DNA of 64,000 nucleotides from Senegalimassilia faecalis (GTDB lineage Bacteria > Actinomycetota > Coriobacteriia > Coriobacteriales > Eggerthellaceae). The notes beneath the pieces were generated by a model, which searched no databases, was not told the origin of the DNA, and worked only from the letters and a program-made list of their open reading frames with translations. The translations under genes were made by a program, and so were the position numbers. Shown here one piece after another: positions 1-64,000 of the stretch (within the stretch, counting starts at the first letter, position 1; each line of letters starts with the position of its first letter). The DNA lies in NCBI RefSeq assembly GCF_004135645.1, contig NZ_SDPW01000001.1, positions 186,001-250,000 of the forward strand, read 5' to 3'.

Positions 1-1
1 G

Positions 2-226
2 CAAGGCCGCATCGAGAAAGTCAACGACGACCTGTTCTTCGACTCCCAAGCGTTCGCAGCGCTGAAAACTGCCGTGGCCGAACAGCTGGCCGACGGCCCC
101 GCCAGCGCCACCGAGCTCAAAGACGCCATGGGGCTTTCGCGCAAGCATGCTATTCCCGTGCTTGAGCACCTGGACGGCACCGGATTCACGCGCCGCGTCG
201 GAGACGCCCGCGAACTGGTGAAATAG
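2..226 (+). CDS. selB: SelB, selenocysteine-specific elongation factor (3' end only)
   Basis: The first reading frame is open from the window edge and ends in TAG at 224-226, so only the last 74 residues are visible. They read as the winged-helix end of SelB, starting GRIEKVNDDLFFDSQAFAAL and ending ARELVK. In SelB the C-terminal winged helices bind the SECIS hairpin of the mRNA, while the missing N-terminal GTPase part delivers Sec-tRNA to the ribosome. The tRNA-Sec gene lies about 150 bases downstream on the opposite strand, which is strong support for the call because so little protein is visible. Start, GTPase domain and promoter are outside the window. Confidence 0.8.
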   Translation, partial: QGRIEKVNDDLFFDSQAFAALKTAVAEQLADGPASATELKDAMGLSRKHAIPVLEHLDGTGFTRRVGDARELVK

Positions 227-346
227 CTTTCAATCGCTAGGGTAAGCAATGCAATACGAACAAGACGACGGTTACGCCGAGCCCGCACCTAAGACGACCG
301 TCAATGCTACATGAGAGTGCGGATGCACGGAATAGCAACCAAACAA

Positions 347-370
347 AAAGGAGCCCGTTTGGGCTCCTTT
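347..370 (-). terminator. Intrinsic terminator of tRNA-Sec
   Basis: A stem AAAGGAGCCC with its complement GGGCTCCTTT closes a short loop. On the minus strand it is followed by TTTTTGTTTGG, so it fits as the terminator just downstream of tRNA-Sec. On the plus strand it could also stop selB transcripts, with a weaker U-run. Confidence 0.75.
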
Positions 371-378
371 GCATTTCT

Positions 379-475
379 TGGCGGAGATGCGTGCGAATCG
401 AACACACCCGAGACGTTCTGCGCGCCTCACAACGGCTTTGAAGGCCGCGGGAACCACCAGGCCCCACCCATCTCC
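379..475 (-). tRNA. selC: tRNA-Sec (anticodon TCA)
   Basis: On the minus strand the sequence starts GGAGATGGG and ends GCATCTCCGCCA, giving a long acceptor stem with encoded CCA. The anticodon loop reads CTTCAAA (anticodon TCA, which reads UGA). The variable arm is long and the T loop is TTCGATT. The total of about 97 nt is far longer than a normal tRNA, as expected for tRNA-Sec. With SelB next to it, this shows that the organism can decode UGA as selenocysteine. No selenoprotein was recognised among the genes in this window. Confidence 0.93.
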
Positions 476-579
476 GAAAAGGCGTAATAGATTGTACCGT
501 AACAGAAGCGTAGCACGAAGTAATTCGATAAACGCACCGACAATTCCGCAAAGAGCGCACGTGAAGGCTTGTTCGCTTG

Positions 580-1902
580 CTATTTGTAGTATGGCAAGAC
601 CAGATTTCCCACAAGCGCAACGCCCATGAAACCCACGGCAAACAAGACAACGGCAGCAATGATATGGGCCCGATAGGAACGGCGCCGCACCCTCGGCAGC
701 ACTCGATAGACAGGACGCGGATCGAACAACAAAGGCATCGGGCTGATAAACAACAACCAGGTAAAGGCGAAGGTTACAGCTCGAGCAGGTATCGGCAGCA
801 GCGCGGTGTCCCCACTTGTGTTAAATATAGAGTTCACGCAAATCACTGCAAGCAAAACTACCAAAATGATAAGCAAAACATCCCACGAAAAACCCAACCA
901 ATAAGGAACTCGCGAAAACAACTTTCGCATGTTCACTTTTACCGAAGATTTCGTCTTGACCGGCGCCGGCATACCCCCCTGGCTGGCAGCGGAAATCGGC
1001 TCTTCATGCGGCACCACACAAGCCTCAACACTTTTGCAGCTTATATCAATGCCCACATCATAGGGGTCGCCACAAGCGATAGCATCTGATGACTGTTGCA
1101 CAACTGCGATAGACGAATCAAACGCCCGAGCCAACGCCTTGACCGACTGGAAGCGGTCGGCAGGGTCAAACGAAACGGCCTGCAGAACAACATCACGCAG
1201 TACCGAAGGCACGTTGTGCGTAGCCAGCACTTGAGCGATATGGTTTACTTCAGGCGTCTCTTCGCATAATAGGTAAAACAGCAGCATGCCCAGCGCGTAT
1301 ACATCGCTGCGCTCGTCGGTTTGGCCGTAGCCGAACTGCTCGGGCGGCGCATAGGCACGCGTGCCGAAATGCTTCGTGTCGGTAGTGGCATCCGCATCAA
1401 AGGTGCGCGCGATGCCCAGGTCGATGACGAACACCGCATTGCCTTCAACCATGAAGTTTGACGGCTTGATGTCGCGATGGATAAGCGGCGGGTCGAAACG
1501 CTCGTGCAGCTCGCAAACGGCATCGCACACCTCAGGAAACAACCGCTTCGCCAGTTCAATGGACGGGTCGCGCTCGTACACCACGTCGGCAAGCGTTTTG
1601 CCCGGTACGCATTCCATGACCACTGCATCCTGTTCACCGACGCTGTAGCAATCGAAGATGCGTGGAAGGTGCAGGAAGCGCGCACCTTGGCGCTGCGCAT
1701 CCAAGATGCGCCGATACGCTCCGCCAAGGCCCGCTTCGCAATCGAAATATTTGCGAATGTACGGGCCTTGTTCCGAGCCGTTTTGACCGACGAAGAACAC
1801 GCGCTCAGTGCGCTCGAGCTGGCCGTTTTTCAGCACGGCGTCAACGCGATAGCACTCGTCGCGCGCCAGGGAATCAAGTTGTTGCTGGAGTTCGTCATTC
1901 AT
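580..1902 (-). CDS. Membrane Ser/Thr protein kinase
   Basis: A 440-residue Hanks-type kinase. Visible landmarks are a lysine in YIRKYF (about 51), the catalytic loop HRDIKPSN (142-149, Asp144), DLG in place of the usual DFG (161-163), and APPEQ in the P+1 region (185-189). After a linker of about 75 residues come three hydrophobic segments near 340-358, 372-393 and 413-436, so the kinase domain should face the cytoplasm on a membrane anchor. The frame stays open further upstream, but that part lies inside the neighbouring gene. ATG at 1902 (MNDELQQQ) is chosen because it falls after the HTH stop; its Shine-Dalgarno is weak. The 52-base spacing suggests co-transcription with the HTH gene. The substrate is unknown, and no extracellular PASTA repeats are present, unlike PknB. 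Confidence 0.85.
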   Translation of the reverse strand: MNDELQQQLDSLARDECYRVDAVLKNGQLERTERVFFVGQNGSEQGPYIRKYFDCEAGLGGAYRRILDAQRQGARFLHLPRIFDCYSVGEQDAVVMECVPGKTLADVVYERDPSIELAKRLFPEVCDAVCELHERFDPPLIHRDIKPSNFMVEGNAVFVIDLGIARTFDADATTDTKHFGTRAYAPPEQFGYGQTDERSDVYALGMLLFYLLCEETPEVNHIAQVLATHNVPSVLRDVVLQAVSFDPADRFQSVKALARAFDSSIAVVQQSSDAIACGDPYDVGIDISCKSVEACVVPHEEPISAASQGGMPAPVKTKSSVKVNMRKLFSRVPYWLGFSWDVLLIILVVLLAVICVNSIFNTSGDTALLPIPARAVTFAFTWLLFISPMPLLFDPRPVYRVLPRVRRRSYRAHIIAAVVLFAVGFMGVALVGNLVLPYYK

Positions 1903-1954
1903 AACTGAAATGGTACCAGAAGTACGCCGGATGCGCGGCTGCGCCGTGGGCGGC

Positions 1955-2425
1955 TTATTCCGTGATGGTTTGCTCGTGAAACGCGTACAGCTGCTCATCG
2001 GCAGCTTGCAGCGTCTCGCCATGGCTGATGCAGAAAATGATGATGGCATCGCGGCGGTCTTTGCAATACAGCTCGTTGTGGCCGCCGGCCCGCAGAATGC
2101 GGTTCGTTTCCCGTAGCGTGCAGCTCATAGCGAAGGCAAGCTGCAGCAGCTTATTGCGCGACGGCTTGCGCTGGCCGACGAAAATCTGATAGCCGAACGT
2201 GGGGTTCAAGCCCGCCTGGCGCACCACCTCTGGACGCACAAGGCCTTTCTCATCAAGCAATTGCTGCAGGTAGCTGGGCAAATCGCGGCCATGCAACCGA
2301 TGCTTGCCCGCAAACTTCACCGGGTCGGGCGCGCTCAGCAACTCATCGAGCAAATCTTCCGTCAAAGGTTCCTTCACGCGCCGCTTCCTCTTCCGCTTAA
2401 TTCCACGTTTACTAAAGTAAACCAT
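1955..2425 (-). CDS. HTH-type DNA-binding protein paired with the kinase
   Basis: A 156-residue protein. After a basic start (KRGIKRKRKRR) comes a helix-turn-helix core, roughly residues 50-110, of the XRE-like kind: LPSYLQQLLDEKGL, then RQAGLNPTFGYQIFVGQR, then SRNKLLQLAFAM. A C-terminal part contains NELYCKDRRDAIIIF. I recall the same core (YQIF.G.R.P.R.KLLQLAF) from clostridial and actinobacterial regulators encoded beside Ser/Thr kinases; this is memory of the family, not a search. It probably forms a two-gene unit with the kinase and may be its regulator or substrate, which is inference. The start at 2425 has a modest GAGAAG ribosome site, and a palindrome lies directly after the ATG. 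Confidence 0.75.
   Translation of the reverse strand: MVYFSKRGIKRKRKRRVKEPLTEDLLDELLSAPDPVKFAGKHRLHGRDLPSYLQQLLDEKGLVRPEVVRQAGLNPTFGYQIFVGQRKPSRNKLLQLAFAMSCTLRETNRILRAGGHNELYCKDRRDAIIIFCISHGETLQAADEQLYAFHEQTITE
2407..2422. promoter_or_regulatory. Palindrome abutting the HTH gene start codon
   Basis: GTTTACT, AA, AGTAAAC is a perfect inverted repeat with 7-base arms. It begins at the second codon of the HTH gene. It could be an autoregulatory operator or an mRNA hairpin that affects initiation. Coding sequence can form such repeats by chance, so confidence is low. Confidence 0.35.
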
Positions 2426-2467
2426 GTAGTCTTCTCAATACGATAGCAGAAGAACGGAATAAGACGC

Positions 2468-3031
2468 TTACAAATTGGCTATTGCATAGTCAGCCTCTTC
2501 TTCGGTGAATTTCTCACCATACTCGCTGGTAAGCTGATCGCGAATAGCGGAAGGCGACATGCTCATAGTGTCTTGATAAGACTTTGCTTTCTCAAGCGCA
2601 TTGGCATTCCAATCAGCCTTTACGTTATCGATAGCGTACTGAGCCGCTTCCGGCGAAAATTGTTCGCCATATTCAGAAGTCAGCTGATCATACACACCCT
2701 GCTTCGACATATGCATCAGGTTGGAATAGGATTCAGCTTTTTTCAGCGCGGATTTATACTCCGTTGGAACCGATGCTTCTGCGGCTTTTGGCTCTGCAGT
2801 CGTCTCCGATTGCTCTTGCGAAACAGTTGAGTTTTCGGTACTCGAAGCGGTGGATTGTTGCGAGACAGCACTGCTTGTCGTTTGTGAAGATGAGGCGTTC
2901 GAACTTGTTGTCTTAGAACCTCCACCAGCACCGCCAACGACAGCCGCAATAACGATGATTGCAAGTACCCAAAACCACACACGTTTATACAGTGGTTTCT
3001 TTGCTGCTTTTCCTGAGGTGTCCTCTGCCAT
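2468..3031 (-). CDS. Ltp-type surface protein with two repeats
   Basis: A 187-residue protein starting at ATG 3031 (MAEDTSGK), with GGAAAGGAA about 6 bases upstream. A basic stretch is followed by one membrane segment (VWFWVLAIIVIAAVVGG, about 18-36). A Ser/Thr/Gln-rich spacer of about 60 residues looks like a cell-wall or extracellular linker. Two C-terminal repeats of about 47 residues share SY.......YDQLTSEYGE.F and end in YAIDNV and YAIANL. These match the family called host cell surface-exposed lipoprotein (Ltp), first known from phage superinfection exclusion but common in Gram-positive chromosomes. There is no lipobox cysteine, so it is probably membrane-anchored rather than lipidated. 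No phage genes are nearby. Confidence 0.75.
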   Translation of the reverse strand: MAEDTSGKAAKKPLYKRVWFWVLAIIVIAAVVGGAGGGSKTTSSNASSSQTTSSAVSQQSTASSTENSTVSQEQSETTAEPKAAEASVPTEYKSALKKAESYSNLMHMSKQGVYDQLTSEYGEQFSPEAAQYAIDNVKADWNANALEKAKSYQDTMSMSPSAIRDQLTSEYGEKFTEEEADYAIANL

Positions 3032-3210
3032 AGCGATTCCTTTCCAATAAGTGATTTGACGTGCGAAAACGTATTCCATGGTAGGGAAAGGGCTCTATCA
3101 TTTCATTAGCTCGCGGCTACGATTTGGGAGGTTTTCCGCCAATGACTCATCTGAGGTCGCGGAATGCTTAAGCACTATTTCAGAGGCGCTGCTTTGTTTA
3201 AGAAGATCCA

Positions 3211-3242
3211 AAAAGCGCCGGCCCAAGCGGACCGGCGCTTTT
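3211..3242 (-). terminator. Terminator of the rsmB operon
   Basis: An 11-base stem (AAAAGCGCCGG with CCGGCGCTTTT) and a 10-base loop, flanked by T-runs on both sides. It sits 34 bases past the rsmB stop and ends the dnaG/def/fmt/rsmB run. It may work in both directions. Confidence 0.8.
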
Positions 3243-3275
3243 GTAGAAGAGCGTTAATGGATATGAAGCGAATGA

Positions 3276-5654
3276 CTATTCGTCCTTTTCGTCGCCGGAA
3301 GTCTCGGCGGCATCCTCCTGAGTTGCGGCTTCTTCCTCAGCCGTCTGCTCAGCAGGCTCTTCACCCTGCTCGGCGGGGGCGTCGTGCTCGGCTCGGTTTC
3401 GGGCTTCGGCTTGCTCGGCCACGATGTCGTCGATGGACACGTGGGCGGCACCGGTGGTCTCAAGCGATTCGATAGCGTCAAGGTCCTCGGCGTCCTCGGC
3501 CTGCGCAGCCTCGGCTTCGACCTCGGCCTGCGCGGCTTCAGCAGCGGCGGCCTCGGCCATCTCAGCAGCTTTCGCGGCGGCCTCGGCGGCAGCCTTTGCA
3601 GCCTCTTCAACGGCCTTAGCGGCTTCGGCAGCGGCAATCTGCGCGGCCTCGGCGGCAGCGGCCTGCACCAGCTGCTCCACCGGCGCTTCGTCGCGCACCA
3701 AGCGCACGGCGAAGTGCGCGTCGGAAGAGCCGGGCGCCAAGCGCGTGGCCAGGGCGTTGCGACCGCACAGCTTGTCAAGCTTGAAGTGCTTGCCCACCGC
3801 GCTGTCCAGGAACGCCTTCACCACGCCGGCGTTCTCTTCGCGCGTGACCGTGCACGTGGAGTACGCCAGCATGCCACCGGGCTTGATGTGCGTTGCGGCA
3901 GCCTTCAGCATGCCCAGCTGCGTCTTCGCGAAGTTCTCGACATCGCGCTCAGCCATGCGCCAACGGATTTCAGGATGACGGCGCAGCGTGCCCATGCCGG
4001 AGCACGGCGCATCAACGAAGACCAGGTCGAACAGGCGCTCGGGCATGACGTTGTCCAGGTCAAGCGCGTTGCCGGTGAATGCCTCGGTGACGTTCACCCC
4101 GTAATCTTCGGCGCGCTTCTCAAGCAGGCGCGTCTTGTACGCGTGGTTGTCGATAGTGACGTACTCTTCAATCTGCGAGCCGTACTTGCGGCAGGCGTTC
4201 GACTGCAGAAGAATGGTCTTCGTTGCACGGCCAGCGCCAACCTCCAGCACACTGGCAGGCTTCTCATCGGGCAGGATGTTCGCCGCAACCATCTGGGCCG
4301 CCGCATCGGACACCAGCATCTTGCCCTGGTCGATCTGACGCTCAAGCGCCGGCACCAAAAGCGCGCGGCTTTCGGGCACGCGCAGGCAGCCCGGAACGTC
4401 GATATCGCCAAGGCTGACCGGCTCCGCAACTTCTTCGGCGCGCTCAAACGCCTTCAGCACGTGCTCGTCGGTAACCTTGCACGCGTTCACGGCCACGAAC
4501 AGCGGCGCAGGCTCGTTCGAAGCGCGCATGAAGTCGATAGCGGCCTGCGGGCCCAGGTCGGCCATAAGCTTGCGCACCATCCATGCGGGGAACGCCTGCG
4601 TGCGGGCAAGCGCGTCGATGTCGGTGGCCGGGTTGCCGAACGGGAAGTCCAGGCGCAGGCGCACCACCTTGTGCAGCACGGCGTTGGCCACGCGCGCGGC
4701 CGGGCCGGGGCTGAACGACTTCACCATCTCGACGCCCTGGTCAACAGCAGCGTGAGCTTCCTTGCCCAGGAAGATGAGCTCGTACACGGAAATCTGCAGC
4801 GCGTCGCGCGTCTCGCGGAACACGTCTTCAGGCGTGTCGAGCGCGCGGTCGATGATCTCGTCGAGCGTGCCGCGGGCGCTGACGGTGCCAAGGGCCAGCA
4901 GCGTGGCGAACGCACGGTCCTCAACCGACATGCTGGAATGGTCGATCACTTTCGCGATGACGTCCTGCGCGAATGCCTGGCGCTCGCGCACCGTGCGCAC
5001 GACCTCAAGCGCGGCAAGGCGCGCCGGCGTGGCGTTGTTCTTGCGCATGCGAGGCGCGGGCTTGTTGCCGCGCGGCGCGCCCTTGCCGCCGCGTTCGGCC
5101 TGCTCGGGCTTGCGACGCGGGTCGCGCGTGGTGTTGCGGCCGCGAAAATCGGGCTTCGGCGTGCGCTCGGCATCGCCGTCGCAGCGCGGGCCGCCCTGCG
5201 GACGTGCGCCGTTGCGGTCGAAGTCGCGCTTCGGGCCGCGGTTGAAATCGCGCTTGGGGCCGCGATCGTTGCGGTCGCGGTCGCCGCGGTAACCGCCGCG
5301 GTTTTCGCCGTCGCGCCCACCTTTGTAGCCGCGGTTATCGCGACGGTCGTCGCGCCCGCGGAAATCGCGCTTCTCGCCGTCGTTGCCGCGCCAATTGCCG
5401 CGGCCGCCATCGCGACGCTGGCCGCCGTTGCGGTCGTCGCGTCGACCATAGCCGCCTTCGCGCTTGCCGCCATTGCCGCCGTTGCGGTCATCCCTACGGC
5501 CGTAACCGCCTTTGCCGCCCTTGTAGCCGCCGCGGTCATTACCGCCGCGAGACCCCTTGTAGCCGCCGCGATCGTTACCGCCGCGACGATAGTTGCCGTT
5601 GCCGCCTTCGCGTCGCTGGTACGACGCCCCTTCGTTGTTGTGCTGATCAGCCAC
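3276..5654 (-). CDS. rsmB: RsmB-type 16S rRNA m5C methyltransferase with RGG and Ala/Glu extensions
   Basis: 792 residues, against about 430-450 for a usual RsmB. The extra length is at both ends. Residues 1 to about 205 are a disordered Gly/Arg/Asp/Asn/Tyr region with many GGYKG, YGRRDDRNGG and PKRDF units. Residues 210-345 match the NusB-like RNA-binding domain. About 385-655 is the methyltransferase: SAM motif EVGAGRATKT (471-480), DAPCSGMG with Cys551, and STCTVTREEN with Cys601, the expected nucleophile. Residues 656-792 are Ala/Glu-rich and acidic. The family methylates C967 of 16S rRNA (E. coli numbering). The GTG start at 5654 has GGGAGG 7 bases upstream and overlaps the fmt stop by 8 bases, so translation is probably coupled. 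The core function is secure; the role of the tails is unknown. Confidence 0.92.
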   Translation of the reverse strand: MADQHNNEGASYQRREGGNGNYRRGGNDRGGYKGSRGGNDRGGYKGGKGGYGRRDDRNGGNGGKREGGYGRRDDRNGGQRRDGGRGNWRGNDGEKRDFRGRDDRRDNRGYKGGRDGENRGGYRGDRDRNDRGPKRDFNRGPKRDFDRNGARPQGGPRCDGDAERTPKPDFRGRNTTRDPRRKPEQAERGGKGAPRGNKPAPRMRKNNATPARLAALEVVRTVRERQAFAQDVIAKVIDHSSMSVEDRAFATLLALGTVSARGTLDEIIDRALDTPEDVFRETRDALQISVYELIFLGKEAHAAVDQGVEMVKSFSPGPAARVANAVLHKVVRLRLDFPFGNPATDIDALARTQAFPAWMVRKLMADLGPQAAIDFMRASNEPAPLFVAVNACKVTDEHVLKAFERAEEVAEPVSLGDIDVPGCLRVPESRALLVPALERQIDQGKMLVSDAAAQMVAANILPDEKPASVLEVGAGRATKTILLQSNACRKYGSQIEEYVTIDNHAYKTRLLEKRAEDYGVNVTEAFTGNALDLDNVMPERLFDLVFVDAPCSGMGTLRRHPEIRWRMAERDVENFAKTQLGMLKAAATHIKPGGMLAYSTCTVTREENAGVVKAFLDSAVGKHFKLDKLCGRNALATRLAPGSSDAHFAVRLVRDEAPVEQLVQAAAAEAAQIAAAEAAKAVEEAAKAAAEAAAKAAEMAEAAAAEAAQAEVEAEAAQAEDAEDLDAIESLETTGAAHVSIDDIVAEQAEARNRAEHDAPAEQGEEPAEQTAEEEAATQEDAAETSGDEKDE
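5035..5640 (-). repeat. Degenerate coding repeats for an RGG-rich tail
   Basis: The first 205 codons of rsmB consist of imperfect short repeats. Examples are GGNDRGGYKG twice within 25 residues, YGRRDDRNGG twice, and RGPKRDF/NRGPKRDF side by side. At the DNA level this is a low-complexity stretch of GGC, CGC and GAC codons. Such tracts can expand or contract by slippage, so length may vary between strains. Confidence 0.8.
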
Positions 5655-6606
5655 GAGGGCCCTCCCAAATCTTGGTATCGTCCTTTATTCCTTGAATGCC
5701 GGCGGCAAACGCCTTGGCCGCCATGGCCTGCTTGCCGTTCGGCTTGATCTCCAAAAGCTCCACTGCCCCGTCGGTGCACCCGATGAACAGGCGCTTTCCC
5801 GCGAAGCGAACCTGCCCGGGCACCATGCCCGCCGAAAGCTTCGCCGATTGCTCGTCGGCGACCGCCGGGCGCGCCGACAGCACGGTGACGGGCTTGTCGG
5901 CCACCACGGCATGCGCCGGGTGCGCATCGCTTGACGCGCGCACCTTCGCGCACGCCAGCCACACGTCGTCGTCGGGGAACAGGTCAAGCTCGCCCTTCTC
6001 GATCTTATGGGCATACGTCACGCGCGTGTCTTCCTGCTCCGTCCACCGGATGCAACCGGCCTCAAGCTGCGACAGCGCCGTAAGCAGCGCATGCGCGCCC
6101 AGATCGGCAAGCTGGTCGGTGAGAAGCGCCGCGTTCTTATCGGCCACGTCGATGGACCGGCACACGCAGTAATCGCCCGTGTCAAGGCCTTCCTCCATGC
6201 GCATGATGCACACGCCGGCTTCTTCGTCGCCGGCAAGAATGGCGCGCTCGACGGGCGCGGCGCCGCGCCAGCGCGGCAACAGCGAAGCGTGCACGTTCAG
6301 GCAGCCAAAACGCGGAACGGCAAGCACCTCGGCGGGCAGCAGCATGCCATACGCGGCAACGCACACCACGTCGGGCTCAAGCGCCGCCAGGGCAGCCTGC
6401 TCATCGGCGTCGCGCAACGTGCGCGGGCAGCGCACGGGAATGCCGCGGCGCTCGGCCTCGGCCTTCACCGGGCTTGCCACCAACTGCTTGCCGCGACCGC
6501 GCACGGCGTCGGGGCGCGTGTACACGGCCACCACGTGGTGCTGGCTGGCAAGCTCGGCCAAAATGGACGCCGAAAACTCCGGCGTGCCCATGAAAACTAC
6601 GCGCAT
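5647..6606 (-). CDS. fmt: Methionyl-tRNA formyltransferase
   Basis: A 319-residue enzyme that formylates initiator Met-tRNA using 10-formyl-tetrahydrofolate. It begins MRVVFMGTPEFSASIL, as the family does. It contains the formyltransferase loop SLLPRWRGAAPVERAIL and the downstream GLDTGDYC. The C-terminal third matches the tRNA-binding beta-barrel domain. The start at 6606 has GGAAGGA 7-8 bases upstream. It lies 3 bases after def and overlaps rsmB, making a tight translation-initiation operon. The length is normal and no key residue appears lost. Confidence 0.96.
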   Translation of the reverse strand: MRVVFMGTPEFSASILAELASQHHVVAVYTRPDAVRGRGKQLVASPVKAEAERRGIPVRCPRTLRDADEQAALAALEPDVVCVAAYGMLLPAEVLAVPRFGCLNVHASLLPRWRGAAPVERAILAGDEEAGVCIMRMEEGLDTGDYCVCRSIDVADKNAALLTDQLADLGAHALLTALSQLEAGCIRWTEQEDTRVTYAHKIEKGELDLFPDDDVWLACAKVRASSDAHPAHAVVADKPVTVLSARPAVADEQSAKLSAGMVPGQVRFAGKRLFIGCTDGAVELLEIKPNGKQAMAAKAFAAGIQGIKDDTKIWEGPRG

Positions 6607-6609
6607 AGC

Positions 6610-7143
6610 CTATCCTTCCACGGAAGTTTCCCCAGGTCGCGCACCGGCAGCCAAAGCCACCTCATACTCCTGCAGAGCTTTAAGGCGAGCCGTAGGTTCG
6701 CAGCGCTCGAACATGGTGACGCCATCAAGATGGTCGGTCTCATGCTGCAGGCAGCGGCCCAGAAGCCCGTCGCCCTCGATCTCCCACAGCTGTCCGTCCA
6801 GGTCGTAGTAGCGGCAGCGCGCAAACGGCGGACGGGCGATGGGAACGGAGATGCCGGGAATGGAAAGGCAGCCCTCCTCTTCCTCAACGGGGTCGCCTTC
6901 GCGTGCGACGATGACGGGGTTGAGCATGACGATGGGGTTGCGCTGCCCGTCTTCTTGGTCGCAATCGATGACGACCATGCGCTTGAGCACGCCCACCTGC
7001 GGGGCAGCCAGACCGCACCCGGCGTTTTTGTACATGACGTGCGCCATTTGCTTCGCTAGGCGCTTAAGACTTTTGTCCTTGAAATCGCAGGGCTCGCATA
7101 CCGTGTTCAGCAGCGGATCGGGCGATTGCACGATTGACAGCAT
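6610..7143 (-). CDS. def: Peptide deformylase
   Basis: A 177-residue metalloenzyme that removes the formyl group from new proteins. All three family motifs are present: GCGLAAPQVG, EGCLSIPG (metal-binding Cys), and QHETDHLDG (two metal-binding His and the catalytic Glu). Two ATGs lie close together. The one at 7143 (MLSIVQSP) is chosen because AAAGGA sits 7 bases before it, while the one at 7149 would be only 1-2 bases from that site. It is followed directly by fmt, the usual pairing of deformylase and formyltransferase. Confidence 0.95.
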   Translation of the reverse strand: MLSIVQSPDPLLNTVCEPCDFKDKSLKRLAKQMAHVMYKNAGCGLAAPQVGVLKRMVVIDCDQEDGQRNPIVMLNPVIVAREGDPVEEEEGCLSIPGISVPIARPPFARCRYYDLDGQLWEIEGDGLLGRCLQHETDHLDGVTMFERCEPTARLKALQEYEVALAAGARPGETSVEG

Positions 7144-7306
7144 ATGCATATCCTTTTGCGGGTGTCTAGGTTCAAAGGGCACATGCCGCGCCCCATTTCA
7201 ACCTTTGTATTGTGGCACGGCAAGCCCGCCGCCACACCGTGCGCGGGCAAACATCCACAAAACCCCTGCTGAGTACGAATAGCGAACACGCCGATGGGCG
7301 CGCGCA

Positions 7307-9178
7307 TCACGAAGCAGATGTCACCCCTTGCGCGTGCGTTTGGCGAAGGTTCACCACCTGCTGCTGCAAAGCTGCAACGGATTCGAACAGGAGTTTATAT
7401 GTTTCCGGATCGTTTTGCGCTGCAGGCATTTGCGCGCGATAGGCCGCTATCGTGTCTTCCATATCGCCGATGACCAGCTCTTCGGAAAGAAACACGACAA
7501 GCTGGGCAGGGTCGGACGCATCAGGCACGCCGCGAGAAAGCAAGTTGCCGGCGCGCGCATCCGCAAGCGTTGCCGCGCCCACGATCTGAGCCGGAGAAAC
7601 GCCCGGGTTATCGGAAAGCGTTTGCAACATGGAAGCGGAAACCGTGGCGCACAGCGAATCGTGCCACTGCGTGGACGCAAGCGTGTCAGCGTGCGCAAGC
7701 GCCAGATCAGGACGCGCAGCACACAGCGCCAGCAATTGCCGCTCGAACTTGCGACGGTTCACCTCGGCCTGCGGGAGACGCCGCCGCGGGGCCTGCGGCT
7801 GCTGAGCGGCGGGCTGAGCAGACCCGGGCGCATCCTCATCAAACGTACGCGGCGGCTTGAGCGCGGCAAGTTGTGCCATGACGTCGTCTTCGCGAGCACG
7901 CGTGACGCTGGCGATCTGGCGCGCGTAGTCCTTCGCCAACAGCGAGTCCTTGATGGGCGCAAGCACCGACAGCGCGTCGGAAAGCGCGCCGGCGCGGCCC
8001 TCGGCGCGCGTGAGGTCCCACTTCGCCAATCTGCGGTCGATGCCGTACTTCAGCAGCGGCTGCGCGGAGTCGATGAGCGCCTTCAGCTCGTCGGCGCCGT
8101 GCGCGGCCAGAAACTCCGCGGGGTCAAGGTTGTCGGGCAGCGTGACGGCGAACAGGTCGATGCGCGAGGCGCCGGCCTCGGGCGTCATAGTGGCGTCGAT
8201 GAATTGCAGCGCGCGGTCGGCTGCACGCTGACCTGCGGCGTCGCCATCGAACAGGTACACGATGCGATTGCGCGCATGGCGCGACAGCACGCGGATGTGC
8301 TGACGCGTCAGCGCCGTTCCCAGCGTTGCCACCGCGTTGGTGACGCCCGCCTCGTGCATGGCGATGACGTCGGTATAGCCTTCCGACACCACGGCCACAC
8401 CGGTTGACGCCATGGTGGCCTTCGCCTTATCAAGCGCATAGAGCATGCGGCCCTTGTGGAACAGCGGCGTTTCCTGGCTGTTCAGGTACTTCGGCTCGCC
8501 GGTGCCGATGACGCGCCCGCCGAACGCCACGCATTCGCCCTGCTCGTCGTGGATGGGAAACATCACGCGGTTGTAGAACCTGTCGCGCAGCTTCCTGTCG
8601 CCCTGCCCCACCAGCGCCACGTTCGCTTGAATCATCTCTTCGGGCTTGAACCCCATAGCGGCAAGATGGCGAACCAGCTCGCCACGGCCAGGTGCGAACC
8701 CCAGCTGCCACTTGTTCGGGATGTCGCCGCCCAGCCCACGCCCGGAAAGGTACGTGCGGGCCGCGTCGGCTTGAGGCGAGTTGCCGCGCATAAGCTGGTT
8801 GTGGTAGAACGCCGCCGTTTCCGCGCACACCGCGCGCAGGCGGGCCTTCTGCCCCTGTCCCATGCCGTGGCCGGCGCGCGCCGCGTCGTCGGCGATGTCG
8901 ACGTGGGCGCGTTCGGCCAGGTAGCGCACGGCTTCAGGAAACGTGACGTCCTGCGACTTCATGATGTAGGCGAACACGTCGCCGCCCTCGCCGCAGCCAA
9001 AGCAGTGCCACAGCTGCAGTGCGGGATCGATTTTGCACGACGGCGTTTTCTCGTTGTGGAACGGGCAGCACAGCCAGAAGTCGCGGCCGCGTTGCTTGAC
9101 CGGCGACCGTTCTCCCATGATGGTGACCAGGTCGCTTGCCTCGCGTACCTTCTGGATGTCCTCGTCGCTGATTGCCAT
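7307..9178 (-). CDS. dnaG: DNA primase
   Basis: A 623-residue primase that makes RNA primers at the replication fork. The N-terminal CHC2 zinc finger is visible (CCPFHNEKTPSC, then HCFGCGEGGD). The catalytic core follows, with a TOPRIM segment VVSEGYTDVIAMHEAGVTNA and the acidic motif FDGDAAGQ. After a Pro/Gln/Ala-rich linker, the last 150 or so residues fit the helicase-binding domain. The frame stays open about 110 codons upstream, but ATG 9178 (MAISDEDIQKV) is the family-like start; GGGGAG lies about 12 bases before it. The start region is shared with the divergent dgt gene. The usual rpoD partner is not adjacent. Confidence 0.95.
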   Translation of the reverse strand: MAISDEDIQKVREASDLVTIMGERSPVKQRGRDFWLCCPFHNEKTPSCKIDPALQLWHCFGCGEGGDVFAYIMKSQDVTFPEAVRYLAERAHVDIADDAARAGHGMGQGQKARLRAVCAETAAFYHNQLMRGNSPQADAARTYLSGRGLGGDIPNKWQLGFAPGRGELVRHLAAMGFKPEEMIQANVALVGQGDRKLRDRFYNRVMFPIHDEQGECVAFGGRVIGTGEPKYLNSQETPLFHKGRMLYALDKAKATMASTGVAVVSEGYTDVIAMHEAGVTNAVATLGTALTRQHIRVLSRHARNRIVYLFDGDAAGQRAADRALQFIDATMTPEAGASRIDLFAVTLPDNLDPAEFLAAHGADELKALIDSAQPLLKYGIDRRLAKWDLTRAEGRAGALSDALSVLAPIKDSLLAKDYARQIASVTRAREDDVMAQLAALKPPRTFDEDAPGSAQPAAQQPQAPRRRLPQAEVNRRKFERQLLALCAARPDLALAHADTLASTQWHDSLCATVSASMLQTLSDNPGVSPAQIVGAATLADARAGNLLSRGVPDASDPAQLVVFLSEELVIGDMEDTIAAYRAQMPAAQNDPETYKLLFESVAALQQQVVNLRQTHAQGVTSAS

Positions 9179-9342
9179 ATGCGTGCGTGTCTCCCCAACC
9201 GTGCTTGCCGCCAAGCCGCGCCGTAGCTTAAAGCATGCCGGTGCGGCGGAAAATGTTCGCAGCAAGTATACCCCACAGAACCGATGTTCCCCTTCATGGG
9301 CTACAATAGCTGCGAAACATCCAAGGCATGGAAAGGATTGCC

Positions 9343-10563
9343 ATGACCGAACCGGGCTACTTGGCGCTTGACCCTGAAATCGCGCAGGCCATCGAAGACG
9401 ATCGCCGCAGCGGGCGGCTGCATCCACAGCGTTTTCGCGATGAAGATGTGGTGCGGCGCGAGTGCAACCCTCATGACGACGCCACGTTGCTGCGAAGCGC
9501 CTTCGCACGCGACATCGACAAGATCGTCAACATTCCCGCCTACAACCGCTACGCCGGCAAAACGCAGGTGTTCAGCCTGGTGGAAAACGACGATATCTGC
9601 CGCCGAGGCCTGCATGTGCAGCTGGTCAGCCGCATCGCGCGCAACATCGGGCGCCTGCTAGGGCTGAATTGCGAGCTGATCGAGGCCATCGCGCTGGGGC
9701 ACGACCTGGGCCACACGCCGTTCGGCCACGCCGGCGAGCGCTTCCTGTCGAAGTGCTACCACGAGCGCACCGGGCGGTATTTCAACCACAACGTGCATTC
9801 CGTGCGCGTCATGGACGTGCTGTATCGCCGTAACGTCAGCCTGCAGGTGCTCGACGGCGCGCTGTGCCACAACGGCGAATTCGCGCAGCAAGTATTAAGG
9901 CGCGGGGAAACTTCCACGTTCGAGCAGCTTGACGCGAACGTAGATGCGTGTGCAAGCAACGAGGCCGTCATCAAGACGCTGCGCCCGTCGACGCTTGAGG
10001 GATGCGTGGTCAGGCTGTCCGACATGATTGCCTACCTGGGAAAAGACCGCGACGATGCCGTTGCCATGGGCGTGCTTGACGGGCTGGACGGGTTCGACAC
10101 CCGCATCATCGGGCGCGACAACGCGCGCATCATCAACAACCTTACCGTCGACGTGATCAACAACAGCTACGGTCGCAGCCAGATTCGCATGAGCGAGGCC
10201 GCGTTCGAAGACGTCAAGCTTGCGAAGCGGCAGAACTACGAGCGCATCTACAACACCGAAGGGTGGCGCGCGGGCAGCGGCAACGTGGTCAGCGAGATGT
10301 TCGAGGAAATGTACGAGCGCCTGCTTTCCGACGTGATTGCCGGTGATGAGCGGTCACCGGTATACCTGCACCACGCCGTAAAGCTTGCTGCGCGGTCGCG
10401 CAGCATCGATGCGCGCGAATATATGGCGAACACAGAGCCGAACCAGATCGTGGTCGACTATCTGGCATCCATGACCGACCGCTACTTCATGGCGCTGTAC
10501 CGCCACCTGTTCCCCGAAAGCAAGCAGCACATCATCGCCGAAGGCTACTGCGCCGACCTCTAG
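9343..10563 (+). CDS. dgt: dGTPase-like HD-domain triphosphohydrolase
   Basis: A 406-residue HD-superfamily enzyme. It has the Dgt pattern: RDIDKIVNIPAYNRYAGKTQVFSL, then the HD motif in LGHDLGHTPFGHAGE, then the conserved histidines of FNHNVHSVRVM. The family splits dGTP or other dNTPs into nucleoside and triphosphate, tuning nucleotide pools. ATG 9343 is chosen over ATG 9328 because GGAAAGGA lies 6 bases upstream of it. It is divergent from dnaG. A TACAAT hexamer at 9302-9307 could be its -10 box; no convincing -35 is seen. Exact nucleotide preference cannot be read from sequence. Confidence 0.88.
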   Translation: MTEPGYLALDPEIAQAIEDDRRSGRLHPQRFRDEDVVRRECNPHDDATLLRSAFARDIDKIVNIPAYNRYAGKTQVFSLVENDDICRRGLHVQLVSRIARNIGRLLGLNCELIEAIALGHDLGHTPFGHAGERFLSKCYHERTGRYFNHNVHSVRVMDVLYRRNVSLQVLDGALCHNGEFAQQVLRRGETSTFEQLDANVDACASNEAVIKTLRPSTLEGCVVRLSDMIAYLGKDRDDAVAMGVLDGLDGFDTRIIGRDNARIINNLTVDVINNSYGRSQIRMSEAAFEDVKLAKRQNYERIYNTEGWRAGSGNVVSEMFEEMYERLLSDVIAGDERSPVYLHHAVKLAARSRSIDAREYMANTEPNQIVVDYLASMTDRYFMALYRHLFPESKQHIIAEGYCADL

Positions 10564-10630
10564 CCAAAACCTGGCAAACGACGTGTCCCTTTGTCAGGTT
10601 TTTGGGACAGAGGGACAGTCCCTTTGTCCC
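10564..10630. repeat. REP-like palindromic element after dgt
   Basis: Two nested inverted repeats lie just after the dgt stop. The first pairs CCAAAACCTG (10564-10573) with CAGGTTTTTGG (from 10595, one extra T). The second is a 27-base near-palindrome at 10604-10630 with arms GGGACAGAGGGAC and GTCCCTTTGTCCC around one A, one mismatch. A further copy of TGTCCCTTTGTC starts at 10584. It could end dgt transcription, although the U-run is poor. The style resembles dispersed REP sequences. Confidence 0.6.
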
Positions 10631-10683
10631 GGTTTTCGCAATCGAAACGTAACGAATCCTCGAACTGAAAGCGAGAAGCACCC

Positions 10684-11238
10684 ATGAAATTCGTTATTGC
10701 ATCCGATCTGCACGGAGCTGCGCCTGCCGTGCGCAAGTTAATAGAGCGCATCGAAGCGGAATCACCCGACCGCGTGCTGCTGCTTGGCGACCTGCTGTAC
10801 CATGGGCCGCGCAACGACCTTCCGGAAGGTTACGCGCCCAAAGAGGTGCTGGCCATGCTCAACGCCATGGCCAGCCGCATCATCGCCGTGCGCGGCAACT
10901 GCGACGCCGAAGTCGACCAGATGGTGCTCGACTTCCCCTGCATGGCCGATTGTGCGCAAGTATTTGCCGACGGGCATCTGCTGCACCTGGCGCACGGCCA
11001 TCTGCCCGGCAACAACCCCGATGACGCCCCTGCTTTGCCCGCAGGCTCGGCGCTGCTGACGGGCCACACGCACGTAAAGCGGTTGGAACAGGTTGACGGC
11101 ATCCTGTTCGTGAACCCCGGCAGCACCTCCATCCCCAAAGACGGCTCCGCCAGCTACGCCATGTACGAGGACGGGATATTTACCCTGAAAACGCTGGAAG
11201 GGGAAACGTTGAAAGAAGGCAGCTGGGGGCAGCAATAG
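10684..11238 (+). CDS. yfcE: YfcE/MJ0936-type metallophosphoesterase
   Basis: A 184-residue calcineurin-like phosphoesterase. Metal-binding motifs are in order: DLHG, GDLLYHG, RGNCD, HGH, and TGHTH, followed by NPGS. These place it in the YfcE group of small phosphodiesterases, which act on bis-pNPP in vitro; the natural substrate is unknown. The ribosome site is weak (GCGAGAAG). It ends 20 bases before the convergent ABC gene, with no terminator between them. Confidence 0.85.
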   Translation: MKFVIASDLHGAAPAVRKLIERIEAESPDRVLLLGDLLYHGPRNDLPEGYAPKEVLAMLNAMASRIIAVRGNCDAEVDQMVLDFPCMADCAQVFADGHLLHLAHGHLPGNNPDDAPALPAGSALLTGHTHVKRLEQVDGILFVNPGSTSIPKDGSASYAMYEDGIFTLKTLEGETLKEGSWGQQ

Positions 11239-11258
11239 AGATTCGCGCTGCCCTGCCC

Positions 11259-14200
11259 CTACGACAGCCTGCCGCGCTCCACCGTGTAGGTTACGTCGCA
11301 GATGGCGGCGGTTGAGGCTCGGTGGCTTACCAGTACCACGGTGCGGCCCTCGCGGCTTTCGGACAGGGCGCGCAGCACGGCAGCTTCGTTGAGGCTGTCA
11401 AGGTTGCTGGTCGGCTCGTCAAGCAGCACGAACGGCGCATCGTGCAAGAACATGCGCGCCAGGCCGATGCGCTGACGCTCGCCTCCCGACAGCGTGTCGC
11501 CCAGCTCGCCCACGGGCGTGTCCAGCCCCTGCGGCAAGCGCTCGATCAGCGAAGTCAACGCCGCCTTGCGACAAGCCCCTTTAAGCTGCTCGGCCGTGGC
11601 ATCTGGACGCGCCAGCAGGATGTTTTCGCCCACGGTGCCTGCAAACAGGTGCGTCTCCTGCGTCATGTAGCCCTCAAGCGACCGCAGGTTGTCGGTGTTC
11701 ACGCGGCGGATATCGCACCCCGAAACGTCGATGACGCCGCGCGTGGTATCCCAAAAGCGCATGAACAGCTTGCACAGCGTAGACTTGCCCGAACCGCTCT
11801 TGCCCGCCAAGTGCACGATAGACCCGAGCTCAATGTCCAGGTTCACGTCCTTGAGCACGGGCACCTCGCCATACGAGAAGTCGACGCGCTTGGCAGCCGC
11901 GCCCGTGAACGCAACCAGGTCCTGACCCTCGGAAACTTCCTTCGTTTGCGGCTGCTCGTCAAGCAGGTCAAGCACGCGCGCACCGCTGGCAAGCGTCTGC
12001 TGCAGCGTGGAACCCAGGTTCGCCACGGCAATAACCGGGCCGAACGACGACATAAGCGCCGCAATTGTCACGAAAGCCTGGCCAGCGTCAACAACGCCGC
12101 TGCTGCACAGCGCGCCCGCCAGCATCACCATGGCCACGTCAAGCGCCAACACCAAGCCGTTCGTGGCCGCCATGGCCCGCGCCGCGCGGCTTTTCAGACG
12201 CCGTTCAACGCCTGAAAACGCCGCCATGCGCTCGTCAAGTTCCGCGGAGCGCTCGGACGTGCGCCCAAACTGCAGCGTTTCGCGCAAACCGCGCAGGCTG
12301 TCAAGCACGAAGGCGTTCATGGAACCCAGCGCATCGCGCAGCGCGCGCCCGTCGCGACCCGCCGCTTTCGAAGCAGCCCACGGAGCCGCGATGCCCACCA
12401 GCGCATACGCGACGAATGCCGCCAGTCCCAGCTGCCACGCCATAGAGCCGATGAACGCCACCATAATGGCCGACACGATGATCGCGATAAGCGCCGGAGA
12501 AAGCGTATGTGCGTAGAACACTTCCAGCAGCTCAACATCGGACGTGACCAGCGACACCAAATCGCCCTTCGAACGCCCTTCAAGCTTCGCAGGGGCCAGC
12601 GTACGCAGCTTACCGAACACATGGTCGCGCACCAGCGCCAGAATCTTGAACGCCAGATAGTGGTTGCACATCTGCTCGCCGTAATGCAGCGGGCCGCGCA
12701 CCACGCCACATACCGCGATAAGAGCGATGGCAACCCCCAGCTCCCACGTTTCCGTGAAGCCGGCGATGCTCACCATGGCCTGCGCGCCGATAACCGTCAG
12801 GAAAATGGCTGCCAAGAACCCGACCACGCCAAGCGCCACCGCCACCACCATCACGGGCACCAGCGGGCGCACCAGCTTCACCAGGCGCATCATGATCGAG
12901 AAGTTCGAGCGATGCCGCACGGGCGCCGCTTCAGGCACAGTCGCCACAGGCTCGTCGTTCGAAGGCGCCGCATATGCTGCAGCGCCGGAAACCGCAGCAC
13001 TGCGCTGCTCGGCCTGCGCCGCGAAGCGTTCAAGCTCGGCCTGCTGGTTCCACAGCTTCGTGTACGCACCGTCTTCGCGCACACGCAGCTGCTCGTGGGT
13101 GCCGTGCTCGGCAACGCGCCCGCCGGAAAGCACGTAGATGCAGTCGGCGGCCGCAACGGCGGCCAAGCGGTGAGAAATCATGATGACCGTGCGCGTTTGC
13201 GCCAGCTCATGGATAACGCCGATGATGGCCTCTTCGCTTTCAGCATCCACGTTCGACGTGGCTTCGTCGAAGATGTAGATGGGCGTATCGTGCAGAAGCG
13301 CGCGGGCCAAGGCCAAACGCTGGCGCTGCCCGCCGGAAAGGTTGTTGCCCTGCTCGCTAACCGGCGCGTCAAGCCCGCCCGAAGCGCGTACGAAACCGTC
13401 GATGCGGCAACGCGAAAGCACCGCCCACAGCTGATCGTCGGTTGCCTGCGGGTCGGCCATCAGTAGATTCGAGCGCACGGTGCCCGAGAACAGGTAGCTG
13501 GAAAACGGCACTACCGTTACCGTTTGCGCCACCGACGCGCGCGAAACCTCGGCAAGCGGAATGCCGCCGAGCTCCACGCTGCCCGTATACCCGGCGTTGC
13601 GGCCGCACAGGATGCCGGCAAGCGTCGACTTGCCCGAACCGCTTTCGCCAACGATGCCCGTGAAGCTGCCCGCCGGCGCATCGAAATCGACGTCCGAAAG
13701 CACCGTGCGCTGCCCGTTGTAGGAATACGACACGCCGCGCACCGACACGCCCGCGTGGGCGGAGTCGACCGAGCGCGTGCCCTGGCGCGGCTCTTCGGCG
13801 TCAAGAATGGCGAACATCTTATCGGCCGCCGCCATGCCGTTCATAGCCGTATGGAAAAACGACCCGAGCGTGCGCATGGGAATGAAGAACTCGGCCGACA
13901 GGAACACGACGGCAAACGCGGCGAAAAACGGGACGTTGCCCGCAGCATACTGCATCAGCGCAGCGATGATGCCCACGGCTGCGCCGCCGTACGCGAAGAT
14001 GTCCATGATGGTAACGGAATTCAGCTGCAGGGTAAGCAACCGCATGGTTGCCTTGCGAAACGTTTCCGCCTCGGCATTCATCTGCTGATGCCGCTGCTCG
14101 TCGGCGCGGTAGATCTTCAGCGTGGTCAGGCCCTGCAGGTTTTCCAGAAACGCGCCGCCCAAATCGGTGTAGGCGCCCCAGTACTTGCCCATCACGCGCT

Positions 14201-14741
14201 TGGCGATCTTCTGAACAGCCACGATGGAGATGGGGATAAGCGGCACGCACACCAGCAGCGCCACGGCTGCCGGCAGGCACAACGGCGCCAGGCACGCGAA
14301 CAGGGTCAGCGGCGCCAGCACCGCATAGAACAGCTGCGGCAGATACTGGCCGAAATAGCTTTCCAGCTGCTCGCAGCCTTCGACGCTGACCTGCACCGCT
14401 TCGCTGGTGGCGATATGCTCGGAGTACGACGGCCCCATGCGCACCAGCTTGTCGTACACCTTGCGACGCACGGTGCGCTTCGCCGTCATGGACGCGGCAA
14501 GGCCCATGCGCTGCGCCGCCGACAAGCACACCATGCGCACCACGATTGCCGCCGCGCCGGCGCACCCCAGCGTCAAAAGCCACTGGCCTGACGCGTTGCC
14601 GCCCATCAGTTGCTCGATGAACAGGCCGATAGTCACCATGATGGCAATGTTGGCCACCAGCGCTATCCACTGCGCAAGCACGTCGCACGCAATGTACTTC
14701 ATGGCCTGAGGCACCATGGCCGTCAAACGTTTGCTGAACAA
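11259..14741 (-). CDS. cydDC: Fused CydDC-like ABC exporter
   Basis: A 1160-residue protein with two complete ABC exporter halves in one chain. Half 1: membrane segments, then Walker A GESGSGKST, signature LSGGQRQRLALARAL and Walker B IYIFDEATSNVD. A linker follows, then half 2 with GKSGSGKST, LSGGERQRIGLARMF and FVLLDEPTSNLD. The first membrane half (YFGQYLPQLFYAVLAPLTL, GLTTLKIYRADE) looks like CydD and the second like CydC. CydDC exports thiols or haem and supports cytochrome bd assembly. The TTG start at 14741 is chosen because AAAGGA lies 8 bases before it; ATG 14717 is an alternative. No cydAB is in the window, so a different substrate is possible. Confidence 0.8.
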   Translation of the reverse strand: MFSKRLTAMVPQAMKYIACDVLAQWIALVANIAIMVTIGLFIEQLMGGNASGQWLLTLGCAGAAAIVVRMVCLSAAQRMGLAASMTAKRTVRRKVYDKLVRMGPSYSEHIATSEAVQVSVEGCEQLESYFGQYLPQLFYAVLAPLTLFACLAPLCLPAAVALLVCVPLIPISIVAVQKIAKRVMGKYWGAYTDLGGAFLENLQGLTTLKIYRADEQRHQQMNAEAETFRKATMRLLTLQLNSVTIMDIFAYGGAAVGIIAALMQYAAGNVPFFAAFAVVFLSAEFFIPMRTLGSFFHTAMNGMAAADKMFAILDAEEPRQGTRSVDSAHAGVSVRGVSYSYNGQRTVLSDVDFDAPAGSFTGIVGESGSGKSTLAGILCGRNAGYTGSVELGGIPLAEVSRASVAQTVTVVPFSSYLFSGTVRSNLLMADPQATDDQLWAVLSRCRIDGFVRASGGLDAPVSEQGNNLSGGQRQRLALARALLHDTPIYIFDEATSNVDAESEEAIIGVIHELAQTRTVIMISHRLAAVAAADCIYVLSGGRVAEHGTHEQLRVREDGAYTKLWNQQAELERFAAQAEQRSAAVSGAAAYAAPSNDEPVATVPEAAPVRHRSNFSIMMRLVKLVRPLVPVMVVAVALGVVGFLAAIFLTVIGAQAMVSIAGFTETWELGVAIALIAVCGVVRGPLHYGEQMCNHYLAFKILALVRDHVFGKLRTLAPAKLEGRSKGDLVSLVTSDVELLEVFYAHTLSPALIAIIVSAIMVAFIGSMAWQLGLAAFVAYALVGIAAPWAASKAAGRDGRALRDALGSMNAFVLDSLRGLRETLQFGRTSERSAELDERMAAFSGVERRLKSRAARAMAATNGLVLALDVAMVMLAGALCSSGVVDAGQAFVTIAALMSSFGPVIAVANLGSTLQQTLASGARVLDLLDEQPQTKEVSEGQDLVAFTGAAAKRVDFSYGEVPVLKDVNLDIELGSIVHLAGKSGSGKSTLCKLFMRFWDTTRGVIDVSGCDIRRVNTDNLRSLEGYMTQETHLFAGTVGENILLARPDATAEQLKGACRKAALTSLIERLPQGLDTPVGELGDTLSGGERQRIGLARMFLHDAPFVLLDEPTSNLDSLNEAAVLRALSESREGRTVVLVSHRASTAAICDVTYTVERGRLS

Positions 14742-14860
14742 AGGACTTCCTTTCAAAACCAAACCGCACGCGCAAATCGCGTAACAAAGGTGACTTTTTA
14801 AGGAAATCCTAGCATGAAGCCCCATCGACAACCATGGGAAACCATGAGAAAAAACACTTT

Positions 14861-14872
14861 GTTATATATAAC
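14861..14872. promoter_or_regulatory. AT-rich palindrome upstream of the ABC exporter
   Basis: GTTATATATAAC is a perfect 12-base palindrome in an AT-rich patch between coaX and the ABC exporter. It lies about 120 bases before the TTG start. It could contain the -10 box of the exporter promoter or be an operator; no clear -35 is visible. Confidence 0.35.
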
Positions 14873-14955
14873 TTATCAGCATAGGAAACGTATCGCTACG
14901 CAAAAGCGGCCGACTCCCGTAGCGGGAACCGCCCGAAAACAGCCTGCCGCGAAAG

Positions 14956-15762
14956 CTACCGCGACTTGCGGTTCTTCACGCGCAACAGCGCCAAGCCTTT
15001 CAGCGTAAGGTGTTGGTCCGCAAGCTCGATGCGCCGCGACAAGCTGGCCATGGCGTGCGCATCGTCGCCCGTAGCCACCACGCGCGTTTTGTACCCGAGT
15101 TCGGCCCACACGGCATCGATAAGCCCATCGATGCGCGCCACTTCCCCGATGACGATGCCCGCCTGCATGGCGTCGCGCGTGTTCTTGCCGATAACGCTTT
15201 TCGGCGCGCGCAAGTCGATGACAGGCAGCTGAGCCGCGGCCTGCGCCACGGCGCGCGCAGCCAAGCGCAGCCCCGGGGCAATGACGCCACCTTGCACCAC
15301 GCCCTCTTCGTCGATAACTTCCAAATTGGTGGCCGTGCCGAAATCCACCACGATAAGCGGGAACCCGTACAGGTGCTTTGCCGCCACGCAATCCGCCACG
15401 CGATCGGCGCCAAGGTCGGCCGGACTGTTCAAGTGCAGCTTCAAGCCCGATTTCAACCCAGGGCCCACCACCAGCGGCCGCGTGCCGCACAAACGGTGCA
15501 GCGCCTCGATCCAGGCATCCGTCAGGCTGGGCACCACCGACGACACGATGGCGTCGCCCACCTCGGCTCCGTCGCAGCGCGCTTGCAGATACGACGACAC
15601 GCACATAAGCGCCTCATCGGCCGTCAGGCTCTCCGGCGTGGTGACGCTCCACGTTTCCTTGAGCTCCTCGCCTCCCGCCAAGCCAAAATTCGTCACGGAA
15701 TTGCCGATGTCCACCGTAAGCGCCAGCGCCTGCGCGCCACGCCTTGCCGTCCTTGCCGCCAT
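14956..15762 (-). CDS. coaX: Type III pantothenate kinase
   Basis: A 268-residue member of the ASKHA fold that phosphorylates pantothenate, the first step of coenzyme A synthesis. It shows the family elements TVDIGNSVTNFGL near the start, ADLGADRVADCVAA in the middle, and DFGTATNLEVID. CoaX enzymes need a monovalent cation and, unlike CoaA, are not inhibited by CoA. The ATG overlaps the brnQ stop by one base (TAATG), so translation is probably coupled. The first 12 residues are an Arg/Ala-rich stretch ahead of the core, so a slightly later start cannot be excluded. Confidence 0.93.
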   Translation of the reverse strand: MAARTARRGAQALALTVDIGNSVTNFGLAGGEELKETWSVTTPESLTADEALMCVSSYLQARCDGAEVGDAIVSSVVPSLTDAWIEALHRLCGTRPLVVGPGLKSGLKLHLNSPADLGADRVADCVAAKHLYGFPLIVVDFGTATNLEVIDEEGVVQGGVIAPGLRLAARAVAQAAAQLPVIDLRAPKSVIGKNTRDAMQAGIVIGEVARIDGLIDAVWAELGYKTRVVATGDDAHAMASLSRRIELADQHLTLKGLALLRVKNRKSR

Positions 15763-17048
15763 TACGCCGCCGCCTTATCCGATTTACGCCGCAGGGCCGC
15801 GAACGCCAAGGCGCCCACAACACCGCCAAGCACGGCGAACGGCAGCCAGTTGAACCCGAACTCCGTCAACGGCAGCGTCTGCATGACGGGAAGCGCCCCG
15901 AACGTATCATCGATGGTGGTCAGCAGGCTGATAACGAACGCGCCGGCCGCCGCACCCTTGATAGGCCACTCCGTACCCATCTTCCTCTTGAACAGCACCA
16001 TGACCACGCACACTATAAACGGCGGGCACACCACCGAAAGAATGGGTGCGGCGAACGCGATGATGGCGTTCAGCCCCAGGTTGCAGATAGCAAGCGACAC
16101 CAGCACGCAGACGATGACGCCTACGCGATACGGCACCTTGCCGTGCGTGACGCGCTCGAAATACGACGCCGTGGCGCCCGTCAGGCCAATGGCCGTGGTC
16201 AGGCACGCCAGGCCCACGATGACGGCCAGCACGGCCATGCCCGTGTCGCCAAGCAAGTGCTGCACGATGGCCACGATCAGCGTGGAGCGGTCCATGCCTG
16301 CGCCGAACGACGTGGCAGACGCGGCGCCCAGAAACGTCAACCCGCCGTAGATAACGGCCAACAGCAGCCCGGCCACCACGCTGGCTCCGGCAATGACCTT
16401 CAGCTGATCCTCGCGGCGCGCGTAGCCGGCCGTTCGCGCGGCGTTTTCCATCACAATGGCAAATCCCACGCACGCAAGCACGTCCATAGCCTGATAACCT
16501 GCGGAAATGCCGTCCTGCGCCACCGTTGTCGACAGCGGTGCGCCAATATCGCCCAGTGGATGCGCCACGCCCACGACGATAAGCACCGCCACGCACGCCA
16601 CCAAAAGCGGCGTGAGCACCTTGCCGATGACGGTGACCACGTGCGTTTGCCGAATAGACAGCGCGAGCACCACCGCAAAAAACACAGCGGAGAACGCCAA
16701 CATGCCCACGCCGTCGCCGAACAGCGGCACGATGGACATCTCGTACGTAGTGGCGGCCGTGCGCGGCTCGGCGATGACCATGCCCGTGCACAGGATGACG
16801 GCCGTGTTCAGCACCAAACCGGGCACGCGCCCGATCGACCCCTCAACAGCCGCGTTCGCCCCGCCCGTCGCATTGAGCGCGAAAATGCCCAGGCACGACA
16901 ACACCACGTCGATAAGCACGAAGCACAGAAATCCCAGCACCCACTCAGTGCCGCTTTCCATGCCAAGATACGGCGGGAATATCAGGTTTCCCGCCCCGAA
17001 GAACATGGCAAACAGCGCCAATCCCGTAATAAGCGTATCCTTCTTCAC
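15762..17048 (-). CDS. brnQ: BrnQ-type branched-chain amino acid transporter
   Basis: A 428-residue integral membrane protein with about 12 hydrophobic segments. The start KKDTLITGLALFAMFFGAGN and the following LIFPP are characteristic of the LIVCS family. These are Na+- or H+-driven importers of Leu, Ile and Val. GTG 17048 is chosen because AAGGAG sits 5 bases upstream and it gives the family start; an ORF extension upstream is not credible. The gene feeds directly into coaX. A functional link to CoA synthesis (both use valine-derived metabolites) is only speculative. Confidence 0.92.
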   Translation of the reverse strand: MKKDTLITGLALFAMFFGAGNLIFPPYLGMESGTEWVLGFLCFVLIDVVLSCLGIFALNATGGANAAVEGSIGRVPGLVLNTAVILCTGMVIAEPRTAATTYEMSIVPLFGDGVGMLAFSAVFFAVVLALSIRQTHVVTVIGKVLTPLLVACVAVLIVVGVAHPLGDIGAPLSTTVAQDGISAGYQAMDVLACVGFAIVMENAARTAGYARREDQLKVIAGASVVAGLLLAVIYGGLTFLGAASATSFGAGMDRSTLIVAIVQHLLGDTGMAVLAVIVGLACLTTAIGLTGATASYFERVTHGKVPYRVGVIVCVLVSLAICNLGLNAIIAFAAPILSVVCPPFIVCVVMVLFKRKMGTEWPIKGAAAGAFVISLLTTIDDTFGALPVMQTLPLTEFGFNWLPFAVLGGVVGALAFAALRRKSDKAAA

Positions 17049-17252
17049 TACTTCTCCTTCGACCGCACACAACATGCCAAAAGCAAACAGTGTGTAACCC
17101 GAAAACAAAAAGCCGCAGGTTGCACAAAAGTCAGCGAGGGCGCGTGTGGTGCGTCATATTCGGCTGAAGCAAGTGGGCATAGGCCTTTGGGCCATGCCCG
17201 CGCAGCTGAAGTCGAAGATGACGCGCCACACGCGGCCGCAACGTCGAGTAAA

Positions 17253-17276
17253 TTCGCCGGCCGGCAGGCCGGCGAA
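17253..17276 (-). terminator. Hairpin downstream of the glycosyltransferase
   Basis: A perfect 10-base stem (TTCGCCGGCC with GGCCGGCGAA) and 4-base loop begins 3 bases after the glycosyltransferase stop. The U-run on the minus strand is short (TTTACTC), so termination strength is uncertain. Confidence 0.55.
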
Positions 17277-17278
17277 AC

Positions 17279-18316
17279 CTAATTGAACTTGAAGATCTTC
17301 TGGGCTACGTGGTAGCCGGTGATGCCGATGGCTCGACCGGCTTTCGTGGGGATGTTCGTGCCCATGTTCAGCACGCTGCGCCGCACATGGCGATACACGT
17401 CGGGGTTGTGCTGCTTGAGGTATGCCCAGATTGCCTCGCGTTCGTCCTCGGCCTCGTCGGTGTTGATCATGCGCAGGAAGATGGAGCAGATGCACATCAT
17501 CATGGACAGGTAGTTCTCCATGTAGCGCTCCAGGCGCTTCTCGGCCACGCCGGAGGGCAGCTGCACGGCGTCGATCATGATGCGCGTGACGCGCAGCTGC
17601 TGATCGATACGGCTCATCATGACCGACTCGTTCACGCTTTGGTCCTCGCGCCCGATGAAGTAGCGGTACATGTCCACGTCAAGGTAGTAGATGGTCTTGA
17701 CATGCGGCAGCGGCACGTACACGAAGATGTTGTCCACGTAGAACGTGTGCTTGGGAAGCTGCAGCCCCATGCCGCGCAAAAGTTCCGTGCGGTAGATGAC
17801 CGAATGCATTAGCAGGTACTGGCTGGGGTTGAAATGCCCCACGTCCGCCCAGCCGAACTCACGCCCTTCGGGAAACACGTTGCGGTAATGCATAACGGTG
17901 CGCGTGTTCTCGTGCACCTTTTCATACACGTAGTTCGCGATGACCAGGTCGGTGGGAGCCTGACGCCCCACCTGGCTGCGCACGTAGGCCATAACGTCCT
18001 CCATGGCGCGACGGTCAAGCCAGTCGTCGGAGTCGACCACCTTGAAGTACAGGCCCGTTGCGTTGGCCAAGCCTGTGTTCACCGCCTGGCCGTGTCCGCC
18101 GTTTTCCTGGTGCACCGCCTTGATGACGCCGGGGTGGCGCGCCCGCCACTCATCGGCCTTTTCCGCCGTGTTGTCCTTCGCGGAACCGTCGTCGACGATG
18201 ATGATCTCGATGTCGTCGGTGCCCTGCGCGCCGCCGCACGCCAAGATGGACTCGATGCATTTGTCCATGTACTCGGCCGAGTTGTAGCACGGAATGGCAA
18301 ACGAAATGGTTTTCAT
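17279..18316 (-). CDS. Family 2 glycosyltransferase
   Basis: A 345-residue GT-A fold enzyme. It opens with SFAIPCYNSAEYMDKCIESI, has IIIVDDGS, and the metal/nucleotide-sugar motif VVDSDDW. These define GT2, which transfers sugar from a nucleotide donor to a polysaccharide or lipid acceptor. The C-terminal part has amphipathic helices but no clear membrane spans, so it probably acts at the inner face of the membrane. TAGGAAAGG lies before the ATG. It stands alone, not within a polysaccharide cluster, so donor and acceptor cannot be inferred. Confidence 0.88.
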   Translation of the reverse strand: MKTISFAIPCYNSAEYMDKCIESILACGGAQGTDDIEIIIVDDGSAKDNTAEKADEWRARHPGVIKAVHQENGGHGQAVNTGLANATGLYFKVVDSDDWLDRRAMEDVMAYVRSQVGRQAPTDLVIANYVYEKVHENTRTVMHYRNVFPEGREFGWADVGHFNPSQYLLMHSVIYRTELLRGMGLQLPKHTFYVDNIFVYVPLPHVKTIYYLDVDMYRYFIGREDQSVNESVMMSRIDQQLRVTRIMIDAVQLPSGVAEKRLERYMENYLSMMMCICSIFLRMINTDEAEDEREAIWAYLKQHNPDVYRHVRRSVLNMGTNIPTKAGRAIGITGYHVAQKIFKFN

Positions 18317-18586
18317 AGCAAACCTTTCCTATGGGTTCGGCCCGACCGGGCCGTTCGATTCGCATGCGAACGACGGCAGCGCCAAGCGCGTTGCCCCGCA
18401 GGACCGCGCATCGCGACGCACGCCGTTTATTTGCTCCGCCAGCCATTTTACCGGTCGCGCAGCATCGCGACGTACTAACATCGGACATTGTGGATAAAAT
18501 TCAACTGTAACGTTTGGGCATTTTCGCCGAAAAGCCCGACAACGCCGATAGATTGAGGCGCCACATCGCGAAGAAAGGAAACGTGC

Positions 18587-19594
18587 ATGACCTCGTTTTT
18601 GGAATCCATGATCGCTCGCGCAAAAGCCGACAAGCAAACCATCGTGCTGGCAGAAGGCGACGACCCGCGCACGCTTGAAGCCGCCGAGACCATCTTGGCG
18701 CAAGATGTGGCGAACCTCATCATCCTGGGCGACGTCGAGGGCATCAAGGCATCGGGGCGCAACCTCGAAGGCGCGCAGCTGATCGACCCGCGCACGTCCG
18801 AGCTTGCCGCCGAGTTCGCCGACACGTTCTACGAGCTGCGCAAGAACAAGGGCATGACCCCTGAAAAGGCCGCCGAAACGGTGAAGGACGTGCTGTACTT
18901 CGGCGTCATGATGGTGAAGACCGGCCGTGCCGACGGCATGGTTGCCGGCGCGTGCCACGCAACCGGCGACGTGCTGCGCCCCAGCCTGCAAATCCTGAAG
19001 ACAGCCCCGGGCGTAAAGCTGGTCAGCAGCTTCTTCGTCATGGTGGCGCCGAACTGCGAATACGGCCAGGACGGCACGTTCCTGTTCAGCGACTGCGGCC
19101 TGGAGATTCAGCCCGACGCCGAGAAGCTTGCCCACATTGCCGTGAACTCCGCGAGGTCGTGGAAGAACCTCATCGGCACCGAGCCGGTGGTGGCCATGCT
19201 GTCGCATTCCACGTACGCTTCCGCGAAGAACGACGACCAAGCCAAGGTTGCCCAGGCCGCGGCCATCGCGCGCGAACTTGCCCCCGAGCTGGCGCTTGAC
19301 GGCGAGCTGCAGGCCGACGCGGCCATGGTGCCTTCCGTGGGTGCCTCGAAGGCTCCCGACAGCAAGGTGGCGGGGCATGCGAACTGCCTGATCTTCCCCG
19401 ACCTGGACGCGGGCAACATCGGTTACAAGCTGGTGCAACGCCTGGCGCATGCCGAGGCGTTCGGCCCGGTCACGCAGGGCATTGCTGCCCCGGTGAACGA
19501 CCTGTCGCGCGGCTGCGTGGCCCACGACATCGTCGGCGTCATCGCCATCACGTGCGTGCAGGCGCAGGCGAAGAAGGCGGCGGAAGCGGAATAG
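18587..19594 (+). CDS. pta: Phosphate acetyltransferase
   Basis: A 335-residue short-form Pta, which converts acetyl-CoA and phosphate to acetyl phosphate and CoA. The family pattern is clear: IVLAEGDDPRTLEAA near the start, GMVAGACHATGDVLRPSLQI, VNSARSWKNL, and LIFPDLDAGNIGYKLVQRLA near the end. GAAAGGAAACGTGC gives a good ribosome site. AckA, the next enzyme in the pathway, lies downstream but on the opposite strand. Together they make acetate and ATP, which suits a fermenting anaerobe. Confidence 0.96.
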   Translation: MTSFLESMIARAKADKQTIVLAEGDDPRTLEAAETILAQDVANLIILGDVEGIKASGRNLEGAQLIDPRTSELAAEFADTFYELRKNKGMTPEKAAETVKDVLYFGVMMVKTGRADGMVAGACHATGDVLRPSLQILKTAPGVKLVSSFFVMVAPNCEYGQDGTFLFSDCGLEIQPDAEKLAHIAVNSARSWKNLIGTEPVVAMLSHSTYASAKNDDQAKVAQAAAIARELAPELALDGELQADAAMVPSVGASKAPDSKVAGHANCLIFPDLDAGNIGYKLVQRLAHAEAFGPVTQGIAAPVNDLSRGCVAHDIVGVIAITCVQAQAKKAAEAE

Positions 19595-19626
19595 CTTTCA
19601 GTTGTAGTTGCGCTTGAGGATTGGAA

Positions 19627-19659
19627 GGCCCTGCAGCGGTTTGCTGCAGGGCCGTTTTT
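19627..19659 (+). terminator. Terminator of pta
   Basis: A 10-base GC-rich stem (GGCCCTGCAG with CTGCAGGGCC), 7-base loop and GTTTTTG tail lie 33 bases past the pta stop. It is a textbook intrinsic terminator on the plus strand. Confidence 0.9.
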
Positions 19660-19750
19660 GTTGGGTAGTTCGCGCGAAGCACGTTAGCGTGTTGGTGGAT
19701 GCCAGCCGTTTTGAGAAATTTTGCGACGCGCCTTTGGCGCTGTTTTGTTG

Positions 19751-19772
19751 GGGTTGAGCTTTCGCTCAACCC
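19751..19772. repeat. Inverted repeat between pta and ackA
   Basis: GGGTTGAGC, TTTC, GCTCAACCC is a perfect 9-base stem with a 4-base loop. It sits between the two terminators and has no U-run. It may be a dispersed repeat or an extra pause hairpin. Nothing else is recognisable in 19660-19829. Confidence 0.6.
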
Positions 19773-19829
19773 TACGGATTGGTAGAGCATGCAGTTTGCC
19801 GCTGCGGGATTTATTCAGCCTGTAGACGC

Positions 19830-19861
19830 AAAGAAACGGCCTGATATGAGGCCGTTTCTTT
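19830..19861 (-). terminator. Terminator of ackA
   Basis: A perfect 12-base stem (AAAGAAACGGCC with GGCCGTTTCTTT) and 8-base loop lies 27 bases beyond the ackA stop. A-rich and T-rich ends on both sides let it work in either direction, so it also insulates against pta read-through. Confidence 0.85.
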
Positions 19862-19888
19862 TGGTAGGTATTCGCTTTGCTAGTTGGC

Positions 19889-21106
19889 TTACTGAGCGCT
19901 GATTCCTACTTGTTGATCGTGGACGATCTCGTAAGTGTCGCGGGCGATCATGTATTCCTCGTTCGTAGGGATGATGATAATCTGCACGGCGGAATCGTCG
20001 GTGGAGATGATGCGCTCGAAGCCGCGATGGCGGTTCTTCTCCTCGTCAAGCACGATTCCCAGCGGCTGCAGGCCGCTGAAGATCATGCGACGCATCTTCT
20101 CGCAGTTCTCGCCCACGCCCGCCGTCAACACGATGGCGTCCACGCCGCCCATGACGGCGATGTACTGGCCGATGCACTTCTTCACGGAGTTCGAAAACAT
20201 GTCGTAGGCCAGCATGGCGCGCTCGTTGCCCTCTTCGGAAGCGGTGCGTACGCTGCGCAGGTCGTTCGACACGCCGGAAATGCCCAAAAGGCCCGACTTC
20301 TTGTTCATGAGGTCGTTCATCTCGGCGGCTGAAAGGTTCTCATGCTCCATGATGAACGGCACGATGGCGGGGTCGATGGCGCCGCAGCGCGTGCCCATCA
20401 TCAAACCGTCAAGCGGCGTGAGGCCCATGGACGTGTCCACGGCAACACCATGGTCGATGGCCGACGCCGAGCAGCCGTTGCCAAGGTGCAGCGTGATAAG
20501 CTTCAGGTCCTCAAGCGGTTCGTCAAGCACTACGGCCGCGCGCTCGGAGATGTAGCGGTGCGACGTGCCGTGAGCGCCATATTTGCGGATGGCGTACTTC
20601 TCGTACATCTCGTACGGAAGCGGGTACATGTAAGCCTTCGGCGGCAGCGTCTGGAAGAACGACGTGTCGAACACGGCCACCATGGGAATGCCCGGCATGT
20701 GCTTCTGGCACGCGCGGATTCCCATAAGCGCGGCGCCGTTGTGCAAAGGCGCCAGCTCAGCCAGCTCGTCGATCTTCGCGATGACGTCGTCGTCGATGAG
20801 CACGGAGCGGTCGAAGTACTTGCCGCCCTGCACGATGCGATGACCCACCGCGTCGATTTCGGAAAGCGAAGAAATAGCGGCATCTTCGCCGGACACCAGC
20901 GAGTCGAGCACCAGCGCCATAGCGTCGTCGTGGTCGGCCATCTTCGCGTCGATGACCACTTCGTTGTCGTCAAGTCCATGTTTGTGGAACGCTTGGGCGC
21001 TGCCAACGCGTTCGCAAATGCCCTTGGCCATGAGCGTATGCGTTTCAACATTGATGAGCTGGTATTTCAGCGATGAAGAACCCGCATTGATAACCAAAAC
21101 GTTCAA
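19889..21106 (-). CDS. ackA: Acetate kinase
   Basis: A 405-residue ASKHA-fold kinase that makes acetate and ATP from acetyl phosphate and ADP. It starts NVLVINAGSSSLKYQLI and contains HRIVQGG, FDTSFFQTLP, YGAHGTSHRYIS and the ATP-binding stretch TLHLGNGCSASAI, all diagnostic. The start codon is TTG at 21106, with AAGGAGG 7 bases upstream, which is why the uncommon codon is accepted. It faces pta rather than following it, an unusual arrangement for this pair. Confidence 0.96.
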   Translation of the reverse strand: MNVLVINAGSSSLKYQLINVETHTLMAKGICERVGSAQAFHKHGLDDNEVVIDAKMADHDDAMALVLDSLVSGEDAAISSLSEIDAVGHRIVQGGKYFDRSVLIDDDVIAKIDELAELAPLHNGAALMGIRACQKHMPGIPMVAVFDTSFFQTLPPKAYMYPLPYEMYEKYAIRKYGAHGTSHRYISERAAVVLDEPLEDLKLITLHLGNGCSASAIDHGVAVDTSMGLTPLDGLMMGTRCGAIDPAIVPFIMEHENLSAAEMNDLMNKKSGLLGISGVSNDLRSVRTASEEGNERAMLAYDMFSNSVKKCIGQYIAVMGGVDAIVLTAGVGENCEKMRRMIFSGLQPLGIVLDEEKNRHRGFERIISTDDSAVQIIIIPTNEEYMIARDTYEIVHDQQVGISAQ

Positions 21107-21201
21107 CGGCCTGCCTCCTTAGCGTAATTGTTCGAGAAGCCATTGTAGCCGGGTTGCGCGCCTTAAGCTGCAAAGACAAGGCCACGCATCGGCAAGCGGT
21201 T

Positions 21202-21459
21202 CTACGACAGCGTGGTGTCGCGCTGCTCGTCGGAAACTTCAGGCTCAAGCTGCCCCATCAGCACGTCCACCTTCTGCTGCGCATCGCTCAGGCGGCCCTG
21301 CAGGGCACGCAGCAGCGCCACGCCGCGCTCGTATTTCGCCAGGCTGTCCTCAAGTTCAAGCGTGTTCGACTCAAGCGTGCCCACGATGCCGTCAAGCTCG
21401 GCCATGGCCTCGCGAAACGTCAGCTGCTCGATAGGCTTTTCGTTCTGTACGGGTTCCAT
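21202..21459 (-). CDS. xseB: Exonuclease VII small subunit
   Basis: An 85-residue helical protein: LTFREAMAELDGIVGTLESN, then LELEDSLAKYERGVALL, which is the XseB signature. It binds XseA to form exonuclease VII, which degrades single-stranded DNA from both ends. ATG 21459 is preferred: AAAGGA lies 8 bases upstream, while the upstream ATG at 21468 would overlap that site. The ribosome site lies inside the end of xseA, one base separates the two genes, and translation is probably coupled. Confidence 0.92.
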   Translation of the reverse strand: MEPVQNEKPIEQLTFREAMAELDGIVGTLESNTLELEDSLAKYERGVALLRALQGRLSDAQQKVDVLMGQLEPEVSDEQRDTTLS

Positions 21460-21460
21460 A

Positions 21461-22957
21461 TCATGCATCCTTTCGGGAATCGGTTTGCTGGGAAGCGGTA
21501 GCGTGCGCCTCGACGCGGCAGGCAAGAACGCCGTCGGAAACGGAAACATCGACGCGGCTGCCAACAGGCGCGGCCGCAACGTGCTTCACCACGGCCCCCT
21601 CTTCATTGCGCGCGATGGCGTAGCCGCGTCCAAGCACGGCAAGCGGGGAAAGCGCGTCAAGCTGCGCTGCCGCCACGCCGAACTGCTGGCGATAAGGCTG
21701 CGTAAGCGAACCGCCAACGCCGACAAGGCGCTGACGCGCATGCGCAAGGTCGCTCGATAGCGCACGCGTGGCTGCGGGAAGGGCGCGCACCAATCGTTCG
21801 CGGTCATGCTCGACAAGCTGCGCGACCGAAGCCACGCCAACAGGCAGCACGCGCGCGAAACGATCTTTCAAGTGCCCAAGCGCCACCGCATCCTCGTTGA
21901 CGGCGTTCGGCAGCGCCGTGGCCAGGCGTTCCTGCATGCGCGCAACCTGCAGGCGGTCTTTGTCCAGGCTTGCGGGCAGCGCACGGCTCAAACGGTCGGC
22001 CGCAACGTCAAGCCCCATGGCGGGTGCCGCTAACAGCGCGTTCGAGTCGCGAAACACCGGATGCGCGGCCGCGCGGCCAAGGCGGGCCGCCGCATGCTCG
22101 ATGCTGCGCTGCGCACACGCCGACAAGCTGCCGGTCCGTGCCGCGAACAACGCGTCAAGCGACTCGCGCGCGGGGCTGACCTTCTCGGCAGCCGCCGTTG
22201 GCGTGGAGGCGCGCAAATCGGCAACCATATCGGCGATAGACGTGTCGGGCTCATGCCCGATGCCGGTGACCACGGGCACGGGGCACTTCACGATCATGCG
22301 TGCCAAAAACTCGTCGTTGAACGGCATAAGGTCCTCGTACGAGCCGCCGCCGCGTACCACCAGCACCACTTCGGCGCCCGCGTGCACCACGGCGCGCATG
22401 CCCTCAACAATGCCGGCTGGCGCCTGCGGCCCCTCAACGGCCACGCCGGCAAGCAGCACGCGAGCCACGGGAAAACGACGCCGCAGCGTGCGCAGCACAT
22501 CGTGCACCGCGTCGCCGCGCGGGCTGGTTACCAAGCCGATGGTCAGGGGAAACACCGGAATCGGCAGCTTTCGCGCCGGGTCCATAAGCCCTTCGGCCGA
22601 AAGCTTGCGCGCAAGGTTGGCCACCTGCAGGCGCAGGTTGCCCTCGCCGGCAAGCGCCACGGAGAACACGTCGAAGTTCATGCGGCCCTTCGCCGCGTAT
22701 AACGTGAAACGGCCGGTCAGCTCGACAAGCTGACCGACGCGCATCTGCACGCCTGCGGCGCGGTATCGGTTGTTCCACATCATGCACGGCAGGCTGGCCG
22801 ACTTGTCCTTCACCGTGAAGTACACGGCTTTGTAGCCGGGCTTGTTCGAAAGCTCGGAAACCTCGCCCACCAGGCGCACGGTAACGCCTTCAAGCGCGCC
22901 TTTCGCAAGCGCCATGGCAGCGGAAACGGAAAGCGCCGGCCTTTCGCTATTCGTCAT
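21461..22957 (-). CDS. xseA: Exonuclease VII large subunit
   Basis: A 498-residue catalytic subunit. The N-terminal OB-fold (VRLVGEVSELSNKPGYKAVYF, then MMWNNRY) binds single-stranded DNA. It is followed by the nuclease core with GLVTSPRGDAVHDVLRTL, VVRGGGSYEDLMPFNDE and TGIGHEPDTSIADMVADLRA. A long helical section and the end YAIARNEEGAVVKH complete it. The start at 22957 overlaps the end of the zinc protease gene by 11 bases. The longer frame upstream is ignored because it lies inside that gene. Confidence 0.95.
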   Translation of the reverse strand: MTNSERPALSVSAAMALAKGALEGVTVRLVGEVSELSNKPGYKAVYFTVKDKSASLPCMMWNNRYRAAGVQMRVGQLVELTGRFTLYAAKGRMNFDVFSVALAGEGNLRLQVANLARKLSAEGLMDPARKLPIPVFPLTIGLVTSPRGDAVHDVLRTLRRRFPVARVLLAGVAVEGPQAPAGIVEGMRAVVHAGAEVVLVVRGGGSYEDLMPFNDEFLARMIVKCPVPVVTGIGHEPDTSIADMVADLRASTPTAAAEKVSPARESLDALFAARTGSLSACAQRSIEHAAARLGRAAAHPVFRDSNALLAAPAMGLDVAADRLSRALPASLDKDRLQVARMQERLATALPNAVNEDAVALGHLKDRFARVLPVGVASVAQLVEHDRERLVRALPAATRALSSDLAHARQRLVGVGGSLTQPYRQQFGVAAAQLDALSPLAVLGRGYAIARNEEGAVVKHVAAAPVGSRVDVSVSDGVLACRVEAHATASQQTDSRKDA

Positions 22958-23609
22958 GGGACTGCAGCAGCCACAACAGCTGCAGGATAGACGTAAGCGC
23001 AGCGGCAACGTAGGTGAGCGCGCAGGCGCGAAGCACGGAATACGCGCCGGACTGCTCGGCCGACGTGATGCCCTGCGTGGTCAGAAACGCCAGGCCGCGG
23101 CGCGACGCATCGAACTCAACTGGCAGCGTGACCAGCTGGAACAGCACGACGACGGCGTACATGATGATGGCAAGCGTGGTAAGGCCCGCCATGTGCATGA
23201 AAATGCCGATCATCAGCAGGAACACCCAGGCGTTCGAAGCGAAGTTCACGGCGGGCACCAGCGCGCCGCGAATCCTCATGGGCGCATAGCCCTCGGCGAA
23301 CTGACAGGCATGGCCCACTTCGTGGCACGCCGTGGCGATAGCCGTGATGGACGTGCCGCCGAACGCGTCGGGGTCAAGTGTGATGGAGTTCGAGCGCGGG
23401 TCGAAGTGGTCCTGCTGCGGGCCGCCGCGATGAATCTGCACGCCCGTGACGCCGTTGGCGGCAAGCATGCGCTCGGCCATCTGCGCGCCGGTGATGCGCG
23501 TGGAAGCGGGAACGCGCAGGTACTTGTTGATCTGGCGATTCACGTACCACGTGGCGCCCATGCCGATGACCATGGTGACGACGATAAGTGATAGATAGCT
23601 CATGCTCAT
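22947..23609 (-). CDS. YugP-type zinc membrane protease
   Basis: A 220-residue membrane protein of the YugP family. It has an N-terminal membrane span (SLIVVTMVIGMGATWYV), the zinc-binding motif ACHEVGHACQ with two His and the catalytic Glu, and three or so later spans. The sequence RSNSITLDPDAFGGTSITAIA before the motif is also typical. The family is a predicted neutral zinc metallopeptidase with unknown substrates. ATG 23609 has AAGGAG 13 bases away, somewhat far; ATG 23603 is an alternative. It overlaps xseA, so the three genes form one unit. Confidence 0.85.
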   Translation of the reverse strand: MSMSYLSLIVVTMVIGMGATWYVNRQINKYLRVPASTRITGAQMAERMLAANGVTGVQIHRGGPQQDHFDPRSNSITLDPDAFGGTSITAIATACHEVGHACQFAEGYAPMRIRGALVPAVNFASNAWVFLLMIGIFMHMAGLTTLAIIMYAVVVLFQLVTLPVEFDASRRGLAFLTTQGITSAEQSGAYSVLRACALTYVAAALTSILQLLWLLQSHDE

Positions 23610-23803
23610 GAGGTAGCTGCAACTCCTTTTTGCGGGTTTGCGCGCCATCCCGGCGCGAAGGGGCGCCACACGCGGCGCCGTAATGTCCAGCAAGCAGTAT
23701 ACCGAAGCGAAACAGTTGGAAAACGCCTTCACAAGGGTTCCCGCGAAACGTTCGCATTCCGTTACCGAACGCGCCGCGCAAGCGCGCGCAGGCCGAGCAG
23801 GCG

Positions 23804-24958
23804 CTACTCTTCCCCGTCGAGGCGCGTGACCTTCAGCTCGTGGCCCTCTAGCGAGAGCATGAGCTTGCCTTCCAGAAGCTCGATAAGCTCTTCACCCACG
23901 AGCGCCCGGCGCCAGCCGCGCAGCAAATCGATGCCCTGACGATATCCGCGCGCGACGCGCACCAGGTCGTCGTGGCTGGCCAGCGTGGGAAACGCCACGC
24001 CGTTTTCCTTCGCCCGCAAGCGCACCAGCGCGCTCATGAGGTCAAGCGGCGCATCGACGTTCGGCTCGTTCTTGCCGCCGCGATCGGGCTCGGGCCACGT
24101 GTTCGGGCTTGCGTCCATGGCGGCTTTCATAAGCGAAGCCACCGTGCGGGCGTCGCGCGTGTTCAGCTTCTCGCGCATGCCGCGCACCATGAACAGGTCG
24201 TCGATGGTGCGCGCCTCGCGCTTGCACGCCTCCACGATCTGCTCGTCGGTGATCACCCACTTGCGCGGCACGTTGCGCTTCTGCGCCGTGATCTCGCGCC
24301 ACGCCGCAACCTCGCGAGCGGCGGCAAGCTGGCGGCGCGAAAGCTGCCCGACGCGCTTGAGCCTGCGATAGCGCTCGCGTTCGTCGGAATCGAAACGCGC
24401 CGGATCGCGCATCTCGGCGAACTCGGGGTCAAGCCAATGCAGCCTCCCTTGGCTTTCCAGCTGCTCCTTCATGTGGCGGTACATGCGCGGAAGGTAGATG
24501 ACGTCGTCGGCGGCGTAATCAAGCTGCGATTCGGACAGCGGGCGGCGCGACCAATCGGTGAACGAGTCCATCTTGCGCAGCGACACGCCGCATTCGGCGC
24601 TTACGAGCGCGCCGTAGCCAATCTGCTGCGTGTGCCCAAGCAGCGCCGCGGCAACCTGCGTATCGAACAGGGGGTTCGGCAGCACGCCCACCTCGTGCCA
24701 CAGGATTTCCAGGTCCTGTCCGCCGGCATGCAAGATTTTCGTGACGTTTTCGTCTTCAAGCAGCGGGGCCAGCACATGCAAGTCCTGAATGGCGAACGGG
24801 TCGACGATGACCACCTCGTCATCGGTGGCAAGCTGGATAAGGCACAGCCGCGCATAATACGTCTTCTCACGCAGGAATTCGGTATCGATGGCAAGCACGC
24901 TGGAGTTGTGCGCGCGGGCGATAAACGCCTCGAATGTTTCTTGGTTTGCGATGTACAC
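23804..24958 (-). CDS. rnd: Ribonuclease D
   Basis: A 3'-5' exoribonuclease of about 384 residues. DEDDy active-site elements are present: LAIDTEFLREKTYY, HAGGQDLEIL, and the Asp/Tyr motif SESQLDYAADDV. An HRDC domain follows (SRRQLAAAREVAAWREITAQ, then VITDEQIVEAC), as in RNase D, which trims tRNA precursors and other stable RNAs. Two GTG starts are possible. The one at 24958 (MYIANQETF) is chosen because GAGGA lies 8 bases upstream; the one at 24973 has no visible ribosome site. It is divergent from the lipid kinase gene. Confidence 0.88.
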   Translation of the reverse strand: MYIANQETFEAFIARAHNSSVLAIDTEFLREKTYYARLCLIQLATDDEVVIVDPFAIQDLHVLAPLLEDENVTKILHAGGQDLEILWHEVGVLPNPLFDTQVAAALLGHTQQIGYGALVSAECGVSLRKMDSFTDWSRRPLSESQLDYAADDVIYLPRMYRHMKEQLESQGRLHWLDPEFAEMRDPARFDSDERERYRRLKRVGQLSRRQLAAAREVAAWREITAQKRNVPRKWVITDEQIVEACKREARTIDDLFMVRGMREKLNTRDARTVASLMKAAMDASPNTWPEPDRGGKNEPNVDAPLDLMSALVRLRAKENGVAFPTLASHDDLVRVARGYRQGIDLLRGWRRALVGEELIELLEGKLMLSLEGHELKVTRLDGEE

Positions 24959-25027
24959 CCGGTAAATCCTCACGATCGCCTACTATCTGCGGTACCATGC
25001 AATGATAATGCAAGAAAGGGGGCAGCG

Positions 25028-25936
25028 GTGAAACTGCTCGTCATAAACAACCTCTCATCGGGCTACGGCGAAGGCGCCGTGTACGATTTCGTCCGCAGCT
25101 TCGCCCGCGACGGCGACGAGGTGTGCATGCGTTCCACCGACGGCACCACGCCCGTTGAAACGCTGGTGGAAGGCGCGCAAGACTACGACGCCGTCATCGC
25201 CGCGGGCGGGGACGGCACGGTGGCCACGGTGTGCTACCTGCTGGCGAACACGGGCATCCCCGTGCTGCCCTTCCCCGCCGGCACCGCTAACTTGCTGGCA
25301 TTGAACCTTGCCAGCCCGCTTGAGCCGCACGCATTGGCCAAGATGGTGCGCGGCGGGCAGACGCTTGACTTCGACATGGGCGAGATCACCGTCGGCCAGC
25401 GCAAGTTCGGGTTCTCCATCATGGCGGGCGCCGGCTACGACGCCACCATCATGCGCGGCGCGCAGCGCGGAAAGCGCCTGCTCGGGCCCATCGCGTACCT
25501 GCAGTCGGCCGTCATGAACGCCATACCGCAGCAATCGAAGTTCACGCTTGACCTTGACGGACGCACCGTGGAAAGCGAAGGCTTGGGCGTGCTGCTGGTG
25601 AACTTCTCGAAAATCCAGTTCGACATCACCGTCACGCACGAAAACGAGCCGCGCGACGGCGAATTCGACGTGGTGGTGCTGAAGGCGAAAACGGCTTTCG
25701 ACCTGATCCCGGCCGTGTTCGCCGGCATCCTCGACCGCGACGGCGAGTTCCCCGACCGCACGGACGCGCTTGAAATTTTCCGCGCGAAGGAGGTTGCCGT
25801 CAGCGCCGATCCACCCATGGAAGTGCAGTACGACGGCGAAGCCACAGGGCTTACCACGCCGTTTTCCGCGCGCATCCTGCCCCGCGCCACGCGCCTGTTC
25901 ATCTCCGACGAAGGCTACGGCCAGTTCGCGAAGTAG
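25028..25936 (+). CDS. Diacylglycerol/lipid kinase family protein
   Basis: A 302-residue protein of the DagK/YegS/sphingosine kinase family. It starts KLLVINNLSSGYGEG and has the nucleotide loop AAGGDGTVATVCYLL followed by PFPAGTANLLALNL. It ends with the usual beta-rich domain. These enzymes phosphorylate lipids such as diacylglycerol for phospholipid recycling; the exact lipid is unknown. GTG 25028 is chosen, with AAAGGGG six bases before it. The open frame runs 350 codons further upstream, but that is only the antisense of rnd. Confidence 0.85.
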   Translation: MKLLVINNLSSGYGEGAVYDFVRSFARDGDEVCMRSTDGTTPVETLVEGAQDYDAVIAAGGDGTVATVCYLLANTGIPVLPFPAGTANLLALNLASPLEPHALAKMVRGGQTLDFDMGEITVGQRKFGFSIMAGAGYDATIMRGAQRGKRLLGPIAYLQSAVMNAIPQQSKFTLDLDGRTVESEGLGVLLVNFSKIQFDITVTHENEPRDGEFDVVVLKAKTAFDLIPAVFAGILDRDGEFPDRTDALEIFRAKEVAVSADPPMEVQYDGEATGLTTPFSARILPRATRLFISDEGYGQFAK

Positions 25937-25975
25937 GCGAGACGGACTCAGCGACCATAAACATCGCGCGCAGCA

Positions 25976-26013
25976 AAACGCCCTTGCATCCATCCTGAGT
26001 GCAAGGGCGTTTC
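25976..26013 (+). terminator. Terminator of the lipid kinase gene
   Basis: A perfect 13-base stem (AAACGCCCTTGCA with TGCAAGGGCGTTT) with an 11-base loop, 40 bases past the stop. The flanking A and T runs let it also serve the convergent terC gene. Confidence 0.85.
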
Positions 26014-26087
26014 TGTATCGCACGAAGGCGGCAGCGAGCTTCGTCAAGCCACCGCCTTCGCAACCTGCGATAGCGTTAGCGCAAGGG

Positions 26088-26924
26088 CTACTCGCCCAAC
26101 ACGTCGCGGTGCAGCTCCTCGTCGGTCATGTTCTGGCGACGCTCGCGCTTCCACTTCGCCAGGTTGCTGCCCCAACGCATTTGAATGAGCTCGAGCACCA
26201 CGGCGAACACCATGGCGAAGTACACCATGAGCTTCTCCATGTGCATGTCAAGCACCTCGATGCCCGAATTGATGCCGAGCGAATCAAGGAACAGCAGCAC
26301 ACCGATGACGGAGATGAACACCAAGGCCAAGATCTTCATCTCCGTGTGCCTGCTGATAAAATCGGCGATGGCGTCGATGAACACCATCATGATGACGATG
26401 GCGAAGATGACCGCCATGACCATGATGATCAGATGCTCCGCCAAGCCCACCGCGGTGATGACCGAGTCGATGGAGAACACCAGGTCCATGACCATGATGG
26501 TGACGATAGCCTGGCCCAGGCCGATGCGATGCAGCTGCTTGTGCTCCTCGGAATGCGCGGCCTTCTCCTCGGTCAAGGCCAGCACGTCGCGAAGCTCGTC
26601 GATGCCCTTGTAGATCAGGTATGTACCGCCCGCAAGCAGCACCAGGTCGCGCACGTTGAACGCATGTTGGAAAAAGCCCAAGTCCAAAGTGAACAGCGGT
26701 TTGGTCATATGCACCAAATAGCTTGCGAAGCACAAGAAGATGCAGCGCGATATCATAGCGCCCAGCAAACCGAGCTTACGACCGATGTGCTGGTGCTCGG
26801 GCGCCAGGCGGTTGGTGGTGATGGAGATGAACACGATGTTGTCCACGCCCAGCACCACCTCCAAAAACATCAGCGTCAGCAGGCTGATCCAAGCTTCGGG
26901 CGTGGCGAAGATGGAAAGATCCAT
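26088..26924 (-). CDS. TerC-family metal ion transporter (likely Mn2+ export)
   Basis: A 278-residue membrane protein with seven or so spans. It has the two TerC acidic motifs: FLEVVLGVDNIVFIS in the first spans and VMDLVFSIDSVITAVG in the middle. TerC/Alx/MeeF proteins are linked to Mn2+ efflux and metal loading. The gene is preceded by an RNA element that fits the Mn2+-sensing yybP-ykoY riboswitch, which strongly supports a manganese role. The second of two close ATGs (26924) is taken as the start: AAGGAG is 8 bases from it and only 2 from the first. Confidence 0.9.
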   Translation of the reverse strand: MDLSIFATPEAWISLLTLMFLEVVLGVDNIVFISITTNRLAPEHQHIGRKLGLLGAMISRCIFLCFASYLVHMTKPLFTLDLGFFQHAFNVRDLVLLAGGTYLIYKGIDELRDVLALTEEKAAHSEEHKQLHRIGLGQAIVTIMVMDLVFSIDSVITAVGLAEHLIIMVMAVIFAIVIMMVFIDAIADFISRHTEMKILALVFISVIGVLLFLDSLGINSGIEVLDMHMEKLMVYFAMVFAVVLELIQMRWGSNLAKWKRERRQNMTDEELHRDVLGE

Positions 26925-27016
26925 TGTCATTGCTCCTTTACGTCGTTTCGTCCGATCCAATGCGCGCCGTTGCACACGGCGCGCGGTTTACCCCGTCTCC
27001 TCGGATGAGCAGCGCA

Positions 27017-27160
27017 ACAAAAAAGACTCATGGCGCAACGCTTTGAAAACGTTGCGCCATGAGTCTTGCAATTTCAGGTACGCCAGACCGTTGCCGGCCA
27101 CGATGTTGAACGCACCACAGGTATGTCCTGCCTGCTACTCCCCCATTGGCTTTCCGTAGG
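27017..27160 (-). ncRNA. yybP-ykoY-type (Mn2+) riboswitch with terminator, upstream of terC
   Basis: On the minus strand the leader contains GGGGGAGTAGC (27144 down to 27134), then GTTCAACATCG (27111-27101) and CTGGCGTACC (27087-27078). These match the conserved GGGGAGUAG and UCAACA elements of the yybP-ykoY family. The aptamer is followed at 27067-27023 by a perfect 18-base stem with a 9-base loop and a run of six T, a strong intrinsic terminator about 95 bases before the terC start. Expected behaviour, from the known family: Mn2+ binding stabilises the aptamer and permits antitermination. The exact antiterminator pairing was not worked out. Confidence 0.85.
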
Positions 27161-27240
27161 CTACCATGAGCCGCTTCGGCGGGCAATGCTATACTGATGT
27201 ACGTACACAAACCATCGACAAGTCATGCAGAAGGGCTCTC

Positions 27241-28017
27241 ATGTCTTTTTTTCAAAAGCACCCCACCAACTATTCCGTTGAGCAGGGCAATATCCGCTAC
27301 ATGGATGGCTCGCGGCTTTCGCGGCCCATCACCATGCCGCGAGGCCAACAGATCGTCGCGGCCGTGTTCGTGGTTATCGCCGTGTTCATCGGCTTCCGCC
27401 TGGCATCCGATGCCATCGGCGCCGTCAGCGCATCGAACGAGCAGAACCAAGCCAGCGTGGAAGAGAACCTTTCGCGCGCCGTTACGTATGACCTGCCCGT
27501 GCTCACGCAGCTGGTTGACCTTGACGACCAAACCATTCTCGACACGTTCACAAACGCCGGCTACACCATCTACAACCAAACGACTGAGGGCACCGAAGGC
27601 CTTGACCTAGTCAAGCTGCCCGCCGATGTTACGGTTGCCGATGCCGCCGCCATGTATGCGAAGGGCGTCTCCAGCCTTTCCGCATCAAACGCCGCGCTGC
27701 TGCTCAACGGCAGCTGGTCGCTGTCGGTTGACCGCAACGACGGTTTGAGCTTCTCGGTGAAGTATGCCGATTTCTCCGCCAGCACCCTTGAGGCCGCCAT
27801 CGAATCGGCCATCGTGTCGGAGGGCTTCGACCAAACGAACCTGTCAAGTAACGGCGTTGACACCGACGAGGTGGGCAACAAGTTCCAGTCCGGCACCGTC
27901 GACATCGACGGCACCACCTACACGTGGCGCGTATCGGCAACGGCGCTTTCCGACAAGTACGACATCAAGGGCTTGCCCGACACCGCCGCATACGTCGGCA
28001 TTCGCCTGACGGCATAG
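27241..28017 (+). CDS. Membrane-anchored protein of unknown function
   Basis: A 258-residue protein that I do not recognise. About 35 polar residues (SFFQKHPTNYSVEQGNIRYM) precede one membrane span (QIVAAVFVVIAVFIGFRLA, about 37-55). The remaining 200 residues should be outside the cell. They hold many Asp, Thr and Ser and no cysteine, catalytic motif or repeat that I can name. The ATG at 27241 has AGAAGGG upstream; TATACT at 27190-27195 could be its -10 box. The start of the long frame at 27166 lies upstream of that box and is rejected. Probably a lineage-specific surface protein. Confidence 0.7.
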   Translation: MSFFQKHPTNYSVEQGNIRYMDGSRLSRPITMPRGQQIVAAVFVVIAVFIGFRLASDAIGAVSASNEQNQASVEENLSRAVTYDLPVLTQLVDLDDQTILDTFTNAGYTIYNQTTEGTEGLDLVKLPADVTVADAAAMYAKGVSSLSASNAALLLNGSWSLSVDRNDGLSFSVKYADFSASTLEAAIESAIVSEGFDQTNLSSNGVDTDEVGNKFQSGTVDIDGTTYTWRVSATALSDKYDIKGLPDTAAYVGIRLTA

Positions 28018-28076
28018 CGCTTACGCGCGGCTTGACCGCATGCGAAAGCCGAAACGAAACAGCTGTGGAAATGCGC

Positions 28077-28110
28077 GAGCCGCCCCTTCGAACGGGGCGG
28101 CTCATTTGTT
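28077..28110 (+). terminator. Terminator after the membrane protein gene
   Basis: A perfect 10-base stem (GAGCCGCCCC with GGGGCGGCTC), a 7-base loop and ATTTGTT tail. It lies between two plus-strand genes, so the next gene probably has its own promoter. Confidence 0.75.
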
Positions 28111-28144
28111 ATCCTAGGGATTCTTCTCATCGAAAGGATTATCC

Positions 28145-28489
28145 ATGCAAGATTCTCCCAGCACGGCAAAGCGGCGCAAGCGCGAGGAAAAAACGGTATC
28201 CCAGATGATCGCGCTGTATTGCGCGGGAAACCACGCGGATGCGCCAAAGACGAGCACGGCCGTGTGCGGCGAACCGGTGTGCGCGCAGTGCGCCGAGCTT
28301 GACGCCTATGCGGCGCTGCGCACGCAGCGGTGCCGGAAGATGGACGTGAAAACCAGCTGCGATGCATGCGAGAACCACTGCTACAAGCCCGAGATGCGCG
28401 AGAAGATCCGCACCGTCATGCGCTACAGCGGCCCGCGCATGCTCGGCAAACACCCCATCGCCGCCATCCGCCACCTTATCGGGAAATAA
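28145..28489 (+). CDS. Cys-rich protein of the nitrous oxide-stimulated promoter family
   Basis: A 114-residue protein. EEKTVSQMIALYCAGNH near the start, paired cysteines (CGEPVCAQCAEL; RCRKMD; CDACENHCYKP) and the end MRYSGPRMLGKHPIAAI match the small family annotated as nitrous oxide-stimulated promoter protein. The name is historical; the biochemical role is unknown. The eight or so cysteines and the histidines suggest metal binding, possibly zinc. AAAGGA lies 6 bases before the ATG. It stands alone after a terminator. Confidence 0.8.
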   Translation: MQDSPSTAKRRKREEKTVSQMIALYCAGNHADAPKTSTAVCGEPVCAQCAELDAYAALRTQRCRKMDVKTSCDACENHCYKPEMREKIRTVMRYSGPRMLGKHPIAAIRHLIGK

Positions 28490-28501
28490 CGCAACGCACG
28501 C

Positions 28502-28635
28502 CCAAGATGCTCGCTAGTTAGCGAGATTCCCCGTCTTGGCTTGCAGGCGCTTCGAAACCCGTCGAAAGCGCCAACGTTCTGGCAATACCGCGCGAATGCC
28601 AAGACGTTGAGCGGATACCATCCAACCGCCCGCCC
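28502..28635. repeat. Cluster of three inverted repeats between convergent genes
   Basis: Three stem-loops lie side by side in the gap between two convergent genes. The first pairs CCAAGA with TCTTGG around an inner CTCGCTA/TAGCGAG stem (28502-28539). The second pairs GGCGCTTCGA with TCGAAAGCGCC (28546-28572, one bulge). The third pairs CAACGTTCTGGCA with TGCCAAGACGTTG, two mismatches, ending near 28611. None has a clear U-run. They may insulate transcription. Confidence 0.45.
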
Positions 28636-28642
28636 GGATAAT

Positions 28643-29647
28643 TTACCCGCGTGGATGGGCGCGGCGGTGCTCCGCCCCTAGGCGCTCGGGCGTGGTGTGC
28701 GTGTACAGCTGCGTCGTCGAGAGGCTGGCGTGGCCGAGCATCTCCTGCACGCTGCGCAAGTCGGCGCCGCCTGCTAACACATCCGTGGCGAACGTGTGGC
28801 GCATGTCGTGCGGCGTGATGGTGGCAGGCAGGCTCGCTGCGCTAAGTGCCTGCTTGAACATCTTGCGCATGGCATCGGTGCCCATTTGGTTTCCCCGCGT
28901 AGATACGAAGAAGTACGGGCAGTCCTTGCCCTGCACCAGCTGCGGGCGCCCAAGCAGCGCATACGTGCGCATGCTTGCAAGCGCCAGGTCATGCAGCGGC
29001 ACGATGCGTTCCTTTCCGCCTTTGCCAAGCACCTTGCACTGTCCGGCTTCGAAATCAACCGCAGTTAGCTCAAGGCCCGACGCCTCGGAAATGCGCGCGC
29101 CGCACGCGTACAGAAACTCAAGGATGGCCTGATTGCGCATCTCGGAAGGCGTGCGCAAATCACGCCCCTCCTCGTCAAGACGCTTCGCGTACACGCTTAA
29201 CAGCTTCACCATGTCTTCAGGGCGAATATGGCGCGGCAGCCGTTGGGGCTGCTTGGGGCCCGAAAGCGCGCTTGCCGGGTCAACGTCCACGATGCCCGCC
29301 ACGTTAAGCCACTGGAAAAACGTCCGCAACGTCGAGAGTCGCCGGTTCACGGTACTGCGCGCGTATTGCGCCTGCTCAAGCTGACTGAGATACCGGCGCA
29401 GCTGCCGGTGCGTAGGATGCAGGGCGTCGACGCCCATGCGCTTCGCCCACGCCGCATAGTCGCCAAGGTCGATGCGATAGGCGCGCAACGTGTTCTCCGA
29501 GCCGTTGCGCTCGGCCCGATACGAACCTACGAACCGCTCGATCAGCGCGCCTATCGCCTCTTCCGATGCGTCTTTCTGCACGTCAGGCGCATCGCCTTGC
29601 AGCGTATCGCCAGCGGCTTCGGCAGCTTTACGCGTCATCGCGCGCAT
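28643..29647 (-). CDS. xerC: Tyrosine recombinase, XerC/XerD type
   Basis: A 334-residue site-specific recombinase. The N-terminal core-binding domain (FVGSYRAERNGSENTLRAYR) is followed by the catalytic domain: YACGARISEASGLEL (catalytic Arg), then HDMRHTFATDVLAGGADL and LGHASLSTTQLYTH with the second Arg, the two His and the Tyr nucleophile. Xer enzymes resolve chromosome dimers at dif. Whether this is XerC or XerD cannot be decided; the place after trmFO is where XerC sits in many Gram-positives. ATG 29647 (AAGG 8 bases upstream) overlaps trmFO by 20 bases. No integrase-type extension or phage genes are present. Confidence 0.88.
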   Translation of the reverse strand: MRAMTRKAAEAAGDTLQGDAPDVQKDASEEAIGALIERFVGSYRAERNGSENTLRAYRIDLGDYAAWAKRMGVDALHPTHRQLRRYLSQLEQAQYARSTVNRRLSTLRTFFQWLNVAGIVDVDPASALSGPKQPQRLPRHIRPEDMVKLLSVYAKRLDEEGRDLRTPSEMRNQAILEFLYACGARISEASGLELTAVDFEAGQCKVLGKGGKERIVPLHDLALASMRTYALLGRPQLVQGKDCPYFFVSTRGNQMGTDAMRKMFKQALSAASLPATITPHDMRHTFATDVLAGGADLRSVQEMLGHASLSTTQLYTHTTPERLGAEHRRAHPRG

Positions 29648-31046
29648 CTTCAGCGCCTTGCGAGGCCCCATCGCCCGCACACGGAAGCAAGCCGCACGCA
29701 GCCAGCTCTTCGCGATAGCGCGCAAGAGCAGCCTGGCCCCGCGCGGCGTAGGCGGCGTAGCGCTCGCGCTTGTTGCGAATACGCTGCGGCAAGGGCTCCA
29801 TGATGCCGAAGTTCACATGCATGGGCTGATAGTCCACGGTGGCCGGGTCGGTGGCGTACGCCATAAGCGCGCCAAACGCCGTTTGCGCGGGTAGCTTCGG
29901 CGCATCGATGCCGCGCAGGCACGACGCAACGGAAAACGCCACGTGCAGACCCGAGCGGACGGCTTCACAGTACCCTTCCGTGCCCGCAAGCTGACCTGCC
30001 ACGAACACCGGGACTTCCGCGTCAACCGTCGAACGCAGCTGCAGCAGAGGCGTCAGCAGCTGCGGTGCGTTGATGAACGTGTTGCGATGCATGACGCCGT
30101 AGCGGGCGAATTCGGCGTTTTCCAAGCCGGGGATCATGCGGAACACGCGCCGCTGCTCGGGAAACGTCAGGTTCGTTTGGAATCCCACCAAGTTGTAGCT
30201 TTCGCCATGAGCGTCCTCGGCGCGCAGCTGCAGCGCTGCCCAGGGACGGCGACCCGTTGCCGGGTCGGTAAGACCGACGGGCTTGAGCGTACCGAAACGC
30301 GGCGCATCGGCGCCTTTGCGGGCGATCTCCTCGATAGGCTGACACGCCTGGAACAGATCGCGCGTCTCGAAATCGCGCGCGATGACGCGCTCGGCCGCCA
30401 CCAGCTCTTCGATGAAACGCTCGTATTCTTCGCGCGTAAACGGCGCGTTCAGATAATCGCCCGCGTCGCCCGAGGCATCCTCGTAGCGGCTTTGACGGAA
30501 CAGTTTGCCGCCATCAAGCGAATCAGCCATGACGATAGGCGCCGCCGCATCATAAAACGCCATGCGGTCGACGCCGGTAAGCTGCTGCAGCGAAGCCGCC
30601 AGCGCATCGGAGGTAAGCGGCCCAGACGCAAGCACCACCGCATCGCTGCCCTTGCACGCCTGTTCGATCGAACAGACCTCGGCATGCTCGAGCGTGACGT
30701 TCGGGTGCGCGGCGATGCGGTCGGTCACCTCGCGCGCGAACGCTTCGCGGTCAACCGCAAGGGCACCGCCCGCCGCCACGGCATGAGCTTGCGCAGCGGC
30801 GAACACGTGCGACCCCAGCGCGGCAAGCTCGGCTTTCAGCATGCCGGCCGCGCTATCGGCTTTCATGCTTTTCAGGCTGTTCGAGCACACCAGCTCGGCG
30901 CACAGGCCCGTTTTATGCACGCAGGTTTGCTTTTCGGGGCGCATCTCCACCAAATGGATGGCGAACCCGAGGTCGGCAAGCGTCAATGCCGCTTCGCTGC
31001 CGGCAAGGCCGGCGCCGACGATAGTGATATGTTTCGTAGTTTCCAT
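29628..31046 (-). CDS. trmFO: TrmFO, folate/FAD-dependent tRNA m5U54 methyltransferase
   Basis: A 472-residue flavoprotein. It opens HITIVGAGLAGSEAALTLAD, the FAD-binding fold. It contains AELVCSNSLKSM, TGVDRMAFYDAAAPIV, LVGFQTNLTFPEQRRVFRMI and GLENAEFARYGVMHRNTFIN, all family-specific. TrmFO methylates U54 in the tRNA T-loop, with methylene-tetrahydrofolate as donor. ATG 31046 is chosen as the family start, and no strong ribosome site is visible. It follows dprA by 20 bases. Confidence 0.95.
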   Translation of the reverse strand: METTKHITIVGAGLAGSEAALTLADLGFAIHLVEMRPEKQTCVHKTGLCAELVCSNSLKSMKADSAAGMLKAELAALGSHVFAAAQAHAVAAGGALAVDREAFAREVTDRIAAHPNVTLEHAEVCSIEQACKGSDAVVLASGPLTSDALAASLQQLTGVDRMAFYDAAAPIVMADSLDGGKLFRQSRYEDASGDAGDYLNAPFTREEYERFIEELVAAERVIARDFETRDLFQACQPIEEIARKGADAPRFGTLKPVGLTDPATGRRPWAALQLRAEDAHGESYNLVGFQTNLTFPEQRRVFRMIPGLENAEFARYGVMHRNTFINAPQLLTPLLQLRSTVDAEVPVFVAGQLAGTEGYCEAVRSGLHVAFSVASCLRGIDAPKLPAQTAFGALMAYATDPATVDYQPMHVNFGIMEPLPQRIRNKRERYAAYAARGQAALARYREELAACGLLPCAGDGASQGAEDARDDA

Positions 31047-31066
31047 AGCGCACAGCATACCAGAAG

Positions 31067-32020
31067 CTAGGCGCAATGCCCCCAGCGCCCATCAGGATAA
31101 CGTGCGAACAGGCCCGCCTTCTCGCCCGCTGCCAAGCGCTCCATCAGCCAGGCGCGCGGCTGCTTTGAGCCGCAATGCTTGCACGCCAGCGAATACAGCT
31201 CTTCAAGCCCTAGAGGCTCAGCTGCCAACGCCGCCTCCAAGGGCCCCAACGAGTTGTCGTGCTTCGAACGGCCCTTGGCAACGTCCGACCCCGCGCCCTC
31301 TTCCGAAAACGTTTCCTGCTTCAGGCACCCGAACAAGCTGAACAGCACGTCGGAGAACGATTCGTCGTCCACAATGGGCGTGGCCCCTTGGTACAGCAGA
31401 CGGTTTGCCCCGCGCGAATACGGGGACGTGATGGCCCCGGGCACCACCAGCACATCACGATTTGCCGCAAGCGCCTCGTCAGCCGTGGAAAACGTGCCCG
31501 ACGGCAAGCCCGCCTCCACGATTAGCGTGGCACGCGCCAGCCCCGCGATAAGCCGATTGCGCGTCCTGAACTGCTGCGGCAGCGGCGGCGCATCCCAGGG
31601 GTGTTCCGACACCACAGCGCCGCCTGCCGCCGCGATGCGCTCGAACAGCCCTGCATGTTGCGCGGGATACGGCATGTCGCAGCCGCCGCCGAGAAACGCC
31701 ACGGTCGGGGCACCTGCGGAAAGCGCCGCCTCATGAGCCGCCGCGTCGCAGCCTTTAGCGCCTCCCGACACGATGGCAACGCCGCGTTTGGCGGCAAGAC
31801 GCGCAAAACGGCGCGCCAGCCCAAGCCCATACGGCGTGGCCTTGCGCGCACCCACCACCGCAAGGCCCTCTTGCAACGCGTGCGGGTTTCCTAACACATA
31901 CAGTACCTTCGGCGGCCGCGGAATATCGCGCAATGCCTGCGGAAACAGGGCGTCGCCTGGTCGCAGCACCGTCCGCGCACCTGCCAGCCGATGCACCGGC
32001 ACCCCTTGCGAACGCGTCAT
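31067..32020 (-). CDS. dprA: DNA processing protein DprA
   Basis: A 317-residue protein. The Rossmann-like DprA core is plain: FPQALRDIPRPPKVLYVLGN, AVVGARKATPYG, SGGAKGCDAAAHEAAL, SEHPWDAPPLPQQFRTRNRL and VPGAITSPYSRGANRLLYQGA. DprA loads RecA onto incoming single-stranded DNA during transformation. A C-terminal tail of about 85 residues would fit a winged-helix module. ATG overlaps the comM stop by 4 bases (ATGA). No competence pilus genes are visible here. Confidence 0.93.
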   Translation of the reverse strand: MTRSQGVPVHRLAGARTVLRPGDALFPQALRDIPRPPKVLYVLGNPHALQEGLAVVGARKATPYGLGLARRFARLAAKRGVAIVSGGAKGCDAAAHEAALSAGAPTVAFLGGGCDMPYPAQHAGLFERIAAAGGAVVSEHPWDAPPLPQQFRTRNRLIAGLARATLIVEAGLPSGTFSTADEALAANRDVLVVPGAITSPYSRGANRLLYQGATPIVDDESFSDVLFSLFGCLKQETFSEEGAGSDVAKGRSKHDNSLGPLEAALAAEPLGLEELYSLACKHCGSKQPRAWLMERLAAGEKAGLFARYPDGRWGHCA

Positions 32021-33513
32021 TGCGCACCTCCTTCCCGAACGCGAAAGCCCACCGCTTCGCAGATGTGGTCATGCCCAACCGCAGGCGCTTGCTCCATGTC
32101 GGCAATGGTGCGCGCAAGGGCAAGCGTGCGCATGATGGCGCGCCCGCTCATGTGGCTTTTCGTGGCAAGCGATTCGAAAAAAGCGGCGTCGGCGTCGTTC
32201 AAGCAGCAAGCGCGCACCAGCGTTTCAGTAGAGGCGCCGCGCTCGTCAAGGCCGGTGTTCGCCCGCCGCCACGACGAGTATTCACGCGCCACCATCACGC
32301 CTTCCCGCAGCTGCGCCGAAGAGGTGCCGTGCCCCGTGGCAAGCACCTGGCCAGGATTAATGCGCGCAACATCGATATGCACGTCTATACGATCGAGCAC
32401 GGGGCCGCCGATGCGGCCCTGGTACGTGCTGATCATGCGCTGCGAACACGTGCAGGCACGCTGCTTGTCGCCGAAATAACCGCACGGGCACGGGTTTGCC
32501 GCAGCCACCAACATGAACAGCGCCGGGAACCGCACGCTGCCGTCTGCACGCGTCACCACCACCTCGCCCGCTTCCATGGGTTGGCGAATGCCCTGCAGCA
32601 CCGATGGCGCGAACTCGGGCAGCTCGTCAAGGAACAGCACGCCGTTGTGCGCAAGCGATATGGCGCCCGGCCGCGGCGGCGACCCGCCGCCCACAAGCCC
32701 CGCCAAACTAGCGCTGTGGTGGGGCGCGCAAAACGGGCGCACACCGGACAGCTCAGCGGTGACGTCCTCGCCCGCTACCGAATGAATGACGGCCGACTCA
32801 AGCGCTTCTGCACGCGAAAGCGGCGGCAAAATAGATGGCAGGCGCGAAGCCAGCATGGTTTTACCTGACCCCGGAGGCCCCATCATCAGCACGCCGTGCC
32901 CGCCCGCAGCGGCAATCTGAAATGCGCGCTTCGCCATATCGTGCCCAGCGATGTCACGAAAATCCTTCTCGAGCGTCACTTGTTCGCCCGCAGGCATGCG
33001 CAGGCGGCCGAACTCGCCTTTTCGCAGGTCGCATAAGCTTTCTAAGCAAAGTCGATCAAGGCCTTCCACCTCGCACGCGCCCTCCTCAAGCGCGCTTACC
33101 AATGCAAGCCCCATGCGCTTTGCGCACAACGCGTACGCAAGCAAGCCAGGCACCGGGCGCACGGCGCCCTTCAGCGACAACTCGCCCGCGAACAGATAGC
33201 CATCCGCAATGCGCGGGTTGATCTGAGCCGTAGCGCACAACAGCCCAACCGCAATAGGCAGGTCGAACCCCGAACCGGTTTTGCGCAGCGCGCCAGGCGC
33301 CAGGTTCACCACCACCTTGTGGTTCGGCATGGTAAAGCCGCAGGCTCGCAGCGCAGCCCGCACGCGCTCTCGGGACTCCTGCACCGACGCGTCGCCCATG
33401 CCAACGATGGAGAAGCCCGGCATACCGGCCGAGATGCACACCTCAACATCCACAGAAACCGCCGACACGCCGCGCAACGTTGCGGCGCGCACCACGCAAG
33501 ACGACGTAGCCAT
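32017..33513 (-). CDS. comM: ComM/YifB AAA+ ATPase (Mg chelatase-like)
   Basis: A 498-residue protein: an N-terminal Lon-like domain (SVDVEVCISAGMPGFSIVGM, FDLPIAVGLL), then the AAA+ module with Walker A MGPPGSGKTMLASRLP and Walker B GVLFLDELPEF. A small zinc-finger-like insert follows (CPCGYFGDKQRACTCS). ComM is a helicase that extends heteroduplex in natural transformation. The ATG overlaps the yraN stop by one base (TGATG). Adjacent to dprA, it makes a recombination pair. Confidence 0.93.
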   Translation of the reverse strand: MATSSCVVRAATLRGVSAVSVDVEVCISAGMPGFSIVGMGDASVQESRERVRAALRACGFTMPNHKVVVNLAPGALRKTGSGFDLPIAVGLLCATAQINPRIADGYLFAGELSLKGAVRPVPGLLAYALCAKRMGLALVSALEEGACEVEGLDRLCLESLCDLRKGEFGRLRMPAGEQVTLEKDFRDIAGHDMAKRAFQIAAAGGHGVLMMGPPGSGKTMLASRLPSILPPLSRAEALESAVIHSVAGEDVTAELSGVRPFCAPHHSASLAGLVGGGSPPRPGAISLAHNGVLFLDELPEFAPSVLQGIRQPMEAGEVVVTRADGSVRFPALFMLVAAANPCPCGYFGDKQRACTCSQRMISTYQGRIGGPVLDRIDVHIDVARINPGQVLATGHGTSSAQLREGVMVAREYSSWRRANTGLDERGASTETLVRACCLNDADAAFFESLATKSHMSGRAIMRTLALARTIADMEQAPAVGHDHICEAVGFRVREGGAQ

Positions 33514-34139
33514 CACGCCACCCCAAATGCATCGATATGATGACGAATAAGCGCCGTGCCATCTTGCAACAGCACCGACATGACGTCGAACCGGATATTG
33601 ATGGAGTCGCTGGCATAATGCTGCGTGAACATCTTGGCGATAAGCTCGTACTTTCGGCGTTTACGCTCGTCAACAGCATCGCTTGGCAGGCCCTTTTCAA
33701 CGCTGGTGCGCGTTTTCACTTCCACAAACACCAGTTCAGGGCCATCGCGCACGATGATGTCGACTTCCCCGGCCTTGCATGACCAGTTGCGCGCCACCAC
33801 TTCGTAGCCAAGATCTTGCAGAAAACGGGCCGCTAAATGCTCGCCCTCCGCGCCAACAGCTTTGTTCCGCACGCCGATTTTGTTCTGATTCACCGGCTGA
33901 ACCGCGCGTGCCGTAACGCGAGCAGGCGGTTTCCGTTTCGGCGGACTGTCGCTGCGCGCCGCCTTGACCGCCACACGCTTCGGCGACACCTGACGTCTGA
34001 CGGGAGTGCGCGCAGAAGCTCCACAGGCCGTTTTCATTTCTCGAACGGTATCACCAGGGGCATGCGGCCCCCTAGACAGCAAAACCGCCGACGATTCGCT
34101 GGCCGCATCCTGTTCAAGCATCCGCTCGCAAGTGGTCAT
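33513..34139 (-). CDS. yraN: YraN/UPF0102 family nuclease-like protein with basic N-terminal extension
   Basis: A 208-residue protein; the family core is about 120 residues. The core begins near residue 90: NKAVGAEGEHLAARFLQDLG, YEVVARNWSCKAGEVDIIVR and FVEVKTRTS. Its Glu/Asp/Glu-x-Lys pattern resembles the restriction-endonuclease fold. The first 85 or so residues are polar and basic, with many Pro, Arg and Lys (SPPKRKPPARVTARA), and look disordered. The start at 34139 has AAGGAG 4 bases upstream, so the extension is likely translated. Function of the family is not established; it usually sits with rnhB and comM, as here. Confidence 0.85.
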   Translation of the reverse strand: MTTCERMLEQDAASESSAVLLSRGPHAPGDTVREMKTACGASARTPVRRQVSPKRVAVKAARSDSPPKRKPPARVTARAVQPVNQNKIGVRNKAVGAEGEHLAARFLQDLGYEVVARNWSCKAGEVDIIVRDGPELVFVEVKTRTSVEKGLPSDAVDERKRRKYELIAKMFTQHYASDSINIRFDVMSVLLQDGTALIRHHIDAFGVA

Positions 34140-34341
34140 AGCTCTCCTTCCCTCAAAGCTTTGACCAACCTTAGCAAGCAAACCTTGCATACCTTATGCA
34201 GCAATCAGCGCCCTTGGCACGCGAAACCTTGCACCGATGCGCTTCCCGCGCACGCTGCCAGCACTCGGCGAGCAGCGGGCAACCTTACGTCGCAGCACGG
34301 CGCGAGCGCAGCGCCGTTGTCAAGCAACCGCGACATGCCAG

Positions 34342-35121
34342 CTAGAACAGCGATTCCTGCGTAAAGGCGTGGCAGAACGACACGCGATGGATGGGACACA
34401 ACCCCTGCTGCTCGATAGCTTCGATATGCGCCGCGCTTGCATAGCCCTTGTTCGATGCGAAGTCATAGGCTGGAAAGCGTTTCGCGTACTCGCACATAAG
34501 GGCATCACGCTCCACCTTCGCCACGATGGACGCAGCCGCAATGGACGCGCACTTGCCGTCGCCCTTCACCACGTTGATCTCGCGCGCGTCAAGATGCAAC
34601 GGGTTGCCATCAAGCAGAACCACCTCGGGCTGGACGCCCTGCGCCTCGACGGCGGCGATGGCGCGACAAAACGCCGTGGTCAGCGAAGCCGTCATGCCAT
34701 GTGCGTCGATGTCGCTCGGCTCGATATACTGCACCGTCCACGTAAGCGCCACTTGCTTCACCTGCTCGGCAATCCGCTCGCGCTCTTCTGGCTTCACCTG
34801 CTTCGAGTCGTTCAGGCCCGCAATGTGCGGTTCATCGGGCAGCACAACCGCCCCCACTGCAAGCGGGCCCGCCAGCGGGCCGCGCCCCACCTCGTCAAGC
34901 CCCACCACAAGCTTTCCGCCCGCGATATCGGCCTGAAACGCATACATGCCCTCCAAACGCTGCTGCTCGGCTTCCAGCGCCGCAAGGCGCTTGCGCGCCG
35001 ACTCGACGGCCGCGCGTACGCCTTTGCGCGTATCGGCAATAAGCGAGCGTTCCAACACTGCGAATTCAGCCGCATCGGCTTGCTGCAGCTTTTGTTTGAT
35101 TTCCGCGACCGTCGGTCCCAT
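34342..35121 (-). CDS. rnhB: Ribonuclease HII
   Basis: A 259-residue enzyme that cuts RNA in RNA-DNA hybrids and single ribonucleotides in DNA. Catalytic acids are in VVGLDEVGRGPLAGPLAVGA and in VVLLDGNPLH. DSKQVKPEERE and KGDGKCASIAAASIVAKVERD are also typical. A 65-residue helical N-terminal part (KQKLQQADAAEFAVLERSL) precedes the core, as in Gram-positive long forms. ATG 35121 has GGAAAGG 6 bases before it. A terminator sits just upstream, so expression from the rplS transcript is probably reduced. Confidence 0.94.
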   Translation of the reverse strand: MGPTVAEIKQKLQQADAAEFAVLERSLIADTRKGVRAAVESARKRLAALEAEQQRLEGMYAFQADIAGGKLVVGLDEVGRGPLAGPLAVGAVVLPDEPHIAGLNDSKQVKPEERERIAEQVKQVALTWTVQYIEPSDIDAHGMTASLTTAFCRAIAAVEAQGVQPEVVLLDGNPLHLDAREINVVKGDGKCASIAAASIVAKVERDALMCEYAKRFPAYDFASNKGYASAAHIEAIEQQGLCPIHRVSFCHAFTQESLF

Positions 35122-35144
35122 GACATACCTTTCCCTAAACGAAA

Positions 35145-35177
35145 AGAACCCCTCGATCCCGAGGGACGAGGGGTTCT
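35145..35177 (-). terminator. Terminator between rplS and rnhB
   Basis: An 11-base perfect stem (AGAACCCCTCG with CGAGGGGTTCT) with an 11-base loop. On the minus strand it is followed by TTTCGTTT. It lies 23 bases past the rplS stop and only about 23 bases before the rnhB start, so it likely limits read-through into rnhB. Confidence 0.8.
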
Positions 35178-35200
35178 GGAGTTGCATTGCCGATGAAGGC

Positions 35201-35548
35201 TTAGCGGAAGGATTTCTCCTTGATCTTGGCAGCCTTGCCCACCTTGTCGCGCAGGTAGTACAGCTTAGCGCGACGGACATCGCCCTGACGGGTGACTTCG
35301 ATCTTGTCGATCTTGGGGGAATGCACCGGGAAAGTACGCTCGACACCCACGGAGAAGCTGATCTTGCGGACGGTGAACGTCTCGCGAACGCCATGGCCGT
35401 GACGACGGATGACGTCGCCCTGGAACACCTGGATACGCTCACGGTTACCCTCGGTGATGCGGTAGTGAACCTTCACGTTGTCGCCAACGTGGAATTCGGG
35501 AAGATCGGACTTGATCTGCTGCTGCTCGATTGCGCGAATGATATCCAT
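35201..35548 (-). CDS. rplS: 50S ribosomal protein L19
   Basis: A 115-residue ribosomal protein. [40 protein letters not shown] and [19 protein letters not shown] are conserved L19 blocks, and the end [15 protein letters not shown] is standard. It has a good AAGGAACAGGCA ribosome site. It is expected to sit at the 30S-50S interface. A promoter just upstream gives it expression independent of valS. Confidence 0.98.
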
Positions 35549-35608
35549 TGCCTGTTCCTTCTTATATGTTCAGTAAAACCTTTACTTGTCACTAGACGCG
35601 ATTGGACA

Positions 35609-35636
35609 GTATACCGCCCTGCCCCTTCTCGCGCAA
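35609..35636 (-). promoter_or_regulatory. Promoter of rplS
   Basis: On the minus strand, TTGCGC (35636-35631) and TATACT (35614-35609) are separated by 16 bases, about 60 bases before the rplS start. The spacing and the -10 box fit a housekeeping sigma factor. It lies in the short gap after valS. Confidence 0.6.
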
Positions 35637-35672
35637 GTGTTTAAGCCGCAAGCCTGCGAAATACTTCGCAAA

Positions 35673-38348
35673 CTATCCAAGTTCTGCAAGCTGAGCCTCG
35701 ATGCGGGCGAGCTGGTCTTTCGCATCGGCAAGCTTGGCGCGGTCCTTCTCGATGATCTCGGGGGCCGCCTTCGACAAAAAGCCCGGGTTCGAAAGCTTCT
35801 TGTCAAGCTTGGTCACCTCGCCGGACAGCTTCTTCTGCTCCTTGGCCAGGCGCACGCGCTCGGCCTCGAAGTCGACCATGCCGGTGAGCACGCTGTACAC
35901 CTCGGCGCCGTCGACGACCACCGCTGCGCTTTCCGCGGGCTTTTCGGCACCGCAGGCCACGGTGAGGTTGCCCACGCGCGCCAGGCTGGTGATCTGAGCC
36001 GACAGCTCGTTGAGCACGTCAATGTTCTCGGCCTGGGCGTTCACCACGACGTCAAGCTCCTGCTTGGGGCTGATGCCATAGCGGGCGCGCGTCGAGCGCA
36101 CCGCGCCCACCACGCCGCACAGCATGCCCACAGCGCGCTCGGCCTCGGGGTTGATCCACGCGGCAAGCGTTTCAGGCTCGGGCCACGCAGCCACCATCAG
36201 CGCCGGCTTCTCGTCGGCGGCCTTCGGCAGGTGCTCCCAAATGGCCTCGGTGACAAACGGCATGGCCGGATGCAGCAAGCGCAGGGCGTTGTCCAGCACG
36301 AACACGAGGTTGCGCTGCGTTTGCAGGCGCTGATCACCCTGCTCGCGCAGGCTGGCCTTGCAAAACTCGATGTACCAGTCGCAGAACTCGTTCCAGAAGA
36401 ACCCGTGCAGCTCGCGAGCCACTTCGCCGAACTGATACGCAGAGATGCCGTCGGTGACCACGTTCGACAGACGCGCCAGGCGGCTGAAGATCCAGGCATC
36501 GGCCTGCGTGCGAGCCACCGGGGCGCCGGGCGTGAAGCCCTCAAGGTTGCCCAGCACGAAGCGGCTGGCGTTCCAGATCTTCGTGACGAACGCGCGCGCC
36601 TGTTCGGTGCGCGGGCTGTCGATAAGCTCGTGCGTCTTCTTGTCGATGTTCGCGTCGAAGCGCACGTCCTGGTTGTTCGTGACGAGCGTCAGCAGGTTGA
36701 AGCGCATGGCGTCGGCGCCGTACTTGGCGATAAGGTCCATGGGGTTGACGCCGTTGCCCTTCGACTTCGACATGCGCGTGCCGTCTTTCGCCAGGATGGT
36801 GGCGTAGATGACCACGTCGTGGAACGGAATCTCGTCCAGGAAGTACGTCGACGCCATGATCATGCGGGCAACCCACAGCGCGATGATATCGCGCGCGGTC
36901 ACCAACGCCGTGGTGGGATGATGGCCTTCAAGCAACTCGGGCTTGTCAGGCCAACCCTGCGTGGCGAACGTCCACAGCTGGCTTGAGAACCACGTGTCCA
37001 GCACGTCCTCGTCTTGGTGCACGTGATGGCCGCCGCACTTCGGGCACACGTCGGCGTCCTCCATAACGGCGTCTTCCCAACCGCAGTCCTCGCAGTAGAA
37101 CACCGGGATGCGGTGGCCCCACCACAGCTGGCGGGAGATGCACCAGTCTTTCAGGTTTTCCATCCACGTAAGGTAGGACTGCGTCCAGCGCTCGGGGTGG
37201 AATGTGATCTTGCCGGACGTGACGGCCTCGGTGGCCGGGCCCTTCAGCTTGTCCACGGCCACGAACCACTGCTCGGACAGCCACGGCTCCAGCGCGGAGT
37301 CGCAGCGGTAGCAGTGCATGACCGAATGGTGATGGTCCTCGATGTGGTCGAGCAGCCCGTGCTCCTCGAACCACGCCACCACGGCTTCGCGGCACTCATC
37401 GCGGCTCATGCCGCTGAACTGGCCGTAGCCTTCCACCACGTGCGCCGTCTCGTCGAAGATGTTGATCTTCTCAAGGCCGTGGCGCTCGCCCATGGCGAAA
37501 TCGTTCGGGTCGTGCGCAGGCGTGACCTTCACGAAGCCCGAGCCGAAGCCGGCGTCGACGTAGAAGTCGGAGAAGATGGGGATCTCGCGGTCGACGATGG
37601 GCAGCTTCACCTTCGCGCCGACGAACTTGTCCTTGTCGTGGTCCTTCGGAGATACGGCCACGCCGGTGTCGCCAAGCATGGTTTCAGGACGCGTGGTGGC
37701 CACCACGATGTAGTCCTGCCCGTCGATGGGCTCGACCAGCGGGTAGCGCAGGTGCCACAGATGGCCGTCTTCTTCTTTGTATTCGGCCTCGTCGTCGGCA
37801 ATGGCCGTGGTGCAGTGCGGGCACCAGTTCACGATGCGCTTGCCGCGGTAGATGAGGTCGTCATGGTACCAATCGCAGAACACCTTGCGCACGGCCTTGG
37901 CGTAATCCTCGTCCATGGTGAAGTGCGGGTCGGAGAAATCCACGGAGCAGCCCATGCGTTTGATCTGCTCGACGATGTGCCCGCCGTATTCGTGCGTCCA
38001 GTCCCAGCACGCATCGATGAACTTCTCGCGGCCGATTTCACGGCGCGAGATGCCCTCGGCGGCCAACTTCTTGTCCACCTTCGTTTGCGTGGCGATGCCC
38101 GCATGGTCGGTGCCCAGAATCCAACGCGTGGAGATGCCGCGCATGCGGTTGAAGCGCACGAACGTGTCCTGGATGGTATCGTCCATGGCATGTCCCATGT
38201 GCAGCACGCCCGTGACGTTCGGCGGCGGGATAGTGACCGTACAGTCGCCCACGCCCGGGTTGCGGCGGTAATAGTCGCCCGTCAGCCACTTGTCGAGCAT
38301 GGACTGCTCGATTGACGCGGTATCGTAAGTTTTCGGCATTTCTTCCAT
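35673..38348 (-). CDS. valS: Valyl-tRNA synthetase
   Basis: An 891-residue class I synthetase. The HIGH motif is HMGH in NVTGVLHMGHAMDDT, and the KMSKS motif is RMSKSKGNG. The editing domain lies between them (ATTRPETMLGDTGVAV). A C-terminal coiled coil (ERVRLAKEQKKLSGEVTKLD) is typical of ValRS. The start at 38348 is one base after the clpX stop; ATG 38339 (MPKTYD) is a close alternative with GGAAG before it. Length is as expected. Confidence 0.97.
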   Translation of the reverse strand: MEEMPKTYDTASIEQSMLDKWLTGDYYRRNPGVGDCTVTIPPPNVTGVLHMGHAMDDTIQDTFVRFNRMRGISTRWILGTDHAGIATQTKVDKKLAAEGISRREIGREKFIDACWDWTHEYGGHIVEQIKRMGCSVDFSDPHFTMDEDYAKAVRKVFCDWYHDDLIYRGKRIVNWCPHCTTAIADDEAEYKEEDGHLWHLRYPLVEPIDGQDYIVVATTRPETMLGDTGVAVSPKDHDKDKFVGAKVKLPIVDREIPIFSDFYVDAGFGSGFVKVTPAHDPNDFAMGERHGLEKINIFDETAHVVEGYGQFSGMSRDECREAVVAWFEEHGLLDHIEDHHHSVMHCYRCDSALEPWLSEQWFVAVDKLKGPATEAVTSGKITFHPERWTQSYLTWMENLKDWCISRQLWWGHRIPVFYCEDCGWEDAVMEDADVCPKCGGHHVHQDEDVLDTWFSSQLWTFATQGWPDKPELLEGHHPTTALVTARDIIALWVARMIMASTYFLDEIPFHDVVIYATILAKDGTRMSKSKGNGVNPMDLIAKYGADAMRFNLLTLVTNNQDVRFDANIDKKTHELIDSPRTEQARAFVTKIWNASRFVLGNLEGFTPGAPVARTQADAWIFSRLARLSNVVTDGISAYQFGEVARELHGFFWNEFCDWYIEFCKASLREQGDQRLQTQRNLVFVLDNALRLLHPAMPFVTEAIWEHLPKAADEKPALMVAAWPEPETLAAWINPEAERAVGMLCGVVGAVRSTRARYGISPKQELDVVVNAQAENIDVLNELSAQITSLARVGNLTVACGAEKPAESAAVVVDGAEVYSVLTGMVDFEAERVRLAKEQKKLSGEVTKLDKKLSNPGFLSKAAPEIIEKDRAKLADAKDQLARIEAQLAELG

Positions 38349-38349
38349 G

Positions 38350-39693
38350 TTAAGCGCTCATCTCCGGTTGCTCGGGAACGGAAACGATCTCAGGGGTGGT
38401 CTCCCCCGCGATATCGGTGGCGCGAACCACCACGCGCGAAGCACCTTCGTGCTCCGGCAGGTCGTACATGACATCCTGCAGCACGCGCTCGCAGATGCTG
38501 CGCAGGCCGCGGGCGCCCGTGCCGTGCTCGACGGCCTCGTGCGCGATGGCCTGCAGCGCCTCGGGCGTGAACTGAAGCTCGGACTCCTCGAACTCGAACA
38601 TGCGCCGATACTGCTTGATCAGCGCGTTTTTCGGCTCGGTGAGGATGCGAACAAGGTCTTCCTCGGAAAGCTCGGACAGGCTGGTGATAACCGGGATGCG
38701 GCCCACAAACTCGGGGATCATGCCGAACTTGTTCAGGTCCTCGGGAAGCACCTGCGCCAAAAGCGCGGCGTCGGCGTGCTTCTTCGACTCGGGCATGTCG
38801 GCGTTGAAGCCCAGGCCGGACTTGCCCACGCGCTCGGCGATGATGTCGGCCAAGCCCACGAACGCGCCGCCCAAGATGAACAGGATGTTCGTGGTGTCGA
38901 TGTGGATAAGCTCCTGCTGCGGGTGCTTGCGGCCGCCCTGCGGCGGTACGGAAGCCTCCGTGCCTTCGACGATTTTCAGCAGCGACTGCTGCACGCCCTC
39001 GCCCGAAACATCGCGCGTGATGGACAGGTTTTCCGCCTTACGCGCGATCTTGTCGATCTCATCGATGTAGATGATGCCGATCTCGGCGCGCTCGATGTTG
39101 AAATCGGCGGCCGTGATGAGCTTCAGCAGGATGTTCTCAACGTCTTCGCCCACATAGCCTGCTTCGGTAAGCGTGGTGGCGTCGGCGATGGCAAACGGAA
39201 CCTGCAGCGTGCGAGCAAGCGTCTGCGCAAGCAGCGTTTTGCCCGAGCCGGTGGGGCCCAGCAACATGATGTTCGACTTCGAAAGCTCGACATCGCCTTC
39301 CTTGGCCGACTCACCAAGGCTGATGCGCTTGTAGTGGTTGTACACGGCCACGGAAAGCGCGCGCTTGGCCGCTTCCTGGCCCACCACGTGCTCGGAAAGC
39401 TCGGCATACAGCTCGTGCGGCGTGGGAAGCTGAGAAAGCACCATCTCGGGGGAAGGCTCGCCCTGCTCCATCTGCGCCACAACCGGCTCGGCCTGCTGCG
39501 GCGCGCCCGGCGCCTGCAGCCCTAAGTCGCGCATCATGGCGTCGGCGCACACGGAGATGCACTCGTCGCAGATATAGATGCCGTTCGGGCCGGAAATCAT
39601 GGCCGCCACCTGGTGCGGATGCTTGCCGCAGAAGGCGCAGACGATATCTTTCGTGCCTTTACCAGCGAATTGATCGTCGTGTCTATCGTTCAT
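38350..39693 (-). CDS. clpX: ClpX, ATPase subunit of ClpXP protease
   Basis: A 447-residue AAA+ unfoldase. The N-terminal zinc-binding domain has C19, C22, C42 and C45 (CAFCGK and CDEC). Then come Walker [18 protein letters not shown], Walker [12 protein letters not shown], the pore loop region, and the C-terminal part with EFVGRIPVI. ClpX recognises and unfolds proteins for ClpP. An Ala/Gly/Pro/Gln-rich linker (about 56-80) separates the first two domains. It follows clpP by 15 bases. Confidence 0.98.
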
Positions 39694-39708
39694 GTTCTCT
39701 AACGGTTC

Positions 39709-40329
39709 CTATTCCGCTTTGGCCATGGCGGCGCGAGACGTGACGATGCGGTCGACCAGGCCGTACTCAAGCGCCTGCTCAGCCGTCATGTAGTTGTCGC
39801 GCTCGGTGTCGCGCTGGATGGTCTCAAGGGACTGGCCGGTGTTGTCGGCAAGAATCTTGTTGAGGCGCTGACGCGTCTTCAGCATGAAGTCGGCAACAAT
39901 GGCGATTTCGGTTTGCTGGCCCTGAGCACCGCCGGAAGGCTGATGGATGAGCACCATGGAGTTCGGCAGGCACAGACGCTTGCCCTTCGCGCCGTTCGAA
40001 AGCAGCACGGCGGCCATAGAAGCGCACTCGCCCAGGCAGATGGTGGACACGTCGCACTTGATGAAGTTCATGGTGTCTAGAATGCCCAGACCAGCCGTCA
40101 CGCTGCCTCCGGGGGAGTTGATGTACAGGCTGATGTCCTTCTCGGGGTCGGCGGACTCCAGGTGCAGCAGCTGCGCCACTACAGAGTTGGCAACCTGATC
40201 GTCGATCTGCTCACCCAGGAAGATGATGCGCTCGTTGAGCAAGCGCGAATAGATGTCGTAGCTGCGCTCGCCGCGCGGGGATTGCTCCACCACGTACGGA
40301 ATCAGAGCAGAATTCGGGTTCAAGCTCAT
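39709..40329 (-). CDS. clpP: ClpP protease subunit
   Basis: A 206-residue serine protease with the full triad: Ser104 in GECASMAA, His129 in VLIHQPSGG and Asp178 in [10 protein letters not shown]. It forms the tetradecameric chamber used by ClpX and other Clp ATPases. GAGG lies 5 bases before the ATG. The order tig, clpP, clpX is the classic protein quality-control cluster. Confidence 0.98.
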
Positions 40330-40442
40330 GTATGCCTCGCTTCTCTAGTAAGGCCGCAGCGCGGCCTATCGGTTTCATTGCTATGGTGCGGCATTCGGGC
40401 CGCGCGCGCAAGCAAAACGACGCGTTCACGGAGTAACCACAA

Positions 40443-40485
40443 GCCCGCCCAGGCATACGCGCGCTTGCACGTCGCCTGGGCGGGC
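40443..40485 (-). terminator. Hairpin downstream of tig
   Basis: A perfect 12-base stem (GCCCGCCCAGGC with GCCTGGGCGGGC) and a 19-base loop, about 25 bases past the tig stop. The minus-strand tail is only TTGTGG, so it may be a weak terminator or a processing signal before clpP. Confidence 0.55.
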
Positions 40486-40508
40486 CGGATGTCGATCTAG
40501 CTTATACG

Positions 40509-41906
40509 CTATTCGGCGTCGGCTGCCTCGGCGGCAGCCTCTTCCTTCTTAGCGGACTTCTTGGAAGCCTTCTTCTCGGACTTCTTCTCGGGCTTGGCCT
40601 CGGAAACCTTGGCCTTGTCCATGAGGTCCTTCACAGCCTTCGTGCGCAGCACGCCCTCGCGGATCATGTACAGCTGGCCAGCCTGACGCCACTCGGCCTC
40701 AAGCTTCTTCGGGTCTTCCACGCCGGCGGCAGCGAACTCGTTCGCGACGTCCTCGTCGGTGACCTCGATGCCATAGTGGCGAGCCCATGCGTCAAGCGCC
40801 AGATCCTGCTTAGCGGTGTCGGTGGCCTGCTTCTCAAGATCTTCCTTGAACGTCTCGGAGTTCATGCCGAGCATGTTCAGGTAGGCATCGAAAGACATGG
40901 CGGAAGCCTGCAGCTGCTGGAACAGCTCCTGGGCCAAGTTGCGGCGGGCGGTTTCGACCAAAGCCGCAGGCGGCTCGATGTCAACGCGCTCGGCCAGAGC
41001 ATTCAGGCACGCGCGCTCCTTCACGCCCGGAGCCATTGCCTGCTTCTGAGCGGTGATGCCCTCGGCAATGTTGTTACGGAAGTCGGCAACGGTCTCGAAG
41101 TTGAACTTCGCCTTGACCCACTCGTCAGTAACTTCGGGCAGCACGCGCTTGCGAACAGCCTTGACCTCAACGTCGAAGTTCAGCTTCTTGTGCTCATCGG
41201 CCACGACGCGCAGCAGCTCAGCGGGCTTGTCGCCGATTTCCAGCTCGAACTGAGCGCTTTGGCCCTTCTTCAGGCCAAGCAGCTTCTCGTCGAACTCGGC
41301 CGGCAGGATGCCGGAGCCCATCATGTACGGGCGCTCTTCGGTAGTCAGAGACTCGATGACGTTGTCGTTGTCATCGGTGACCTTCATGGCGATGTTCAGC
41401 TCGGAGTCGACCTTGACCTTCGTGTTGGCCGGAGCATCCTTCATGTCGGCGTAGTGCTCGCGGAAGTTCTCCACCTGAGCGTCGACGTCCTCTTCCGTGG
41501 CGGTTTCGGCCGGAAGCTCGACCTCGACGTTGTCGTAGTTGGACAGCTCGACCTCGGGCTTCACCTCGATGGTGAAGGAGAACTCATAGTCCTTGCCACC
41601 CTCGACCAGGCCGGGAGCCTCGGGGAATTCCGGGCGCGGGTTGACGGGGTACAGCTTGTTGTCGTCGATTGCCAGCGGCACGGAGCTGTTCACAGCTTCG
41701 TCGGTGACAGCAGCGCGGACGGCGTCCTTGCCCAAGGCATTGTCGATAATCGGGCGCGGGGCCTTGCCCTTGCGGAACCCGGGGAACTGGTACTTGTTGG
41801 CATATTCCTTGTACGTCTTCTTGATGCGCGCATCGATATCCGCAGCTTCAAGGGTGACGGTAACCTTCACGCGGTTATCCTCAAGAGCCTCTACTTTAGT
41901 TTCCAC
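40509..41906 (-). CDS. tig: Trigger factor
   Basis: A 465-residue ribosome-bound chaperone with a prolyl isomerase domain. The ribosome-binding part is YQFPGFRKGKAPRPIIDNAL (loop GFRxGKxP). The FKBP-like domain is VDSELNIAMKV to GLKKGQSAQFELEIGD, and a helical C-terminal arm follows. The last 35 residues are a Lys/Ala/Glu tail (SEKKASKKSAKKEEAAAEAA) beyond the usual end. GTG 41906 is preferred because GGAGG is 8 bases upstream; the longer ATG form would start inside that ribosome site. Confidence 0.95.
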   Translation of the reverse strand: METKVEALEDNRVKVTVTLEAADIDARIKKTYKEYANKYQFPGFRKGKAPRPIIDNALGKDAVRAAVTDEAVNSSVPLAIDDNKLYPVNPRPEFPEAPGLVEGGKDYEFSFTIEVKPEVELSNYDNVEVELPAETATEEDVDAQVENFREHYADMKDAPANTKVKVDSELNIAMKVTDDNDNVIESLTTEERPYMMGSGILPAEFDEKLLGLKKGQSAQFELEIGDKPAELLRVVADEHKKLNFDVEVKAVRKRVLPEVTDEWVKAKFNFETVADFRNNIAEGITAQKQAMAPGVKERACLNALAERVDIEPPAALVETARRNLAQELFQQLQASAMSFDAYLNMLGMNSETFKEDLEKQATDTAKQDLALDAWARHYGIEVTDEDVANEFAAAGVEDPKKLEAEWRQAGQLYMIREGVLRTKAVKDLMDKAKVSEAKPEKKSEKKASKKSAKKEEAAAEAADAE

Positions 41907-42126
41907 GTAGCTATCCTCCATCGTTACTTACTCACAGGTGCGATAGCGCACCGACCTGACATTATGGCACATTAGCCGGCTTCAGAAAAGCAAACGCGGC
42001 AGGTTCACGAACGTACCACGACAAAACGGTACGCCGCCCGCCACATTCACCTACCAAAACGAACCTGTTCAGGGTATCATAATGTGCATACGTAAACGCA
42101 CATCAAACGCACTAGAGGACAGCAAC

Positions 42127-42489
42127 ATGGCTTCCATTGAACTGAACATCCTTCAAGAACGCGAACTCGGCCGCCTGCTTGACTACGAACGTGCTACGTG
42201 CACCGTCGACGGCGAGCTGGTGTACCGCTGCGCATTCCCGCTGCGTCCCGACGACGACCTGCAGCGCGAGCTTATCGAACGCGGCGCGCTGGCCAAGCGC
42301 CCCGACGACCGTCGCGGCACCGTGGTGGCCATCACCACCGACGGCTACTCGTACTTCCCCGCCAAGCGTCGCGCCCAGGAAGAGCGCAACCGCGCGAAAA
42401 CGCACGACACGCGTCTGGTAGCGCTGTCGGCATGTTTTGCGGCCGCATGCGTCATCGTCGGCTTTCTGCTCGGCCGCTTCGTCAGCTAG
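42127..42489 (+). CDS. Small tail-anchored protein of unknown function
   Basis: A 120-residue protein that I do not recognise. The N-terminal 90 residues are soluble: ELNILQERELGRLLDYERAT, then RPDDDLQRELIERGALAKRP, with no cysteine pairs or catalytic motif. One membrane span is at the C terminus (LVALSACFAAACVIVGFLLG), so it should be tail-anchored with the bulk inside the cell. AGAGGA lies 7 bases before ATG 42127. It is divergent from tig, and a strong terminator follows. Probably lineage-specific. Confidence 0.75.
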   Translation: MASIELNILQERELGRLLDYERATCTVDGELVYRCAFPLRPDDDLQRELIERGALAKRPDDRRGTVVAITTDGYSYFPAKRRAQEERNRAKTHDTRLVALSACFAAACVIVGFLLGRFVS

Positions 42490-42561
42490 CGAACGCGCCC
42501 GGAGATATTTCCGGCTTGTAAAGCAGCGCCGGCAGTCGCAAACGCGCGACAGTTCACTCGC

Positions 42562-42616
42562 AACGCCAGCAGCCCTCGCTTGCACCTGAGACGGTCAAGC
42601 GAGGGCTGCTGGCGTT
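42562..42616 (+). terminator. Long-stem terminator after the tail-anchored protein gene
   Basis: A perfect 21-base stem starting AACGCCAGCAGCC, with a 13-base loop and TTTTCG tail. The stem is unusually long and perfect for a terminator. It may also act on transcripts from the other side. Confidence 0.8.
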
Positions 42617-42663
42617 TTCGCGCACATGCGTCCCACCATATTCCCGATATCCCCCAACATCAA

Positions 42664-42692
42664 AAAGGCCGCGCCCACAGGGCGCGGCCTTT
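42664..42692 (-). terminator. Terminator of the SstT-like symporter gene
   Basis: A 13-base stem (AAAGGCCGCGCCC with GGGCGCGGCCTTT), a 3-base loop and TTTTTG on the minus strand, about 25 bases past the symporter stop. Confidence 0.88.
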
Positions 42693-42717
42693 CGCCAATC
42701 ATTGAATGTCGAAGCTG

Positions 42718-43956
42718 TTACGCATCGGCGCCGGGCTTGAAGTCGCGGCCTTCCTTGCGCCACTGCATGTACTCGGCAGAAGCGGCGAACAGCACGTCGG
42801 TGGAAGAGTTGATGGCGGTTTCCACGGAGTCCTGAATAACACCGATCACGAAGCCGATGCCGACGACCTGCATGGCAACATCGTTGCCGATGCCGAACAG
42901 GCTGCACGCCAGCGGGATGAGCAGCAGACTACCGCCGGCAACGCCGGAGGCGCCGCAAGCGGAAACGGCGGACAGCGCGCCCAGGATGACGGCCGTGCCA
43001 AAGCCAACTTCAACGCCCATGGTATGGGCGGCCATCATGGCCATAAGCGAGATGGTGACGGCCGCGCCGCCCATGTTGATGGTGGCGCCAAGCGGAATGG
43101 ACACGGAGTAGTTGTCCTTGTTCAGGCCCAGGTTCTTGCACAGCTCCATGTTCACGGGGATGTTAGCCGCAGAGCTGCGGGTAAAAAACGCCGTGACGCC
43201 GGAATCCTTGATGCAGCGCCACACCAGCGGGAACGGGTTCTTGCGGAAGCAGATAAACGCCAGAATGGGGTTCGTGACGAACGCGACCGCGGCCATGGAC
43301 GCCAGCAGCACCACCAGCAGCATGCCGTACTCGGTGAAGATTTCCAGGCCGTTCGTGCCCACCGACGTGTATACCAAGCCCAGGATGCCGAACGGAGCCA
43401 GGGAGATGATCCAGCGCACAACCTGCGACACGGCGTCGGAGATGGCGGAGAACACGTCCTTCACGCCGTCCTTCGCATGGCGAAGAGCAATGCCCAGCAA
43501 GATAGCCCAAGCCAAAATGCCCAGGTAGTTGGCGTTCGTCAGGGCATCGACGGGGTTCGAAGCGATGGACAGCACCAGCTTCGTGAGCACCGATCCAATG
43601 TCGGAGGGAGCAGCAGAGGTGTCTTGAGCCGCGGCCAGCGTCAGGTCAACCGGGAACAGCGAGCTCATAAGCACGGCCACGAACGCCGCGATGAACGTTG
43701 CCGCCAGGTACAAGATGACGACCACCTTCATGGCGCCGGCGCCCTTGGCGTTAGCCAGCGCGCTGATGACCAGGAAGAACACGAGGATGGGCGCCACGCC
43801 CTTCAAAGCCGACACGAACAGCGTGCCGAGCATCTCAAGCACGTCGTTGCCGGGCCACACCACGCCCAAGATGGCGCCGATGATAAGGCCCACCAAGATG
43901 CGCTTGATCAGGCTGATGGAATTCCACTTCCGCCCGATCGCTTTCAAAGTTTCCAT
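42718..43956 (-). CDS. sstT: SstT-like Na+/Ser-Thr symporter (DAACS family)
   Basis: A 412-residue membrane protein, the same length class as SstT (about 414). The family elements are visible: SLIKRILVGLIIGAILGV at the start, TRSSAANIPVNMELCKNLGL (the serine-rich hairpin), and IPLGATINMGGAAVTISLMA with the NMGGAA motif near the ion site. SstT imports serine and threonine with Na+. ATG 43956 has AAAGGAACG before it; the longer frame runs back through the tRNA-Leu gene and is rejected. Confidence 0.9.
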   Translation of the reverse strand: METLKAIGRKWNSISLIKRILVGLIIGAILGVVWPGNDVLEMLGTLFVSALKGVAPILVFFLVISALANAKGAGAMKVVVILYLAATFIAAFVAVLMSSLFPVDLTLAAAQDTSAAPSDIGSVLTKLVLSIASNPVDALTNANYLGILAWAILLGIALRHAKDGVKDVFSAISDAVSQVVRWIISLAPFGILGLVYTSVGTNGLEIFTEYGMLLVVLLASMAAVAFVTNPILAFICFRKNPFPLVWRCIKDSGVTAFFTRSSAANIPVNMELCKNLGLNKDNYSVSIPLGATINMGGAAVTISLMAMMAAHTMGVEVGFGTAVILGALSAVSACGASGVAGGSLLLIPLACSLFGIGNDVAMQVVGIGFVIGVIQDSVETAINSSTDVLFAASAEYMQWRKEGRDFKPGADA

Positions 43957-44054
43957 TCCCAACGTTCCTTTCCGCCCGCCGCCCTGCTCGAAGGCTTTGC
44001 AGGCTTCTGAAAAACAGCTGGGGGGAGCATGCATGCGTGCATACTCCCCCCAGA

Positions 44055-44139
44055 TGGTGCGGGCGAAAGGACTTGAACCTTCACGAGTTTCCCCACCAGA
44101 ACCTAAATCTGGCGCGTCTGCCAATTCCGCCACGCCCGC
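44055..44139 (-). tRNA. tRNA-Leu (anticodon TAG)
   Basis: The minus strand folds as a long-variable-arm tRNA: acceptor GCGGGCG/CGCCCGC, encoded CCA, anticodon loop with TAG (GATTTAGGT) and T-arm GGTTCAAGTCC. The 85 nt length and the long variable arm fit leucine. Confidence 0.95.
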
Positions 44140-44296
44140 ACGCGGTCTAACGCGCGAGTTGCGCCCGCCAATCATAGCAAAAGGAGCGCGCCCGGCGAAG
44201 CATTGATTCCGCCAGAAAAGCCGTTAACGGTCGATTTAATCGTTTGGAAACAAAACGCGATACGCTATCGAGACGATTCGGGGCGATGCGGCCAGG

Positions 44297-45607
44297 TTAT
44301 TCCTCAAGCGTGGCGAAATAAACGTTACCGCGCTTTTCGACTTTGATGTCCCCCAGCGATGCCACGAACTGGCGCATTTGCGAGAAGCCGTGATCGCGCA
44401 CCTTGAAGTCCTTGAACGTTGCGCGTACCCGCTTCGTCAGCTCGGCCACGCTAACGCCTTCGGCACCTGCGTTGCGCACCGCATCGAACACGACAGATTC
44501 GGGCGTTTGCGCGGGCTCGGCTTGCGCAGGCGCGGTTTGCTGCGCAGGCTCGATTGATGCAGGGGCGTCTTGCAGCTCAGGAGCATCTTGCGCCGGGGCT
44601 ATTTGCGCACGCGAGGTTGGAGGAAGCTCAGCTTCACCGTCGGGCGCATCCTGTTCCGCGGCTGCAGCCTCAGAAGCCACGCCCTGATCGACCGCGACCT
44701 GCTGGTCCTGTTCGGGAGTTTCCGCAGCAGCGGACTTCGCGCGACCTCGGCGAGAGCGACCGCGACGCGAGCGCTTCGGCTTCTCGTTCTCTTGTTTCTC
44801 GGCAGTATCCTGTTGGGGGTTCGCCTTGCCGTCAGCCGTATCGGCCACTTCGGCGCCAACCGATACCACCTCGGTAAGCTCCACCATAACGCTGGAACCG
44901 TCTTTGATGACCTGCACGCTGGCGAACTCCCCCAGCAGCTTCGTAAGCTGGTTCGTGCCGTAGCTGCGCACGTCGAAATCGGGATAGCGCTTCAGCAGGC
45001 GGCTTCCCACCTCGCCAAGACCCGTGGCCTTGCCGTTGTTCTGGTTGTCGGTGACGATGTCCACAACGGCGCGCTCGACCTGCTCGACCGCCGGGCCGCT
45101 GCCCTGCCCCGCTCCGGCGGCTTGCCCGCGATGGCCGCGGCGGCCGGACTGCTTACCGTCTTCGCCCACCAGCAGCTCAAGCGTGGTGAAGATGTCGCAC
45201 GCCTTGCGAAACGGCGTGGGCGTTTTCTTCTCGCCCATGCCGATGACCGTCAGGCCGCTTTCGCGGATGCGGCTGGCCAGGCGCGTGAAGTCGCTGTCGC
45301 TCGACACGATGCAGAAGCCCTCGACGGAGTTCGTGTACATGATGTCCATGGCGTCGATGATCATGGCCGAGTCCGTGGCGTTTTTGCCGGTGGTGTAGCT
45401 GAACTGCTGGATGGGCGTGATGGAATTCTCCAGCAGGGCGTCCTTCCATTTCGCGTGAAGCGTGCTGGTCCAGTCGCCGTAGATGCGCTTGTACGTGATG
45501 GTGCCGTACTTCGACAGCTCATCCGTGATGGGCTTGATGTATTTCGCCGACACGTTGTCCGCATCGATGATAAGCGCGAACCGCTTCTCGGACGGTTTGG
45601 AATCCAT
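44297..45607 (-). CDS. NYN-domain RNase-like protein with two OST-HTH (LOTUS) domains
   Basis: A 436-residue protein. Residues 1-150 form a NYN/PIN-like nuclease domain: ALIIDADNVS (D15, D17), KNATDSAMIIDAMDIM (D79, D85) and VSSDSDFTRL (D104, D106), with all acidic residues kept. Residues about 172-245 and 369-434 look like OST-HTH/LOTUS domains (VERAVVDIVTDNQNN; VSVAELTKRVRATFKDFKVR). Between them is a 120-residue Pro/Ala/Gln/Glu linker with a basic patch KRSRRGRSRRGRA (278-290). LOTUS domains bind RNA, often G-rich or G-quadruplex RNA, and NYN domains cut RNA. AAGGAG lies 6 bases before ATG 45607. It is monocistronic. Target and biological role are unknown. Confidence 0.88.
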   Translation of the reverse strand: MDSKPSEKRFALIIDADNVSAKYIKPITDELSKYGTITYKRIYGDWTSTLHAKWKDALLENSITPIQQFSYTTGKNATDSAMIIDAMDIMYTNSVEGFCIVSSDSDFTRLASRIRESGLTVIGMGEKKTPTPFRKACDIFTTLELLVGEDGKQSGRRGHRGQAAGAGQGSGPAVEQVERAVVDIVTDNQNNGKATGLGEVGSRLLKRYPDFDVRSYGTNQLTKLLGEFASVQVIKDGSSVMVELTEVVSVGAEVADTADGKANPQQDTAEKQENEKPKRSRRGRSRRGRAKSAAAETPEQDQQVAVDQGVASEAAAAEQDAPDGEAELPPTSRAQIAPAQDAPELQDAPASIEPAQQTAPAQAEPAQTPESVVFDAVRNAGAEGVSVAELTKRVRATFKDFKVRDHGFSQMRQFVASLGDIKVEKRGNVYFATLEE

Positions 45608-45749
45608 GTGATGCTCCTTATATCATTGGTGCTCGAATGCGAGCGAATGGTTTCTTGACATATTACGCCAGAAACGCCGCAGACAGAAAAGCACCGCAAA
45701 TGAGGGCGAGATGGCGAATGCAGGTATCCGCGAATTTTTAGCAAAAAGA

Positions 45750-45775
45750 AAAAGCCCTCATTTCTGAGGGCTTTG
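45750..45775 (-). terminator. Second terminator of the tRNA-Lys block (duplicated copy)
   Basis: A 10-base stem (AAAGCCCTCA with TGAGGGCTTT), loop TTTC, and a minus-strand tail TTTTTC. It is nearly identical to the terminator at 45935-45960, and both are preceded by a tRNA-Lys 3' end. Confidence 0.8.
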
Positions 45776-45783
45776 CATTCACC

Positions 45784-45804
45784 TGGTGGACCGTCGGGGA
45801 CTCG
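45784..45804 (-). pseudogene. tRNA-Lys 3' end fragment
   Basis: These 21 bases are identical to the last 21 bases of the two tRNA-Lys genes, through CCA. The match stops abruptly at CTCG, so the 5' three quarters of the tRNA are missing. It cannot fold as a tRNA. It is followed by the duplicated terminator, so a third tRNA-Lys was probably broken here, or the fragment is an att-type junction. Confidence 0.75.
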
Positions 45805-45934
45805 CGTATTCGCTGCGCGAATCCGCACCCCTCCCTCGCAAGCTCGGTCGGGCGTTTCGCTAAAAACGTGCCACTGGCACGTTTTCTTTACGCGAAACCA
45901 CCTCATCGGTTCGAGTCCCTGAAATGTTTACCGA
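45805..45934. repeat. Nested inverted repeats between the tRNA-Lys fragment and terminator
   Basis: The stretch between the broken tRNA end and the true tRNA-Lys terminator has no ORF. GGGACTCG (45797-45804) pairs with CGAGTCCC (45912-45919). Inside are ATTCGC/GCGAAT, GTTTCGC/GCGAAAC and AAAACGTGCC/GGCACGTTTT. The nested layout could be a folded RNA or the remains of a small element. 45608-45749 shows nothing else beyond the NYN leader. Confidence 0.5.
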
Positions 45935-45960
45935 AAAGAAAAGCCCTCATTGCTGAGGGC
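45935..45960 (-). terminator. Terminator of the tRNA-His/Lys/Lys operon
   Basis: A stem GCCCTCA/TGAGGGC with loop GCAA and minus-strand tail TTTTCTTTTC follows tRNA-Lys by 11 bases. Confidence 0.85.
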
Positions 45961-45971
45961 CTGATTTCACA

Positions 45972-46047
45972 TGGTGGACCGTCGGGGACTCGAACCCCGG
46001 ACCTTGGGATTAAGAGTCCCCTGCTCTACCAACTAAGCTAACGGTCC
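45972..46047 (-). tRNA. tRNA-Lys (anticodon CTT), copy 1
   Basis: A 76-nt cloverleaf on the minus strand: acceptor GGACCGT/ACGGTCC, encoded CCA, anticodon loop CTCTTAA (CTT) and T-arm GGTTCGAGTCC. It is identical to the second copy 41 bases upstream, so the two arose by duplication. Confidence 0.96.
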
Positions 46048-46088
46048 AAAGAAAAGATATGTGAAAGTTCGATAGATGCTGTTTAAAA

Positions 46089-46164
46089 TGGTGGACCGTC
46101 GGGGACTCGAACCCCGGACCTTGGGATTAAGAGTCCCCTGCTCTACCAACTAAGCTAACGGTCC
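46089..46164 (-). tRNA. tRNA-Lys (anticodon CTT), copy 2
   Basis: It has the same sequence and fold as copy 1, with anticodon CTT and encoded CCA. It lies between tRNA-His and copy 1 in one operon. Confidence 0.96.
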
Positions 46165-46197
46165 AAAGTAAACAAACATCTTGTCAATCTCGCGCGC

Positions 46198-46275
46198 TGG
46201 GGTGGGTGAAGGGATTCGAACCCTCGACCTCCAGAGCCACAATCTGGCGCCCTAACCAACTAGGCCACACCCACC
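46198..46275 (-). tRNA. tRNA-His (anticodon GTG)
   Basis: A minus-strand cloverleaf with GTGGGTG/CACCCAC acceptor, an extra 5' G, discriminator C, encoded CCA and anticodon loop TTGTGGC (GTG). The extra G and the C73 are the histidine identity elements. It is the first gene of the tRNA operon. Confidence 0.95.
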
Positions 46276-46290
46276 AAGGCGCGAGTAAGT

Positions 46291-46318
46291 ATTATACGCA
46301 CTTCCCAGATACGCGCAA
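46291..46318 (-). promoter_or_regulatory. Promoter of the tRNA-His/Lys/Lys operon
   Basis: On the minus strand TTGCGC (46318-46313) and TATAAT (46296-46291), spaced 16, lie about 15 bases before tRNA-His. The hexamers match those of the rplS promoter. Confidence 0.7.
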
Positions 46319-46361
46319 CCCCCTTTTTGAAACTTTTTTCGCCAATGCGAAAACTCGGCCG

Positions 46362-48029
46362 CTACTCGCGAGTGAAACGCCGGGCGAACAGGTACGTGAT
46401 GGCGAAGTACGCGCCGTAGACCACCAGGAAGCACGCCGCCACGAACGCCGCGGTTGCGCCGATCTCGAAGCGGCCGAACACCTCCACCACGTCGGCCACC
46501 ACGTACATCGCACACGCCGAATGGGCAACGGCCAACAACAGCGGAAGCAGGAAGTACACGAGCACTTGCGCAAACAGCGCACGGGAAAGCATGCCCTCAG
46601 GCGCGCCGAGCTTGCGTAGCAACCCGTAGCGCTGGGCGTTATCCGACGCCTCGGAAAGCTGCTGGATGGACAGAATGGCTGCACAGGCGATTACCAGCAC
46701 GAAGCCAAGGTAGATGGCCAAGTACCCTACGATGGTCGAGATGCCCACGTTTTGCTGATAGCAATCAATACGAGATATGTTCCTATCAACCGGCCACGTG
46801 TCGGGATTGTCGGAAAGCTGCACGGACGAGAGCGCTTCGCGCAAGCCATCGGCAGCCGCATCGTCTTGGCACGTGATGTTCAGGACGCTTTGCGCGGGAA
46901 GGACGCCTTGCGGCAGGTCCGCATCAGCAACTACCAGCATGCCCGAGTTCATGGGAACGGGCGTGGTTTGCAGGCACGCGTCAAGCGCGTGGGAAAGCTT
47001 CAGGCTGCGGCCCGCAACGGAGACGCTTGGAGCCTCGTTAGCGGCAGCTTCCCAGAACGGCGTCATCATATCCATGTCGTACACCACGGCGCATTCGCCT
47101 GCACCCAGCTGCAGCTGCGGCTTTCCCGCCAGTTCAAGCGCCGCGTTAAGCTGGGAAAGCTTCAGCAGGTACAGCGGCATCTGGCCATAGGCGTCGCCGA
47201 GCTCCTTGTTGTCGACCTTGTCCGTCAGCTTAAAGCCAACTGCCTGTTCCATGTCGGCGTAGGTGATCGGGGCATTCTGGTCCCAGTAGACATCCAGCTG
47301 CACCTTGTTTGCGGCAGCTAAAGCGTCGGCCGCATCGGGCTTGCCAACCGTGCGCAGACTTTGCCCCAGACCTTCAACCATGTTGTAGTCAAGCGATGCG
47401 GCATAGCTTATATAAGGGTTTGCTTCCTCGTCCATCGCATAGACGCCGGACAAATACGATGTCACGCTCATGCCATACGGCGTACCTTTCGACAGCGAAG
47501 ATTCGGTGGCGTCGCGCAGGCCCAAACCGCTGCACACGCTGGTAAGCGCCAGGAACAACACCATGCACACCACGGTCAGCGAGGCGAACGCCGTGTTCAC
47601 GCGGCTGGCCAGCTGCTGCACCGTGAACGGCGCCAAGCCGCGCAGGTACAGCGAGGGAATGAGCTTCGCCATGCGCACAAGGAATCCCGACAAGCTGAAG
47701 AAGAACAGCGCCGTGCCAGCGCACACCAGCACCACCGACGCTGTGAACTGGGGCGACAGATTCATAAGGCCATTGTCCACCAGCAGCTTGTACGCAATGC
47801 CCATCAAGGCCAACGATACAGCGAACAGGGCAAGCGAAACGGGAATGGAGCGCAGCTTCTGCACCTCGACGCGCCTTGAGGCCTGCATAAGATCGATGAG
47901 CCTCGTGCGGGAAACAGTGCGCACGTTCAGCGCCGCAGCAAGAGCGAAGATGGCGCCGAACACGCACACGGTTTGCAGAAGCGAGCGCGCCGAAAACGCG
48001 AACGCCAGGCCATGATGGCTATCGCCCAT
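46362..48029 (-). CDS. FtsX/BceB-type ABC permease lacking its N-terminal part
   Basis: About 555 residues are visible. Membrane spans come in order: SLLQTVCVFGAIFALAAAL, SIPVSLALFAVSLALMGIA, FTASVVLVCAGTALFFFSL, ASLTVVCMVLFLALTSVC, a 200-residue external domain, then IVGYLAIYLGFVLVIACAA and two more to the end. That is seven spans of the ten expected in BceB-type permeases (about 650-680 residues). The first three spans are absent. The frame stays open further upstream, but only as antisense of the adjacent kinase gene. ATG 48029 has no good ribosome site. No ABC ATPase gene is nearby. It is probably a non-functional remnant of a peptide-efflux or bacitracin-type system. Confidence 0.75.
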   Translation of the reverse strand: MGDSHHGLAFAFSARSLLQTVCVFGAIFALAAALNVRTVSRTRLIDLMQASRRVEVQKLRSIPVSLALFAVSLALMGIAYKLLVDNGLMNLSPQFTASVVLVCAGTALFFFSLSGFLVRMAKLIPSLYLRGLAPFTVQQLASRVNTAFASLTVVCMVLFLALTSVCSGLGLRDATESSLSKGTPYGMSVTSYLSGVYAMDEEANPYISYAASLDYNMVEGLGQSLRTVGKPDAADALAAANKVQLDVYWDQNAPITYADMEQAVGFKLTDKVDNKELGDAYGQMPLYLLKLSQLNAALELAGKPQLQLGAGECAVVYDMDMMTPFWEAAANEAPSVSVAGRSLKLSHALDACLQTTPVPMNSGMLVVADADLPQGVLPAQSVLNITCQDDAAADGLREALSSVQLSDNPDTWPVDRNISRIDCYQQNVGISTIVGYLAIYLGFVLVIACAAILSIQQLSEASDNAQRYGLLRKLGAPEGMLSRALFAQVLVYFLLPLLLAVAHSACAMYVVADVVEVFGRFEIGATAAFVAACFLVVYGAYFAITYLFARRFTRE

Positions 48030-49073
48030 TACAAGAGCTTGGACCGCTTCCCCACGTGGATGTGGATTCGCGACGACGGCTACACGCTTGTTTTGGGCGC
48101 GCCTGACGACTCGTACGTGTTCTACTCGCTGCAGTTCCCCATCGATCGGTTGCTGGCCTACCCGTTGTACGTGTTGGCCGTGCTGTTCGTGGACGCGCTC
48201 ATCCTGTTCTGCATGTACGCCGTGGCGCGCAGGCGTGCGCAGCGAGCGGTCAAGCCCGTCACCGAAGCGCTGGACGCGCTGTCGCGCGGGCAGTCGGCCG
48301 AGGTGACGTTTGGAGGCGACCTGGCGGAAATCGGCAACCGCTTGACGGACGTGTCGCGCATCATCGAGCGCAAGGACTCGGCGCGGGCGTTGTGGATTCG
48401 CGGCGTGTCGCACGATATCCGCACGCCGCTTTCGCTGGTAGTCGGACAGGCCGATGCCATCGCGCGTCGCGATGACGCTCCGGCCGACGTGCGCGAACAG
48501 GCGGGCGCCGTCCGCGAGCAGGGCATGAAGATCGCCGCGCTGGTGACCGACCTGAACACGGCGGCGCAGCTAGATTACGACGCGAAACCCGTGCAGACCG
48601 AGCGCGTGGCGCTGTCGCGCATCGTGCGCGATGCCTGCGCACGGCATATCAACGAAGGCTTCGATGACGCTTTCCCGCTGACCTGCAACATAGACAAGGC
48701 AGCAGCAGACGCCGCTGTTTTAGGCGACGAGCGCCTGCTGACCCGAGCGGCGGAAAACCTGCTGGCGAACGCCCGGTCGCACAACCCGCAAGGATGCGCG
48801 GTGCACGTGGCGCTGGAGCCGGCGGGCACGGGGTCCGTGAGCATGCGCGTAGCCGATACGGGCTGCGGCGCTGCGCCCGAGCAGCTTGACGCCATTCGCG
48901 CGCGCATCGAGCGAGCACAGCGCACGGGCACGGTTGCCGCGGCGTACGGCGAAGAGCACGGCCTGGGGCTGGTGCTGGTCGACCGCATCGCTCGCGCGCA
49001 CGGCGGGACGTTTTCCGTGGACGGGTCGCAAGCCGGCTTCACGGCCACGGTAACGCTGCCGCTGGCTCCTTAG
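48012..49073 (+). CDS. Sensor histidine kinase lacking its N-terminal part
   Basis: About 353 residues. It begins with the end of an extracytoplasmic domain (RFPTWMWIRDDGYTLVLGAP). One membrane span follows (AYPLYVLAVLFVDALILFCM), then a HAMP-like stretch. Next come the HisKA motif VSHDIRTPLSLVVG with the phospho-acceptor His, and the ATPase domain (ENLLANARSH, VADTGCGAAPEQ, EEHGLGLVLVDRIARAHGG). A normal kinase of this class has a first membrane span, which is missing. ATG 48012 lacks a ribosome site and overlaps the permease remnant. No response regulator is adjacent. The kinase core looks intact, so a low-level orphan activity cannot be excluded. Confidence 0.75.
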   Translation: MMAIAHYKSLDRFPTWMWIRDDGYTLVLGAPDDSYVFYSLQFPIDRLLAYPLYVLAVLFVDALILFCMYAVARRRAQRAVKPVTEALDALSRGQSAEVTFGGDLAEIGNRLTDVSRIIERKDSARALWIRGVSHDIRTPLSLVVGQADAIARRDDAPADVREQAGAVREQGMKIAALVTDLNTAAQLDYDAKPVQTERVALSRIVRDACARHINEGFDDAFPLTCNIDKAAADAAVLGDERLLTRAAENLLANARSHNPQGCAVHVALEPAGTGSVSMRVADTGCGAAPEQLDAIRARIERAQRTGTVAAAYGEEHGLGLVLVDRIARAHGGTFSVDGSQAGFTATVTLPLAP

Positions 49074-49243
49074 GCGCGCTTGCGGGCGCCCTCAACAAGT
49101 TGCGGGGAGCTGGGGGGTGGCGCCGGGGTGGAGCTGGCACCACCAAGAGGGACGCCGGAGGCAGGATGAGCGCCTTCAACAAGCGCGGCAACCTGCTTTT
49201 TACCATAGGGCTATCCGCCCGTTTTCGTGCCGTCCCCCATCAG

Positions 49244-49273
49244 GAGAATTTTGAGCAAATGCTCAAAATTCTC
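49244..49273. promoter_or_regulatory. AT-rich palindrome upstream of the Na+/H+ antiporter
   Basis: GAGAATTTTGAGCA and TGCTCAAAATTCTC form a near-perfect 14-base inverted repeat around AA. It is the only strong feature in 49074-49349, about 75 bases before the antiporter start. It could be an operator or a dispersed palindrome. A TACAAT hexamer (49307-49312) follows as a possible -10 box. Confidence 0.45.
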
Positions 49274-49349
49274 TGACCGTTAATCCGATGAAGTCGACCG
49301 TTCGGATACAATAAAGGGCAATCCCACTTGCAAAAGGAGATGCCCGCCT

Positions 49350-51407
49350 ATGGAGACATTCCTGCTGATATTGCTTATGCTGGCCGCCGTGCTTGCGTCG
49401 TCGGTTATCGACCAGCTTGTGCCGAAGGTGTCTTCACCGCTTATCCAGATTGGATTGGGCCTGGTCATCACCGTGGTTGCAGGCCATCAAATCGACCTGT
49501 TGTTCGATCAATCCGAGTTGTTCTTGGTGCTGTTTATCGCACCGCTTCTGTTCCACGAGGCGAAAGAAGCCAACAAAACAGAACTGTGGCGCAACCGCCA
49601 TTCCATCTTGTCGCTGGCCATCGGGCTGGTGCTGGCCATCATCGTGGGCGTTGGCTTCTTCGTGCACGCCATCGTGCCGTCCATCTCGCTTGCCGCCGCG
49701 CTGGCGCTAGGCGCCGCGCTTGGCCCCACCGACCCCATCGCCGTGTCCGCCGCCTCGAAAGACGCCGACATCAGCCCGCGCTGCAAGGCGCTGCTGAAAG
49801 GCGAATCGCTTATCAACGACGCTTCGGGCATCGTGGCGTTCCAGTTTGCCATCGCCGCCGCCATGACGGGCGCGTTCTCCCCCGCCAAAGCCATTGGCGA
49901 GTTCTTCATCGAATTCGTCGGCGGCATTGCGTTCGGTTTGATTCTTGGCATCATCGGCAACCTGATCGTGCGCCTGGTGCGTTCGTGGGGCCTGGAAAAC
50001 ACGACGTTTCACGTGCTGTTCGAGGTGTTCACGCCGTTCATCGTGTTTTTGGCTGCCGACCAGCTTGGCGGCAGCGGCATCCTGGCCGTGGTTGCCGCCG
50101 GCCTGGTGAACGTCATTGCGCCGCGCACGGCCGGGCCGAACGTATCGCGCCTGAACATCGTGTCCACCAGCGTGTGGCGCGTCATTTCGTTCACGCTTAA
50201 CGGCATCGTGTTCGTGCTGCTGGGCACGCAGCTGCCGCGCGCCATGGAAACCACGTGGAACAACGTGACCATACCGAACTGGAAGCTGCTGCTGTACGTG
50301 GTGGCCATCACGGCCATCCTCATTGCCGTGCGCTTCGTGTGGGTGCTTATCATGGAGCGCATCCACCACCGACATGTGGCCCAGCGCAAGGAAAAAGCGG
50401 CGAAAGAAACGAACTCCATCCCCGAGCCGCGCAAGACGCTGGCGCACGACATCCGCTCCGCCGCTATCATGACGTTAGGCGGCCCGAAAGGCACCGTCAC
50501 GCTTGCCGTGATCTTGACGATTCCGCAAGCCATCGCGCAGCGGCAGCTCATCATGTTTCTTGCCTGCGGCGTTATCGTCATGACGCTGCTGTTAGCCACG
50601 TTCGTGGTGCCCATCTTGGCACCGCAGAAGCAGCGCGTCAACGACGAGCAGCGCCAACGCGACACCGAAGCGAACCTTGAGGTGCTGCGCGTGGTTATCG
50701 AAGAGCTGTCAGGCCGTCAAACGCCCGAGAACCGCGCCGCCACGCAAATCGTCATCCAGCAGTACAACGATCGCATTGGGCGCGTGAAGGAGCTCAACGG
50801 CATCGAAGACGAGCCGAACACGAAGCTGCGCTTGAAAACGCTGGCCTGGGAGCGCACGTACGTGCAACAGCTAGTGGACGACGAGCGCGTCGACCGCTAC
50901 GTAGGCTACCAATACCTGGCGCGCCTTGCCCGCATGGAAGAGCTGATCTTGCACCAGCGCTCGCTGCGCGCCAAGATTCGCCAGCATTGGATTCGCTGGC
51001 GCACGTTCGGAAGGCGAAGCCTGCACGAGATCATACACAAGGTGCCCGGTGCCGAACTGAGCGAGAATGCCCAGACCACGCGCCAGCTGCAAATTAAATG
51101 CTACGAGCACGTGCTCAGCAAGCTGCATGAAGAGATGGCCGGCGATTCGTCCGCAAACGCCGAGGACATCTCGAAGCTGCTCATCGAGTACCAGCGCCTT
51201 TTGCGCACGCTGCGCGCTGCAGCCCCCTCCATCACCACGTTCACGAAGACGCAGGACAAAACCACCGACATCGAACGCATGGCGCTTGAAATCGAGCTTG
51301 AGCAGATAGAAACGCGCTACGACGACGGCGAGCTTTCCCGCGCCGCCGCCAAACGCTTGCGCGAGAACGTGAACCTCATGCAGATGGACCTTGAGGATAA
51401 GGTGTAG
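49350..51407 (+). CDS. CPA1-type Na+/H+ antiporter
   Basis: A 685-residue protein with about 12 membrane spans in the first 420 residues. Core motifs are LGAALGPTDPIAVSAA and GESLINDASGIVAFQFAI (ion-binding Asp-Asn region), followed by GPKGTVTLAVILTIP. The last 270 residues are cytoplasmic and helical (many Glu, Arg and Gln, e.g. EQIETRYDDGELSRAAAKRL), as in long CPA1 proteins. It exchanges Na+ or another cation for H+, for pH and salt control. AAAGGAG lies 10 bases before the ATG. Confidence 0.93.
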   Translation: METFLLILLMLAAVLASSVIDQLVPKVSSPLIQIGLGLVITVVAGHQIDLLFDQSELFLVLFIAPLLFHEAKEANKTELWRNRHSILSLAIGLVLAIIVGVGFFVHAIVPSISLAAALALGAALGPTDPIAVSAASKDADISPRCKALLKGESLINDASGIVAFQFAIAAAMTGAFSPAKAIGEFFIEFVGGIAFGLILGIIGNLIVRLVRSWGLENTTFHVLFEVFTPFIVFLAADQLGGSGILAVVAAGLVNVIAPRTAGPNVSRLNIVSTSVWRVISFTLNGIVFVLLGTQLPRAMETTWNNVTIPNWKLLLYVVAITAILIAVRFVWVLIMERIHHRHVAQRKEKAAKETNSIPEPRKTLAHDIRSAAIMTLGGPKGTVTLAVILTIPQAIAQRQLIMFLACGVIVMTLLLATFVVPILAPQKQRVNDEQRQRDTEANLEVLRVVIEELSGRQTPENRAATQIVIQQYNDRIGRVKELNGIEDEPNTKLRLKTLAWERTYVQQLVDDERVDRYVGYQYLARLARMEELILHQRSLRAKIRQHWIRWRTFGRRSLHEIIHKVPGAELSENAQTTRQLQIKCYEHVLSKLHEEMAGDSSANAEDISKLLIEYQRLLRTLRAAAPSITTFTKTQDKTTDIERMALEIELEQIETRYDDGELSRAAAKRLRENVNLMQMDLEDKV

Positions 51408-51409
51408 AG

Positions 51410-51447
51410 AACGAAAGCGGCCGCCCTGTTGGGCGGCCGCTTTCGTT
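51410..51447. terminator. Bidirectional terminator between the antiporter and argS
   Basis: A perfect 17-base stem starting AACGAAAGCGGCC, with loop TGTT. It ends both convergent genes, which stop 2 bases before it and 22 bases after it. Confidence 0.9.
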
Positions 51448-51468
51448 AGCGGTTACTTGTTCGCCAGG

Positions 51469-53181
51469 TTACATGCGCTCGGGCGCGGACACGCCGATGA
51501 GGCTGAGCGTCAGTGCCAGCACGGTGCGGGCGGCGTCGGCCAGGGCCAAACGCGCATTCTGCACGGCAGGCTCTTCGCCGATGATATGGCAGTTCGTATA
51601 GAACTGGTGGAACAGACCGGCCAGCTCCTGCGCGTAGTGCGTCAGGCGGAACGGGGCGCGGTCGCGCGCGGCCAGGGCCACCAATTCGCCAAAGTCGTCC
51701 ATCTTGCGCATGAGCGCAATCTCAGACTCGTGCGTAAGCGGGGAAAGGTCCACGTCTGCCGGAATGACTTTCGCGGCCAGCTCGTCGGCGGACAGGTCCT
51801 CGGCGCCTTCGCCGGCGGCCTTGCGCAGCACCGAGCAGATGCGCGCATGAGCATACTGCACGTAGTACACCGGGTTGGAGTTGTCCTTCTTCTTCGCAAC
51901 CTCGATATCGAAGTCGATGGGCTGGTCGGAAGAACGAGACAGCATGAGGAAGCGCGTTGCGTCAACGCCCACCTCGTCGATGAGCTCGGCGAACGTGACC
52001 ATCTCGCCCGTACGCTTCGACATACGCACGGCCTCGCCGTCGCGGAACAGGTTCACCAACTGGCCAAGCACCACCTCAAGCGCGCCCGGGTAGCCCCATG
52101 CGGCAAGCATGGCCTCGCAGCGCTTGATGTAGCCGTGGTGATCGGCGCCCCACAGGTCGATGAGGTGCTCGAAGCCGCGCTGCATCTTGTTGTAGTGATA
52201 CGCTACATCGGACATGAAGTACGTGTACTCGCCGTTTTCCTTCAGCAGCACGCGGTCCTTGTCGTCGCCGAAATCCGTGGAGCGGAACCACGTAGCGCCG
52301 TCCTTCTCGTACAGGTAGCCCTTCTCATTCATGACAGCCAGCGAACGGGTGACGGCAGATTCGCCGGACTCGTCGGGCACGTACAGGCTGCGCTCGCTGA
52401 ACCACGTGTCGAACGTGGTACCGAAGTTCGTCAGCGTGTTGCGCGCCAGGTCAAGCATCTCTTTATACGCGATCTCGCGGAAAGCGGCCATGCGCTCTTC
52501 GTCGCTGACGCTCTCCCACTTGTTGCCGTCGCGGTCGATGATGTTCTGGGCGATATCCTTCACATAGCCGCCGCCATAGCACTTCTCAGGCATCTCGACG
52601 TCATGACCGAGCAGCTGCATGTAACGAACGGACACGGAGTTGCCGAACACGTCCATCTGCACACCATGGTCATTGATGTAGTATTCCTCGGACACGTCGT
52701 AGCCAGCGTGGCGCATGACGCGCGCCATGGCATCGCCGAGCGTGGCCCAGCGGCCATGGCCCACATGCATGGGGCCCGTGGGGTTGGCGGACACGTATTC
52801 CAGGTTGATCTTGTGGGGAGTGCCCTCGGGAAGCGTGCCCTTGCCGAAATCGCTGCGTTGCTCACGCACGCGAGCGGCAACGGCCTGGAACGCCGAAGGA
52901 GCCAGCTTGATGTTGATGAAGCCCGGGCCGGCGATGTCGGTGGAGGCGATCATAGTGTTCTCGGGCAGGTGGTCGACGATGATCTGGGCGATATCGCGCG
53001 GAGCCTTGTGCGCCAGCTTTGCGCTGCGCATGGCCACGGTAGAGGCCCAGTCGCCGTTGGACAGGTCGCGAGGACGCTCGAGCGCTGGAGCAGGACGCTC
53101 GGCCAGCTCCAGCGAACCGTCTTCGCAAGCCGCGGCGATGGAAGCCGCAAAAAGGTTTTCAAGTTCTTCGCGAATTTGCAT
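51469..53181 (-). CDS. argS: Arginyl-tRNA synthetase
   Basis: A 570-residue class I synthetase. The HIGH-like motif is VGHGRWATLGDA, preceded by EYVSANPTGPMH. The N-terminal tRNA-binding domain (QIREELENLFAASIAAACED) and the C-terminal DALR domain (HFYTNCHIIGEEP-like helices, ending LSLIGVSAPERM) are present. As in many ArgRS there is no full KMSKS; the region reads VRMSKRTGEMV. It lies just after the arc operon on the same strand, but a hairpin-rich gap separates them and a TATGAT box at 53233-53228 may start its own transcript. Confidence 0.97.
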   Translation of the reverse strand: MQIREELENLFAASIAAACEDGSLELAERPAPALERPRDLSNGDWASTVAMRSAKLAHKAPRDIAQIIVDHLPENTMIASTDIAGPGFINIKLAPSAFQAVAARVREQRSDFGKGTLPEGTPHKINLEYVSANPTGPMHVGHGRWATLGDAMARVMRHAGYDVSEEYYINDHGVQMDVFGNSVSVRYMQLLGHDVEMPEKCYGGGYVKDIAQNIIDRDGNKWESVSDEERMAAFREIAYKEMLDLARNTLTNFGTTFDTWFSERSLYVPDESGESAVTRSLAVMNEKGYLYEKDGATWFRSTDFGDDKDRVLLKENGEYTYFMSDVAYHYNKMQRGFEHLIDLWGADHHGYIKRCEAMLAAWGYPGALEVVLGQLVNLFRDGEAVRMSKRTGEMVTFAELIDEVGVDATRFLMLSRSSDQPIDFDIEVAKKKDNSNPVYYVQYAHARICSVLRKAAGEGAEDLSADELAAKVIPADVDLSPLTHESEIALMRKMDDFGELVALAARDRAPFRLTHYAQELAGLFHQFYTNCHIIGEEPAVQNARLALADAARTVLALTLSLIGVSAPERM

Positions 53182-53296
53182 AGTGCTAAATCTTCCTTAA
53201 GCTTGCTCTGAATACATATAGTTTGGCATCATACCATGTTTTTCCGGATTGGCCCCGCCCGCACCCCCTCAAGGCAACAGGGTCAACAAAACCGCA

Positions 53297-53511
53297 AAGC
53301 TCCCCAGCTGATAGCTGGGGAGCTTGCAGTGTCCGCGCGAGAGAAACGCGTGGACAAGGGCTTAGGAGGTGCGGCAGGGCATGCGCACGCACTGCCGCGA
53401 ATAATCAGGGGTCCCGCGGCCGGTAAGGGCCGCGGGAGATTCGCATCTGCGAGAGGGGTCTGTCGCAGCGCGTATGCGCACAAAGGCGATGGTTAGGGGG
53501 GTCGCCTTTTG
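53297..53511 (+). ncRNA. Candidate structured RNA with six hairpins
   Basis: Between argS and arcC, no ORF is credible but six stem-loops follow one another. H1 53297-53325 (AAGCTCCCCAGCT/AGCTGGGGAGCTT). H2 near 53330-53356 (TGTCC.CGCG/CGCG.GGACA). H3 53371-53398 (GCGGCAG/CTGCCGC). H4 53412-53437 (TCCCGCGGCC/GGCCGCGGGA). H5 53441-53452 (TCGC/GCGA). H6 53471-53509 (GCGCACAAAGGCGA with TCGCCTTTTGCGC, terminator-like). Unpaired parts on the plus strand are purine-rich, which favours a plus-strand RNA. I cannot assign it to a named family. A leader of argS on the minus strand is the alternative. Confidence 0.5.
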
Positions 53512-53542
53512 CGCAGGAGGCATCACAAGCGCAAGTAATCGC

Positions 53543-54496
53543 TTACGCGGTGATGACGGTGCCCGTCTTGCCCTCCAGGCCGGCGGCGGCGCACTCGAGC
53601 GAGGTGATGAGGGCCTTGCCCTGCGGGTAGGCCTCGACGTACTCGATGCAGGCCTCGACCTTGGGGAGCATCGAGCCGGGGGCGAACTGGCCCTCCTCGA
53701 TGTACTTGCGGGCCTCGGCGACCGTCATGGAGGAGAGCTCCTGCTGGTCGGGCTTGTTGAAGTTGATGCACACCTTCTCGACGGCGGTCAGGATCACCAG
53801 CATGTCGGCGCCGAAGTCGGCGGCCAGCTTGGCCGAGCTGCGGTCCTTGTCGATGACGGCGGGCACGCCCTCGTAGCCGTCCTCGGTCTCGAAGACCGGC
53901 ACCCCGCCGCCGCCGGTGGACACCACGATGTAGCCGGCGTCCATGAGGTCCTTGACGGCGTCGAACTCGACGATGCGCTGAGGCTTCGGGGAGGCCACCA
54001 CCTGGCGCCAGCCGCGGCCGGCGTCCTCCTTGAACGTCCAGCCGGTCTCGGCGGCCTTGGCCTTTGCCTCCTCCTCGGTCATGAACGCGCCGACGGGCTT
54101 GGTGGGGTTCTGGAACGCCGGGTCGTCCGGGGAGACGACGGTCTGGGTGATGACGTTGGCCGTGGAGCGCATGATGCCGCGGGCCTTGAGGTCGTTCAGG
54201 ATGGCCTGCGACAGCTGGTAGCCGATGTAGCCCTGGGACATGGCGCCGGCCTCGGGGAACGGCATCTCGGGCGTCTTGCCGTCGTTGGCGGCGGCGTAGG
54301 CGAACGCGTTGTTGATCATGCCGACCTGCGGGCCGTTGCCGTGGGACACCACGACGTTGACGCCGTCGCCGACCATGTCGACGATGTGCTTGGCGGTGTT
54401 CTTCACCAGCTCGAGCTGCTCCTGCGGCGTGTTGCCCAGGGCGTTGCCGCCCAGGGCGATGACTACGGAAGGACCTTCACCTTTTGCGTAGGGCAT
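53543..54496 (-). CDS. arcC: Carbamate kinase
   Basis: A 317-residue kinase that makes ATP, CO2 and ammonia from carbamoyl phosphate, the last step of the arginine deiminase pathway. It starts SVVIALGGNALGNTPQEQLE and contains VVSHGNGPQVGMINNAF, AMSQGYIGYQLSQAI, VSTGGGGVPVFE and DKDRSSAKLAADFGAD. AAAAGGAGG lies 7 bases before the ATG. Two hairpins separate it from arcB, so its level may be set separately. Confidence 0.97.
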   Translation of the reverse strand: MPYAKGEGPSVVIALGGNALGNTPQEQLELVKNTAKHIVDMVGDGVNVVVSHGNGPQVGMINNAFAYAAANDGKTPEMPFPEAGAMSQGYIGYQLSQAILNDLKARGIMRSTANVITQTVVSPDDPAFQNPTKPVGAFMTEEEAKAKAAETGWTFKEDAGRGWRQVVASPKPQRIVEFDAVKDLMDAGYIVVSTGGGGVPVFETEDGYEGVPAVIDKDRSSAKLAADFGADMLVILTAVEKVCINFNKPDQQELSSMTVAEARKYIEEGQFAPGSMLPKVEACIEYVEAYPQGKALITSLECAAAGLEGKTGTVITA

Positions 54497-54517
54497 GATG
54501 TGCCTCCTTTTGGGAAT

Positions 54518-54565
54518 AAAAAAGCCAACCCATGAAAATGGGACGTGAAAACGTCATAGGTTGGC
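54518..54565 (-). terminator. Terminator inside the arc operon, before arcC
   Basis: GCCAACCTATG pairs with CATGGGTTGGC (one mismatch), enclosing a smaller GACG/CGTC hairpin. A run of six T follows on the minus strand, just before the arcC ribosome site. It should cut read-through from arcB into arcC or act as an attenuator. Confidence 0.8.
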
Positions 54566-54585
54566 AAGGATTACGTGATGCAATT

Positions 54586-54616
54586 CGTTCCGCCGCCCAG
54601 CGTGGGCGGCGGAACG
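54586..54616 (-). terminator. Hairpin after arcB
   Basis: A perfect 14-base stem (CGTTCCGCCGCCCA with TGGGCGGCGGAACG) and a 3-base loop lie 15 bases past the arcB stop. There is no U-run, so it may be an mRNA 3' stabiliser rather than a terminator. Confidence 0.6.
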
Positions 54617-54630
54617 TGGGATGAAGAGAC

Positions 54631-55626
54631 TTAGCTCAGGGTTGCGTACATAACAGCCTTGATGGTGTGCATACGGTTCTCAGCCTCGTCGAACACCTTG
54701 GACTGCTTGGACTCGAACACCTCGTCGGAGACTTCCATCTCGGTGATGCCGAACTGCTCGGCCTTCTGAGCACCGATGGTGGTGTTGGTGTCATGGAAGC
54801 TGGGCAGGCAGTGCAGGAAGATAGCCTCGGGCTTGGCCAGGGCCATGACTTCCTTCGTCACGCGATAGGGCTCCAGGTTCTTGATGCGCTCAGCCCAGAC
54901 CTCGTCCGGCTCGCCCATGGACACCCACACGTCGGTGTAGATGACGTCGGCGCCGGTGCAGCCCTCGGTCACGTCAGCGGTCAGCTTGACGGTGCAGCCG
55001 TTCTCGGCAGCGATGGCGCGGCACTCCTCCACCAGGTCGGCGTCGGGCCAGTTGGTCTCGGGGGCGCAAGCGACGAAGTTCATGCCGAGCTTCGCGCACA
55101 CGACCATCATGGAGCGGGCAACGTTGTTGGCGGCGTCAGCCATGAACACGACGGTGCGGCCCTTCAGGTCATAGTTGAAGTTCTCCTGCATGGTCAGCAC
55201 GTCGGCCAGCATCTGGGTGGGATGCCACTCGGTGGTCAGGCCGTTCCACACCGGCACGCCAGCGTTGGCAGCCAGGTCCTCGACGTCGGTCTGAGCAAAG
55301 CCGCGGAACTCGATGCCGTCATAGAAGCGGCCGAGCACGCGAGCGGTATCCTCGATGGACTCCTTCTTGCCCATCTGGGAGCTGTTGGGGTCAAGGTAGG
55401 TGACGCCCATGCCCAGGTCCATAGCGCCAACTTCGAAGGCGCAGCGGGTGCGGGTAGAGGTCTTCTGGAACAGCAGCACGATGTTCTTGCCCTCAAGGTA
55501 GCGATGCGGCACGCCGGCACGCTTCATGTCCTTGAAGTTCTTGGACAGCTTCAGCAGGTACTCGATCTCCTCGGTAGAGAAGTCCAAAAGACGCAGGAAA
55601 TGACGACCGCTCAGGCTTACAGGCAT
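54631..55626 (-). CDS. arcB: Ornithine carbamoyltransferase (catabolic)
   Basis: A 331-residue enzyme. The carbamoyl-phosphate site is QKTSTRTRCAFEVGA, followed by GMGVTYLDPNSSQMGKKESI. The ornithine-side motif is FLHCLPSFHD, with Ser where HCLPAF is usual. In the deiminase pathway it splits citrulline into ornithine and carbamoyl phosphate. It lies between arcA and arcC, which argues for the catabolic role over arginine synthesis. ATG 55626 has AAAGGA 6 bases before it. Confidence 0.96.
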   Translation of the reverse strand: MPVSLSGRHFLRLLDFSTEEIEYLLKLSKNFKDMKRAGVPHRYLEGKNIVLLFQKTSTRTRCAFEVGAMDLGMGVTYLDPNSSQMGKKESIEDTARVLGRFYDGIEFRGFAQTDVEDLAANAGVPVWNGLTTEWHPTQMLADVLTMQENFNYDLKGRTVVFMADAANNVARSMMVVCAKLGMNFVACAPETNWPDADLVEECRAIAAENGCTVKLTADVTEGCTGADVIYTDVWVSMGEPDEVWAERIKNLEPYRVTKEVMALAKPEAIFLHCLPSFHDTNTTIGAQKAEQFGITEMEVSDEVFESKQSKVFDEAENRMHTIKAVMYATLS

Positions 55627-55813
55627 GATGATTCCTTTCGATAGCAAGTTATCAACAACTCTTTATATGCAGGCCGCGCCAAGTTTCGGCCTGCTGTTTT
55701 GACCGGGGCACATGCGCACGCGCCCCGGAAAAAACCAAACATAGAACCCGATTGCTCGGGGGGTTGGCGTCCTTTTCAGGAACGCCCATTGTCCGCCAAA
55801 TCGGACGTTTGCG

Positions 55814-57031
55814 CTAGTCCTCGCGCCAGATGGGCATGGACATGCAGCGCGGGCCGCCACGGCCGCGGGACAGCTCGGCCGACGGGATCTCGATGACGTC
55901 GATGTTGTTCTTACGCAGCAGCGCGTTCGTAACATCGTTGCGCTCGTAGACCACCACGCGACCAGGTGCGATGCACAGGGTGTTCGAGCCGTCGTTCCAC
56001 TGCTCGCGCTCGGCCGCGATGCGGTCGCCACCTGCGCAGGGAATGAGGGTAACGGGCATGCCGACGTACTTCTCGAGGACTTCCTCAAGCGTGCCGGACG
56101 TTTCCTTCACCTTGATGCCCTCGCCTTCCGGTGTGATCTCGAACACGGTGAGCGGGCCCATGATGCCGGGATGGATGGTGAACTTGTCCACGTCGATCTG
56201 CGTGAACACGGTGTCCAGGTGCATCATGGCGCGGTTGTTCGGGATGTTGAACGCCAGGATGGTGTCCACCGGCGAGGTTTCGTCCTTAAAGATGTTGTGG
56301 GCGATCTCGTCGATAGCGTCGGGCTCGGTGCGCTGGGAGATGCCGATGGCCAGCACATGCTCGTTGATGTTGAGGATATCGCCGCCCTCGATATGGAACG
56401 CGCTGTAACGGCTGTAGTACTGCGGCACGTCCTTGAAGTCGGGATGATGCGTGAAGATGTACTCAGCGAAAATGGTCTCGCGGTTGCGAGTGACGGAGTA
56501 CATGCGGTTGATGGACACACCGTTGCCGATCATCGCGAACGGGTCGCGCGTGAAGTACAGGTTCGGCATGGGGGCCACCACCATCTTGGAGGCCTCGGAC
56601 ACCAGGTCGACCAGGGAGTTGGACTTGTCGGTGTGCAGCTCGGTGAGGTTCACGCCCTCCATGCACTTCAAGACCAGGTCGATGTTCGACTCGTAGTTGT
56701 CGTTGAGGTAATCGAAGATGATCTTCTGATAACGCTCGGTGCGAATGCCGGCTTCCTCGATGAACTGCTTGAGGAACTGCTCGCGCAGAGCCGGGTTTGC
56801 ATCCAGGACCTCAGCCATGAGGTTCTCCAGGTACACGACCTCGACGCCGTTGTCGCGCAGAGCCTGCGCGAAAGCGTCGTGCTCGGCCTGGGCCACCTTC
56901 AGGAACGGAATGTCATCGAACAGCAGCTCTTCGAGCGTGTTCGGGGTGAGATTCAGCAGTTCCTTGCCAGGGCGATGCAACAGAACTTTCTTCAAGGGCT
57001 TGATCTCGCTCTTGACGTTTACGCCTGCCAT
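55814..57031 (-). CDS. arcA: Arginine deiminase
   Basis: A 405-residue enzyme that converts arginine to citrulline and ammonia. Family blocks: KPLKKVLLHRPGKELLNLTP, PNLYFTRDPFAMIGNG, FHIEGGDILNINEHVLAIGI, HLDTVFTQID, and the catalytic cysteine in GGPRCMSMP at the end. AAGGAGG lies before the ATG. It is the first gene of the operon, arcA-arcB-arcC. The AT-rich stretch upstream is the likely control region. Confidence 0.98.
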   Translation of the reverse strand: MAGVNVKSEIKPLKKVLLHRPGKELLNLTPNTLEELLFDDIPFLKVAQAEHDAFAQALRDNGVEVVYLENLMAEVLDANPALREQFLKQFIEEAGIRTERYQKIIFDYLNDNYESNIDLVLKCMEGVNLTELHTDKSNSLVDLVSEASKMVVAPMPNLYFTRDPFAMIGNGVSINRMYSVTRNRETIFAEYIFTHHPDFKDVPQYYSRYSAFHIEGGDILNINEHVLAIGISQRTEPDAIDEIAHNIFKDETSPVDTILAFNIPNNRAMMHLDTVFTQIDVDKFTIHPGIMGPLTVFEITPEGEGIKVKETSGTLEEVLEKYVGMPVTLIPCAGGDRIAAEREQWNDGSNTLCIAPGRVVVYERNDVTNALLRKNNIDVIEIPSAELSRGRGGPRCMSMPIWRED

Positions 57032-57049
57032 AGAACCCTCCTTTATGCT

Positions 57050-57376
57050 TTATGCATTTTCGGAATTCGGTAATTCGGAACCGCGCGTTGCGCACCGCGC
57101 TTCCCAACTGCACGGTCAACTTCTCATGGTTCAAACCAAATTGCAACCTCTATTCGGAAACAAAACGGTACGCTTTTTGCGACCTCGGAAAATGCGGCAT
57201 TTTTCGGATTGTTTCGAGTCTGTTTCATCACATTTCCTACACTTTTACTTTGCTGAGCTAAAGCGGTTTTATGCACTTGCAAAAATTCTAAAAATGTGAA
57301 TAAGAGATTTTTATATCCCCCAGCTGAGCAGGGATAATCGCTAGAAATGCATAAAATTGTCAAATAATGCATAACT
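57050..57376 (-). promoter_or_regulatory. AT-rich arcA control region with repeated AATGCATAA
   Basis: AATGCATAA occurs at 57346-57354 and 57366-57374, exactly 20 bases apart (two helical turns). A third copy lies in reverse at 57050-57058, beside the arcA ribosome site, and a near-copy lies near 57269. TGCATA-type half-sites are in the style of actinobacterial ArgR operators, so an arginine regulator is a reasonable guess. The surrounding 57.1-57.48 kb is far more AT-rich than the rest of the window and holds no gene. The -10 and -35 boxes could not be fixed. Confidence 0.5.
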
Positions 57377-57555
57377 ATTTGCCCGAAATTCTCTCCACAA
57401 TTCGCTGGAATTAGTGTGGAAATGTTTAGCGACAATAGGTTGTAGGGAAATTCCTATTGGACAGATTCCATTGTTTTGCAGAGGTTAGAAAGGACCATTG
57501 CCGAACAACCGCGAAGACTCTGCGACTATCCTGCCCCGCCCCGAGGCGTTTACGG

Positions 57556-57561
57556 TATAAT
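57556..57561 (+). promoter_or_regulatory. -10 box of tRNA-Arg
   Basis: GGTATAATACC contains a perfect TATAAT, 17 bases before the tRNA start. No good -35 box was found at 16-18 bases further upstream. Confidence 0.55.
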
Positions 57562-57577
57562 ACCCCTGCTTCAACAA

Positions 57578-57653
57578 GCGCCCATGGCTCAACGGATAGA
57601 GCATCGGACTTCTAATCCGACGGTTGCAGGTTCGAGTCCTGCTGGGCGCGCCA
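57578..57653 (+). tRNA. tRNA-Arg (anticodon TCT)
   Basis: A 76-nt cloverleaf: acceptor GCGCCCA/TGGGCGC, encoded CCA, anticodon loop ACTTCTAAT (TCT, reading AGA/AGG) and T-arm GGTTCGAGTCC. It is a single-gene transcript followed at once by a terminator. Confidence 0.96.
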
Positions 57654-57662
57654 GCATGTACC

Positions 57663-57688
57663 AGCCGCCTTCTCAGGCGGCTTTTTTA
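57663..57688 (+). terminator. Terminator of tRNA-Arg
   Basis: AGCCGCCT, TCTC, AGGCGGCT followed by TTTTTATT, 10 bases after the tRNA. Strong. Confidence 0.92.
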
Positions 57689-57689
57689 T

Positions 57690-57952
57690 TGCTGCAAGGT
57701 CTTGCTGGCGGCTAGGCCGCAGGGTGATTGGGAATGCTCTGAGGCGTTTCGAGGTCAGCTGGTGGGTGAAGGAAATTTGGCGTGCGCTTTCGGCGCTGTT
57801 GGATGGATCGAGCGCTACGTTTTCGAATACGATGAGCGATCGCCAGGGACGGGCTTTGACCTATGGGGCTTCGGATGGTATTCGCAGGCGGACGTCAGAC
57901 ATTACTTGCAGCCGTCTGACGTGCATCTTACATACGAGCTGACGCACAAAAC
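57690..57952. other. Non-coding gap between tRNA-Arg and tRNA-Gly/Pro
   Basis: About 260 bases with no gene that I can support. One plus-strand frame reads protein-like for some 50 residues, but it has no start with a ribosome site and runs straight on through the antisense of two tRNAs. No repeat or hairpin is seen apart from the terminator at its right end. Confidence 0.5.
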
Positions 57953-57982
57953 AAAAAAGCCAGGACAACTTGTGCCCTGGCC
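57953..57982 (-). terminator. Terminator of the tRNA-Pro/Gly operon
   Basis: GCCAGG/CCTGGC with an inner ACA/TGT pairing, followed by TTTTTTGTTTTG on the minus strand. Confidence 0.8.
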
Positions 57983-57993
57983 TGCGGTTTTCT

Positions 57994-58067
57994 TGGAGCG
58001 GGTGACGGGAATCGAACCCGCGTTAGAAGCTTGGAAGGCTTCAGTTCTACCATTGAACCACACCCGC
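57994..58067 (-). tRNA. tRNA-Gly (anticodon TCC)
   Basis: A 74-nt cloverleaf on the minus strand: acceptor GCGGGTG/CACCCGC, discriminator T, encoded CCA, anticodon loop with TCC (CTTCCAA) and T-arm GGGTTCGATTCCC. It lies 3 bases after tRNA-Pro. Confidence 0.96.
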
Positions 58068-58070
58068 AAC

Positions 58071-58147
58071 TGGTCGGGACGACAGGATTCGAACCTGCGA
58101 CATCCTGCTCCCAAAGCAGGCGCGCTACCAGACTGCGCCACGTCCCG
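58071..58147 (-). tRNA. tRNA-Pro (anticodon TGG)
   Basis: A 77-nt cloverleaf: acceptor CGGGACG/CGTCCCG, encoded CCA, anticodon loop TTTGGGA (TGG) and T-arm CAGGTTCGAATCCTG. It is co-transcribed with tRNA-Gly. Confidence 0.96.
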
Positions 58148-58166
58148 ACGTCCAAACAGTTTAATT

Positions 58167-58195
58167 AGTATACCAGAACTTCTAGCACGTGCCAG
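58167..58195 (-). promoter_or_regulatory. Promoter of the tRNA-Pro/Gly operon
   Basis: On the minus strand CTGGCA and TATACT are spaced 17, about 20 bases before tRNA-Pro. The -35 box overlaps the last codons of rdgB. Confidence 0.5.
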
Positions 58196-58784
58196 ACAAT
58201 TTCGCTCGAAGTTCACGAAGTGCGTTGCCGCGGTGCGAGACGGCGTTCTTCTCCTCGGGTTTCGCCTCCCCGAGCGACCGTTCGAACCCGAACACCTCGG
58301 GCAAAAACAGCGGGTCATAGCCGAAGCCGTTTTCACCATGGGCCTCGTGCGCGATGCGGCCCTCTACCGTGCCGCGAGCATCCACTTCGTTGCCGTTCTC
58401 GTCCAAAAACACCAGCTGGCACACGAAACGCGCCGTACGGGCCTCGTCAGCAACGTCAGAGAGCGCATCGAGCAGCTTCGCATTGTTCGCCGCGTCATCG
58501 CACGGCTCGCCCGCATAGCGCGCGGAGTGCACGCCGGGCGCACCGTCGAGCGGATCCACCTCAAGCCCCGAGTCGTCGGCAAGCACCGGCATGCCGCCGC
58601 TTGCCTGTTGAGCCGCATGCGCCTTGATGCGCGCGTTGCCCAGAAACGTTTCGGCATCTTCTGCCGGGTCCGAGCTGACGCCCACCTGCTTGAGCGTTTT
58701 GAACTCCCAACCCGGGAAATCAAGCGCCTCGGCAATCTCGGTTGCCTTGTGGGCGTTATTGCTGGCGATAAGCACGGTAGTCAA
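58182..58784 (-). CDS. rdgB: XTP/dITP diphosphatase (RdgB/HAM1)
   Basis: A 200-residue house-cleaning enzyme that hydrolyses deaminated purine triphosphates. Motifs: LIASNNAHKATEIAEAL at the start (SNN.HK), ADDSGLEVDPLDGAPGVHSA, ENGFGYDPLF and SHRGNALREL. The start is TTG at 58784, with GGAAGGA 7 bases upstream. It follows murI by 12 bases, a common pairing. Confidence 0.95.
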   Translation of the reverse strand: MTTVLIASNNAHKATEIAEALDFPGWEFKTLKQVGVSSDPAEDAETFLGNARIKAHAAQQASGGMPVLADDSGLEVDPLDGAPGVHSARYAGEPCDDAANNAKLLDALSDVADEARTARFVCQLVFLDENGNEVDARGTVEGRIAHEAHGENGFGYDPLFLPEVFGFERSLGEAKPEEKNAVSHRGNALRELRAKLSGTC

Positions 58785-58796
58785 AGCTATTCCTTC

Positions 58797-59672
58797 CTAT
58801 GCAGGCAAATCGAGGTGCGTGACGCGCTCGATGGGTTTGCAGAACGCGCGGCTGCCGAAGCTTTGGAACTCCTCGATGTCGTTGCCGGTGGTGTAAAACT
58901 CGTACGTTGCCAAGCGCCCTGCCTGCGCGCGCTGGTGATGGCGGTCAAGGATCTCGGACACGTCACGCGCAGCTTCCTTCGCCGACGAGATGAGCGTGAC
59001 ATCGTGGCCAACCACGCCACCGATAAGGGCCTTCAGCAGCGGAAAGTGCGTGCAGCCGAGCACAAGCGTGTCGATTTCGCAGCGGCGCAGCGGCTCAAGG
59101 TAGTCCTTCGCGATTTCCTGAAATGCCGGGCGGATGTAGACCTTCGAGGCAAGCGACGTGTAATTCTCGATGGGACCTTCCGCCATGCGGATGCCCTGCT
59201 CGGCGATCTCGACGAAACGCGGCGTTGCCGTGGAGAACACGGTAATGCCGGCATCGATGTGGCGAATGGCCTTCGTGTAGGCGTCGGATTCCACCGTGGC
59301 CTTCGTGGCGACGACGCCGACGCGCTTGTTGCGCGTGGCATGGGCCGCGGCGCGGGCGCCGGGCTCCACCACGCCGATGACCGGGATGGGCAGCGTCTGC
59401 TGCGCGTGCGCCAGGCCGGCCGCCGTGGCCGTGTTGCAGGCGATGACGATAAGCTTCACGCCCCGGCCCACCAGCCAGCTTGCGATCTGCTGCACAAAGC
59501 CGTCGACCTCAGAGAGACTGCGCGGGCCGTACGGGCAGCGGGCCGAATCGCCCACGTACACGATGGACTCGTCCGGCAGCGCCTTGGCGATCTCACGCGC
59601 CACCGTCAGCCCGCCGAAGCCGGAGTCGAACACGCCGATAGGCGCGTTATCGAATGTTTCCTTGGTATCCAT
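58797..59672 (-). CDS. murI: Glutamate racemase
   Basis: A 291-residue cofactor-independent racemase that makes D-glutamate for peptidoglycan. It starts PIGVFDSGFGGLTVAREI. The two catalytic cysteines are in VIACNTATAAG (Cys79) and LGCTHFPLL. YGPRSLSEV is also conserved. The ATG at 59672 lacks a clear ribosome site, and TATACT lies only 8 bases upstream of it on the minus strand, so a nearly leaderless mRNA is possible. Confidence 0.96.
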   Translation of the reverse strand: MDTKETFDNAPIGVFDSGFGGLTVAREIAKALPDESIVYVGDSARCPYGPRSLSEVDGFVQQIASWLVGRGVKLIVIACNTATAAGLAHAQQTLPIPVIGVVEPGARAAAHATRNKRVGVVATKATVESDAYTKAIRHIDAGITVFSTATPRFVEIAEQGIRMAEGPIENYTSLASKVYIRPAFQEIAKDYLEPLRRCEIDTLVLGCTHFPLLKALIGGVVGHDVTLISSAKEAARDVSEILDRHHQRAQAGRLATYEFYTTGNDIEEFQSFGSRAFCKPIERVTHLDLPA

Positions 59673-59779
59673 GCGCTTCAGTATAGCGTATACGCGCGAC
59701 TTGTTTGGAATGCGCTCCAGCTGCCATAGTTTCTGCTAACCTGAATCAAAATCGAGTCATTCGACAAAAGGAGCTTTGC

Positions 59780-60265
59780 ATGTCGAAAGAAAAGGAGCAT
59801 AAGACCAACGCCGTGCGCGAGATGGAGGCGGCGCGCGCTGATTTCACGGTTCGCTATTTCGAGTGCCCTGAGGCGCTGTCCGGCATGGAAGTGGCCGCCA
59901 CGCTGGGGCAAGACCCCGATTGCGTGTTCAAAACGCTGGTGACGCAGGCGAAATCGGGGCAGCACTACGTGTTCATGGTTCCCGTTGCCTGCGAGCTTGA
60001 CCTGAAGAAGGCCGCGCAAGCCGCCGGGGAAAAGGCCATCACAATGATCAAGTCGCGCGAACTGCTGCCGCTGACCGGCTACATCCACGGCGGGTGCAGC
60101 CCCGTGGGCATGAAGAAGCTGTTCCCCACGTTCATCGACGAGACGGCCGAGCTGTACGACCGCATCATGTTCTCCGGCGGGCGCATCGGATGCCAGATAG
60201 AGACCCCGCTGCCGGAGCTGCAGCGCGTAGTACCCGTGAAGTGCGCCGACATCACTGTGGTGTAG
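59780..60265 (+). CDS. ybaK: YbaK/EbsC-type Cys-tRNA deacylase
   Basis: A 161-residue editing enzyme in the YbaK group, which hydrolyses mischarged Cys-tRNA(Pro). Typical elements are GQDPDCVFKTLVTQ, YVFMVPVACELDLKKAA, GYIHGGCSPVGMKKLFPTFI and SGGRIGCQIETPLPELQ. AAAAGGAGC lies 7 bases before ATG 59780. It is divergent from murI. A tRNA-Pro gene is 1.6 kb away, which is probably coincidence. Confidence 0.92.
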   Translation: MSKEKEHKTNAVREMEAARADFTVRYFECPEALSGMEVAATLGQDPDCVFKTLVTQAKSGQHYVFMVPVACELDLKKAAQAAGEKAITMIKSRELLPLTGYIHGGCSPVGMKKLFPTFIDETAELYDRIMFSGGRIGCQIETPLPELQRVVPVKCADITVV

Positions 60266-60292
60266 CACCGTGCGCCAAAGCGACCGCAACGA

Positions 60293-60330
60293 AAAGGCGG
60301 CTTCGTCCAAACAGGGACGAAGCCGCCTTT
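60293..60330. terminator. Bidirectional terminator between ybaK and the L,D-transpeptidase
   Basis: A perfect 16-base stem (AAAGGCGGCTTCGTCC and its complement) with a 6-base loop between convergent genes. A/T runs on both sides. Confidence 0.88.
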
Positions 60331-60364
60331 GCTTTTCCACACAGGGAAGCTGAAGCCGCAGCGC

Positions 60365-61978
60365 CTATCGGTGCACAACCACCACATCCGCGAGCTGCAC
60401 AAGGTCGTACAGCTCGGCAGCCTTGTCGCTTGGCAGATTCACGCACCCGTGGCTGCCATACCCGTTGGCGTAGGCCTCGGGATCTTCGAACGCCGAATCG
60501 GGCTGCCACCATGCATCGTGCAGACCAACGGTGTTGCCCACGAACGGCATCCAATACTTCACGACCGTATCCTTGTACGTAACGCCATCGTCTTGCAGCG
60601 TGTGCAGCGTTTCGTCGGTTTTCTTCAGGTTGATGACGTACACACCTTCGGGCGTGGACTTCTTCTCATCGGGAATGCCGGTGACCACGCCGCTTTCCCA
60701 CACCACTTTGCCGGAATCGTCATACATATAGGCGTGCTGTTCGGTAAGGTCGACATCAATGTAACGGTTGCCCCAGTCGCGCCCGCCTACGCCGTTGTAT
60801 ACTTCGCAGCTGCGCACATAGGGCACCTCGACCGTTTCCACCAAGCCGTTGTCTACCCCGTCGGTGACCAGGTCCATCAAGCCATCGTGGTCGATTTCCC
60901 AACCGTACGTGCCGCCCGACACCGTGCAAACCTTCCCGTCAACGCGCGTGTACGTGCGCGTCGAGCCCACCGTGTCGCACTGATTACCCAGCTCATCGAT
61001 CCACGACGTCATGGCATCGCGGTCAAGCGTGGCGTCAAGGTTCTCGTCGAGCACGATCCACTGCGAGATAAGCGTTGCGTTCACTTCGGCCGCCACCGAT
61101 TTCGCCATGGTCAGCGTGATGTCGGCGCCGATCATGGTGTTCGCCTTGTCGGCCGCCTGCTGCAGGCGCGGGTCGCTTGACAGCACCGTAGGCTGCAGCA
61201 AGTCGCTATTCGTAAGCGTAACCTTCGGCGTAAGATCGACAAGCGCGGCGTCGGCCGCAGCGATGACCTTAGCGGAGTCGATAGCCGTGCCAACCGACTC
61301 TTTCGACACCGCGAATTTGCCGAGCTTCGCATCGAAGGAAACTGCAGCGTCGACCGGCTGTTTCGCCGTTGCGTTAAAGGCGTCGACCGCCTGGGTGACC
61401 ACTTGCTCTAAGCCGGCATCGTTATAGCTGCTGACCATTGACGCCGTGGCATCGTGCGCGCGCGTGAGTTCAACAGGCCACAGCCATTCGTTCGTTTGCG
61501 ACAGCGCGTCTTCGACAACCTCGTCGGCATCGAACGCGATGCCAGCATCCTTCGCGGACACCGTCAGCGAGAAACCGTCGCCCTTGATGCTAAGCTCGTA
61601 GTCTTTCACCTTGCTGGTAAGCGCGCTTTTCGCCTCGGCGGAAGACATGAGCGAGGTATCAAGGTTACCGATAACGCTGTTCGGCATGAAATGGCAGCCG
61701 AAAAACAGCGCGACGCCGCAATACGCGATGGCAAGCAGCGCTATGACAACGCCGAACGTGATGCCAAGCACGCGCCCCACCTTCTTCTTGGGACGACCGT
61801 TGCCGACAGGCGGCATAGAGACGCCCGAGGCGCCGAGATGGCTATACTGAGCCGCGCCGGCACCACGCTGAGCACGCGGCTGCTGCGGCACGAAACCAGA
61901 CTTGCCATCAGGGAAAATGGGAGGGATGTTTTCAGCGGCCACGTGGCGGCCGTGGGATGCTTCGTTTTCGTTCTTCAT
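60365..61978 (-). CDS. L,D-transpeptidase with peptidoglycan-binding domains
   Basis: A 537-residue cell-wall enzyme. A 65-residue cytoplasmic Pro/Gly-rich start precedes one membrane span (VLGITFGVVIALLAIAYCGV, about 70-89). Two tandem domains of about 120 residues follow (KSALTSKVKDYELSIKGDGF; SWIDELGNQCDTVGSTRTYT) that resemble the PG-binding_4 family. The YkuD catalytic domain has VGLHDAWW and SHGCVNLP with Cys512. It makes 3-3 cross-links or attaches proteins to peptidoglycan. The start has no strong ribosome site (AAAGAGAC). It ends 34 bases from the terminator. Confidence 0.92.
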   Translation of the reverse strand: MKNENEASHGRHVAAENIPPIFPDGKSGFVPQQPRAQRGAGAAQYSHLGASGVSMPPVGNGRPKKKVGRVLGITFGVVIALLAIAYCGVALFFGCHFMPNSVIGNLDTSLMSSAEAKSALTSKVKDYELSIKGDGFSLTVSAKDAGIAFDADEVVEDALSQTNEWLWPVELTRAHDATASMVSSYNDAGLEQVVTQAVDAFNATAKQPVDAAVSFDAKLGKFAVSKESVGTAIDSAKVIAAADAALVDLTPKVTLTNSDLLQPTVLSSDPRLQQAADKANTMIGADITLTMAKSVAAEVNATLISQWIVLDENLDATLDRDAMTSWIDELGNQCDTVGSTRTYTRVDGKVCTVSGGTYGWEIDHDGLMDLVTDGVDNGLVETVEVPYVRSCEVYNGVGGRDWGNRYIDVDLTEQHAYMYDDSGKVVWESGVVTGIPDEKKSTPEGVYVINLKKTDETLHTLQDDGVTYKDTVVKYWMPFVGNTVGLHDAWWQPDSAFEDPEAYANGYGSHGCVNLPSDKAAELYDLVQLADVVVVHR

Positions 61979-62052
61979 ATCAGTCTCTTTGCATAGGATG
62001 CACTTGTGTTATTGTACCAACCCTGCTGCGCTCTTGCGACGGATAGAACGGT

Positions 62053-64000
62053 TTATCCGTGAAAACCCACGAGCTTGGCGATAGCCGGCAGCAGTTTTGC
62101 GACATCAATGGGCTTCGCGAAGTGCGCGTTCATGCCGGCGTCAAGGCTTGCCTGCACGTCGTCGTGGAACGCGTTTGCCGACATGGCGCAGATAGGGACC
62201 GTTTTCGCGTCAGGGTGGTCAAGCGCGCGGATGGCGCGCGTGGCCTCCAGGCCGTTTTTGCGCGGCATCATGATATCCATGAACACGATATCGAACGCGC
62301 CGGTGCTTGAAGCGGCGAAGATGTCGACCGCCTCCTGCCCGTCCCACGCCCGCGTCACGCGTGCGCCCAGGTCAACAAGCAGGCATTCGGCTATCTCCAT
62401 GTTCATCTCGTTGTCTTCCACCAGCAACACGTTGGCGCCGCGCAACGAGTCGGGCACGTTGCCGACATCGGAGCGGTCGATGCGGCAGGCCGTGTCGATG
62501 GCAAACGACAGCGTCACGCGAAACGTGGTGCCCTGCCCTTTCGCCGACGTCCAGGAGATGGTGCCGCCCATGGCCTCGACGAGCTTCTTCACGATGGACA
62601 GGCCCGTGCCGCTGCCTTCGTACACGGTGCGTGCGCCGGGCGCTTCTTGCGCGAACGGCTCGAACATGTGCTGCTGGAACTCCTCGCCCATGCCGATGCC
62701 ATCGTCGCTGCACGAAAACTCGTATGTTGCCTTCCCCTGCGATGCGCCCTTGAACTGTATCGAAAGCTGCACGGAACCCTTCGGCTTGCCGTATTTCACC
62801 GCATTGCCCACCAGGTTCATAAGAACCTGCCCCACGTGGCGGGGGCTGCCAAGCAAATAGGCGCAGTACGCGTCGTCCACGTGCGCGATGCGGCATGTTA
62901 TGCCCTTCGCGTCGGCCTGCGGCTGGATGACTGCCTTAACCTTGTTGAGCACGTCGTTCAGGTCAAGGCAACGGTGCTCAAGCGCCACTTCGCTGCCTTC
63001 AAGTTTCGCCATGTCAAGCACGCTGTCAACAAGCGATGTAAGCGTATCGAGTGAAACGAGCGCCTGTTCCCGGCAATGCTGTTGCAGCGCGGCGTCTTGC
63101 GGATGTGCGGCCGCAAGCTGCACATAGCCTTTAGCGCCGTTGATGGGCGTGCGCACGTCGTGGCTGATACGGCGCAGAAACTCGCTTTTCGCGTTGTTCG
63201 CGATCTTCGCGGCGCGCGCCTCTTCCAAGATACGCTCCTGGTAATCGGCCTCGCGCTTCTTTTCCTGATCGACGTCCTGCAAAAGCGCCAACACGCGCGC
63301 GGGCTGGCCTTCGGCGTCGTAATCGACGACGGTAACCGTCACGCGGCACCAGCGGTTTGCGCCGCCGTGCGTGGCCACGTAGTCGGTGTAGAAGCTTTTG
63401 CGCACAGCGCTAGTGTTGCGCTTGCTAAGGTTTTCCCTGATGAACTGGGCCGACATGCGTTTATCAAGCACGCGCCGGTACTCGGGAAGCACCATGGTGC
63501 CCAAGAACAGCTTCTTCAGCTCCGTGTACTCGCCCTCCTGCGACACGGCGTCTTCCAACCACGGCGCAAGGTAAATGGTTTGGTAGCGGCTTTCGGCCAA
63601 ATCGACGCGGAACAGCGTGAAGTAAACGGACTCGAGCGATTTCAGCATCTCGACGGTATGCGTAAGATCGCGGTTGGCATCTTCGAGCTTTTCCTGGTTG
63701 CGATACAGCGCGCGGGCGCGCACGAAGAAGAACACGAGGCACAGCAGCAGGTACGCCACCGCCACGATGCCGGCCACGATAAGCGCAACCACGTAGATGG
63801 CCGACATGGGGTAATACACGTACAACTCATAGCTGGCCGCTTCGCTGCGATAGCCCCAGCCCATGCCCATGTCCATGCGGACCGGATGCAGGTGCGCGTC
63901 ATTGGGAGCCGCCGATATGCCCGAAAGCAGCGTGTCGTCGGCCACGTCAAGGTCGCGCAAGGCATCGTTGCTTGACGCACGAACATGCCCGTCTTCGGCG
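62053..64000 (-). CDS. Hybrid sensor histidine kinase/response regulator (5' end outside)
   Basis: The frame is open to the right edge, so the N-terminus is missing; at least 649 residues are visible. Order: the end of an extracytoplasmic sensor, one membrane span (MSAIYVVALIVAGIVAVAYL), a short coiled coil, a PAS-like domain (SVYFTLFRVDLAESRYQTIY to LLQDVDQEKKREADYQER), and HisKA with ISHDVRTPINGAKGYVQLAA. The ATPase domain (NLVGNAVKYG, CSDDGIGMG, GSGTGLSIVKKLVEAMGG) and a C-terminal receiver (VLLVEDNEMNMEIAE; phospho-acceptor in DIVFMDIMMPRKNG) follow. No separate regulator is adjacent. Signal and output are unknown. Confidence 0.9.
   Translation of the reverse strand, partial: AEDGHVRASSNDALRDLDVADDTLLSGISAAPNDAHLHPVRMDMGMGWGYRSEAASYELYVYYPMSAIYVVALIVAGIVAVAYLLLCLVFFFVRARALYRNQEKLEDANRDLTHTVEMLKSLESVYFTLFRVDLAESRYQTIYLAPWLEDAVSQEGEYTELKKLFLGTMVLPEYRRVLDKRMSAQFIRENLSKRNTSAVRKSFYTDYVATHGGANRWCRVTVTVVDYDAEGQPARVLALLQDVDQEKKREADYQERILEEARAAKIANNAKSEFLRRISHDVRTPINGAKGYVQLAAAHPQDAALQQHCREQALVSLDTLTSLVDSVLDMAKLEGSEVALEHRCLDLNDVLNKVKAVIQPQADAKGITCRIAHVDDAYCAYLLGSPRHVGQVLMNLVGNAVKYGKPKGSVQLSIQFKGASQGKATYEFSCSDDGIGMGEEFQQHMFEPFAQEAPGARTVYEGSGTGLSIVKKLVEAMGGTISWTSAKGQGTTFRVTLSFAIDTACRIDRSDVGNVPDSLRGANVLLVEDNEMNMEIAECLLVDLGARVTRAWDGQEAVDIFAASSTGAFDIVFMDIMMPRKNGLEATRAIRALDHPDAKTVPICAMSANAFHDDVQASLDAGMNAHFAKPIDVAKLLPAIAKLVGFHG

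Follow-up and report, generated by a model that had tools for sequence, protein, structure and literature searches.

The hairpin-rich stretch at positions 53297–53511 of the window (the whole 64,000-nucleotide stretch of Senegalimassilia faecalis DNA that was analysed) probably represents the 3′ UTR of arcC together with the intrinsic terminator of the arc (arginine deiminase) operon, transcribed from the minus strand and carrying a genus-specific hairpin/anti-Shine-Dalgarno (anti-SD) module, as read from the sequence. What had originally been predicted as an undescribed six-hairpin RNA on the plus strand is thus most likely an operon end on the opposite strand. The structured stretch forms the 3′ flank of a 317-aa ORF (53543–54496, minus), which we take to be arcC, encoding carbamate kinase, a name given from sequence recognition by an earlier reader. 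On that strand arcC is followed downstream by argS (arginyl-tRNA synthetase, 51469–53181, minus, 570-aa ORF). Read along the minus strand, the gap contains the arcC stop codon, the hairpins H6, H5, H4 and H3, a CCUCCU motif, H2, H1 and a conserved extended −10 element, followed by argS. The latter element (TGGTATGAT, 53228–53233, minus), located downstream of the H1 terminator, is probably part of the predicted argS promoter, and the corresponding hexamers in three Senegalimassilia species read TATGAT, TATGAT and TAAGAT. The synteny with argS is kept in two congeners (loci L003/L041 and L004/L040), and relatives of arcC are found in 79 of 138 genomes of the family (Eggerthellaceae). The window genome also contains a second arcC (L050, G000:C1:900581-901531) with 98% DNA identity to that at 53543–54496. 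The flanks of the two copies are unrelated and the identity stops at the stop codon, which suggests gene conversion or recent copying.

All six stem-loops claimed for 53297–53511 were present in the computed folds. H6 (53476–53514, minus), a 13-bp hairpin with the loop CCCCCCUAACCA, is located 28 nt past the arcC stop and is followed by H5 (53442–53472, minus), H4 (53412–53437, minus), a 10-bp GC hairpin with the loop CUUACC, and H3 (53371–53398, minus), the hairpin of a conserved core. H2 (53330–53356, minus) is situated between this core and H1, a candidate intrinsic terminator (53278–53325, minus, with the hairpin at 53297–53325) consisting of a 13-bp stem, AAGCUCCCCAGCU...AGCUGGGGAGCUU, and a UUGCGGUUUUG tail. 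The minimum free energy of 53297–53511 was −115.2 kcal/mol on the plus strand (z −5.96) and −108.2 kcal/mol on the minus strand (z −9.97), and none of 200 dinucleotide shuffles folded as well on either strand. In a sliding scan of the 64 kb (640 sampled 215-nt frames, of which two were positioned on the target) the highest rank went to its minus strand, with a dE of −40.3 over shuffles as compared to −29.3 for the best position elsewhere, and a dE of −27.1 was obtained for the target on the plus strand. The claim that pairing is denser here than in other gaps is thereby upheld, with the largest folding excess in the 64 kb found on the minus strand. A single spot in a background of eight 20-kb stretches (160 kb) of the same genome, a gap with several palindromes, was more extreme than the target (dE −49), and the folding density is consequently rare rather than unique. 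Moreover, the 215 nt following arcC folded better than shuffles at all 14 family loci examined (z −1.5 to −8.8), and no common sequence was found among these 14 flanks. Thus, strong hairpins 3′ of arcC are the rule, and the window lies near the extreme.

The gap between arcB and arcC is strongly structured too, both in the window and in JC110, and the plain reading is that of a heavily structured operon, its end especially so. In the window this gap (54497–54630, minus) contains a 14-bp hairpin followed by a terminator-like structure with a U6 tail (GCCAACC...GGTTGGC TTTTTT), which stand immediately 5′ of the arcC Shine-Dalgarno (SD) sequence. Both are present in JC110 (L040) with compensatory changes, and they could constitute an attenuator within the arc operon. 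A separate observation concerns the arcC 3′ flanks of other genera (L054, L055, L057, L058 and L059), where a conserved stretch, CGGTTAYGCTTCC ... TTCTCGTTCGCC, without an Rfam match separates arcC from a gene, probably for a transporter, whose product starts MTE...

The statement in the original prediction that 53297–53511 matches no known RNA family held against Rfam, where no family (raiA, riboswitches, T-box and 6C included) reached its gathering cut-off; the best sub-threshold match, obtained in a permissive search with chance-level scores, was Scr3920 at 16.2 bits vs a cut-off of 88. The Rfam search of the relatives returned tRNAs only, and nothing relevant was found in the literature on Senegalimassilia and arginine deiminase.

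The assignment to the minus strand is based on the gene order, the H1 tail, how large the folding excess is, and the core; it does not depend on each stem pairing better there. Both flanking genes, arcC and argS, are on the minus strand, the folding excess is greater there (z −10 vs −6), and the U-tailed H1 is oriented for minus-strand termination. The H1 stem on this strand is GC-rich with a stability of −24.1 kcal/mol over 13 bp. Its position and tail are kept in three species, the U-rich sequence being UUUGCGGUUUUG in the window as well as in UBA5906 and UUUUGGUUUUC in JC110. As this U-rich sequence follows H1 in all three, H1 has the appearance of an arc-operon terminator on the minus strand. 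The tail is broken in the window, (UU)UGCGGUUUUG, and falls short of the 5-of-8 T rule, with UUUUGGUUUUC at the same place in JC110; in a mechanical terminator scan neither end of the stretch passed on either strand. The stretch had been described as ending in a terminator-like hairpin, and H6 indeed has a T4 tail on the plus strand, but it is not recovered by the mechanical scan and the terminator-like end is instead H1 on the minus strand. The arrangement resembles intrinsic (Rho-independent) terminators and structured operon 3′ UTRs, where a GC-rich hairpin with a U tail closes the operon before the next promoter. Unlike in usual intrinsic terminators, however, four to five additional stems are found upstream, one of them conserved in sequence beside arcC paralogues.

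Pairing by itself leaves the strand unsettled, as H1, H2, H4 and H6 are slightly better folded on the plus strand (G-U on plus, A-C on minus; for H1 this was seen in two congeners and for H2 in the window), whereas the core favours the minus strand. In all five copies of the core the pairing is better on minus, the plus strand having an A-C mismatch, and an invariant G-U pair, plus a further G-U in UBA5906, fits minus throughout. A plus-strand RNA antisense to the arc message, perhaps with a mini-ORF MRTHCR[E/G] and AGGAGG, is consistent with the slightly better pairing of H1, H2 and H6 and with the T4 tail of the latter, as well as with an ATG, a stop codon and an SD-like AGGAGG/GAAGG kept in 5/5 copies. 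In the window the reading frame is ATG CGC ACG CAC TGC CGC GAA TAA (MRTHCRE, 53381–53404, plus), which overlaps the core and is preceded by AGGAGG. Nevertheless, we consider such an RNA very unlikely: no promoter-like site for it was found at the locus, a plus-strand gene follows downstream at 0/5 loci, codon 7 of the mini-ORF switches from E to G without pattern, H4–H6 are missing in the congeners, and the core prefers the other strand. The mini-ORF was set aside because no plus-strand gene follows and the hairpin accounts for the conserved letters, and it is probably a by-product of the latter. An in-frame peptide on the minus strand, MPCRTS, was likewise rejected, its stop codon being missing in 2/5 copies.

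The conserved core (53361–53405, minus) comprises YUAYYC, the H3 hairpin GCGGCAG-U-GCGU(GCGC)AUGC-N-CUGCCGC and then unpaired ACCUCCUAAG. It alone among the six hairpins is conserved in sequence; H1 and H2 keep their positions in the argS loci (H2 in three), and nothing corresponding in sequence to H4–H6, including their C-rich loops, is present in the two congeners, which argues against a discrete six-hairpin transcript. Five copies of the core occur in three genomes (the window genome, UBA5906 and JC110), at the argS locus in all three and beside two more arcC copies of JC110, one luxR-linked and one rRNA-methyltransferase-linked. Each copy is on the arcC strand, 60–235 nt 3′ of the arcC stop, and the second arcC of the window genome is without one. 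No further copies were found at ≤1 mismatch in 138 Eggerthellaceae genomes; the exact pattern was recovered among 84,980 species genomes only in S. anaerobia JC110 and Eggerthellaceae bacterium UBA5906, with no occurrence in IMG/VR. A covariance model of the core (R1) recovered the same five places. Marginal matches of the model in two genomes (G298 and G022, E 0.0016 and 0.008) were dismissed, as the sequence inspected there contained no core, and a 3-mismatch scan of 297 genomes of the order gave chance-level noise, with a reversed control matching equally often in most genomes.

On the minus strand all 11 core pairs form in 5/5 copies, and one column varies between G-C, A-U and G-U. The covariation looked for on homologues was thus present as one compensated pair out of 11, but weak, as 203 of 500 shuffles equalled it for these five sequences, and it neither proves nor disproves an RNA. 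The sequences between arcC and the core are unalignable among the five copies. A terminator accompanied by nothing but neutral palindromes, with a core that was duplicated together with arcC and is still undecayed, would agree with this weak covariation and with the homogenised arcC copies of the window genome. It appears extremely improbable, since the flanks have diverged past recognition, yet 35/45 core positions are invariant in the five copies. As a sequence the core is new, although elements of its kind are known, and selection presumably maintains it beside arcC in Senegalimassilia.

Such conservation could also reflect a DNA element, either a near-perfect 28-bp palindrome to which a dimeric regulator binds or a mobile REP-type palindrome of low copy number. 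In the rRNA-methyltransferase-linked copy of JC110 the arms GCGGCAGTGC/GCACTGCCGC form perfect inverted repeats, at three loci of one genome the core persists where its flanks have not, and a palindrome would work on either strand. REP palindromes are imperfect, GC-rich and intergenic with a GGAG-like tetranucleotide beside them, and the core shares these features. Unlike REPs, which are scattered in many copies, it is present once in its own genome and one to three times per congener, always 3′ of arcC; an own-genome search thereby ruled out a dispersed repeat. In addition, the invariant G-U pair and the conserved unpaired flanks (YUAYY, CCUCCU) exceed what a palindrome accounts for, making a DNA element a rather unlikely explanation. 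Two other repeats were encountered: a palindrome, (T)GGGACAAAGGGACAGTCCCTTTGTCCCA, that recurs in almost identical form at two far-apart places in the genome (L094, ~13985–14015, and L097, ~13837–13865), classified as a dispersed repeat, and a long GC-rich inverted repeat (AAGCGGAAGGGGCCG) at 15001–15215 and 9001–9215 of L100, 6 kb apart.

The unpaired bases of the minus strand are C-/U-rich and G-poor (40% C, 34% U and 10% G). The 6C RNA and other C-rich-loop sRNAs of Gram-positive bacteria similarly have hairpins with C-rich unpaired segments, as found here on minus. A trans-acting minus-strand sRNA of ~120–130 nt could be derived from the arcC 3′ UTR, consisting of the core, H2 and the terminator, with the C-rich unpaired segments (ACCUCCUAAG, CCCCCC and CCCCUCU) serving as seeds against SD sequences in the manner of other C-rich-loop sRNAs. 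The base composition would suit this function, and the order hairpin, unpaired CCUCC, hairpin and U-tailed terminator is kept in three argS loci. Still, it is an unlikely alternative: no promoter or processing motif is conserved upstream of the core, the same arrangement of H2 and terminator is missing in 2/5 core copies, and the C-rich loops of H4–H6 are not conserved in the congeners. The stretch differs from the 6C RNA and its like in these unconserved loops and in matching no such Rfam family.

Returning to the arcC 3′ UTR, its module contains an anti-SD motif, CACCUCCU (53364–53371, minus), identical in sequence to the anti-SD tail of 16S rRNA. The motif is identical in the three argS loci, 60–235 nt past arcC, so that the gene has an anti-SD in its 3′ UTR. 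In the argS copies of UBA5906 and JC110 CCUCCU is for the most part unpaired, and in the window fold it is partly accessible; of the two paralogue copies of JC110, one has a degraded anti-SD (CACCUUC) and the other an interrupted one. The computed duplex energies of CCUCCU are −14.9 kcal/mol with the SD of arcC and −14.6 kcal/mol with that of arcA; any CCUCCU pairs with any strong SD, and the values show no specificity. The closest precedent is the icaR mRNA of Staphylococcus aureus, where a C-rich anti-SD motif in the 3′ UTR, UCCCCUG, pairs with the SD of its own message (PMC3868564). As in icaR, a long bacterial 3′ UTR here carries a C-rich anti-SD motif able to pair with its own SD; unlike in icaR, there is no sequence relation, and the motif lies between two stable hairpins and has a predicted function. 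By analogy, the arc mRNA may be what the hairpin/anti-SD module acts on. Two points favour base-pairing to the arc SDs, which would damp translation or lay the message open to RNase III: the good match of CCUCCU to the SDs of arcA and arcC, and the proven icaR precedent (PMC3868564). We advance this use of the motif only as a tentative possibility.

In the resulting model, RNA polymerase would run from arcC through H6–H2 and stop at H1, and this stop would insulate the argS promoter. The array of stems probably stalls 3′-to-5′ exonucleases and would in that way stabilize the arcC message. The CCUCCU of the 45-nt module may in turn pair with the SDs of the arc message (arcA and arcC) in an icaR-like manner, and this pairing would either damp translation or open the message to RNase III. 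A more far-reaching version, which we regard as doubtful, is a genus-specific regulatory RNA module that has been copied along with carbamate kinase genes and either acts inside arcC 3′ UTRs or is released from them by cleavage, its anti-SD loop coupling the output of arginine catabolism to translation.

The arginine deiminase pathway is an energy source for gut Eggerthellaceae. If the anti-SD module works in the proposed manner, the arc operon would provide a Coriobacteriia example of a 3′ UTR that controls its own operon; otherwise the result has value as a negative, in that an intergenic fold of such density is an ordinary, if extravagant, operon end on the other strand.
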